In this document: positions 1-32,116 of the stretch, piece by piece | Layout of the letters: each line of letters begins with the position of its first letter | Position numbering within the stretch: the stretch's first letter is position 1 | Source: a virus | Strand: one strand, 5' to 3' | DNA: 32,116 nt | Virus record (IMG/VR): IMGVR_UViG_3300020203_000062 | Span: 1 to 32,116 of that record | Notes under the pieces: model-generated | The model's input: the letters and a program-made list of their open reading frames with translations, nothing else | Databases searched by the model: none | What the model was told of the DNA's origin: nothing | Program-made: the position numbers and the translations under genes

Positions 1-113
1 ACCCCACCGTGACCACCCCCAACAAAATTAGTCACTAACTAATGAGCGGGGTGTTGTCGCCCGTATACGTTGACGACGGGGAAGGACCCAAATTTGTGCG
101 AATAAAGAAAAAG

Positions 114-143
114 AAACGGCCACCAGGGGAGGGGTGGCCGTTT
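114..143 (-). terminator. Rho-independent terminator, distal of a tandem pair
   Basis: An 11-bp perfect inverted repeat (AAACGGCCACC, 114-124; GGTGGCCGTTT, 133-143) encloses an 8-base loop. Read on the minus strand, the stem is followed by a T-rich tail (TTTCTTTTTCTTTATT), so it ends leftward transcription. It lies about 200-230 bases downstream of the start predicted for the promoter at 351-380, similar to lambda tR'. Confidence 0.8.
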
Positions 144-289
144 CGCAAAGGCTGCCCAAGGGAGGAGGTCTTGGTCAGCGAAGAACAGGTGAAGGGCATC
201 TCAACTATGCCCTGCAGCCTCCACCCTAACGGTGAGAATTGCTTGGTGGCGCAAAGCGCGGTGCTCCATGGTTATAAAAGGGCAATAAA

Positions 290-318
290 AAACCCGAGGC
301 GTTTCGGCTCTCGGGTTT
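290..318 (-). terminator. Rho-independent terminator just after the late promoter
   Basis: A 9-bp inverted repeat (AAACCCGAG, 290-298; CTCGGGTTT, 310-318) has an 11-base loop. On the minus strand the stem runs into TTTTTTATT. On the plus strand it is followed by a weaker T stretch (GTTT). It closes the early leftward operon and would also stop transcripts from the candidate late promoter unless they are antiterminated. The rest of 1-376 holds no convincing gene; a further 7-bp hairpin is at 193-213. Confidence 0.8.
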
Positions 319-350
319 GTTTCGGTGACACTCACACCAATGTAGCCGAA

Positions 351-380
351 ATACTAGTGCAAACTGTCAAACGATGTCAA
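351..380 (-). promoter_or_regulatory. Candidate late promoter downstream of the Q-like gene
   Basis: On the minus strand a perfect TTGACA (380-375) overlaps the stop codon of the Q-like gene. It is followed after 18 bases by TAGTAT (356-351). A second TTGACA lies at 370-365. Two terminators follow at 318-290 and 143-114. The order antiterminator gene, promoter, terminators is that of lambda Q-pR'-tR'. The promoter call rests on box matches and position only. Confidence 0.5.
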
Positions 381-817
381 GCGGCATTTTGTTTGTTTAA
401 GCTCACGACGGATCGGGAGCCCATACGCACCCCAACTCCAGCAAACGCATGCCGGGCCGGACGGGAGTACCACGCCTGGGAGAACAGGATGTGGGCCTCG
501 ATCAGACGGACCTTGTAGGTGTTGAGGCAGCAACTGCAGCGCTTGGCATTGGTCACATCCGCCACATTGGGCCAGATGTAGTGCATCCGCAGCGGCTGCT
601 GGTAGCGCATCGACAGGCCGATGATGATGTGATCGGTGGTCTCGGCCTCGCCATGCAGCGTCGGGATGACAGCGCCATGGATGCATCCGCGCGGCCCTGG
701 TGCCGACAGGTTGTACGCCGGGTATGGCGAGCGATCAGTGTCTTTACCACCGGATATAACCCAGCGCGCCCAATTCTGCAGCAAGCGCCCGATCTCATCT
801 GGCCATTGTGTTTTCAT
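377..817 (-). CDS. Q-like late antiterminator (putative)
   Basis: This 146-residue protein resembles phage Q-type antitermination proteins in length and layout. It has an N-terminal helix with L-L-Q-N-W-A-R-W (residues 12-19), a YP segment near residue 32, and a C-terminal part with spaced hydrophobic and basic residues, then CSCC and a final helix around LIEAHILFSQAWY. Its place as last gene of the leftward early operon, directly before a promoter and terminators, matches lambda Q. Family assignment is by pattern and context, not by a diagnostic motif. It starts with an ATGA overlap on the gene before and a strong GAGGGGGG ribosome site. Q proteins bind DNA at the late promoter and let RNA polymerase ignore terminators. 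A DUF1133-like or other small regulator is the alternative. Confidence 0.5.
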   Translation of the reverse strand: MKTQWPDEIGRLLQNWARWVISGGKDTDRSPYPAYNLSAPGPRGCIHGAVIPTLHGEAETTDHIIIGLSMRYQQPLRMHYIWPNVADVTNAKRCSCCLNTYKVRLIEAHILFSQAWYSRPARHAFAGVGVRMGSRSVVSLNKQNAA

Positions 818-1008
818 CGCCCCCCCCTCATCAGTTGTTGAATGCGCAGGCGGCGGGCCTGAGTGTAGTAGCGGTCGCGCGGTGCAGGCGCGGTGGTTTC
901 ATGTGGAACAACGGCCGCTCGGCTCAACGGCGTTTTATCGCCGATGGTTGCCGGATCTCTATAGCACCAGGCCGGCATGATTTTGGGCCAGCGCAGGGAA
1001 TCAGCCAT
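814..1008 (-). CDS. Small phage protein of unknown function, coupled to the Q-like gene
   Basis: A 64-residue basic protein beginning MADSLRWPKIMPAW and ending in the arginine-rich stretch RYYTQARRLRIQQLMRGGR. Its TGA stop overlaps the ATG of the Q-like gene as ATGA, which supports that it is translated and coupled. No family is recognised and there is no membrane segment or metal motif. The high arginine content near the C-terminus would suit nucleic-acid binding, but this is only a guess. It lies between the iteron-like region and Q. Confidence 0.5.
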   Translation of the reverse strand: MADSLRWPKIMPAWCYRDPATIGDKTPLSRAAVVPHETTAPAPRDRYYTQARRLRIQQLMRGGR

Positions 1009-1038
1009 CGCCGCACCTCAGCCGTCCTGTTGTCCTAT

Positions 1039-1281
1039 TCCGTCCCATATAAATGGGGGTGAATTCACGCGCCTGCGCGCGCGCGCGCGAAAAAAAACAC
1101 CTGTCCTTTGGGACAATGGGACGGCCGTTGATTTTTAAGCCTTTTTCATCCGTCCCGATGGACGGAGAACAGGACGGAACAGGACGGAACAGGACGGATT
1201 GGCCTCTGGAAAAATAAACGGACGCAATCATGCATGTGCCCCCATCTAAAAAAATAAACGGAAACAAGCATGCATCCGTCC
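1039..1281. other. Iteron-like repeat region, possible replication origin
   Basis: The 288-base gap before the VapE-type gene is full of short repeats. GGACGGA occurs at 1160-1166, 1172-1178, 1182-1188 and 1192-1198, the last three at 10-base spacing. Its complement TCCGTCC occurs at 1039-1045, 1149-1155 and 1275-1281. A 32-base direct repeat with 26 matches lies at 1205-1236 and 1245-1276, each copy containing AAATAAACGGA and ATGCAT. There is also an alternating GC run (1075-1089) followed by eight A (1090-1097), and an inverted repeat CCCAT-ATAA-ATGGG (1044-1057). Iterons plus an AT-rich stretch next to a replication ATPase are what a phage origin would look like. No function is proven. Confidence 0.45.
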
Positions 1282-1296
1282 ATAAATTGTTAAACA

Positions 1297-2580
1297 TCAT
1301 TTCCGATCCTTCAGGGTACGGCCTGGGCGGCAGTAGTAGTAATCGCGGCCACCGCTGGACTCACGCTCACGCAACCAGCCGATGCGCTGCATCAGCCGGC
1401 CCACACGCTGCTGTTCGACGAGAGTCATTTTCATCGGCTCGGCATGGAGCGCGCCGGTCATGACCTGATCGAGGCGCACGTAATCGACGGCCATGCCCGC
1501 CTCATCAGATTTATCCAGCCACAAACGAATTCTCGACTCCAATGCGTCGCCAATAAAGCGCGCATCCTGCTCAGGCTCATACAGCCCACGTTCGCTGGCG
1601 CGAACCCACCACTCGAATCCGGATTGGTGTAACTGAAACGCCTCGGCCCAAAGCTGATCGCGGTCGAGCGCGAGATCCGTCAACTGCATGCGTCCGCTGC
1701 CGGACTCCACCCGCACAGGCCAATAGCGGCGATTGCCGGTGTCGTCTTTGAGGTAGGTCGCATGATTAACAGAGCCGGCAAACACACCGGTGCGCTGCAC
1801 AAGCACCGGTTTTCGGCCGTAGGGATTGCGGTAACGATCCTCGTTTCGGGTAAAAAACGCCTTGCTCCGCGACGCCTCTGCGCGATTAAAACTGTCCAGC
1901 TCGGCCAGCTCCACACACCACATGCCGCGCATGATCTGGTACCCGTCAGTCGATCCGATTTCAAAGGCGGCATCGGTGAACCACGGCTGAAACAAAATCT
2001 TGAACACCGTGGATTTGCCGACCCCCTGCTCCCCCTCCAGAATCAGCACGTTGTCGACTTTGCAGCCCGGGCGCATCGCGCGCGCCACCGCACTGACCAT
2101 CCATTTGGTGCCAACGGCCTCGGCATAATCCGAGGGCTCTGCGCCCAAATACGTAAACAGCCAGTGCTTAAGGCGCGGCTTGTTGTCCCACTTCAGCGCC
2201 CCGAGATAATCCTGAACCTCGTGGTAACGATTCAGGTCCGCCACCAACAAAACGGCCTTGGTGATTGCATCCGATGACAGGCGCCGCAGCTGGTATGTCG
2301 TCGCCAGCCAATGCTCGAGGCGCGCATCATCAATATCCATCCACTCACCGATCTCACCGCAATCGAACGGCGGTGCGCGCAGCTTCATCACCCGCCCACC
2401 CATCTGATCGAAGGCGATCACGTTCTGCCACCGCTCATCATTGCGTAAAATGCTGACCACGTTGTCCAGCACAGGCTGCATAATGCCCTTGTCATTACAC
2501 ACAAGGCGCGCGGCCCAGTCCGTTTTATCAACGATCTGGAAAACCTCAGCCGCGCGTGAAGGTTCATCGCGGCTCGCCAC
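1297..2580 (-). CDS. VapE-domain protein, replication ATPase/helicase (P-loop)
   Basis: This 427-residue protein matches the virulence-associated protein E (VapE) domain found in phages and phage satellites. It carries a Walker A motif GEQGVGKST (residues 183-191) and a Walker B-like strand WCVELAEL (221-228). After these come the typical FFTRNEDRYRNPYGR and a segment containing NRRYWPV, as in D5/VapE-type superfamily 3-like helicases. The C-terminus has a winged-helix look. It should be the replicative helicase or loader; no DnaB-like or O/P-like gene is seen in the window. The start has a GGAAG ribosome site 8 bases upstream. It overlaps the preceding gene by 17 bases, so the two are coupled, and the iteron-like region follows directly. 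Confidence 0.85.
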   Translation of the reverse strand: MASRDEPSRAAEVFQIVDKTDWAARLVCNDKGIMQPVLDNVVSILRNDERWQNVIAFDQMGGRVMKLRAPPFDCGEIGEWMDIDDARLEHWLATTYQLRRLSSDAITKAVLLVADLNRYHEVQDYLGALKWDNKPRLKHWLFTYLGAEPSDYAEAVGTKWMVSAVARAMRPGCKVDNVLILEGEQGVGKSTVFKILFQPWFTDAAFEIGSTDGYQIMRGMWCVELAELDSFNRAEASRSKAFFTRNEDRYRNPYGRKPVLVQRTGVFAGSVNHATYLKDDTGNRRYWPVRVESGSGRMQLTDLALDRDQLWAEAFQLHQSGFEWWVRASERGLYEPEQDARFIGDALESRIRLWLDKSDEAGMAVDYVRLDQVMTGALHAEPMKMTLVEQQRVGRLMQRIGWLRERESSGGRDYYYCRPGRTLKDRK

Positions 2581-3184
2581 TCGCAGTCTTCCGGCGGATC
2601 ACCCGCTCCATGTCATCGAGATACCGCGAAAAAGCTGCGTTCTGCAGCGCCGCCCGCCTATCGCTCCACCACGCCGGCCATCCTTTGTTAGCCCCGCCGA
2701 ATCGATGACGACAACGGAACGCCACCGAATCGGCAGGCACATCCTGCCAGGCCGCACCAGAGTCAAGTGTAAATGCCGCGCCGCGCGGCAAGCGCAGCTC
2801 CACATAGGCCAGCGCGTCGACCAACTCCGCCACCAGAGCATAAATGGGCCCGTAATGCGCCGCGGCCAAATCGAAATCATCAATCGCCGCCTCGCGATCC
2901 AGCACCACCACCCGCACACCCGCCACCACGCGCCAGTCTGTAACGCCCGCGACAAATTCCAGCGGCCTCAGCGCCAGTTTTGGTTGCGGCACTCCGCTCC
3001 AATTGTCAGCAAACACCATAATCACCAACTGCGGATGCTGGCCCTGGCGGCGCGCCTGCAACAAATTGCGACCAAACGCGGGGAGTTTTTTGGCAACGGG
3101 CGGCAGCACCAATGCCGACGCCAAGGGAGGCGCCAGCGCCTCAGACGGCATCGACAGCGATGATGGCGGCTGCGGTTGCAGCAT
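2564..3184 (-). CDS. Phage protein of unknown function upstream of the VapE-type gene
   Basis: The 206-residue frame begins at MLQPQPPSS, chosen because GGGATGG lies just upstream and this start clears the end of the gene before; an earlier ATG at 3235 would overlap that gene by 35 bases. The first 35 residues are proline- and alanine-rich and probably disordered. The core contains the string DWRVVAG near the middle and a long hydrophobic helix (IYALVAELVDALAYVELRL), and a basic C-terminal helix follows. It overlaps the VapE-type gene by 17 bases, the place where phages often carry a primase half. No primase motif (paired acidic residues plus SxH) was found, so the function stays unknown. Confidence 0.7.
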   Translation of the reverse strand: MLQPQPPSSLSMPSEALAPPLASALVLPPVAKKLPAFGRNLLQARRQGQHPQLVIMVFADNWSGVPQPKLALRPLEFVAGVTDWRVVAGVRVVVLDREAAIDDFDLAAAHYGPIYALVAELVDALAYVELRLPRGAAFTLDSGAAWQDVPADSVAFRCRHRFGGANKGWPAWWSDRRAALQNAAFSRYLDDMERVIRRKTASGEPR

Positions 3185-3200
3185 CAGCGCGCCATCCCAG

Positions 3201-3437
3201 CTACTTCCACAACTGCTGCAGCAGGCAAATTCCAATCCCCGCCAACCTGTAATGTTTCAGGTGACTCGCCCGCTCCTGCGCATTCGGCGACAATTCCGAC
3301 TCCACCAGATTGCGCGACTGCAGGCGGGTCAAATACGTTCTCGTTTTGGTCAGCGGCAGACCCGCTGCCGCTGAAATCTCTCGGGTGGTGCGATACCCCT
3401 GCCCCACCGCGCGCATCACCAGGTTGATTTCGCTCAT
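3201..3437 (-). CDS. Small winged helix-turn-helix protein
   Basis: A 78-residue protein with a compact winged-helix layout. Helix one is INLVMRAVGQG, followed by TTREISAAAGLPLTKTRTYLTRLQSRNLVES, a recognition helix running into a wing, as in MarR/GntR-type and replication-associated wHTH domains. The C-terminus is hydrophobic (RLAGIGICLLQQLW). It probably binds DNA. It lies two genes before the VapE-type gene, so replication initiation or local regulation are both possible. A GGAGGGG ribosome site lies slightly far upstream of the ATG. Confidence 0.7.
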   Translation of the reverse strand: MSEINLVMRAVGQGYRTTREISAAAGLPLTKTRTYLTRLQSRNLVESELSPNAQERASHLKHYRLAGIGICLLQQLWK

Positions 3438-3443
3438 CGGAAC

Positions 3444-3608
3444 TCACCGCCCCTCCCTCATTCGCCACAACAACATCGGCAGACAAAACAACCACACCAC
3501 AGCCCCCAGCGCCGAGCCCAGCACAATCACCACTGAAATCAAAACGCCGACAACCAGCAACGCCGCCCCGGCACTAACACAATCGAATGCGCAGCGCAGC
3601 AGGCTCAC
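3444..3608 (-). CDS. Small membrane protein, GTG start
   Basis: A 54-codon frame starting with GTG, which overlaps the stop of the previous gene as GTGA (3605-3608). It begins VSLLRCAFDCVSAG and then has two stretches of small and large hydrophobic residues (ALLVVGVLISVVIVLG, then ALGAVVWLFCLPMLLW), ending in the basic tail RMREGR. This is a one- or two-pass inner-membrane protein with a positive C-terminus. It fills the gap between its neighbours and ends 7 bases before the next ATG. The function is unknown. Confidence comes from the overlap and the clean membrane pattern. Confidence 0.6.
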   Translation of the reverse strand: MSLLRCAFDCVSAGAALLVVGVLISVVIVLGSALGAVVWLFCLPMLLWRMREGR

Positions 3609-3895
3609 ACGCCCACCCGATGGCTGAGCATTAACTTGTGCACTGTCGTGCGACTGAGCCCCAGCGCAATCGCCGCGTGCGACTGATTGCCGCCGCTGTG
3701 ATACAGCGCCAGGTGGATCAACTGCGCCTGGACCGCGCCGACCAACTGCAAATAAATCTCCTGGTCACCCACGCCGTGCAACTCCGCAAAAGCTGCAGCC
3801 ACGGCTTTGTTCAGTTTCGCCTGCGAGGCCGTGGTAATGCCCCGCGATGAATTATCGATGAGGCCCAACCAGGCGGTACCTGAGCCCTTGCTCAT
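3605..3895 (-). CDS. Fis-type helix-turn-helix protein
   Basis: A 96-residue protein starting at MSKGSGTAW, where the ATG overlaps the previous stop as ATGA (3892-3895). The C-terminal third reads GNQSHAAIALGLSRTTVHKLM, a Fis/NtrC-type HTH (a helix with Q-S-H-A-A, turn at LGLS, recognition helix RTTVHKL). The middle is predicted helical (KLNKAVAAAFAELHG and IYLQLVGAVQAQLIHLAL), suited to dimerisation. Fis-like proteins bind DNA and bend it, or act as simple repressors or activators. In this operon a role in regulation or replication is likely; which one cannot be said. Confidence 0.7.
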   Translation of the reverse strand: MSKGSGTAWLGLIDNSSRGITTASQAKLNKAVAAAFAELHGVGDQEIYLQLVGAVQAQLIHLALYHSGGNQSHAAIALGLSRTTVHKLMLSHRVGV

Positions 3896-4290
3896 GACCC
3901 AAGCCCACCCCAGCGAAATCCGGTGCGATACGGGGGAGGCGCAACCACCCCGCTGCCACACGCGGCCCCGTGCCGGGGCGCGCCGCGGCGAACACGCAAC
4001 CCCGGCATGGGCGGCAATTTTTCAGTTCCGTGCAATGCGTAAACTCCGGCGAACGCCACCACCCCGGGGAAACGCCCCTCAGCCTGGCGCGCCGTGCCGA
4101 TGATGGTCAACTCACCCGCCCGCACCATCGTTGACAGGGTCACCTGAATGCCGTCGCTGCGGATCTCGCGCCGAGGCAGCGTTTTCACCGTTTTGCGGAT
4201 CTCAATAATGATGTGCTTGGCTGGCAACGGCCCAAGCTGCAGCAACGCCAGAATGCCCAGCCGCAGCGGCCCGCGGACGCGTGGATTCAT
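3892..4290 (-). CDS. Hypothetical phage protein in the early operon
   Basis: A 132-residue frame starting at MNPRVRGPLRLG, where the ATG overlaps the preceding stop as ATGA (4287-4290). The N-terminal half has a regular hydrophobic pattern (LGILALLQLGPLPAKHIIIEIRKTV) and a second strand-rich part (LTIIGTARQAEGRFPGVVAFAG). The last 45 residues are rich in G, P and R and look disordered. No family is recognised. The same frame stays open upstream to 4536, but that part overlaps the neighbouring gene and has no better start signal. Confidence 0.55.
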   Translation of the reverse strand: MNPRVRGPLRLGILALLQLGPLPAKHIIIEIRKTVKTLPRREIRSDGIQVTLSTMVRAGELTIIGTARQAEGRFPGVVAFAGVYALHGTEKLPPMPGLRVRRGAPRHGAACGSGVVAPPPYRTGFRWGGLGS

Positions 4291-4475
4291 TCGGCCTCCA
4301 GCCGGAACGATTGCTCGTCGAGCGGATGCGAACCATCGCGCTTGGGCGGCAGGATGAAATAGAGCGCATCGAGCGTGCGCCGCACACAGCGCTGCTTGTC
4401 CTGGCGCGACTGCTCCCGCGCCACCCGCTCCGACCAACGGCGAGCCTGAGCGAGCTTTGGATTGATTATCATCAT
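4287..4475 (-). CDS. Small basic hypothetical protein
   Basis: A 62-residue protein beginning MMIINPKLAQARRW, with a strong ribosome site (GGGGAGGG) 5-8 bases before the first of two adjacent ATG codons. It is highly charged (many R and K, plus E and D), with one helix around CVRRTLDALYFIL. The stop overlaps the next start as ATGA. The frame is open further upstream and includes a CxxC pair (LCRYC), but no ribosome site supports a longer form. Function unknown. The stretch 4476-4587 holds no other supported gene. Confidence 0.55.
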   Translation of the reverse strand: MMIINPKLAQARRWSERVAREQSRQDKQRCVRRTLDALYFILPPKRDGSHPLDEQSFRLEAE

Positions 4476-4587
4476 CGGCCCTCCCCATGTTGGGTAGCGC
4501 ACAGAATGTGCAGCGCCGAACAGACAGTATCGGCATAATTCGCGGCGCGTTTGCATGCTGGAATTACCCATAAAAAGGTGGCGGGCA

Positions 4588-5112
4588 TCAGCTACAACCC
4601 CGCCGCTTGTTCTCGCTGCGCATTGAGCGTGCGCGATCACGCAACACCACGAGCGCCGCAATCGCCTGCTCGATTTCGATCTCGATCTCCCGGCACTCGA
4701 TGTCATCAATCCGCCCGTCGTTGGCCATGGCCGAATCCACCCGACGCGCCACATCACCGACCTCGACCACTGTTTTGACCATATCGCGCGTCAGATCAAA
4801 ATCGTCCGGCGAACACAGGCTCGGGACATGCACGGCGACGTGATCAAAACGCCAATTGAGCGCGCGTAACGACTGGAATGCATAGGGCACGCTGGCCGAT
4901 GCCAGGAGCGCGACGATGTCGACGTACTCGTCAAACAGCAGGTGATGGGTATCGTTGTTGTGCTCGAGTTTTTTATACAAGACCGACGGCGACATGGTCT
5001 TTTGCCGCGTGGTCACCAGCCGCCCGGCCAGCGCCTCAATGCCGCCAGGGTATTTTTTTGCGCGATCGTAGAGGGCATCGCGCGGGTTCATTTGATCCAA
5101 TGCGCAGGTCAT
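4588..5112 (-). CDS. Phage regulatory CII-family protein (Cp76 type)
   Basis: This 174-residue protein has the N-terminal pattern of the phage regulatory CII/Cp76 family: DRAKKYPGGIEALAGRL, then TMSPSVLYKKLEHNNDTHHLLFDEYVDIVALLAS. That is an HTH with a recognition helix near residues 40-50, followed by a helix close to HLLFDEYVDI. The C-terminal half is helical and acidic (DDIECREIEIEIEQAI). Proteins of this family are thought to steer the lysis/lysogeny choice. The start is set at the ATG at 5112, which overlaps the previous small frame as ATGA and has GAGG 8 bases upstream; ATG codons at 5118 and 5091 are alternatives. The position after cro matches the usual order. Confidence 0.75.
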   Translation of the reverse strand: MTCALDQMNPRDALYDRAKKYPGGIEALAGRLVTTRQKTMSPSVLYKKLEHNNDTHHLLFDEYVDIVALLASASVPYAFQSLRALNWRFDHVAVHVPSLCSPDDFDLTRDMVKTVVEVGDVARRVDSAMANDGRIDDIECREIEIEIEQAIAALVVLRDRARSMRSENKRRGCS

Positions 5113-5240
5113 GTCCAAAGCCTCGTGACGATTGACGTGGCACAGCGCCCCATCGCGGCAGATGATTGCCCGATGGACAGCCGCAAAAACATGAGGCCCC
5201 CCGCGCTACAGTTAAAAGCTCTCACCCGATCAATACTCAT
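5109..5240 (-). CDS. Short frame between the cro-like and cII-like genes
   Basis: A 43-residue frame beginning MSIDRVRAF and ending MGRCATSIVTRLWT. It has an AGAGGG ribosome site upstream, and its stop overlaps the ATG of the CII-type gene as ATGA (5109-5112). Short peptides in this position are common in related phages from memory, but none has a known role. It may serve only to couple translation into the CII-type gene. Confidence 0.4.
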   Translation of the reverse strand: MSIDRVRAFNCSAGGLMFLRLSIGQSSAAMGRCATSIVTRLWT

Positions 5241-5282
5241 GCGACCCTCTCTCTGCGAATGGCTCTGATGCGTTCGAGGCCA

Positions 5283-5555
5283 TCACGCTGCAGCTGCTGC
5301 GGTCGGCATCGCGTCCGCTGGATTTGGGTAAATGTCCCGCCGCAATTCGTGGGGCGTGACCTCCCAATCCACAGACTCGGCGATGGCGATCACATACTTA
5401 CTCGGGGGAACCTCCCCCTTGACCCGTCCGCGCAACCACCCGGAAATATGGGTTTGGGTAATCTTCGACGACGGCAATCTCGACCGGATTCGGCGCGCCA
5501 ACTCAGCTTGCCCCCCCGCCTTTTTTACCGCTTCCTTCAAAGTTTCTTTGCTCAT
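5283..5555 (-). CDS. Cro-like repressor (YdaS-type HTH)
   Basis: A 90-residue protein with a Cro/YdaS-like HTH: TLKEAVKKAGGQAELARRI (helices 1-2) and KITQTHISGWLRG (recognition helix), followed by VPPSKYVIAIAESVDWEVTPHELRRDIYP, the typical tail of YdaS-like Cro proteins. It is the first gene of the leftward operon and is divergent from the CI-like gene. The start at 5555 lies only about two bases from the start point predicted from the promoter at 5564-5593, so the mRNA may be leaderless; an upstream ATG at 5585 would precede the promoter's -10 box. It should bind the AGAAC-N4-GTTCT operators and favour lytic growth. Confidence 0.8.
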   Translation of the reverse strand: MSKETLKEAVKKAGGQAELARRIRSRLPSSKITQTHISGWLRGRVKGEVPPSKYVIAIAESVDWEVTPHELRRDIYPNPADAMPTAAAAA

Positions 5556-5563
5556 GATGCAGG

Positions 5564-5593
5564 ATTCTAGAACGTCAGTTCTCAATCAGTCAA
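5564..5593 (-). promoter_or_regulatory. Early leftward promoter (cro promoter)
   Basis: On the minus strand TTGACT (5593-5588) and TAGAAT (5569-5564) are 18 bases apart. The operator at 5569-5582 fills the spacer and starts 5 bases after the -35 box. The second operator touches the -35 box. A bound repressor would block RNA polymerase directly. Confidence 0.75.
5569..5582. promoter_or_regulatory. CI/Cro operator O1
   Basis: Perfect inverted repeat AGAAC-GTCA-GTTCT inside the spacer of the leftward promoter. Its centre is 24 bp from that of the next operator. The same 5-base arms recur at 5593-5606 and 6644-6657. Confidence 0.75.
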
Positions 5594-5606
5594 GAACAAT
5601 GGTTCT
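5593..5606. promoter_or_regulatory. CI/Cro operator O2
   Basis: Perfect inverted repeat AGAAC-AATG-GTTCT, extended by one more pair on each side (A...T). It overlaps the upstream edge of the leftward -35 box and lies 41 bases before the CI-like start codon, so it may also control that gene. Confidence 0.75.
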
Positions 5607-5646
5607 TTGCCAAGCAACAACAGGGGTTATAGATTGGTCTTTAACC

Positions 5647-6003
5647 ATGAAATACGGCGAAAGACTCAAAATAGCGCGGGAACATGCCAGCCTCAGCCAA
5701 GCCGAACTCGCATACAAATCCGGCGTTGGCACACAAGAAAACATATCTAAGCTCGAGCGCACTGACGCCACCGGCTCAGTGTTTACCGTGCAATACGCTC
5801 GGGCATGCGGCGTCAGCCCAGACTGGCTAGCGCTAGAACAGGGGGAAATGATTGATGGCCTATTCGTGCATGATCCGCGCATAAAAAGCGCGGTGCTGCT
5901 ATTGCAGCAAATGCCCGACTACGCCATCGATCAGGCTGTAAAAAATGTTGCTTCGATTAGCGAACTTCTCTCGCAAGTCAGGGCCAGCAACGGCGACCAA
6001 TAA
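5647..6003 (+). CDS. CI-like prophage repressor, short form without peptidase domain
   Basis: A 118-residue protein with an N-terminal XRE/HTH domain: MKYGERLKIAREHASLSQAELAYKSG (helices 1-2), GTQENISKLER (recognition helix 3), then VQYARACGVSPDWLALEQGEM, the usual end of lambda-repressor-like domains. A short helical C-terminus (residues 77-112) probably dimerises. It lacks the S24 autocleavage domain (no Ala-Gly cleavage site, no Ser/Lys pair), so induction cannot be by RecA-stimulated self-cleavage and needs another route. It is divergent from the cro-like gene with two operators between. No ribosome site is visible before the ATG, so the mRNA may be leaderless, as lambda cI is from PRM. 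Confidence 0.8.
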   Translation: MKYGERLKIAREHASLSQAELAYKSGVGTQENISKLERTDATGSVFTVQYARACGVSPDWLALEQGEMIDGLFVHDPRIKSAVLLLQQMPDYAIDQAVKNVASISELLSQVRASNGDQ

Positions 6004-6125
6004 TATAATCACCTTCCCCAGACAACTTCAATTGCGAATCACCACGAACGCCCCAAAAAATCAATCGGCCCGACGTCAGTCTGATATTCTGGAGTGTAAG
6101 AACAGCAAACGAGAAAGGTAAAGCC

Positions 6126-6599
6126 ATGGCCATGGTTGCTTGCCGTGAATGCGCAAAAGCCGTCAGCGATCGCGCTGAACACTGCCCACACTGCGGCTTC
6201 AAACTCATTGCCACCACGAGCTGGGGATTCGGCAAGGTCCTGGTCGCCAGCATCCTCATCCTCGGACTGGTCACCTGTATCGGCAGGCTCAGCGAGCCAC
6301 CGACCAAGCCAAGCACCAAGACCACCGAAGAGACCAAGGCGGACATCGACAACACCGCCCGCTATGCCTGCAAGGGCTTTATTGAAAAATCCCTGCACGA
6401 CTACCGCAGCGCAGATCTGTCGGCGTGGACATCCGCAACAGTCACTCAACCTTTCGGCAGCACAGCGGTTTACGAAGTCGCCATGCAGGTGCGCGCGAAG
6501 AACGCCTTTAACGCCACGCGGCTCAGCACAATGACCTGCGGCCTCCTGCGCAACGGTGACAATTGGACCCTAACGGGGCTCAGTCAAGCGGGTAAATAA
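6126..6599 (+). CDS. Zinc-ribbon membrane protein, candidate lysogeny gene
   Basis: A 157-residue protein with a zinc-ribbon at the start (C6, C9, C20, C23: CRECAKAVSDRAEHCPHCG), one membrane helix at about 36-53 (GKVLVASILILGLVTCIG), a polar Pro/Thr/Lys linker, and a C-terminal domain of some 80 residues with two cysteines. The basic, zinc-bearing end is probably cytoplasmic and the C-terminal domain periplasmic. It lies downstream of the CI-like gene and before the repressed rightward promoter, the place of rex-type genes, so it could be made in lysogens and act in superinfection exclusion or host change. That role is inferred from position only. A GAGAAAGG ribosome site precedes it. Confidence 0.7.
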   Translation: MAMVACRECAKAVSDRAEHCPHCGFKLIATTSWGFGKVLVASILILGLVTCIGRLSEPPTKPSTKTTEETKADIDNTARYACKGFIEKSLHDYRSADLSAWTSATVTQPFGSTAVYEVAMQVRAKNAFNATRLSTMTCGLLRNGDNWTLTGLSQAGK

Positions 6600-6619
6600 T
6601 CAGAAGCCCAGGACAACAT

Positions 6620-6633
6620 AAAACCTAGGTTCT
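6620..6633. promoter_or_regulatory. Distal operator of the rightward promoter (one mismatch)
   Basis: AAAAC-CTAG-GTTCT matches the AGAAC-N4-GTTCT operator with one changed base. Its centre is 24 bp from that of the operator at 6644-6657, and it abuts the -35 box. This repeats the spacing and placement of the operator pair at 5569-5606. Confidence 0.6.
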
Positions 6634-6662
6634 TGACAAGGATAGAACCATCGTTCTAATAT
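6633..6662 (+). promoter_or_regulatory. Early rightward promoter with embedded CI operator
   Basis: TTGACA (6633-6638) and TAATAT (6657-6662) lie 18 bases apart. The spacer contains the perfect operator AGAAC-CATC-GTTCT (6644-6657), starting 5 bases after the -35 box exactly as in the leftward promoter. The predicted start is near 6669, followed by a GGAGG ribosome site and the ATG at 6689. This should drive the whole plus-strand operon to the integrase. Confidence 0.8.
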
Positions 6663-6688
6663 GCCTTCCGTCACCCAACGGAGGGCAC

Positions 6689-7093
6689 ATGGCCTACACC
6701 GCACCGCTCCAGACCCGGACCCGCACCACCACGCAGCTTGGCGTGGCCGCACTCATCGCGGCGGGCATCATGCTCGTCGGCATCGCCTCCCGGCGCGACG
6801 AGGCCGCCATTGTCGCCGCCATCCTTTTCGTATTGCTCGGCTGGGCCTACCACGTCCGCTGGAGCGCCGCCTGGCGCGAACAACTCATCCTCGATCTGCT
6901 CCGCTGCGGCGGCTGGTGGACCGCAGAGGAACTCATCTACAGATCCCATGGCACGCTCAGCGGCGTCGACAAGAGCGCCATCGTGCGCATCGCAGCGCAG
7001 GGACTGATTTGCACCCGAATCCAAAAGAGCGCCTCGGGCGAACAACTCACCACGTACGCCGGGTTCATCAGCACCCGCGAGGACGCGCCATGA
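6689..7093 (+). CDS. Two-pass membrane protein with cytoplasmic winged-helix-like domain
   Basis: First gene of the rightward operon, 134 residues, with GGAGG before the ATG. Two membrane helices lie at about 16-34 (QLGVAALIAAGIMLVGIAS) and 39-54 (AAIVAAILFVLLGWAY). A C-terminal domain follows (residues 64-125: REQLILDLLRCGGWWTAEELI... DKSAIVRIAAQGLICTRI) whose pattern is that of a winged HTH. A membrane-tied wHTH would be unusual. The domain may instead mediate protein contacts. Not assigned to a family. Its stop overlaps the next start as ATGA. Confidence 0.65.
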   Translation: MAYTAPLQTRTRTTTQLGVAALIAAGIMLVGIASRRDEAAIVAAILFVLLGWAYHVRWSAAWREQLILDLLRCGGWWTAEELIYRSHGTLSGVDKSAIVRIAAQGLICTRIQKSASGEQLTTYAGFISTREDAP

Positions 7094-7428
7094 ACAGCGC
7101 CACACAGGACTACCGAAAACACGGCATCCCGGCGCGCAGCTCCGGGATCTCCGACGCGCTGCTCATCGCAGCCCTCATCGCCACCCTCATCGCCGTGCTG
7201 GCGTGGATGGGCGAGCGTGACCAAGCCGCCGCCCGCCAACACCAACCCGGCCACCCGGCCTTCATCAAACTCAGCCTGAGCGACTGCCCTGCAGCGGCGC
7301 CAGGCCTCAGCGAAATCCTCGTATTCACCATCAGCACCAGCGCTGACGGCAAACCCAGCCTCAGCGGCTGCAGCCGCATCGCCGAGCGCGCCTACGCAAT
7401 TAAACACGCGAAAGGAATTGGAAAATGA
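7090..7428 (+). CDS. Single-pass membrane protein, hypothetical
   Basis: A 112-residue protein with a polar N-terminus, one membrane helix at about 23-39 (ALLIAALIATLIAVLAWMG), and an outer domain with two cysteines (C66 and C94) that could pair in the periplasm. The ATG overlaps the previous stop as ATGA (7090-7093). It ends in GIGK, with its own stop overlapping the next tiny frame. No family is recognised. With the two-pass protein before it, it forms a small membrane pair at the head of the early operon, a common place for proteins that modify the host envelope or exclude other phages. Confidence 0.6.
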   Translation: MNSATQDYRKHGIPARSSGISDALLIAALIATLIAVLAWMGERDQAAARQHQPGHPAFIKLSLSDCPAAAPGLSEILVFTISTSADGKPSLSGCSRIAERAYAIKHAKGIGK

Positions 7429-7463
7429 CTGCCAATAAAACGGGCAAGGCGGCACAACCATGA
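7425..7463 (+). CDS. Twelve-codon linker frame with ATGA overlaps at both ends
   Basis: The frame MTANKTGKAAQP starts in an ATGA overlap with the gene before (7425-7428) and stops in an ATGA overlap with the gene after (7460-7463). It probably serves to carry ribosomes across the gap rather than to make a working peptide. It may also be the remnant of a deleted gene. Confidence 0.25.
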   Translation: MTANKTGKAAQP

Positions 7464-7810
7464 AAATCGACCAGCTCCGGCCCTGCGACCACTGCGGCAA
7501 AGCGATCTTGCCGATCTTCTACGTCGTGCGCACCAGCATTGCTCTAGTCGATATCAAAGCCATGCGCAGCGCCATCGGCCTCATGGACCACTTCGGTGGT
7601 GGTCGTGCCGGACTGGCGCTCGCTCAGGCCATGGGCCCAGATGCAGATGTTGTCACCATTGGCGGCGAGAAAGAGGAACAGTTGTGGGCGGAGTTTTTTG
7701 TATGCCAGCAATGCCACGTAACACCCATCAACCTCGCCGAGGTCGAAGATCGTCGGCAATGCGCGATTGATGCCGACAAACCATCAACCAAAACCACGGG
7801 GACCACATGA
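7460..7810 (+). CDS. Phage protein with two CxxC pairs, probable zinc binding
   Basis: A 116-residue protein with CDHC at residues 9-12 and CQQC at 82-85, a split zinc-ribbon arrangement. Between them is a region with a helix (IKAMRSAIGLMDHFGG) and a Gly/Ala-rich segment. The C-terminus is polar and disordered. Such proteins are frequent in early operons of proteobacterial phages and have no known function. An AAGGCGG ribosome site precedes the ATG. The stop overlaps the next start as ATGA. Confidence 0.65.
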   Translation: MKIDQLRPCDHCGKAILPIFYVVRTSIALVDIKAMRSAIGLMDHFGGGRAGLALAQAMGPDADVVTIGGEKEEQLWAEFFVCQQCHVTPINLAEVEDRRQCAIDADKPSTKTTGTT

Positions 7811-8133
7811 AAGATTCCCCCGAAAAAATCCTACGCCGCTGCTGGCGACACGGCGACACCACGCTGCTCGGTGAAATCAACGCCAGCATGCCGCTGTTGG
7901 TGCATGCCATCGAGCAGGCCGACAGCACGGCGCGCGCAGACATCGAATGCGAATGCCATTGTTCCGGCAACAGCGGACTGAAGGCCGGCTGGTGGTGGGA
8001 TACCACACCAACGGCAACGGATGACGAGGGCCACGAACGCATCACCAACCAGGTGCTCTACCTGGAAGAGCGCGGTTTGCTGGTGCGCCTGGAAGGCGCA
8101 CCGCACATCGTCACTTTTATCGAGGCCGCATGA
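7807..8133 (+). CDS. Hypothetical protein, 108 residues
   Basis: The protein begins with MKDSPEKILRRCWRHGDTTLLGEINASM and carries a CECHC cluster near residue 50. Its C-terminal half (ITNQVLYLEERGLLVRLEGAPHIVTF) has the spacing of a winged-helix wing, so a small DNA-binding protein is possible but not shown. It is joined to both neighbours by ATGA overlaps (7807-7810 and 8130-8133), so it is clearly part of the operon. Confidence 0.6.
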   Translation: MKDSPEKILRRCWRHGDTTLLGEINASMPLLVHAIEQADSTARADIECECHCSGNSGLKAGWWWDTTPTATDDEGHERITNQVLYLEERGLLVRLEGAPHIVTFIEAA

Positions 8134-8939
8134 CCGCGCTCGCAATTGATCTGTTCTGCGGACTCGGTGGCTGGACCGAGGGCTTACTTGCGGAGCGGTA
8201 CGATGTTGTCGGCTTTGACATCGAGCGGCACGAATACGGCGCAGAGAAATACCCGGCGCAACTGGTTCTGCAGGACGTTACAACGATTCACGGCTCACAG
8301 TTCCGCGATGCCGCCCTGATTGTCGCCAGCCCGCCGTGCCAGGAGTTCAGTTACATGGCGATGCCGTGGTCACGTGCCAAGGCGAAGCAAGCCGCTATCG
8401 AGGCCGACACAACCGGGGTCGAGCGTGCGCGACTCACTGCGTTGTTTGACACTTGCTTTCGCATTCAGCGCGAGGCAATCGCAGCCAGCGGTCGCTATAT
8501 CCCGATGGTTGTCGAAAACGTCAGGGGTGCGAATAAGTGGGTCGGTCGGTCAAGGTGGAATTACGGCAGCTTTTTCCTTTGGGGCGACGTGCCCGCGCTG
8601 ATGCCGATGACCAATAATGGCATAAAAAATCCCGGCATGAATTGGAGCGGCAGCGACAAACCCGGCTACGTCGCGGAGGCGTTCAATTCAACGAAGGTTC
8701 CCGGCTTCCGCTTCGACGGCTCTGGCAAGTCTTTTCAGTCGACTGCGGTTGCAGAAACCGGCGTGAAACAGCCCGGAATATCCGGGGCGCGCGCAAACGG
8801 CAAGGGCGATAAATGGTTTCAGGATGGCGCCGCGCGGCACGGCAGCAAATCATCCGCCAGAAAAGCCGCCGCCGCACGCATCGCAAAAATTCCATTGCCG
8901 CTAAGCCGCCACATTGCCGCGTACTGGAAACCCGCATGA
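8130..8939 (+). CDS. C5-cytosine DNA methyltransferase
   Basis: A 269-residue protein with the order of motifs of C5-cytosine methyltransferases. Motif I DLFCGLGGWTEG (residues 7-18) binds S-adenosylmethionine. Motif IV ASPPCQEFSY (66-75) holds the catalytic cysteine C70. Motif VI is VVENVRG (127-133). A C-terminal motif X-like end is LSRHIAAYW. It is short for the family, with a small target-recognition region, as is usual in phage enzymes. There is no restriction partner beside it, so it most likely protects phage DNA from host restriction or alters expression. Joined to the next gene by ATGA. Its first 14 bases are identical to those of the next gene. Confidence 0.9.
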   Translation: MTALAIDLFCGLGGWTEGLLAERYDVVGFDIERHEYGAEKYPAQLVLQDVTTIHGSQFRDAALIVASPPCQEFSYMAMPWSRAKAKQAAIEADTTGVERARLTALFDTCFRIQREAIAASGRYIPMVVENVRGANKWVGRSRWNYGSFFLWGDVPALMPMTNNGIKNPGMNWSGSDKPGYVAEAFNSTKVPGFRFDGSGKSFQSTAVAETGVKQPGISGARANGKGDKWFQDGAARHGSKSSARKAAAARIAKIPLPLSRHIAAYWKPA

Positions 8940-9199
8940 CCGCGCTCGCCCTGTTCACCAGCACCTACATCCTCGTCTGCGCGCTGGGGTTGCAAAGTCT
9001 CAACGTCAACCGCGGCCACTACGCACCCGCATTCGTCACCAGTTTATTCATCGGCAGCACGCAATGGTTCCTGCTGAAAACAGTGCCCGGCGACACCGGC
9101 CTGCTGGAAATCACCGCCTACCTGCTCGGCGGGCCCCTCGGCATCATCACCTCGATGTGGTTGCACCCCAGAATCACCAAAAAAAGGAAAGCCCCGTGA
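8936..9199 (+). CDS. Small membrane protein with three hydrophobic segments
   Basis: An 87-residue protein starting MTALALFTSTYILVCALG, with hydrophobic segments at about 3-18, 29-49 (APAFVTSLFIGSTQWFLLK) and 56-76 (LEITAYLLGGPLGIITSMWL), ending in a basic tail RITKKRKAP. That suggests three membrane passes with the tail inside. The ATG overlaps the methyltransferase stop, and its own stop overlaps the ParB GTG start as GTGA. The function is unknown. The position between the methyltransferase and ParB gives no clear hint. Confidence 0.65.
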   Translation: MTALALFTSTYILVCALGLQSLNVNRGHYAPAFVTSLFIGSTQWFLLKTVPGDTGLLEITAYLLGGPLGIITSMWLHPRITKKRKAP

Positions 9200-10926
9200 A
9201 CGCCATCACCGAACTACCCGCTGCCGAGGCCGCGCTCGAACTCATCCCCATTTCCAGCATCCGCGTCAGCCGCACTGCCGTGCAGACCCTGCGGCGTGAA
9301 CACAACAGCGCCGAAAAGTTGCTCGAACTCGCCGCGAGCATTGCGTCCAGCGGCGTCCTGCAGCCGATCCTGGTGCGCCCGGTGCCGGTGTCCGGCACCA
9401 TCAAATACGAAATCGTCGCCGGCGAACGCCGCTGGCGGGCCGCTGATCGCGCCGGCCTCGCACACATCCCCTGCATCGTGCGCGACTGCGACGACCGCCA
9501 GACCCTGCAGGCCCAGCTCGTCGAAAACACCGCGCGCGAGGAATACAGCGCGCTCGAAGAGGCCACGGGTTTTCGCGAAATGCTCGCGCTTGAGCCCGGC
9601 CTCACCGCCGAAACCCTCGGCGCGCGCCTCGGCAAATCGCGCAGCTACGTCTACGCCCGCCTCAAGCTGCTCGACCTCATCCCCGCCGCGCAACAGGCCC
9701 TGGCTGACGGCAGCCTCGACGCGAGCAAGGGCCTGATCATCGCCCGCATCCAGGGCGAAAAAATGCAGGCGCGTGCACTCCACCTCGTCACCACGCAGGC
9801 CCATTACTACAGCTACCGCCGCCTCATCGAAAAACTCCGCGACGACTTCATGATCCCCATCGCGCAGGCCGCGTGGCTGCCCGACCGCGACAGCCTCCAC
9901 CTCCCCAAAACCGGCGAGCCGATCATCACCTGCGCCGGCTGCCCCAGCCGCAGCGTCAACGACCCCGAACTCCACGCCGAAGTCACGGGCAGCGACGTCT
10001 GCACTGATCGCGCGTGCTTTGATTTAAAGACCAGGCTGCACTGGTCGCGGATCAAAGCCGATTACGAAGCGCAGGGCCACACCGTCGCCACCGGCGCCGC
10101 CGTCGATGACTACATCGACACCAGCGGCCTTGGGCGCCACTGCGGCGTCCACAACAACTACCTGCGCATGGATTTTGAATGCGACACCATAGAATTTGCC
10201 GAGGCCGAACCCGATCAGATCAAGGGCGAGCCCGACGACGTCTATGAGATGCGCAGCGATTTATGGCAGCAGCGCTGCAACGCCTGGCAAGCGCCCACCT
10301 TCGCCAGCCTGCTCGGCACCGTCGTCGGCACCCAGCTCGTCCAGGGCCGCGACGGCAGCATCATCGAAGTGGCCCCCGCCGCCGCCGTCGTCAAAGCCCT
10401 GCAGGCCAAGGGCATCGAAGTGCCGTGGTTTCTTGAAGAAAATCCGCGCGGCAGCGCCACCGAAGCCGACAACAAAATCGCAGAACAACGCGCCAGCGCC
10501 GAAGCCGTCAAAGAATCCGAACGCATTAAAATCGAAGCCGCATACCGCGCTCGCCTGCTCGCGCAGATCCACGCCGAGTGGAAACCGCCGCTCAAACGGC
10601 ACGACCTCGAAAGCATCGCATGGCGCATGGAATACGCCGCTGACGACACCGCCGCGTTTGACGCGCTCTACACGGCGAACGTCGATATCACCAAACTCAA
10701 AGAGCCCGAGCTGCAGCGCTACATGGTGATTTACGCGATCAGCGGCGACTGCCTCTACGACCGCTGGACCCAGCACAAATGCAGCCGCCTGCTCGATTAC
10801 GCCCAGCGCCTGAAAATCGACACCAAGAAACTCCGCGCCGAAGTCGTCAAGGGTTTCCGGCTGGTGTTAGCGAGCGCTAAACCTGAAGCCCAAGCAGCCG
10901 CGAAAAAGAAAGGGGTGGGGAAATGA
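9196..10926 (+). CDS. ParB-like DNA-binding protein (ParB/RepB/Spo0J family)
   Basis: A 576-residue protein starting at a GTG that overlaps the previous stop as GTGA, with AGGAAA upstream. Residues 16-123 form the ParB N-terminal domain: SSGVLQPILVRP, VAGERRWRAADRAG (74-87) and ENTAREEYSALEEA (110-123). An HTH follows at about 137-160 (LTAETLGARLGKSRSYVYARLKLLDL). A cysteine-rich knuckle (CAGC...CTDRAC) and a long helical C-terminus come next. This form is common in phages and mobile elements. It binds specific DNA and probably CTP through the GERRxRA region. No ParA is seen in the window, so a role in regulation or replication is as likely as partition. Confidence 0.85.
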   Translation: MNAITELPAAEAALELIPISSIRVSRTAVQTLRREHNSAEKLLELAASIASSGVLQPILVRPVPVSGTIKYEIVAGERRWRAADRAGLAHIPCIVRDCDDRQTLQAQLVENTAREEYSALEEATGFREMLALEPGLTAETLGARLGKSRSYVYARLKLLDLIPAAQQALADGSLDASKGLIIARIQGEKMQARALHLVTTQAHYYSYRRLIEKLRDDFMIPIAQAAWLPDRDSLHLPKTGEPIITCAGCPSRSVNDPELHAEVTGSDVCTDRACFDLKTRLHWSRIKADYEAQGHTVATGAAVDDYIDTSGLGRHCGVHNNYLRMDFECDTIEFAEAEPDQIKGEPDDVYEMRSDLWQQRCNAWQAPTFASLLGTVVGTQLVQGRDGSIIEVAPAAAVVKALQAKGIEVPWFLEENPRGSATEADNKIAEQRASAEAVKESERIKIEAAYRARLLAQIHAEWKPPLKRHDLESIAWRMEYAADDTAAFDALYTANVDITKLKEPELQRYMVIYAISGDCLYDRWTQHKCSRLLDYAQRLKIDTKKLRAEVVKGFRLVLASAKPEAQAAAKKKGVGK

Positions 10927-11213
10927 AGAGTAATTTTCTTCGCATGTGCGAGCATGGGGTTGTGCTAGGGCATCCGTGCGTCTACTGCGCTGCTCAGGAG
11001 CCTGACCGCGAGAAGAATCGCTCTTTCGGCGAGTACGTCATAGACTCGATCACGAAGCAGCAGCAGTTGATCATCGACCTATCGGCTCTGGTGCGCCGCA
11101 TGTCATATCAAATAAAGCGAGATGGCACGAACGATGCGATGGTGAAGCAATCAGTAGAGTTTCTAAAGAAGCATAACCTTGGCGGTTCGGTTCTCTGCGA
11201 GGAGGGGAAATGA
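10923..11213 (+). CDS. Hypothetical protein with C-terminal EEGK junction
   Basis: A 96-residue protein beginning MKSNFLRMCEHGVVLGHPCVYCAAQEP. The pattern CxHG...HPCxYC (C9, H11, H17, C19, C22) looks like a small zinc knuckle. The rest is helical (FGEYVIDSITKQQQLIIDLSALVRRM). It ends LCEEGK, the first of the repeated 17-base junctions. The start overlaps the ParB stop as ATGA. No family is known to me. Confidence 0.65.
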   Translation: MKSNFLRMCEHGVVLGHPCVYCAAQEPDREKNRSFGEYVIDSITKQQQLIIDLSALVRRMSYQIKRDGTNDAMVKQSVEFLKKHNLGGSVLCEEGK

Positions 11214-11539
11214 GCGAAGAACAAAAGCGATTAATTGACGTGCCAGCGGAAATCCTAGCGGCCAATGTGGTCTCCTCCATGATTAAGGCAAGAGGCGTTA
11301 TTAACCTTTGGGACGCGATGATACTGCGCCTTATAGTTGATATGCGGAAAGAGGCGGCGGATGATTTGGCGTTAGCTACATCGGCACGCACCACGCAGGA
11401 GCTTGTAGCAACGCTGCTATGCTGCGACCCGGAAGATGGGCGAGATGGGTTCTGGTTAAGTCTCGAAGACAAGCAGCGGCTAAGCAAGTTGCCCGCTGGA
11501 ACAAAGCTTTACACCGCCATTCGCGAGGAGGTGAAATGA
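11210..11539 (+). CDS. Hypothetical helical protein
   Basis: A 109-residue protein starting MSEEQKRLIDVPAEILAANVVSSM, mostly helical with no cysteine motif or membrane segment. The C-terminal part has LSLEDKQRLSKLPAGTKLYTAIREEVK. It begins in the junction GCGAGGAGGGGAAATGA and ends in the related GCGAGGAGGTGAAATGA, so it sits between two junction copies as one cassette. AT-richer than the genes before it. Function unknown. Confidence 0.65.
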   Translation: MSEEQKRLIDVPAEILAANVVSSMIKARGVINLWDAMILRLIVDMRKEAADDLALATSARTTQELVATLLCCDPEDGRDGFWLSLEDKQRLSKLPAGTKLYTAIREEVK

Positions 11540-11787
11540 GCATCGAAACTTGGAAGAAAGAGTTTTATTCGGTAGAGGCCGGCATTCTCAACAGCGCCGC
11601 AGACGTGGTGTTGCTTGAAATGAGCATCGAAACTTGGAAGAAAGAGTTTTATTCGGTAGAGGCCGGCATTCTCAACAGCGCCGCAGACGTGGTGTTGCTT
11701 GAAATGAGCATCGAAACTTGGAAGAAAGAGTTTTATTCGGTAGAGGCCGGCATTCTCAACAGCGCCGCAGACGTGGTGTTGCTTGAA
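11536..11787 (+). repeat. Exact 84-bp tandem triplication
   Basis: Three identical 84-base units (11536-11619, 11620-11703, 11704-11787) lie in frame at the start of the gene. The base string TGAA precedes the first unit and also ends each unit, so slippage on this 4-base match may have made the copies. Zero differences point to a recent event or an assembly error. Confidence 0.95.
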
Positions 11788-12144
11788 CACTCGATCAAAA
11801 AATGGGAAGGATTGCAAACAGAAAACCTCGAACGTCACGAGCTGAGAGCGACCCCCAGGCGCTACGACAGGATTGAGGACGTGGAGGGAGCCGGTTTTTA
11901 TATAAACTCGGCGAGTTGCTCTCTCTGCGTAAGGTATCTATTTCCCAAGGGCGCCAATGATCGCCGCTGCGGAAACTGCCCGCTGAGCAAAGTCAGAGGG
12001 GATGCAGCATGCGACGAGGACGCAGACGTAGACGGTGACGATCCCGCTCCTTTTAACGTGTGGGGTCTAGCGGCTAACCCAGAACCGATGCTTCATTGGC
12101 TGAGAAAAGCGCTGAAGGTCGCAATGCTCAAGGAGGGGAAATGA
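11536..12144 (+). CDS. Cysteine-rich paralogue 1, with triplicated N-terminus
   Basis: A 202-residue protein whose first 28 residues (MSIETWKKEFYSVEAG...) occur three times in exact tandem (residues 1-28, 29-56, 57-84). After this comes HSIKKWEGL, then a cysteine-rich part (CSLCVRYLF... RRCGNCPLSKVRGDAACD) that could bind one or two zinc ions, an acidic Asp-rich link and a helical end NPEPMLHWLRKALKV. Without the extra copies it would be 146 residues, the size of its paralogues at 12674 and 13740. The inner ATG codons have no ribosome site. Starts and ends in junction repeats. Function unknown; the cysteine pattern is seen in uncharacterised phage proteins. Confidence 0.7.
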   Translation: MSIETWKKEFYSVEAGILNSAADVVLLEMSIETWKKEFYSVEAGILNSAADVVLLEMSIETWKKEFYSVEAGILNSAADVVLLEHSIKKWEGLQTENLERHELRATPRRYDRIEDVEGAGFYINSASCSLCVRYLFPKGANDRRCGNCPLSKVRGDAACDEDADVDGDDPAPFNVWGLAANPEPMLHWLRKALKVAMLKEGK

Positions 12145-12272
12145 GCAAGGAACTGATTGCCAGGTTGAGAGCGCGGAAGGTTAAGCATGTGGAATATATT
12201 ACAACAAGGCGAACACCCCGGACGAACCACGAGAGCATACACAGGGAGGACAATGAAACCAATACCGATTAA
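12141..12272 (+). CDS. Short basic frame, 43 residues
   Basis: The frame begins MSKELIARLRARKVKHVEY directly in a junction repeat (AGGAGGGGAAATGA), overlapping the stop before it, so its start signal is strong. It is rich in R, K and H and ends within the next gene (overlap 12253-12272). It may be a real small basic protein or the truncated start of a lost cassette gene, read into the next one. Confidence 0.4.
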   Translation: MSKELIARLRARKVKHVEYITTRRTPRTNHESIHREDNETNTD

Positions 12273-12465
12273 AGCCGCGGAACATATTGCCAAGAAGTAC
12301 GGGTATAGCCAAGTCGTAATTATTGCCCGTGGGGTTGGGGTTGGCGAGCACTGTACTACATACGGGATTGATCAGGAGAATTGCGACGTCGCTGTGCGCA
12401 TTGGCGACTTTCTGAAGTATAAAGTGATGGGGTGGATTAAGGAGAACCATGAGACCAGACCTTGA
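12253..12465 (+). CDS. Conserved-looking phage protein of unknown function, 70 residues
   Basis: Starts MKPIPIKAAEHIAKKYGYSQVVIIARGVG, with GGGAGGAC just upstream; longer forms have no ribosome site. It is a compact alpha/beta sequence: helix AAEHIAKKYG, strand QVVIIARGV, then EHCTTYGIDQENCDVAVRIGDFLKYKVMGW. Very similar small proteins are common in phages of proteobacteria from memory, with no function known. It lacks the EEGK ending, and the next tiny frame starts within it after a strong AAGGAGAACC ribosome site. Confidence 0.65.
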   Translation: MKPIPIKAAEHIAKKYGYSQVVIIARGVGVGEHCTTYGIDQENCDVAVRIGDFLKYKVMGWIKENHETRP

Positions 12466-12502
12466 AATGCTGCGCGATTATCACGGCGAGGAGGGGAAAT
12501 GA
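12449..12502 (+). CDS. Seventeen-codon frame ending in EEGK
   Basis: The frame MRPDLEMLRDYHGEEGK has a very good ribosome site (AAGGAG, 6 bases before the ATG) and ends in an exact copy of the 17-base junction (12486-12502). It looks like the start of a gene joined straight to a junction, i.e. a collapsed cassette, or a coupling leader. Confidence 0.35.
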   Translation: MRPDLEMLRDYHGEEGK

Positions 12503-12672
12503 CACCAAAGCGGAAAGTCTTGAAGAAACACATCAACACTTGTTCGGATCTGTTTACAGGGGGCTGGATTGAATTTCGGGACTACGGCATGCAGCTTGGC
12601 GTGGGCAAAAGCGCGGCGGTGGCGTGGAAGAATGCTGCAGAGAACGTAGCCCGAAGACAAAGGGGAAGGTGA
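12499..12672 (+). CDS. Small basic protein, 57 residues
   Basis: The frame starts in the junction at 12486-12502 (MTPKRKVLKKHINTC) and ends RRQRGR one base before the next ATG. It has basic ends and a middle with WIEFRDYGMQLGVGKSAAVAWKNA, which could be a short HTH-like helix pair. No family is recognised. It fills the gap between two cassette genes and has a good start signal. It is the one gene in this block that does not end in the EEGK junction. Confidence 0.55.
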   Translation: MTPKRKVLKKHINTCSDLFTGGWIEFRDYGMQLGVGKSAAVAWKNAAENVARRQRGR

Positions 12673-12673
12673 A

Positions 12674-13105
12674 ATGAGCATCGAAACTTGGAAGCAAGAG
12701 TTTTATGCGGTAGAGGCCAGCGTTGTCGGCAACGACACAGACGTGGTGTTGCTTGAACACTCGATCAAAAAATGGGAAGGATTGCAAACAGAAAACCTCG
12801 AACGTCACGAGCTGAGAGTGGACTGCGCCAGGATTGTAGACGTGGGGGGAGTAAATTTTTACATAAATTCAGAGAGCTGCGCGCTTTGCAGAAAGTGTCT
12901 ATTTTTCAACGAACAAGCCAGTTGCGCACCCTGCCCGCTGTATAAAGTCAGAGGGGGTGTGGCATGCGACCGGGTCGACGCAGACGCAGACGGTGACGAC
13001 ATCTCTCCTTTCGAGGCGTGGAGGGACCGGGCTGACCCAGAACCGATGTTGACCTGGTTGAGAAAAGCGCTGAAGGTCGCAACCTGCGAGGAGGAGGGGA
13101 AATGA
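12674..13105 (+). CDS. Cysteine-rich paralogue 2
   Basis: A 143-residue protein with the same layout as its paralogues: MSIETWKQEFYAVEA, HSIKKWEGLQTENLERHEL, the cysteine-rich part SCALCRKCLFF...CAPCPLYKVRGGVACD, an Asp-rich link and DPEPMLTWLRKALKVATC. It ends CEEEGK in a junction copy with one extra GAG. An 81-base stretch (12738-12818) is identical to 11768-11848 in paralogue 1, and the C-terminal DNA is nearly identical to paralogue 3, so this gene is a mosaic. Ribosome site AAGGGGAAGGTGAA. Function unknown; zinc binding is likely from C-x2-C pairs. Confidence 0.7.
   Translation: MSIETWKQEFYAVEASVVGNDTDVVLLEHSIKKWEGLQTENLERHELRVDCARIVDVGGVNFYINSESCALCRKCLFFNEQASCAPCPLYKVRGGVACDRVDADADGDDISPFEAWRDRADPEPMLTWLRKALKVATCEEEGK
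12738..12818 (+). repeat. 81-bp identical segment shared with 11768-11848
   Basis: The stretch from CAGACGTGGTG to GCTGAGAG is identical between paralogues 1 and 2 over 81 bases, while the sequence on both sides differs. This indicates recent duplication or gene conversion within the array. Confidence 0.9.
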
Positions 13106-13743
13106 CTGATACAGTCTTAAAACCATGCCCATTTTGTGGCGGTACCGCCGAGATTAAACGCCGCGGGACGGCCAGAATGTCAATGCTTATAGGTTGTGTT
13201 GACTGTCATGCAGAGGTTGAGTCAGGGGATGTGTGTGGGGTGACTGCCGTAGAAAATTACAAATGGAACATGCGGAAGCCACTCGCCAAGCAGGAACACA
13301 CAGACGATTTGGCCGTTAATCGGTTCTCCGAAGCGATGAAAAAGAAACTTTCAAAAAAGCGCAAGGCCGGACGCAGCGGGTGGGATGACCCGGAGCAGTG
13401 CAGTATTGATTTTTTGATAAGGTTGCTGCACGAACACTACCAAAAAGGTGATGTGGTTGACATCGCCAACATCTGCATGATGTTAAATCAGCGTGGGGCG
13501 AAAGCAGACTGGAGGCTACCTGCGGATAGACTCACCGCGATGACCGCGCTGGAAAGGGAAAACAAAGAGCTGCGCCAACGCATCAGGCAGTTTGAATTCT
13601 GCATCGGCCGCGTCGCCATCGCGCTGGGAGGCGTTTGTTGCGGCGGAGTCGATGTCACGCTGCAGCACCTGCAGGCCGATCCGCATTCAACGACGCGTGT
13701 ACTTTGTGACGCTATCGCTGCACTTCGCGAGGAGGGGAAATGA
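13102..13743 (+). CDS. Lar-like restriction alleviation domain fused to a second phage domain
   Basis: A 213-residue, three-part protein. Residues 6-52 match the Lar family zinc domain: LKPCPFCGGTAEI (C9, C12) and GCVDCHAEVE (C32, C35), then AVENYKWN. Residues 70-135 (AVNRFSEAMKKKLSKKRKAGRSGWDDPEQCS... HYQKGDVVDIANICMMLNQRG) form a domain common in phage accessory proteins. A C-terminal coiled-coil (LERENKELRQRI, about 150-162) and helix end in REEGK. Lar of the Rac prophage lowers host restriction, so this may act with the methyltransferase. Only the Lar part is recognised with fair confidence. The fusion of these units is notable. Cassette junctions at both ends. Confidence 0.7.
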   Translation: MTDTVLKPCPFCGGTAEIKRRGTARMSMLIGCVDCHAEVESGDVCGVTAVENYKWNMRKPLAKQEHTDDLAVNRFSEAMKKKLSKKRKAGRSGWDDPEQCSIDFLIRLLHEHYQKGDVVDIANICMMLNQRGAKADWRLPADRLTAMTALERENKELRQRIRQFEFCIGRVAIALGGVCCGGVDVTLQHLQADPHSTTRVLCDAIAALREEGK

Positions 13744-14171
13744 GCATCGAAACTTGGAAGCAAGAATTTTATGCGGCAGAGGCCGGCATTCTCAACAGCG
13801 CCGCAGACGTGGTGGCGCTGCGCCATTCTATAAAGAAGTGGGAAGGGCTGCGACCTGGAAACCTAGAGCGACACGGGCTGAAAGTGAGCTCCAAGCATGG
13901 CCGATCCAGGATCAAAGATGTGGAGGGAGAAATTCTCCACATAGACTCAGTATCCTGTGCGCTTTGCCACAAGTATTTGTTTTCCGGCGGCATGCACCGG
14001 TGCGGCAATTGTCCGCTGAGTAAAATCAGAGGAAACGTGGCGTGCGACGTGGACGTAGACGGCGACGACATCTCTCCTTTCGAGGCGTGGAGGAAAGGGG
14101 TTGACCCGGAACCGATGTTGACCTGGTTGAGAAAAGCGCTGAAGGTCGCAACCTGCGAGGAGGGGAAATGA
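13740..14171 (+). CDS. Cysteine-rich paralogue 3
   Basis: A 143-residue protein, MSIETWKQEFYAAEAGILN, with HSIKKWEGL, a cysteine part SCALCHKYLFSGGMHRCGNCPLSKIRGNVACD, the Asp-rich link DVDVDGDDISPF and DPEPMLTWLRKALKVATCEEGK. Starts and ends in exact copies of the 17-base junction. Its first 28 residues match the unit triplicated in paralogue 1 apart from a few changes, and its last 30 match paralogue 2. Conserved points across all three are the tryptophans, the cysteines, CPL, RG and the C-terminal helix. Function unknown. Confidence 0.7.
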   Translation: MSIETWKQEFYAAEAGILNSAADVVALRHSIKKWEGLRPGNLERHGLKVSSKHGRSRIKDVEGEILHIDSVSCALCHKYLFSGGMHRCGNCPLSKIRGNVACDVDVDGDDISPFEAWRKGVDPEPMLTWLRKALKVATCEEGK

Positions 14172-14683
14172 GCAGAAGCGATTACAGCGACGATTGTTAT
14201 GGCTGGGAATTAATCTGCTATCGCGGCGCAGTAAAGTCTGCCATTCGCGGCAAACGTGGGCAGGCACTGCTGAACGAACTTGTCGAGGCATTGGATGCGC
14301 TGCCAGAAAAAAGCCTGTCAGCAGAATCTCTGGTGTCCCGGGATGGCGAATACTGCGCGCTAGGGGCATTGGGGCGTATGCGAGGCATGATTATGGAGCC
14401 TACCGATCCGGATGACGTAGACGCCAGTGAGGTGGCAAAGATGTTCGGGGTAGCGACTGCGCTAGCAGCGGAGATCATGTTTGAGAACGATGAAGTAATC
14501 AGTGAAAACCGGTGGGTAAAAGTTGAGACATTCGGCCCATTACCTCGACATGGGATGCGAGAAAGAACTGTTAAGGTTGCAGACCCACTGGCCGGTGAGA
14601 GGCGATGGCTTCACATGCGCGAATGGGCAATGAGTAATCTGTTTCCGGCAGCCGCCGCCAACGCAGCACAGAAATGTTCCTGA
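14168..14683 (+). CDS. Hypothetical phage protein, 171 residues
   Basis: Starts MSRSDYSDDCYGWELICYRGAVKSAIRGKRGQALLNEL in the last junction repeat. It contains EYCALGALGRMRGM and DDVDASEVAKMFGVATALAAEIMFEND, a layout I know from uncharacterised proteins in many proteobacterial phages. Mostly helical, no membrane or metal motif. It ends a few bases inside the DUF4224-type gene. No function is known. Confidence 0.65.
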   Translation: MSRSDYSDDCYGWELICYRGAVKSAIRGKRGQALLNELVEALDALPEKSLSAESLVSRDGEYCALGALGRMRGMIMEPTDPDDVDASEVAKMFGVATALAAEIMFENDEVISENRWVKVETFGPLPRHGMRERTVKVADPLAGERRWLHMREWAMSNLFPAAAANAAQKCS

Positions 14684-14871
14684 CCCGCGCAGAAATCGAA
14701 GAACTCACCGGCTACAAACGCGGCAAGGATCAGTGCGCCTGGCTAACAGATCACGGATGGGTGTTTGAAATTGATGCGCACGGGCGGCCCAAAATATCGG
14801 TAGAGTATTGCCGGATCAGGATGGGCGGCCAGATTGAGGCGCCCAAACGCTGGCAACTCAAGGTCGCATGA
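14674..14871 (+). CDS. DUF4224-type protein beside the integrase, possible excisionase
   Basis: The 65 residues MFLTRAEIEELTGYKRGKDQCAWLTDHGWVFEIDAHGRPKIS match the DUF4224 domain found next to many phage integrases: an HTH-like start with E-L-T-G-Y, C-x-W-L-x2-H-G-W and a D-x2-G-R-P turn. Its stop overlaps the integrase start as ATGA, so the two are made together. Size, pattern and position suit a recombination directionality factor, but that function has not been shown for this sequence. Confidence 0.8.
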   Translation: MFLTRAEIEELTGYKRGKDQCAWLTDHGWVFEIDAHGRPKISVEYCRIRMGGQIEAPKRWQLKVA

Positions 14872-15821
14872 AACTCCCCCCGAAACTCCGGCAGAAGGGC
14901 AAAGCGTACTACTACGACCACGGCGGCAAGCCGCGGAAATGGGAGCGCCTGGGCAGCGTCTATGCGACCGCACTCATTAAATGGGCTGACATCCACAAGG
15001 GCCGCGACGCGGAGCTGCGCACCGTGGGCTCGCTCGTGGATCTCTTTATCTCCAAAAAACAAACGTTGGCCGAGAGCACCCTGCGCAGCTACCGCCTCTA
15101 CAAACGCGTGCTCGACAAAGTCAACGCATCCCCGGCGCCGATGCTCGCGCTCGACCAGGGCCACCTGCACCAGCTAATCGACGACTACCCAAAAAAACAG
15201 ATCGCCCGCAACACCGCATTGTTTGTTAAAACCGTGTACGCATGGGCCGTCTCCCGCGGTCACCTGCAGAGCTCGCCTTTCACAGGGATGCGGCTCAAAG
15301 GCACATCGAGGCGGAGGCGCTACCTCACCGATGCCGAATTCCTCAGCATCCGCCAAAAACTCGAGCCCAAGTTTCAGGTCGCGGCCGATCTTGCCTACCT
15401 GCTAGGCCTACGCGTGTCCGAAGTGCCCATGCTGCGATTCGCTGATTTCAAGGACGGCGTGGTCACCATCCGCCAACAGAAAACCAAATCGGTCAAACAG
15501 CAGATCATCACCGAAGACGTCAAAGCGGTCCTCGAACGCGCCAAGACCCTGCCGGGCGCTGTGCGTGGCCTCGCCCTGGTCTGCAACCGCAGCGGCCAGC
15601 CCTACAGCCCACAGACCATCTCCGGCGCATTTTTTGAAGCCAGCAAGCTGGCCGGAATCAAAGACGTGCGCTTCCACGACATTCGCGCCAAAAGCGCCAG
15701 CGACGAAACCGCAACCGCACAGGCCCGGCTCGGCCACGCCACCAGCCAGACCACCCAGATCTACCTGCGCAAACCCATTATCGCAACCCCGATCAACAAG
15801 GTCAAAGACGCTAAAATGTAG
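14868..15821 (+). CDS. int: Tyrosine recombinase, phage integrase
   Basis: A 317-residue integrase. The N-terminal 50 residues (KAYYYDHGGKPRKWERLGS) form a small arm-binding region. Residues 52-140 are the SAM-like core-binding domain. The catalytic domain has R182 (LGLRVSE), K205 or K207, H270 and R273 (FHDIR), H290 (LGHA) and the nucleophile Y299 (IYLR), so the active site is complete. It inserts and, with a partner, removes the phage by recombining attP and attB. The stop codon lies inside the palindrome TGTAGAAGACTTCTACA, and further copies of its arm follow downstream, so attP is probably adjacent. Confidence 0.92.
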   Translation: MKLPPKLRQKGKAYYYDHGGKPRKWERLGSVYATALIKWADIHKGRDAELRTVGSLVDLFISKKQTLAESTLRSYRLYKRVLDKVNASPAPMLALDQGHLHQLIDDYPKKQIARNTALFVKTVYAWAVSRGHLQSSPFTGMRLKGTSRRRRYLTDAEFLSIRQKLEPKFQVAADLAYLLGLRVSEVPMLRFADFKDGVVTIRQQKTKSVKQQIITEDVKAVLERAKTLPGAVRGLALVCNRSGQPYSPQTISGAFFEASKLAGIKDVRFHDIRAKSASDETATAQARLGHATSQTTQIYLRKPIIATPINKVKDAKM

Positions 15822-16030
15822 AAGACTTCTACAAAGTCCAGAATGCGGCAATGTAAGCTATTGATTTTATTAACTTGTTACACTAGGCCCGATTATAAAT
15901 CAAAACGCTCAGGATTCAAGCGCAAGTCGCTGATTACCAAAAAATTTCAGCAACTGACCTTCTACTGAAAGTCTGCCGGACTTATGGAATTTTATCAATA
16001 AAATCAATGTTCGTTTTTGAATTGTAGAAG
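15817..16030. other. Candidate attP region with integrase arm-type sites
   Basis: No gene is seen in 15822-16173. GTAGAAG or its complement occurs four times: in the perfect palindrome TGTAGAAG-A-CTTCTACA (15817-15833), at 15959-15965 (CTTCTAC) and at 16023-16030 (TGTAGAAG). A perfect 12-bp inverted repeat ATTGATTTTATT (15860-15871) and AATAAAATCAAT (15997-16008) frames the middle. The stretch is AT-rich and next to int. The crossover core cannot be named without the host site. Confidence 0.6.
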
Positions 16031-16041
16031 ATAAAAATCAA

Positions 16042-16066
16042 GGCCCGTTACACGCGCGAACGGGCC
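16042..16066 (-). terminator. Terminator at the end of the late (minus) transcription unit
   Basis: An 8-bp inverted repeat, GGCCCGTT (16042-16049) and AACGGGCC (16059-16066). On the minus strand it is followed by TTGATTTTTAT; on the plus strand by ATAAAAAA, which is not a U tract. It would stop late transcripts that run on past Rz through the small plus-strand operon. Confidence 0.6.
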
Positions 16067-16088
16067 ATAAAAAATATTTAAAAATAAC

Positions 16089-16116
16089 TTGCACAGACAC
16101 GGAATCCGTGTATACT
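16089..16116 (+). promoter_or_regulatory. Promoter with overlapping palindromic operator
   Basis: TTGCAC (16089-16094) and TATACT (16111-16116) are 16 bases apart. The spacer and first base of the -10 box form a perfect palindrome ACACGGA-A-TCCGTGT (16097-16111). A second inverted repeat GGATTC-ACC-GAATCC lies at 16125-16139, just downstream. It should drive the genes at 16174-16883 under local repression. Confidence 0.65.
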
Positions 16117-16173
16117 GACGGCATGGATTCACCGAATCCACCGCACCCCGGGACAGGGGCAGGAGATACGACA

Positions 16174-16377
16174 ATGATTAAAATTAAAAACGGCGATAGA
16201 TTCGTGACCGATCTAGACGATCATGTCCAGGTGGTTAATTGCGACGGCGATTATATACAGACATACAACACTGACAGCTCTGTTATGTCGTACGCATCGC
16301 GTGCGCGGGTAGAAAATTGGACGCGTATAGCGGAGTTTTTGCCGGGCCACGGAATGGACGTACAGAACGACGCATAG
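16174..16377 (+). CDS. Small hypothetical protein, 67 residues
   Basis: Starts MIKIKNGDRFVTDLDDHVQVVNCDGDYI; the ATG at 16174 is chosen for the AGGAG about 9 bases upstream, and an ATG at 16123 would lie inside the second inverted repeat. The sequence is rich in D, N and V with beta-strand alternation. No family is known. First gene of a short operon with its own promoter. Confidence 0.55.
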   Translation: MIKIKNGDRFVTDLDDHVQVVNCDGDYIQTYNTDSSVMSYASRARVENWTRIAEFLPGHGMDVQNDA

Positions 16378-16422
16378 CACTGCCGCACGGCGCGGAATGC
16401 CGGTAAATCAAGGAGTTACAAA

Positions 16423-16665
16423 ATGACCACAACAGAAATGAACACATGGGCAAAATGGGAATCGCTCGGATCGCTGGCATATAACCGGCGGCTCGATGCT
16501 TACAATGATCGCGTCCGGAGCGGCGTAGACCGCGGCAACAATGCCGAAACCATCGAAAAAATTGATGCCCTTTTTGCAGAATTGGCAGCTGTAGATCGTA
16601 GTGCCTCTGACGCTGCAGACGCCGCGGCCAGAGCAGAGGCCCGTAGGTTAGAGGATGGGGAATGA
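16423..16665 (+). CDS. Small helical hypothetical protein, 80 residues
   Basis: Starts MTTTEMNTWAKWESLGSLAYNRRLDAYNDRV with AAGGAG 8 bases before. The C-terminal half is an Ala/Asp/Arg-rich helix (ASDAADAAARAEARRLEDGE), possibly a coiled coil. It ends in an ATGA overlap with the HTH gene that follows, so the two may act together, for example as a regulator and partner. Not assigned. Confidence 0.55.
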   Translation: MTTTEMNTWAKWESLGSLAYNRRLDAYNDRVRSGVDRGNNAETIEKIDALFAELAAVDRSASDAADAAARAEARRLEDGE

Positions 16666-16883
16666 TGGAACTCACAACCACACCCGCGCCCAACCCCCGC
16701 GCATCCCGCGCCGCAGCCGGGCACACCCAGTCCCGGGCTGCGCAGACGATCTCAGTGGCAACGCGCACATGGCAGGACTGGGAGGCGGGCGTCGCCACGA
16801 TGAACCCGGCGCTGCTCCGCCTGTACCGGCACCTCTCCGGGTTGGAGCGGATTCCGTTCAGGGCGGCCCGTTACACGCCCTGA
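16662..16883 (+). CDS. XRE-type helix-turn-helix protein
   Basis: A 73-residue protein. Residues 15-65 (ASRAAAGHTQSRAAQTISVATRTWQDWEAGVATMNPALLRLYRHLSG) have the shape of XRE regulators: helix 2 HTQSRAAQTI, turn, recognition helix TRTWQDWEAG, then a helix closing with the RLYRHLSG pattern. It is a candidate for the protein that binds the palindrome at 16097-16111. GAGGATGGGGA precedes the ATG. Its 3' end overlaps the end of the convergent Rz gene by 26 bases, with no terminator between. Confidence 0.65.
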   Translation: MMELTTTPAPNPRASRAAAGHTQSRAAQTISVATRTWQDWEAGVATMNPALLRLYRHLSGLERIPFRAARYTP

Positions 16884-17436
16884 TCTGCTCCCGGATCACC
16901 TGCTGCGCGGCGCCGAGCTGGCGGGTGATGTCGTCGGCGATGGCGACGAGCTCGAAAAGAAATCCAGAAGCCGTTGCCGAAAGTTCGGCTCCCGCGCTTG
17001 CATCACGCTGTCCGGTGGCGGCCTGAGCCGTGGCCCCGGCACCTCGATCACACTCGGCGGAGCTGCCGGCACGTCCGGGGTCGCGCAGGCGGAAACCAGC
17101 ATCAACAGCAGCAATATCGCGCTTTCTTTGAGCACTCGCATTTTCGATCTCCTTTTTGTGGTCCGCGGCGATCGCCGCAGTCCGGGTTTCATGCGCCTGT
17201 TCTCGCGCCTGCTTTTCCGCCTGCAGCGCCGCCACACGCGCCAGGGCTGCGCCGAGCGCCTTGTTGTCACGCAGCGCATACTCTGCCCTCACCTCGGCCT
17301 GCCCGCGCGCATGGCCGCGCCCGTCGATGGTGGTATAGGCGTACCACAGCGCGCCCAGGGCTGCCGCGGCAGCCATGGCATAGATCGCCCAGCCGGGCAC
17401 GGCGAATGGCAGCACAAAGCCGCGTTGCTTGCTCAT
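16858..17436 (-). CDS. Rz: Rz-like inner-membrane spanin subunit
   Basis: A 192-residue protein with one N-terminal membrane anchor (residues about 13-33, GWAIYAMAAAAALGALWYAY) and a long periplasmic coiled-coil (ALGAALARVAALQAEKQAREQAHETRTAAIAADHKKEIE), the form of i-spanins. The lipoprotein partner is coded within it in another frame. With it, Rz joins inner and outer membranes and completes lysis of Gram-negative hosts. The ATG (MSKQRGF) overlaps the endolysin stop as ATGA. Longer than lambda Rz (153 residues). Last gene of the late operon. Confidence 0.75.
   Translation of the reverse strand: MSKQRGFVLPFAVPGWAIYAMAAAAALGALWYAYTTIDGRGHARGQAEVRAEYALRDNKALGAALARVAALQAEKQAREQAHETRTAAIAADHKKEIENASAQRKRDIAAVDAGFRLRDPGRAGSSAECDRGAGATAQAATGQRDASAGAELSATASGFLFELVAIADDITRQLGAAQQVIREQIRACNGPP
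16896..17141 (-). CDS. Rz1: Rz1-like outer-membrane spanin lipoprotein, embedded in Rz
   Basis: An 81-residue protein read in a second frame wholly inside the Rz gene. Residues 1-18 are a signal peptide (MRVLKESAILLLLMLVSA) ending in the lipobox L-V-S-A-C with lipidated C19. The mature part is proline-rich at first (TPDVPAAPPSVIEVPGPRLRPPP), as in o-spanins. The tail is rich in S and P. The embedded lambda-type layout, lipobox and proline content together make the call firm. Confidence 0.8.
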   Translation of the reverse strand: MRVLKESAILLLLMLVSACATPDVPAAPPSVIEVPGPRLRPPPDSVMQAREPNFRQRLLDFFSSSSPSPTTSPASSAPRSR

Positions 17437-17840
17437 GGCCAGAACGTCCGGCGCTTCGAGCCCGGCGCCCGATCCGTCAGATGCACCCACCCCGCCGTGG
17501 CGTCCGGGTGCTCGCGGTACAGCTCGTGCCGCTCCAGCATGGCATCATCAATCATCGCATCCAGCGCCCCATCGCGATCCGCCACGTCAATGCCCTGGCC
17601 CAGTTTGTGCGACGATTTTGCCGAGCCGATCGCGCAGTCTGACGGCCGCCAGCCACCGTTGTCCTGCCCAGAGATCAGGTTACCGGTGTGCGGGTTGATC
17701 ACCGGGATCCAGCCGCGGTCGACGCATTCGGCCAGCAGATCGTTGGCCCTGGACAGCAGGTACGCAGCGCGGCCGTAGATGTCCTCGTTCAACTCTCTGT
17801 GTCCGGCATAAGCGCGGAAATAATTTTGCGGTGTGATCAT
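17433..17840 (-). CDS. Endolysin, M15-family peptidase
   Basis: A 135-residue protein with the M15 (D-Ala-D-Ala peptidase-like) zinc site: SSHKLGQGID gives H78 and D85, and GWVHL gives H120. GGWRPSDCAIG precedes and RAPGSKRRTFWP closes the fold, as in phage M15_3 endolysins. It cuts the peptide cross-links of peptidoglycan. There is no signal peptide, so it needs the holin to reach the wall. Starts at MITPQNYF in an ATGA overlap with the holin-like gene. Confidence 0.85.
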   Translation of the reverse strand: MITPQNYFRAYAGHRELNEDIYGRAAYLLSRANDLLAECVDRGWIPVINPHTGNLISGQDNGGWRPSDCAIGSAKSSHKLGQGIDVADRDGALDAMIDDAMLERHELYREHPDATAGWVHLTDRAPGSKRRTFWP

Positions 17841-18160
17841 TTGCGTTTTATTTTCCCGGTTGTAGTTAGGCGTGTGCCGTCGCGCCACTCGTTTCCGCCG
17901 CAGCGCCGCCAGCGCAAAAAACGATACAGATGCCGCACCATGAACAACGTCAGCGACCACCACAACAGCGCCGCGACCCAGCTCAGATCAATCTCGTATC
18001 CGCTCTCCAGTATTGTGCCCGCACGCCCCAGCCCGGCGAGGGCCAGCCCAGCCAGCGCCAGGCGTCCGAGCAGCCCATCCTCGTAATGCGGGTGCAGCAC
18101 CAACACTACGGCGACACACATCACCACCAGCGCCGAAAAAAATATCGAGATGTCGATCAT
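17837..18160 (-). CDS. Holin-like membrane protein (second of two)
   Basis: A 107-residue protein, MIDISIFFSALVVMCVAVVLVLHPHYEDG, with three hydrophobic segments (about 5-22, 31-47 and 59-79) and a basic C-terminus (RFLRWRRCGG...KIKRK). Size and topology suit a holin or antiholin, and it sits between another holin-like gene and the endolysin. Start by ATGA overlap. Which of the two makes the hole and which tunes timing cannot be told. Confidence 0.6.
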   Translation of the reverse strand: MIDISIFFSALVVMCVAVVLVLHPHYEDGLLGRLALAGLALAGLGRAGTILESGYEIDLSWVAALLWWSLTLFMVRHLYRFLRWRRCGGNEWRDGTRLTTTGKIKRK

Positions 18161-18483
18161 TTGCCGTACCTGCTTTTTATAATCCCGGCCCAATCGGTGT
18201 CGCGAGCAACTTTGAGGATGGCAGAAACAATTGCCATGCCCATCACCCCGATCAACAGCGACACCCCCTGCTCCATCGCATCGGTGGTCACGCCCATTAA
18301 TGCCGCAAACGGGACGGCAATATACGACGCCAGCGCCAGTCCACTGATGAACGTAAACCACCGCTCCCATAGACTAAGCCCCTCGAAAAAACGCAGCGAC
18401 ATAAATGCGCCCACCGCGCCCGCCGCCACGACTTTGAGTTTCAGGCCCAGTGCCGCGAGGATGCCCTCGATCACTTCAGTCAT
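18157..18483 (-). CDS. Holin-like membrane protein (first of two)
   Basis: A 108-residue protein starting MTEVIEGILAALGLKLKVVAAGAVGAFMSL, with GGAG 6 bases before the ATG. Three membrane segments can be seen (about 15-30, 42-60 and 72-93: SLLIGVMGMAIVSAIL), and the C-terminus is basic. This is the form of a class I/III phage holin. It is the first gene of the lysis cassette, and its stop overlaps the next holin-like gene. Confidence 0.65.
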   Translation of the reverse strand: MTEVIEGILAALGLKLKVVAAGAVGAFMSLRFFEGLSLWERWFTFISGLALASYIAVPFAALMGVTTDAMEQGVSLLIGVMGMAIVSAILKVARDTDWAGIIKSRYGK

Positions 18484-18632
18484 TGATGCTCCAGGTTGTG
18501 CCAAAAAGTTCAGCCACGGATGCACCCTTGTTTTTGTTGTTCGGCATTGCCAGGAACTGTTTCAGCTAATCGCCCCGAGGCCTTGCCTTGCCCCGCCCTG
18601 CACGAACAGCCGGCCTTCGGATATCCACTTCT

Positions 18633-18872
18633 TCACGACATCAAGGTCGCGCCAGTAGAATCCGGGGATTTGGCTAACGCAGCTTTCAATGCCTCAAGGT
18701 CTTTCGGCGAGGCAATTATTTGCTCCACCAGCGTTTTCCGAGTTTGAGCGGGGTTGGAATGGCTGACAACTTCCGGCGAATCATCCGGCAATTCTTCCTC
18801 CGCATAGCCCTTTTGCAGATTGGCAAATACGCCGTTAATTCGCCCTTCGGAGTCGCGTTGAACGTAGGCCAT
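18633..18872 (-). CDS. Small protein after the tail fibre gene
   Basis: A 79-residue protein MAYVQRDSEGRINGVFANLQKGYAEEELPDDSPEVV, then a helical part TLVEQIIASPKDLEALKAAL. Proteins of this type often follow tail fibre genes in siphoviruses and may help fibre assembly; their role is not proven. The start overlaps the fibre stop as TAATG. Just past its stop another frame (to 18562) reads FYWRDLDVVKKWISEGRLF, so the gene may once have been longer. The rest of 18484-18632 has no supported gene. Confidence 0.65.
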   Translation of the reverse strand: MAYVQRDSEGRINGVFANLQKGYAEEELPDDSPEVVSHSNPAQTRKTLVEQIIASPKDLEALKAALAKSPDSTGATLMS

Positions 18873-20176
18873 TACAAATCTCTCCCTCGTGTGTCAGTCC
18901 AACCGGACGTCAATATGCTGATTGTTGCATTGGTGCCATTGGAATCGGTGTTTATCTGCCCCGAAGTGTTCGTAAAGCATTCCATTTCAAGGCCAGAGAA
19001 ATCCGCGGCCTGATTGTAGATGCTGGCAGCGGCGGATCCAGATGCTGCCGTGCCGTTTACGTCCGGGTCAACTATATAACTCCAGGCGGCGTTATCCGCA
19101 GTCACGGAAACGGTAAACCGGGCCCGAACCTTTACCCCCGTCGGGACGCTTAAAGTTCGTAGCGTAACTGCTGTATTCGCAGCCCCGCTTACATCCTGCA
19201 CTTGCGCTATCAAAGACACGTCGTCGCCTGTCTGCAAAAATGACACCCATTGCGCTGAACCGTTTGTTTTGCGTGAGCCGATATAACGGAACAGCGTGTA
19301 ACCCGTGGGCATTGCAGGCCCGGTATCAAGCGCGGCAACCGTGAAAATGACATCGACAGCGCCGGTATCTACGCGCTGAATTACAAAGAATTTATACCAA
19401 GTGTTGTTCGCAATCGTGCCGGTATCCAGACCACCCTGTGCGGTGCCAACAGCCCATGCTGCGGTTGTCTTGGCGATGGCAGATAGAACCATTGCCGCTG
19501 CATTTGTGCTATTCACCGCGACGCCTGCCGCAATGCTCATGGTGGCGGATGCACCCAACGTGCTTAAAACGCAGCCCGCCAGATATGAGCGCATGACGAT
19601 ATTGCCGCCGGTGTTAATAATATTTGTACCATCACATTCCAGCAGCGCGCGCCCGCCCTGCGCGATCACAATGCCGGTACCCGCGCTGGTTTTGAATGTG
19701 ACTGTATAAGCGCCGGTCGTGTTATTAAATATCGACCAGCGCTGCTTCGTCGTATCGACAATCACGTTGATATTGCCGGTCAACAGCCCCGTCAAAATCA
19801 ACTGATCGCAATACTGCTCAAGCGCGGTCAGCGTAACGTTTGACGACCCGGCCACCGATTTCGATACCTGCCGCCGCTCAAAAAATGCAAGCGGGCCGCA
19901 GCGCAGTTTTTTGGTTCCTGCGCCCCAGTTCACCGCCGCATCACCGTTCGAGCTGGCGACGACGTGCGTGCGCTGCAGCCGGTCCGGGCTGGAAACATAG
20001 GTGTATAGCCCGGCTTCCCAATTGACGTCATCAGTGACAAACCCGACCAGGTAGTTGTTTGCAGCGATCACCGATGCCGGCTGAAACCCGGTCGCAGCAC
20101 CGGCGAGCGTGTACTCACCGGTGCCCGTGGTCACCGATGTTTCGTAAATGCGTTCGTCCTGCGCGAGTGATGGCAT
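18872..20176 (-). CDS. Tail fibre / receptor-binding tail protein
   Basis: A 434-residue protein. Residues 1-97 (DERIYETSVTTGTGEYTLAGAATGFQPASVI... WEAGLYTY... VVASSNGDAAVNWGAGTKKLRCG) form the conserved attachment module found at the start of many phage tail-end proteins. The remaining 330 residues are strand-rich, with Ala, Thr, Gly and Asn predominating, as in receptor-binding fibres. No enzyme motif or intramolecular chaperone is seen. Start by TAATG overlap. It probably sets host range. Confidence 0.65.
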   Translation of the reverse strand: MPSLAQDERIYETSVTTGTGEYTLAGAATGFQPASVIAANNYLVGFVTDDVNWEAGLYTYVSSPDRLQRTHVVASSNGDAAVNWGAGTKKLRCGPLAFFERRQVSKSVAGSSNVTLTALEQYCDQLILTGLLTGNINVIVDTTKQRWSIFNNTTGAYTVTFKTSAGTGIVIAQGGRALLECDGTNIINTGGNIVMRSYLAGCVLSTLGASATMSIAAGVAVNSTNAAAMVLSAIAKTTAAWAVGTAQGGLDTGTIANNTWYKFFVIQRVDTGAVDVIFTVAALDTGPAMPTGYTLFRYIGSRKTNGSAQWVSFLQTGDDVSLIAQVQDVSGAANTAVTLRTLSVPTGVKVRARFTVSVTADNAAWSYIVDPDVNGTAASGSAAASIYNQAADFSGLEMECFTNTSGQINTDSNGTNATISILTSGWTDTRGRDL

Positions 20177-20946
20177 TAGAGCGTCTCCTCAATCATAAAT
20201 TTGTTGCGAAAAATTCCGTACGATTCATGCACCAGCGGCTGACTGTCGGCAATCGATCCCCACACCGACTGCTCAGCAATGTAAGCACTGCCCAGAGTGT
20301 TATGCACCGCAAGCACGTCGCCGACTCTGCCTGCCGCGCGCGCCAGGGCGAATGCGTTTGTGTACATCTCCGCCTCATCCATAAAGCCCAGGCTGAATTG
20401 CAGCGTCCGCTGCTGCGGTTTGGTGTTGGTGTAGCGTTGCCCCGCATAGGCGCGGTCAACGAGACTGTTATCGCGGATCTGCACACTCCAGCCGAATTCC
20501 TGATTAATCGATGGCGCCCAGCGCGGCCCGAGGAACACGCGACCGATCTGCAGGTTGTCCGATACCGTGGCATCGGCAAGGTCCAGTCGCCAGTAGCGCG
20601 CCGTGGTGTCGGCGAAATCGTGGTAGCTCGCGCCGTATCCGGTTTTTGCGGTGCTGCTCAGAGTCCCGGTATCAAGCAGCAGTCCTCCTGTAGCAGTCGG
20701 GTCCGACGTTGAAGCCCGCAGCCGCACCGTCGCGCTGGCCGTGAGATTTGCCCCAATCACGCCCAGCAACTGACAGGCCACCGCTGAACCCATATCAAAA
20801 AGCAAATATGCCGCTTTCACCGCCGCGACGGTGCGCCATTGTTTGCTGACGTGCGCCTGCTGCACGCACGATGCCGGCAATGTGGCCAACTCTGAGTCCG
20901 TGGTGAGCAGCGCAGCGTCCGCGCGATTGATCCATCCGAGCAGCAT
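20176..20946 (-). CDS. Tail tip protein with carbohydrate-binding-like fold (putative)
   Basis: A 256-residue protein. The middle (ATVRLRASTSDPTATGGLLLDTG... ARYWRLDLADATVSDNLQIGRVFLGPRW) resembles discoidin/jelly-roll domains of phage tail proteins: YWRLDL followed by LQIGRVFLG. The C-terminal 90 residues carry QRTLQFSLGFMDEAEMYTNAFALARAAG. It lies between the tail hub and the fibre gene, so a role at the tail tip or in fibre attachment is likely. The family is not certain. Confidence 0.55.
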   Translation of the reverse strand: MLLGWINRADAALLTTDSELATLPASCVQQAHVSKQWRTVAAVKAAYLLFDMGSAVACQLLGVIGANLTASATVRLRASTSDPTATGGLLLDTGTLSSTAKTGYGASYHDFADTTARYWRLDLADATVSDNLQIGRVFLGPRWAPSINQEFGWSVQIRDNSLVDRAYAGQRYTNTKPQQRTLQFSLGFMDEAEMYTNAFALARAAGRVGDVLAVHNTLGSAYIAEQSVWGSIADSQPLVHESYGIFRNKFMIEETL

Positions 20947-20956
20947 GGCTGATCCC

Positions 20957-22612
20957 TTAAATGATTACACGCAGCTCAACCACTGAGCCGTTGATGGCCT
21001 GCCCCACAACACGCGCGGCAGCGCCGTTGATCAGCAGGTGGCGGGGATGCGTGATTTTGATTACGCTGCCGATGTCGGCAACCATGCCCTCGATGTGGGT
21101 CAGCACGCGATACTGCGCGCGCCGCGCACCCCACAACCCGAATAGCCGCGCGGCCTCCGTCTCCGCATCCGCCTGATCTCTGTAGAGCGACGGCACCGGC
21201 CCGTAATCGCGGGCCAGCAGATGCTGACTTTTGATCGTGGCGTCCGAATTTGCGGCAACGCGCTGCGGCTGCGCGCCGAATGTGCGATCTGCTGCGGTGG
21301 TCAGCGCCGCCACATCGGATTGCACGGTGTAGTTTTTGCCCCAACCCACCTGAACCCGCCACGCAATCGGCTCCAGCGGTGCCGGCAGTGGCTCGCGCGC
21401 GATGGACAAAATATCTGCGCTGTCCAGTTCCAGCACAGGCGCACCCGACGCCGCCGAGACCTGGCCAATCGTGAATACCCCCTGCCGGGTGAATCCGCCG
21501 AAGCACCCGGCCCCGCCCAGCAGTTCATCCAGCACGTCCGTGACCATTTGGTCTTCGGTGTCGATCCAGATCCCGACCTCCGCCGACAATGCGCTGAACA
21601 GGTTGGCGAATGCGGTGGTGTCGATGTCGCTGGTAGCCAGCCGCGTCGCCAGGATGCGCTGTACGATGGCCCCGGTGTGGTTGGTATACCCAGAGGTCGG
21701 CGTGTCGCCCTGAACGTCACAGGTGACCTCTCCGGCCGGTGTTGCGCCGAGTTTAAAGGTGCCGTTGACCAGATCGGGCTGATATTCCCCTGCTGCGGGC
21801 GCGCCCAGCACACGAGTCAGCGCCACGCCGCGATCCCGGACTGCGGCGACATCGGTAATGGCGCCGTTGTGTACCTGGTAGATCAGGCTCGCCGCAGTGA
21901 CCAGCGGTGGCCGGATGTTCTTGACTTCGCCGTAGCACAGGGGTTTGGGTTTGCCTTTCAGATCGTCGCCACCCTCAAGGCCCCCGCTACCTGCGTAGAC
22001 CGTGGCCTGAATCGGCAGCGCGAGCCTCGACAGCCCGTCGGTGCAGCGCACTTGTGCCGTGCCTTCGGCAATTGATGCCGTCTCGACGACACCAGAAAAC
22101 ACGGTGCCGAACGTGCCATAGGCTGCATCCACATCCCCCACCAGCAGGCGCACCGGCCGGCCATCGATGGCGTAGTCGCGGAGCAGTGCATCCAGCCCGC
22201 CGTCGGCGTTGTTGATCGTCACATCCGAAAACACGCGCGCCAGCCCGCCGATGCCGTCGCGCCCGACAATGGCGCGGTCGACCGTAAATGCCCCGGTCAG
22301 CCGGCCATCGTAATAAGTGCTTGCCGGCGTGTCAGCGGTATGCGTGGTGTAGCCGTGCGTCGCCCAGCGCAGCGTTACCAAGCCGCCCGTAGTCCCGGCA
22401 GCATCATCGGCAAAAGCCGCCTCGCCAAACGCACTCCCGGCATAACCTCCCGACACCGCAGGACTTGCCGCCAGGGACAGCGCATCGATCTCCATCAGCC
22501 AGCAGCGCGCCGCCGTGACGCGCGCGAGAAATGCACGGAACGCGGAATCGTCAGCCGCAACGTGATCGTGTTCGGCGTAGGCAAATTCTCCGTATGCGGA
22601 TGCGCCGTACAT
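20957..22612 (-). CDS. Tail tip / hub protein
   Basis: A 551-residue protein. Near the start it has two related Gly/Ala/aromatic stretches (MYGASAYGEFAYAE and GYAGSAFGEAAFADD). A strand-rich central part follows with VFSGVVETASI, then VTDVLDELLGGAGCFGGFTRQGVFTIGQV and IGSVIKITHPRHLL near the end, all typical of tail hub proteins placed after the tape measure. It begins 1 base into the tape measure stop (TGATG), so the two are coupled. It probably forms the cap or hub at the distal tail end. Confidence 0.6.
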   Translation of the reverse strand: MYGASAYGEFAYAEHDHVAADDSAFRAFLARVTAARCWLMEIDALSLAASPAVSGGYAGSAFGEAAFADDAAGTTGGLVTLRWATHGYTTHTADTPASTYYDGRLTGAFTVDRAIVGRDGIGGLARVFSDVTINNADGGLDALLRDYAIDGRPVRLLVGDVDAAYGTFGTVFSGVVETASIAEGTAQVRCTDGLSRLALPIQATVYAGSGGLEGGDDLKGKPKPLCYGEVKNIRPPLVTAASLIYQVHNGAITDVAAVRDRGVALTRVLGAPAAGEYQPDLVNGTFKLGATPAGEVTCDVQGDTPTSGYTNHTGAIVQRILATRLATSDIDTTAFANLFSALSAEVGIWIDTEDQMVTDVLDELLGGAGCFGGFTRQGVFTIGQVSAASGAPVLELDSADILSIAREPLPAPLEPIAWRVQVGWGKNYTVQSDVAALTTAADRTFGAQPQRVAANSDATIKSQHLLARDYGPVPSLYRDQADAETEAARLFGLWGARRAQYRVLTHIEGMVADIGSVIKITHPRHLLINGAAARVVGQAINGSVVELRVII

Positions 22613-25600
22613 CAGGCCGCCTGCCGGATGCGGCTGAGTTCAGCGCGCACCGCGGTAAGTTCGTCGACCATCGCCCCGAACCCGCGGCGCAGTTCGCCGA
22701 TCTGATCCGTCGCCATTTCGCGGATCGACATGTCCACGTTTTTAAGGATGTCGGCCTGCACGGTTTGCTGCTTGCCGAGCAGCTCGTTTAGTTGCCGATT
22801 CCCCTCGAGGAACAGCGACTGGAAGGCCGGACCAGACGCCCCGACCTCGCGCCCAATGGTCAGCGCCTGCTGCAACAGTTGCGGGAATGCGTTAACGGAT
22901 GACAGGTCGCCGCCCATGCCGCTCTGGAATGTTGAGTCCAGCAGCCCGCGCGCGGATGACAGTCGGTCCAGCGGCGAGCGAAACTCTGAAATCGACTGCG
23001 CATCAACAGCGCCCTGCAGCCCGGTGATGCCGAGAGACCCAGCCAGCCCGCGCACAGCCCCTGAAATTCTGTCCTTCATCTGCGTTTCGGCGGCGCGCAG
23101 CTGTTCCTGAACTTGAACCATGCGCACCAGCGTTTGCGTTGCAGACTCGTTCGCCTCGGCAAAGCTTTGCAAGTTCGGCATCAAGGCGTTTGCGAGCTGG
23201 TCTGTCACCTGTCCGAGGTTTTTGCCGAACGCGTTAATCACTTCCTGCGTCGTCGGCCCTGCGCCTGTGCCGGCCTCCGTCACCCGAAACCCGAAGCTCG
23301 CCTGCGCGCCATCAAGCCGTGATTTATCAAGGCCGATCTTGTCCGCCAGTGCGCGCATGTCGGCGAACGCACCCCTGACCAGATCATTGATGCCGGCGGA
23401 CGCGCCGTGATCGAATGATTGCCATGAGGATGCCCGTTTGCCGTTATTAGCGTTGCCTATCCAGTTGGAGCTGGACATCCCGCCCATTCCCGCAGTGCCT
23501 GACACATCAAGCCCCGTGAAACTGGCCGGCCCGCCCTTGTCTTTTTTCAGCACCGAGTACGCCGCCAATGCCAACCCGATGTACGGCATTGCCGTCGAGA
23601 GTCCGGCCATCGCGCTACCTGCAGCAGTTCCAGTTGCCGACAGGCCTGCGCCTCCGAACACTCCGGTCTGCGCCGCCAGCATCGCAGCTTGTGATCCCGC
23701 GCCGATCGACGTTGTTCCAAGTGCGGCGCCATAGGCTGCAGAGCTGCCAAATATAGATGCGCCGATCCCGCCACCACCGCCGAACATGCTAGACAAATTC
23801 GATCCGGTGCTGAGTGCGCTGCCGATCCCGCCGCCTGAAGTATTGGCGTAGCCGGGTATCCCGAGCGAACCCAGGGCGCCAGTAATCATGCCGGCCCCGC
23901 CCTGCGCAATCGGCTGAATCAGCGGCCGCAGCACCAGCGTCGCAAACATGTTTTTCAGCGTGTCGCGGAAATTCTCGGCGAAGCCCTTGCCCGATTCAAA
24001 ACCACGGAGCAGCGCGTCGGTGAGGCTCTCGCTGAGTTGATCATAGGATCGCTTCGCCTCCTCGACCATTTTTTTATTCGCCTCGAGCGCCTCCTTGGCC
24101 ACGACGTTGGCCGCAACCGCAGCGGGCAATGCACTGCGCTGCGCGTCATAAATGCCCCGCGTCATCGCCATGCGCCGCGCGTAGGCATCGTTTTCCTCGC
24201 CGAGCAACTGGATCGACGCGCGCTGATAGTCCTGCTCCAGCTTGCGCAAGGCGATGGCCGTCTCACGATGCGTTTCGTTCAGTCCCATCAACTGGTTTTC
24301 AAAGGTCAGGTTCTGCAAAGCCTCCGCCTGGGTTTTGTTGAATTCAGCAAGCACTTTGTCCGCCGCATCCTGCACCGTAATTGCCCGGTCGACGGCTTCC
24401 GCGAGTTCTTTGGTGATGGCTGCGAGGCGTTTTTTCTCGTCGATTTCACCGGCAATCGCCAGTGCAGCCGCCTGCACTTCGAGCGTGTACTTGGCGGTGC
24501 CGTCGGTCAACTTGCGGATTATTTTGTCGACCTCGGTGCCGGTGCCGTTGAGATTGGCGAGCTCGTTTTCGAGTTGGGTGATTAGCGACAGCCCGGCGTT
24601 GTCTTTGGTTGCGGCATTACCCGATGCGGGGGAATTAGGCGCGCGCAGCCGGAACGGCGCGTCGCCCGCAGAACCGTCGAGGCCTCCGGCATTTACCGCG
24701 CCGATCTGCTGCCGGGCCAGTCGCGCCGCCGCGACGCTGCGCGCATTGAGCAGGCCGCTTTCGCGGAGCCCGAGAAGCGGCTGCGCGATCCAACCACTAA
24801 ACCATCCTTGCTGTTTATTTACTTTTTCCAGCGCCTTGTCGATGCTCTCGATCTGCTTCACGGCAGTGTCACCAAACTGCCCCAGGTTGGCCATGGCCGC
24901 AAGTGCAGTGGCCAGATTGCCGGTCGCCTCATACGCCGAATTTACTTTCACCAACCACTCCGACATGACCGGCACAGCTTGCATGGCGATCTTCTGCACG
25001 ATGGCGTCAAACGCATTGCCCATGCGTCCGATCTGTTTCTGCAACTCGTCGGCCGCAGCGGCCTGCTGCGTGCTGACCCGCGCCTGCTCCAGGCCGGTCT
25101 CGGCCAGGTCCTTGAAAAACGGCAGCGCCTTCCAGGCGGACTTGCCAGCCAGATCAGTGGCGTGCGCGATGGCGTAGGTCTTGTTCTCCGCGTTGGCGAT
25201 TTTGGTGGCAAATTCGGTGTAGAGATCATCGAACTTGCCATCCTTCAGCCGCTGCTGGCTGATGCCAAGCGCGTCAAAACTGTTCAGCAGTTCTTTGTTG
25301 CCGCCGGCAGCCTCGGCCACCGCCTTGGCAAATTTTGTGGCCGTCTGCGTCACCGTCTCGAAACTGTGGCCGCCGATGCGCGCCGTCTGCTGCAGGCTCG
25401 ACAGTGTTTCCACCGTCAGCGCGGTGGTGTCTTGCAGATCATCAAGTGCCGCCGTGGCATCGATGGCGTTTTTGATGATCAACGCAAAGCCGCCCGCCGA
25501 TAAACCCACGCCAATGCCTGCGAGCATGCCCTGCAGGCTGCTGACGCCGCCGCGCACGTCGCCGATGCTGCGCTTCAGTGAATCGAATGCAGGCTGGGAT

Positions 25601-25653
25601 TTATCCTCAGCCTGAATAAAAACCTGCGCGAGATCGCGGAGTCCGAATGCCAT
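22612..25653 (-). CDS. Tape measure protein
   Basis: The longest gene, 1013 residues. It starts MAFGLRDLAQVFIQAEDKSQPAFDSLKRSIGD with the usual Gly-rich hydrophobic patch LQGMLAGIGVGLSAGGFALIIKNAI. Long helical and coiled-coil parts follow (residues about 60-580), then a Gly/Ser-rich hydrophobic region (IGSALSTGSNLSSMFGGGGG... IGLALAAYSVLK, about 600-710) that could enter the membrane during DNA ejection, and a helical end. The family rule of about 0.15 nm per residue gives a tail near 150 nm. It lies after the G/GT chaperones. Confidence 0.88.
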   Translation of the reverse strand: MAFGLRDLAQVFIQAEDKSQPAFDSLKRSIGDVRGGVSSLQGMLAGIGVGLSAGGFALIIKNAIDATAALDDLQDTTALTVETLSSLQQTARIGGHSFETVTQTATKFAKAVAEAAGGNKELLNSFDALGISQQRLKDGKFDDLYTEFATKIANAENKTYAIAHATDLAGKSAWKALPFFKDLAETGLEQARVSTQQAAAADELQKQIGRMGNAFDAIVQKIAMQAVPVMSEWLVKVNSAYEATGNLATALAAMANLGQFGDTAVKQIESIDKALEKVNKQQGWFSGWIAQPLLGLRESGLLNARSVAAARLARQQIGAVNAGGLDGSAGDAPFRLRAPNSPASGNAATKDNAGLSLITQLENELANLNGTGTEVDKIIRKLTDGTAKYTLEVQAAALAIAGEIDEKKRLAAITKELAEAVDRAITVQDAADKVLAEFNKTQAEALQNLTFENQLMGLNETHRETAIALRKLEQDYQRASIQLLGEENDAYARRMAMTRGIYDAQRSALPAAVAANVVAKEALEANKKMVEEAKRSYDQLSESLTDALLRGFESGKGFAENFRDTLKNMFATLVLRPLIQPIAQGGAGMITGALGSLGIPGYANTSGGGIGSALSTGSNLSSMFGGGGGIGASIFGSSAAYGAALGTTSIGAGSQAAMLAAQTGVFGGAGLSATGTAAGSAMAGLSTAMPYIGLALAAYSVLKKDKGGPASFTGLDVSGTAGMGGMSSSNWIGNANNGKRASSWQSFDHGASAGINDLVRGAFADMRALADKIGLDKSRLDGAQASFGFRVTEAGTGAGPTTQEVINAFGKNLGQVTDQLANALMPNLQSFAEANESATQTLVRMVQVQEQLRAAETQMKDRISGAVRGLAGSLGITGLQGAVDAQSISEFRSPLDRLSSARGLLDSTFQSGMGGDLSSVNAFPQLLQQALTIGREVGASGPAFQSLFLEGNRQLNELLGKQQTVQADILKNVDMSIREMATDQIGELRRGFGAMVDELTAVRAELSRIRQAA

Positions 25654-25656
25654 GGT

Positions 25657-26307
25657 TTACCCCGTCGCGATTCGTTGTTCGATGGTGCGGGCGAGCGCCG
25701 GAAGCCGGGCGCGCACGCTTGATTCAAGATTAATGCGTTTCTTGACTTCGATGCGCGGCACGAGGATGGCAATCGGAATTTCTGTGCCGCGCTTCATGCG
25801 TTTTCCGCCGGTCTGATTGAGCACCCCGCGGCGAAATTTGGCCGTGGCAAAACGATTTTCGGCAAGGTGCTCGGCGAACAGCAAAACTTTTCCGTTTATT
25901 TTTTTGAAAAACGCGTTGCCGCTGGCGATCAGTTGCTGCACGATGCGGCGAAAAACATCGGTGCGCATGCGCTTGGCCTGGTTCAGTGGGATCAGCAGGG
26001 GGCCGCGAATCGAACCGCCGCGCGTGTAGATACCCATCCATGGCACCTTGGAACGCACCAGCATGGCCGGCAGTTGCCCGGGTTTGCGGTCGTAGATTTT
26101 TGCCTTGAATTGCTGAGTGAATCCGCGATTGGTGGTTTTGAAGCCACGCTTGACCTGCGCATTCAATGCCGCCGCGATGCCCGGGCCTTCGTCGCGCATA
26201 CCAAGGGCCACGCCGCGCCGCACCCGCTGTTGCTGGGCGCGGCTCCACGCATCGAGCGTGCGCGGCTCAAGCAGGCCGCTGAGTGTGATGGTTGTTCTGG
26301 GTAGCAT
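25657..26307 (-). CDS. Tail-module protein, DUF6441-like (putative)
   Basis: A 216-residue protein starting MLPRTTITLSGLLEPRT, with AAGGG before the ATG, two bases after the stop of the chaperone frame. It is strongly basic. FKAKIYDRKPGQLPAMLVRSKVPWMGIYTRGGSIRGPLLIPLNQ resembles the core of DUF6441 proteins, which lie beside the tape measure in other phages. The assignment is from memory of pattern, not a search. The role is probably in tail assembly. Confidence 0.55.
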   Translation of the reverse strand: MLPRTTITLSGLLEPRTLDAWSRAQQQRVRRGVALGMRDEGPGIAAALNAQVKRGFKTTNRGFTQQFKAKIYDRKPGQLPAMLVRSKVPWMGIYTRGGSIRGPLLIPLNQAKRMRTDVFRRIVQQLIASGNAFFKKINGKVLLFAEHLAENRFATAKFRRGVLNQTGGKRMKRGTEIPIAILVPRIEVKKRINLESSVRARLPALARTIEQRIATG

Positions 26308-26309
26308 CG

Positions 26310-27073
26310 TCAGCCCTTTTTTGGTTTCGGCGTGTCGCCGACACACGCGATTAAAAACAATCCGTCAAGGTTGCGGATCAGGTCAACCTCAAACGGAGTT
26401 GGCCGGATGCGCATCAGTTCTGACCACGCCGCGATGTCGCGGAAACCCAATGCCGACGGGCCGAACCCGTTGGAGCCCCGCGTCGCCGACAGATCGAGAA
26501 ACCACATCCACACATACGCCAGCGCGCCGGGCAGCGCAGGCTCGATCAGTTCGTCCGGCAGCGTGCCGGTCATACTCGCCACCCGCTCCAAATGATCACG
26601 CAGCGTGCGGCCATCCGCCTGTCGCCGCGTCAGGTGGAAGTGGTGTTCCGCGTGATCGAGGAGGAGGCCGCGCACTTCGGCAAAAAATTGGCGCGCTCCT
26701 GCACCACCACTGACGCCTGTTCGCGAACCCACGGAAAGCGCCGGTACAATTTTTGCGCGTTGTGCTGGCTGTATTCAAACACCAGGCCATCCCAGAGCGG
26801 CAGATCGCGCCAGCCCAGCGTTGATGCGGCCAGGAGGTTGATGCCCTCCTGTTCGGCATCGACGCCGTTGACGCGGCGGCTTTTCATCATCGCGTCGACG
26901 CTTTTTTTCTGCAGTGCGCGCAGGTGTTCCTGGTGGCGCTCGGAGTCCGCGCCAACCACGGTGATGAAGGCGCCCATCGGGTCGCCGCTGATGGGGTGGC
27001 GCAGCTCGAATTCATGGCCCTCATCGCCGCCTTTGACGGTGTCGAGTTCTGCGAGATCAGTGATTTTGTTCAT
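26310..27073 (-). CDS. Tail assembly chaperone GT, made by -1 frameshift
   Basis: Joining the G frame (27073-26681) to the overlapping -1 frame (to 26310) gives about 254 residues. The added part, FAEVRGLLLDHAEHHFHLTRRQADGRT...YVWMWFLDLSATRGSNGFGPSALGFRDIAAWSELMRIRPTPFEVDLIRNLD, has the W-x-W-F/NGFGP/DI-x-AW pattern of gpT-like extensions. That frame has no start codon of its own with a ribosome site at the right place. Lambda-type G and GT proteins coat the tape measure while the tail tube is built. Confidence 0.75.
26630..27073 (-). CDS. Tail assembly chaperone G (unshifted form)
   Basis: A 147-residue protein, MNKITDLAELDTVKGGDEGHEFELRHPISGDPMGAFITVVGADSERHQEHLRAL. This is the usual gpG-like start (a beta part with LRHP-x-TG-like sequence, then a helical region with KSRRVNGVDAEQEGINLLAASTLGW). 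It ends soon after the slippery site with a short Ser/Thr-rich tail. Made in excess over GT in known systems. AAAGGAGCAC ribosome site. Lies between the tail tube and tape measure genes, the place typical of this pair. Confidence 0.75.
   Translation of the reverse strand: MNKITDLAELDTVKGGDEGHEFELRHPISGDPMGAFITVVGADSERHQEHLRALQKKSVDAMMKSRRVNGVDAEQEGINLLAASTLGWRDLPLWDGLVFEYSQHNAQKLYRRFPWVREQASVVVQERANFLPKCAASSSITRNTTST
26681..26687 (-). other. Slippery heptamer T-TTT-TTG for -1 frameshifting
   Basis: In the G reading frame the codons are aaT TTT TTG, a perfect X-XXY-YYZ site. A shift by -1 here leads straight into the open T frame. The predicted site lies 17 codons before the G stop codon. Confidence 0.75.
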
Positions 27074-27137
27074 GGTGGTGTGTGCTCCTTTGGGTGGAAA
27101 ACAATGGCCGGGTGGCCTGCAGCAATAACGTCAAGAA

Positions 27138-28361
27138 TCAGGTGACCGTGGAATCCTGAATGCTGATGGTCGTGTCGAGGCTGGAAATGCCGGTGCCGCC
27201 GTTGGTGTTGCGCAGCGCCTGGAACGGCAGGCGCTGGATGATGCCGCCCTCGCCGTCGTCCTTGGACGCGCCGCCCACCTTGATGCGCGGCATAACGATG
27301 CTCATGCAGTCGGCGGTGGCGGACCCTGAGGCCGTCAGCGCGCAGACCAGGCTGACCTCGGTTTCGTCAACGAAATAATCGCGCAGCGTCGCGTCCTGAA
27401 AATACGCGCTCATCTCGCCGCTGACCACAACACGCCCCTCCTGGATGCCCGGGTAGGTGTTGCTGCCAACGACCGGGGTTGCGCTCATGTTGGCGGCGAT
27501 GGAGATGTTGAGCCCGGTAATCAGCGCGATGGCCTGACCCTGCACGTAGAGTGCACCGTTGACGGCTGCGAGCAGCCCGGTGTTGGTCTCCGCTGTCGGC
27601 GTGGTGTAATACTCCGCGGTGCCGCGCACCAGGTCCCGGCCCATGAACTGCATGCCCAGCGTGGCCATGCCGGTGGGCGGCAGACCAAAATCCATCTGCG
27701 TCAACTTGCAGCCGGTAAACAGTTCGGAGAGCACGGGTGACAGGTCGCCATGGTAGTGCTCGATGGAAAACGACTCGTCAAGATGGCCGGTGCTCGGCAC
27801 AAATACTTTTTTGCCGACGCTGGCAAACACCACGGAGTCTCCGGTGCCCTTGGCGGCGACCGCGGTGCCGTCGAGGAACGCGCCACTGAGGCCGGTGGAT
27901 GTCACTGCCGTGACCAACATATTGCGGCTGTTGTTGTTGGTACCGGTGGTGGTCCAGCCGGTCCAGCGCCCGAGGTCACCGGCCTTGAATCCGTCGGTGA
28001 GGTAGTTGCCGCTGCTGCGCACAAAATGCGGTGCGCCCGTCGAGGCGATCACACCGCTTATGGTGCCGGTGGTCACTGCGGCCTGCCACGAGTGGCGCAT
28101 GGCCGCGGCCATAAAATCCTTGTACGTGCCGCAGGACAGCTCGCCGTTGAGCGGGCCCTCGACACGACGCACGCCGTGGCGCATGTCGGCGATCTGGTAG
28201 TCGCGGCGCACTTCGTTGGACTGATACGTATCTTTGTTGAGCGTGACGCCGCTGGTGACGCGGCGCAGAATCTGCGCGGTGGTGGCCCCGGGCGCGACAC
28301 CCCAGGACACTTCTTTTTTGTAGGCGACGCGCTTGGCGACACCGGATGCAATATCAGGCAT
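27138..28361 (-). CDS. Major tail tube protein
   Basis: A 407-residue protein with the start MPDIASGVAKRVAYKKEVSWGVAPGATTAQILRRVTSG, seen in siphovirus tail tube proteins of the phage_tube_2 kind, and later VEGPLNGELSCGTYKDFMAAAMRHSW. The rest is strand-rich; an Ig-like or domain insert may lie in the middle (residues about 100-185, Gly/Thr/Asn-rich). AAGGAGATCC ribosome site. Position between tail terminator and chaperones fits. It is long for a tube protein, which suggests an outward-facing decoration domain. Confidence 0.75.
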   Translation of the reverse strand: MPDIASGVAKRVAYKKEVSWGVAPGATTAQILRRVTSGVTLNKDTYQSNEVRRDYQIADMRHGVRRVEGPLNGELSCGTYKDFMAAAMRHSWQAAVTTGTISGVIASTGAPHFVRSSGNYLTDGFKAGDLGRWTGWTTTGTNNNSRNMLVTAVTSTGLSGAFLDGTAVAAKGTGDSVVFASVGKKVFVPSTGHLDESFSIEHYHGDLSPVLSELFTGCKLTQMDFGLPPTGMATLGMQFMGRDLVRGTAEYYTTPTAETNTGLLAAVNGALYVQGQAIALITGLNISIAANMSATPVVGSNTYPGIQEGRVVVSGEMSAYFQDATLRDYFVDETEVSLVCALTASGSATADCMSIVMPRIKVGGASKDDGEGGIIQRLPFQALRNTNGGTGISSLDTTISIQDSTVT

Positions 28362-28377
28362 GTGGATCTCCTTGGGG

Positions 28378-28833
28378 TTAGAGGGCTACGTCTGGGGCAT
28401 TAAGGGCCGTTAAATAAACGACCTCAAAAATCATGCGGCCGGTGGCAATTGGTTTTTCGCCATCACCGGATAATTCAACCGCTGGCTCGCCGCCGGGTTG
28501 TACGTATTTGCACAGGCCGTTCAGCGTGTTGTCACCGGCCAGGGCAATTTCGACCTCTTTAAAAATCTGGTCGAGCGTGTCCTGGTAGGTGTCGTTCTGT
28601 TTTACCGCCGCGCTGATTGTGAGCGGCAGCGACCGTTCGAGTATTCGCCCGGCGCCGAAAGCGGAACCGGCGCGAATGTCACCCGACTCCAGGGTGTCGA
28701 TCAGCAACGCGGGCAGTTCTGCGTCCTGCAGCGGTTTCACGCGCGACGCGAATGCATTGGCACCCGTGGTGGTCAGTCCGGTCAGCAGCGTTTTTGCCCG
28801 GTGCCGGATTTGCTTGCGTACGTGATCGGCCAT
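28378..28833 (-). CDS. Tail terminator protein (gpU-like)
   Basis: A 151-residue protein, MADHVRKQIRHRAKTLLTGLTTTGANAFASRVKPLQDAELPALLIDTLESGD. The start helix with R-x2-L-L-T-G-L-x-T-T-G, the S-R-V and L-P-A-L-L-I pattern, a dimer-like beta core and a helix TYQDTLDQIFKEVEIAL are typical of gpU-type tail terminators, which cap the tail tube and meet the head. It lies between the head-tail joining gene and the tube gene as expected. Confidence 0.7.
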   Translation of the reverse strand: MADHVRKQIRHRAKTLLTGLTTTGANAFASRVKPLQDAELPALLIDTLESGDIRAGSAFGAGRILERSLPLTISAAVKQNDTYQDTLDQIFKEVEIALAGDNTLNGLCKYVQPGGEPAVELSGDGEKPIATGRMIFEVVYLTALNAPDVAL

Positions 28834-28835
28834 TT

Positions 28836-29126
28836 TTAATCGTCGAACAATTCAAAAACTGTGAGCCCGCCGGGATCGTCGGGCTGGATGTCGCTGATGT
28901 TGTGCGTGCCGCGGCTGGTGACCACCGCTGTCGGAGTTGCCGGCAGATCCGCGGTCATGGCTGTAAATCGTGGGTTGGACGAAGCAATGCCGCCATCAAT
29001 GCCGAGACCGAGGCGCTGGTAGGGAGCGCTATAGATGCCCCTTGCCGTCACCGTTGTGGCACCGATGACCGTCGCATCCTCGCCTAAACGCACGAGGATG
29101 CGACGGGTGTGTTTCGCCCAATCCAC
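28836..29126 (-). CDS. Head-tail joining protein (gpFII-like), GTG start
   Basis: A 96-residue protein from a GTG start at 29126 (VDWAKHTRRILVRLGEDATVIG), chosen for the AAGG ribosome site 8 bases before it, which overlaps the preceding stop; longer forms would run into that gene. ARGIYSAPYQRLGLGIDGGIASSNPRFTAMTADLP, then GTHNISDIQPDDPGGLTVFELFDD gives the short beta-barrel pattern of lambda gpFII-type attachment proteins. It would link the completed head to the tail. Confidence 0.65.
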   Translation of the reverse strand: MDWAKHTRRILVRLGEDATVIGATTVTARGIYSAPYQRLGLGIDGGIASSNPRFTAMTADLPATPTAVVTSRGTHNISDIQPDDPGGLTVFELFDD

Positions 29127-29136
29127 TGTAGTTGCC

Positions 29137-29481
29137 TTAGGCCAGCGTCGGGGATGCCACGCCCAACTTGACGCGCACGGTGGTGGCACCGGATGTGGCA
29201 TCCGCGATTGCCACGCCCACCTGCAGATTGCCGCCAGTGCTGGTCGTGGTTTTTTTGGTCGTGCTGTTCCAGTAAATCCGCGCACCGGCGGCGTACTCCT
29301 GCCCCGTGGTTTTTGACAAATCGAAAACACCTTCGGTCCAGATCGGCGCAAGGGCACCGGACGCGACGGTATCGACTGCGACACCGAACAGGGCTGTGCC
29401 GATTTGCACGCCGTCCCCTGCGGTAAATGCGGCAGCCACCGTCACATCGATCGCGTCGCCCGGTTGAATGTAGTTGATCAT
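29137..29481 (-). CDS. DUF2190 protein, probable capsid decoration (cement) protein
   Basis: A 114-residue protein, MINYIQPGDAIDVTVAAAFTAGDGVQIGTALFGVAVDTVASGA, followed by GVFDLSKTTGQEYAAGARIYWNSTTKKTTTS and LQVGVAIADATSGATTVRVKLG. This is the full pattern of DUF2190, a small beta-barrel protein found just after capsid genes and shown in some phages to sit on the capsid surface. AAAAGGAG ribosome site. It is next to the protease-capsid fusion but beyond a terminator hairpin. Confidence 0.85.
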   Translation of the reverse strand: MINYIQPGDAIDVTVAAAFTAGDGVQIGTALFGVAVDTVASGALAPIWTEGVFDLSKTTGQEYAAGARIYWNSTTKKTTTSTGGNLQVGVAIADATSGATTVRVKLGVASPTLA

Positions 29482-29500
29482 GCTGTACTCCTTTTAATGA

Positions 29501-29530
29501 ATGAATTGCGAAAAAATGAATTGCAAAAAT
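29501..29530. repeat. 15-bp imperfect tandem repeat
   Basis: AATGAATTGCGAAAA and AATGAATTGCAAAAA lie side by side between the capsid gene terminator and the DUF2190 gene. They are AT-rich in a GC-rich genome. This could be part of a promoter or regulator site, but no clear boxes are seen. Confidence 0.6.
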
Positions 29531-29540
29531 TGGTCAGCAC

Positions 29541-29567
29541 AAAAAAACCCCGATGAAGGGGCTTTTT
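29541..29567 (-). terminator. Terminator hairpin after the capsid gene
   Basis: CCCC (29548-29551) and GGGG (29558-29561), with A7 before and T5 after, form a stem that reads as a terminator on either strand. It lies 14 bases beyond the capsid stop on the minus strand, with tail genes further on, so it is inside the late operon. Confidence 0.6.
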
Positions 29568-29581
29568 GTTTTCGGACTTGC

Positions 29582-31573
29582 TTACGAGCCGTTGCGCTTG
29601 TAAAGGCCGCGGTAATCCGTGGCCTTGGCAGCAAAATCGAGCCGGACCTTCAGTTCCATGCCGTCGATGTCCCAGCCCATGCGCGATTCGAGATACGGGC
29701 CTTCCTCACCTTCGAGGTACGCGTACTCGACGGTGTCGATCTGCATCGGATCGGCGGCCAGATACCACGCTGCAGCCGAGTTGGCATCGAGCCGCGGCTC
29801 GACAATCGGCGTCAGTGGGCTGCGGCCACCCGATGCAAACGGGTTGATGTTGCTTGACTGCGCGGCCACATACGCCTGGCTGGTGAATTGCTCGGCGATG
29901 CCCTCCAGCGCCGCCGGCACGATCAGGAAACTCGGGCGAACGTTGATCGGGCGGCCCTCCAACCCGACTTGCTTGCGCATCGCGGCACGGCCAATACCCA
30001 GCGCGTCAACACTGATCGTCGGCGTAGCACCGGTGGTCAGGTTGGTGTGCGTTGCCGAGAACAGCGCAGCGCCCGTGGTCTGCATGGTGCCGTTGGTGGT
30101 GATGATGCCGTAGACCGTGTCGGACTCGATGTCAGCGCTGGCGTTCGCGCAGAGCTGAGGCAACCGGGTGAACGCATCCAGATCATCGTTGATGATGGCC
30201 TGTCGGTTGATGCCGAGGATGCGGCCGTAGGTCGCCAGCGCGTAGGTCTCCTTGCCGTCGCTGACGATGCCGCGTTTGAACTCGCCGCCCGTCTTGACTT
30301 CGAGCAGTGACGGTGCACCCGAGAGCTGGATGCTGTTGATGTTTTTGAAATCCGGCGCGGTGCGGCGACGGGTCCACGGCAGGAAGGTGCGCGGCGTGGC
30401 CTCGTAACCGGCGCGCAGGCTTTTGGTGGCCGCATCCAAAACGATGGACGGCAAATCAGAGCCGGATTGGAACGTCCGTTCCCACATCTGGTTCGCCGAC
30501 ATGCCTTCGGTGCGCACGCCGCGGATCTCCAGGCATTTGCGCATCAGCTCGCGGAGCGTGTAGCCGCGATAGATCCGCGCGTGCTCTTCGAGTTTGATGC
30601 CGCCCGGATTTGCCCGATGCAGCACGGAGTTGACCATTGCGGCGCGGCGGTTGACCGTCTCGTCGCTGATGGTGTCAACGCCCTGGATGCCACCGCGGAT
30701 TGCGGCGCTGTCGGTGACCTCGGCCAGGTGTGCCAGCACTTGCGCGCGGGCCTGGTCGAGCGTGACCTTCGGGTCTTTCAACAGCGAGTCCTCGAAGGCC
30801 CGGTCGAGTTTGTGCGCGCTGAACAGCTCACGGATGCCGGTCACGCGGGCATGTTCGGCGGCGCGGGTCTGTTCGATCAGCGCGTTGCGGGCCGTGGTTT
30901 CCTGCTCGATGCGGGCGGCTTCCGCTGCTGCCGCCGCAGCTTTCTCTTGTTCGTTCATTTGGTGCTCCTTATCAGTTGTGGCGGAAGTCGCCGGGATGCT
31001 GCGCGTTTCAACGATTTCGCAGGGGAACGTGCGTTGCTGCTGTTGTTCACCGGCGCGGACCCCTGCCCCTGCATCTGCGCCGATTGGTACGAGTGAAAGT
31101 TCCATGGGCTCCCAGTCAACTGCGCGATGAATCGGCAGCCCTTCGCTGCGTTCATCGGGCGGGAACTTTTCGATTGTGTGGGTGACGTATCCGACGCTCA
31201 CGTTGCGGATGATTTTGTTCTGCACGTCGCGGAAAATCGGTTCGACGGTTTCGCGCTCTGAGAAACGCACGGTGGCGGTAGCGCCATCGGGCGCGAGATC
31301 AGCCTGCTCAACCACGCCGAGCACATCCTCGAGACTCCAGCGGCCATGGGTGTTGAGCAGCGGCGCACCACCGCGCAGGCGCTCCATGCGCACATGCGCC
31401 GGGTCGAGGGAGAGCTCCTCGTAATAATCCTGGAATCGATCCCAGTCCAGCCACTGCCGGCGCTTGACCCGCGCCCCAGTGGTCCACACCATTTTCGCGG
31501 TGCGATTCTCGGCTGAGACCTCGGCAATCGCGGCTTCCCGTGACTGGATCGGCATTTGCATTCGGTTGTTCAT
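29582..31573 (-). CDS. Prohead protease - major capsid protein fusion
   Basis: A 663-residue protein of two parts. Residues 1-170 are a U35/HK97-type maturation protease: H76 in LLNTHGRW, S126 in RNVSVGYV and E158 in PMELSLVP fit the catalytic set. Residues 170-205 are a linker. Residues 206-245 form a helical, Ala/Glu-rich scaffold-like (delta) segment (EQEKAAAAAAEAARIEQET), and 290-663 the capsid domain (TFLPWTRRRTAPDFKNINSIQLSGAPSLLEVKTGGEFK..., ending YLEGEEGPYLESRMGWDIDGMELKVRLDFAAK). Such fusions are known in phages. A strong ribosome site lies inside the gene before M206, so capsid protein alone may also be made. GGAGAG before the first ATG. Confidence 0.88.
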   Translation of the reverse strand: MNNRMQMPIQSREAAIAEVSAENRTAKMVWTTGARVKRRQWLDWDRFQDYYEELSLDPAHVRMERLRGGAPLLNTHGRWSLEDVLGVVEQADLAPDGATATVRFSERETVEPIFRDVQNKIIRNVSVGYVTHTIEKFPPDERSEGLPIHRAVDWEPMELSLVPIGADAGAGVRAGEQQQQRTFPCEIVETRSIPATSATTDKEHQMNEQEKAAAAAAEAARIEQETTARNALIEQTRAAEHARVTGIRELFSAHKLDRAFEDSLLKDPKVTLDQARAQVLAHLAEVTDSAAIRGGIQGVDTISDETVNRRAAMVNSVLHRANPGGIKLEEHARIYRGYTLRELMRKCLEIRGVRTEGMSANQMWERTFQSGSDLPSIVLDAATKSLRAGYEATPRTFLPWTRRRTAPDFKNINSIQLSGAPSLLEVKTGGEFKRGIVSDGKETYALATYGRILGINRQAIINDDLDAFTRLPQLCANASADIESDTVYGIITTNGTMQTTGAALFSATHTNLTTGATPTISVDALGIGRAAMRKQVGLEGRPINVRPSFLIVPAALEGIAEQFTSQAYVAAQSSNINPFASGGRSPLTPIVEPRLDANSAAAWYLAADPMQIDTVEYAYLEGEEGPYLESRMGWDIDGMELKVRLDFAAKATDYRGLYKRNGS
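30956..30970 (-). promoter_or_regulatory. Internal ribosome binding site and start codon in the fusion gene
   Basis: AAGGAGCACCAAATG (minus strand, 30970-30956) places a full AAGGAG 6 bases before the in-frame codon of M206, at the exact border of linker and scaffold segment. Just upstream, TGA TAA occurs in another frame, which looks like the remains of a former stop of a separate protease gene. Confidence 0.65.
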
Positions 31574-31593
31574 GGTGCGCTCTCCAAATAAAA

Positions 31594-31615
31594 ACGGCCC
31601 GCAGTTGCGGGCCGT
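31594..31615 (-). terminator. Terminator between glycosyltransferase and capsid genes
   Basis: A 10-bp inverted repeat, ACGGCCCGCA (31594-31603) and TGCGGGCCGT (31606-31615), followed on the minus strand by TTTTTATTT. Only 20 bases separate it from the capsid start, which leaves no room for a new promoter, so capsid expression must read through it. Confidence 0.75.
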
Positions 31616-31633
31616 GTCGGTGATTGATGCGGC

Positions 31634-32116
31634 TCAGATCAAAAACGGCCTCGGTGATTCGCGGTTCACGGTCATGGCGGTACGCACATCGCCCCACGCC
31701 TCGTAGTGGGCAATGGCCGCCTGCAGCACGACGTGCCGTTCATCCGGCGCGCCGATACCCATTTGTTGCATGCGCCGCAGAACCCATTGCCAGGCGGTCG
31801 CGATCTGAAACATGCGGTGTTCGTCCACCGGGCGGCGCTCGCCTTCGGGCAGCGCTTTCATCACGCCCTCAAGCCCGGTGTTTTGTGGGTCGGCATGCAT
31901 GATGTAGGTATAGAGCGGCTCGTTGATGTACCAGAGCCCACCCAGCGCCGCCGCAATCGGCGGCATCCAGACATCCACACCACACAACGCCGGGATCGGA
32001 ATCAGGCGATCCCATAAACTGCGCCGCCATGCCGGCGCGCATGATCCGCCGACCCTGTTTACCACGACATCGTGGACGCTGACCCAGCCGTCGCGGTTGT
32101 GCCCCGAACGGCTGAG
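31634..32116 (-). CDS. Glycosyltransferase family 2-like protein, C-terminal part
   Basis: The frame is open to the window edge (161 codons, start missing). Readable residues include HDVVVNRVGGSCAPAWRRSLWDRLIPIP, CGVDVWMPPIAAALGGLWYINEPLYTYIMH and ADPQNTG. This is the sequence of events at the end of GT-A/family 2 glycosyltransferases: a Gly-Gly-x-C substrate loop, an aromatic-rich helix before YINEPL, then H-x-x-x-N-x-x-G. The N-terminal nucleotide-binding half with its DxD lies outside. It would move a sugar onto host surface polymer, capsid or DNA. Alternatively it is an unrelated head gene. A GTG at 32065 could start a shorter form but cuts the pattern. Confidence 0.5.
   Translation of the reverse strand, partial: LSRSGHNRDGWVSVHDVVVNRVGGSCAPAWRRSLWDRLIPIPALCGVDVWMPPIAAALGGLWYINEPLYTYIMHADPQNTGLEGVMKALPEGERRPVDEHRMFQIATAWQWVLRRMQQMGIGAPDERHVVLQAAIAHYEAWGDVRTAMTVNRESPRPFLI

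Follow-up and report, generated by a model that had tools for sequence, protein, structure and literature searches.

A repeated coding junction links an array of small phage genes

The region from the end of a ParB-like gene to gene I is probably a zone of cassette exchange, in which genes are most likely exchanged by recombination between copies of one short junction. The window, a complete virus record of 32,116 nt, holds four exact copies of this junction, GCGAGGAGGGGAAATGA, at g1/g2 (11197-11213), E2/F (12486-12502), H/C (13727-13743) and C/I (14155-14171), together with three near copies, all on the + strand between 11.2 and 14.2 kb. The near copies lie at g2/A (11523-11539, GGTGAAATGA, one mismatch), at A/D (12128-12144, TCAAGGAGGGGAAATGA, two mismatches, yet with the final 14 bases unchanged) and at B/H (13089-13105, two mismatches; 13086-13105 with an additional GAG). 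Allowing up to three mismatches, these seven matches compare with 0.04 expected from shuffles, and 0 of 100 shuffles gave as many. A related sequence, GGGGTGGGGAAATGA, closes the ParB gene at 10912-10926. The positions given in the initial annotation for the four exact copies, the three near copies and the ParB-end relative were all correct, and no core copy of the junction occurs in the window outside the zone.

The array follows the ParB-like gene (9196-10926; Pfam ParB_N, 7e-26, and HTH_ParB), whose final bases form the related junction and encode KKKGVGK, and all of its genes lie on the + strand. It comprises g1 (10923-11213, 96 aa) and g2 (11210-11539, 109 aa), both of unknown function, then gene A (11536-12144), gene D (12141-12272, 43 aa), gene E (12253-12465, 70 aa), the 17-aa open reading frame E2 (12449-12502, MRPDLEMLRDYHGEEGK), gene F (12499-12672, 57 aa), gene B (12674-13105), gene H (13102-13743, 213 aa), gene C (13740-14171) and, at the right end, gene I (14168-14683, 171 aa; phrog_25637, unknown function). 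The N-terminus of H is Lar-like (Pfam Lar_restr_allev, 29.4 bits with a cut-off of 28.6). Adjoining the array are an excisionase-like gene J (14674-14871; phrog_4764, 5e-18) and a tyrosine integrase (14868-15821; Phage_integrase, 1e-14), both also on the + strand. Apart from ParB, the only match to named phages was a short stretch where gene I begins, and a search of the zone for known RNA families found none.

ATGA stop/start overlaps with the Shine-Dalgarno (SD) site in the upstream coding sequence are present in the array. The same bases had been proposed to end one coding sequence, to form the ribosome site of the next gene and to supply the ATGA overlap, and the translations agree, with C-termini VLCEEGK (g1), AIREEVK (g2), MLKEGK (A), DYHGEEGK (E2), TCEEEGK (B), ALREEGK (H) and TCEEGK (C). 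The boundary F/B (12661-12677) has a similar leader and no overlap, its stop falling just ahead of the ATG. Start sites at D/E, E/E2, I/J and between J and the integrase differ from the junction, showing that it is not the general ribosome site of this phage.

Rarity and conservation of the junction

Ribosome sites within ATGA overlaps could in principle converge on one best sequence, and the unrelated IMG/VR contigs that hold the 17-mer do read EEGK/ATGA every time. The rates make this explanation very improbable. Exact GCGAGGAGGGGAAATGA occurs in only 16 other IMG/VR stretches, with one copy apiece, so that an ordinary optimal site, the refutation considered in the initial annotation, is rejected. 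Near-identical junctions between non-homologous genes number five pairs in the window, a count reached in 0 of 20,000 random draws from junctions of other phages (excluding loci picked for holding the 17-mer), and a match of 12 of 13 bases between other phages' junctions and those of the window was found in 0 of 6195 pairs. Homology also extends past the SD site in several copies, which argues against convergence. Identity of the junctions by descent is shown.

Several unrelated products have EEGK-like ends, and the C-terminal peptide might have a function of its own as a tag or degron. We find this scarcely credible, given that the variants KEGK, EEVK, EDGK and KDGK exist and that gene F has no such ending. 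The ParB-end junction GAAAAAGAAAGGGGTGGGGAAATGAA (10902-10927, 26 bp) speaks against it as well, being identical in a second phage record, G004, where its neighbors are different and it is read in a different frame. Homology between the two phages at this place is confined to the 26 bp, and the 23-mer core is present, besides the window, in only one IMG/VR contig, G004. What is conserved here is therefore DNA and not peptide.

Paralogous genes within the array

Genes A, B and C are mosaic paralogs with 59-65% amino acid identity. The 5' third of B is closest to A and its 3' end is closest to C, and the 5' end of A contains three perfect in-frame tandem copies of an 84-bp unit (11532-11787). 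The claim that unrelated proteins share a C-terminus thus holds for g1, g2, E2 and H compared with A, B and C, and fails among A, B and C themselves. Neither this paralogy nor the intragenic exchange edges described below figured in the initial annotation. No member of the A/B/C family and no F-H fusion (below) was confirmed among the 84,980 bacterial and archaeal genomes scanned, and a good fold prediction for the family (pLDDT 87) had no structural match in PDB or BFVD at E <= 0.001.

Gene duplication accounts for part of the junction repetition, since A, B and C are paralogous. Duplication by itself would mean that tandem copying of one gene, leader and tail included, produced A, B and C, with the repeated junctions as its ends; this is nevertheless an unlikely explanation. 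The ends of A, B and C do make up most junction copies, and gene A does contain a tandem repeat. However, the junction also connects genes outside the family, and the exact copies at g1/g2 and E2/F largely refute an origin by duplication only. The junctions adjoin other genes in the phage records G001, G003 and G004, and the recurrence of the ParB-end junction in G004 likewise counts against it.

Cassettes shared with other phages

Pieces of the array are carried in other orders by G001, G003 and G004, as segments of 26-480 bp with mostly 80-100% DNA identity. Outside the zone these records show no DNA match to the window, and at the protein level a single weak match; the compared phages range in GC content from 0.43 to 0.60 and differ in replication and head genes. 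Array pieces are thus shared between otherwise unrelated phages. Gene E is 99% identical to its G001 copy, the G001 copy of E2 is identical, F has relatives in G001 and G004, and the G003 copy of C is 92% identical in amino acids.

Several common pieces stop at the exact base where the junction stops, and different neighbors then follow the same junction. The window and G001 are 97.6% identical over 417 bp up to the TGA at 12502 and not at all beyond it, a non-homologous gene following the E2/F junction in G001. With G003, identity is 96.2% up to 14169 and then ceases, G003 matching the window up to GGGGAAAT at C/I before a different gene begins. With G004, identity is 95% up to the ATGA at 13743, and homology between G003 and G004 runs to another junction, ATATGA. 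Within the window, 8 of 12 block edges fall within 5 bp of a junction, places that make up 6% of the zone (p ~7e-8, assuming independent edges).

A filled and an empty site were also found. In the window, the D-E-E2 set (358 bp) lies between two junction copies, the A/D junction forming its left end; in G004, the same left flank (66 bp of A identical) is followed by one junction and then F, and both flanks are homologous. The initial annotation had proposed that cassettes are lost, gained or copied through the junction. Comparison of relatives bears this out as far as gene content is concerned, which differs between conserved junctions, while the part played by the junction in promoting recombination is something we infer.

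Not all edges coincide with junctions. Intragenic exchange edges lie at 12086 and 13545, with others among G001, G003 and G004, and at least one, in G001 (position 9072), has an overlap of ~2 bp and is out of frame, so that junction homology is not the sole route. The C-terminal module of H (from 13545) is common to G003 and G004, where it stands behind other N-termini, and in G004 a relative of F is fused to it. Such edges speak for illegitimate recombination at random places, with selection keeping only those joins that spare both genes; edges would then accumulate at gene ends, and the junctions would be passengers. The five records searched, which may be fragments, also yielded no RecT, ERF or Rad52-type annealase, and homology of 14-17 bp is short for RecA. 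Viable exchanges are expected at gene boundaries under any mechanism, a point against the exchange-zone model. We consider random joining with selection a somewhat doubtful account of the array, because crossover between junctions more simply explains both the exact reuse of one junction between different gene pairs and a filled/empty site flanked by two junction copies.

Proposed mechanism and comparison with known systems

In the exchange zone as we picture it, small genes would be joined head to tail by copies, related by descent, of one short junction that combines the last codons of one gene, an SD site and an ATGA stop/start overlap. A gene set with the junction at both ends could then be added, removed or replaced while the reading, ribosome site and coupling of its neighbors are kept. 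The most likely route would be crossover guided by ~14-26 bp of homology between junction copies, either between phages in one cell or inside one genome. Longer homologies within paralogs may assist, and illegitimate events would occur too. The cargo, with one Lar-like gene, may serve counter-defence or host takeover.

A zone with such translation-ready junctions would amount to mosaicism of the lambdoid-boundary or Start-Associated Sequence kind. In lambda, ninR is a chain of ATGA-interlinked genes (Kroger and Hobom 1982, as cited in PMC8022706), and the lambdoid boundary-sequence idea is discussed in PMC3029335. The likeness lies in an operon of small accessory phage genes joined by ATGA overlaps, with SD sites inside the upstream gene, and in recombination proposed at short conserved boundaries; in the array, mosaic segments are edged by a short conserved sequence. 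The triple role of the junction had been thought less familiar, a view that is not supported, as this role is automatic with a strong SD site before an ATGA overlap. What is distinctive here is the reuse of the junction and its trafficking between phages, not the triple role. Lambda ninR junctions resemble one another only loosely, the best pair agreeing at 9 of 13 bases, whereas those of the window are near-identical and the same pieces occur in unrelated phages. Homologous nin genes at the same place are absent here, the array genes having no nin-family match in Pfam or PHROGs, and only the working principle is common.

Cluster K mycobacteriophages carry Start-Associated Sequences, short SD-holding repeats before many unrelated genes, about half of these sites being preceded by 17-bp inverted repeats known as ESAS (PMC3203893). 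The junction similarly places a short repeated SD-bearing sequence ahead of unrelated genes, but its sequence is another one (0 matches to the cluster K consensus GGGATAGGAGCCC at <=2 mismatches), it has no inverted repeats at its sites, and it additionally encodes the upstream C-terminus and stop. At Brujita/Island3 genes 67-68, an added gene repeats the last 18 residues of the upstream gene, which was attributed to recombination between ~50 bp at gene ends (PMC3029335). That case is one event with longer homology, whereas the array presents a series of 14-26 bp copies and involves unrelated phages.

Integrons gain and lose promoterless genes between repeated sites, and addition and removal of genes between repeated sites is likewise seen here. 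Site-specific cassettes of the integron type were rejected: the junctions are coding and asymmetric, with no palindromes or attC-like sites, and no integron integrase was seen. The only integrase in the window is a phage-type enzyme, and G001-G004 yielded none.

How phage mosaicism arises, by short boundary homologies or by random joining with selection, is an old question (PMC3945230, PMC3029335). The array supplies several recent-looking exchanges between unrelated phages, filled and empty sites included, and the coding, ribosome-site and homology roles of its junction are separable by recoding, which makes the question directly testable. Repeated coding junctions could also be used as a screen that would mark exchange zones, and these zones, our results suggest, may suit hunts for counter-defence genes.

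A broader reading, which we advance tentatively, is that a pool of tiny cassettes and sub-gene modules circulates among otherwise unrelated phages (GC 43-60%), with translation-ready junctions as recombination handles, integron-like without a dedicated recombinase and with a lineage-specific junction sequence. One of these phages is temperate and the others have no integrase in the record. Three further loci, L073, L090 and L025, contain other repeated junctions, which point to junctions that are lineage-specific.

A repeated junction in the cassette array

The cassette array (genes g1, g2, A, D, E, E2, F, B, H, C and I) lies between ParB and the excisionase and integrase genes of a 32,116-base sequence that is the complete IMG/VR record. 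Its genes identify it as a temperate tailed phage, for it carries repressor-like and CII-like regulators, a helicase, a capsid-protease fusion, a tape measure protein, an excisionase and an integrase. A 269-aa ORF at 8130-8939, whose matches are confined to parts of DNA methyltransferase families, is possibly a truncated methyltransferase. As the initial annotation described, the junction GCGAGGAGGGGAAATGA occurs four times exactly and three times with no more than two changes, always on the + strand at 11.2-14.2 kb (0.04 expected), and at every copy the TGA frame encodes EEGK or a near variant while the ATG starts the next gene. ParB itself terminates in GGGGTGGGGAAATGA. The boundaries D|E, E|E2, I|J (J being excisionase-like), J|integrase and F|B have other arrangements, showing that the junction is not the standard ribosome site of this phage.

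The initial annotation left out that A (11536-12144), B (12674-13105) and C (13740-14171) share about 59-65% protein identity as paralogs, so that six boundaries flank a single gene family. Its picture of unrelated proteins sharing an end holds for g1, g2, E2 and H compared with that family. Two of the exact copies, g1|g2 and E2|F, are outside the family boundaries, and neither H nor I is related to the family. The paralogs are mosaic in DNA, with B nearest A across the first 150 bases and nearest C across the last 100. Their products are cysteine-rich, and the confidently predicted fold (pLDDT 87) had no structural match. At the 5' end of gene A an 84-bp unit stands three times in tandem, perfectly repeated and in frame (11532-11787; 28 aa each), starting at TGAAATGAGC within the junction; this is apparently either a very recent expansion or an artefact of assembly. 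Another phage (L080, 8420-10330) has three family genes in tandem, indicating that the family tends to be arrayed.

Ordinary ribosome sites do not account for the repetition

The combined coding, ribosome-binding and coupling role, initially called less familiar, is automatic for a strong Shine-Dalgarno (SD) site before ATGA. Unrelated IMG/VR contigs with the exact 17-mer also have EEGK followed by ATGA, and lambda ninR has the same plan, an SD within coding sequence before ATGA (PMC8022706). Among 2.9 million viral contigs scanned, 16 other stretches hold the exact 17-mer, in a single copy each, and four of these stretches belong to the relatives treated here. ATGA junctions with an SD were also taken from 45 other phage loci and compared over the 13 bases before ATG. 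The window's 21 junctions include five non-homologous pairs matching at ≥12 of 13 bases, a number that 20,000 random samples of the other phages' junctions never reached, and none of 6195 window-versus-other pairs was that alike. The scarcity of the 17-mer and these two comparisons rule out convergence on an optimal site, and the copies are related by descent. Among annotated coupled genes in lambda and Angelica stretches, the best junction likeness was only 9 of 13.

Other phages also repeat junctions of their own (4 pairs versus 0.5 expected; 5 of 2000 permutations reach 4), with TCAAGGAGAAGAACACATGA twice in phage stretch L073 and ATGCCAACCAAGGAGAAATGA twice in L090. Differing coding/SD/ATGA junctions join unrelated genes in L073 (8311 and 8478), L090 (10219 and 11320) and L025, encoding the ends KEKNT, MPTKEK and SGSGK.

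Otherwise unrelated phages share the zone

Using the A/B/C family, we found four further IMG/VR records, G001-G004, of which G002 is a second assembly of G001 (99.9% identical across 11.9 kb). Piecewise comparison showed that the DNA common to the window and G001, G003 and G004 is confined to the zone from the end of ParB to gene I. These three share almost only the zone with each other, except for a 48-bp G003/G004 match elsewhere, and the one further protein match to the window is weak (helicase-like, 27%). Overall GC is 0.60 in the window, 0.46 in G001, 0.43 in G003 and 0.55 in G004, and 0.47-0.54 in the zones. G001 encodes a DNA ligase, a phosphoesterase and exonucleases; G003 a Dda-like helicase, a portal protein and a terminase; and G004 a DNA polymerase, a helicase, a portal of another family and a thymidylate synthase. 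An integrase was found in the window only, which is no proof of lytic life for the other, possibly incomplete, records. Each end of the G003 contig (L008 start, L010 end) is in a copy of H's C-terminal module with the C gene; the two copies match at 98% across 140 bp, a repeat that probably interrupted the assembly. Repeats of 43-70 bp before several early G001 genes (L006 1925-7132; at 1932, 2152, 5170, 5485, 6671 and 7093) are perhaps repeated promoters.

Many exchange edges fall at junctions

Window and G001 are 97.6% identical across 12086-12502, ending on the junction's last base, past which the window has F and G001 an unrelated gene. Identity with G003 (96.2%) runs until 14169, within GGGGAAATGA, and is followed by I in the window and another gene in G003. 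Relatives thus carry different genes beside conserved junctions, the outcome that the initial annotation named as support. The H C-terminal module (13545-13743) is 95% identical in G004, ending at ATGA, and carries differing N-termini in G003 and G004, three including the window's; zone proteins look to be built of exchangeable N-terminal, middle and C-terminal modules. A gene common to G003 and G004 ends in GAGAGGGAAGTGATATGA, with identity until ATGA and unlike sequence beyond. Eight of 12 edges lie ≤5 bp from a junction in window coordinates, places that make up 6% of the zone (p = 7e-8, a guide only, as it assumes independent edges).

The 26-base ParB-end junction is identical in G004 between unlike flanks, and an IMG/VR search found its 23-base core in no contig besides G004. 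Because G004 reads these bases in a different frame, within a longer open frame, what is conserved here is DNA and not peptide.

One set of genes is gained or lost between junction copies. The window has A, D-E-E2 and then F; in G004 a relative of A directly precedes a relative of F. The two agree at every one of A's last 66 bases, junction included; F matches at 76% over 148 bases; and nothing in G004 significantly matches D-E-E2 (358 bp with junction). This set also occurs in G001, between other neighbors. The two window copies around it have AGGAGGGGAAATGA in common, and a crossover between them is what would give this filled/empty pair.

The comparisons show junction copies related by descent, changed neighbors, edges at the junction, gain or loss of a set between copies and sharing among otherwise unrelated phages; from these we infer that the homology guides the crossovers. 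Selection alone would also put edges at gene ends, since exchange does no harm there. Some edges do fall within genes, the G001 join at 9072 has about 2 bp of overlap with the frame shifted, and no RecT, ERF or Rad52-type annealase was found in the window or G001-G004, all of which speak against guidance by the junction; in its favor, phage recombinases reportedly accept diverged homology (PMC2327257, PMC3945230). The array works like its nearest known kinds: lambdoid boundary sequences and the ninR chain, gene-end exchange in Brujita/Island3 (PMC3029335), and cluster K start-associated sequences, for which a recombination role was also proposed (PMC3203893) and from which the array differs in sequence. 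As for cargo, the H N-terminus is Lar-like (restriction alleviation), barely over the Pfam cut-off, and a counter-defense or host-takeover role is our guess.
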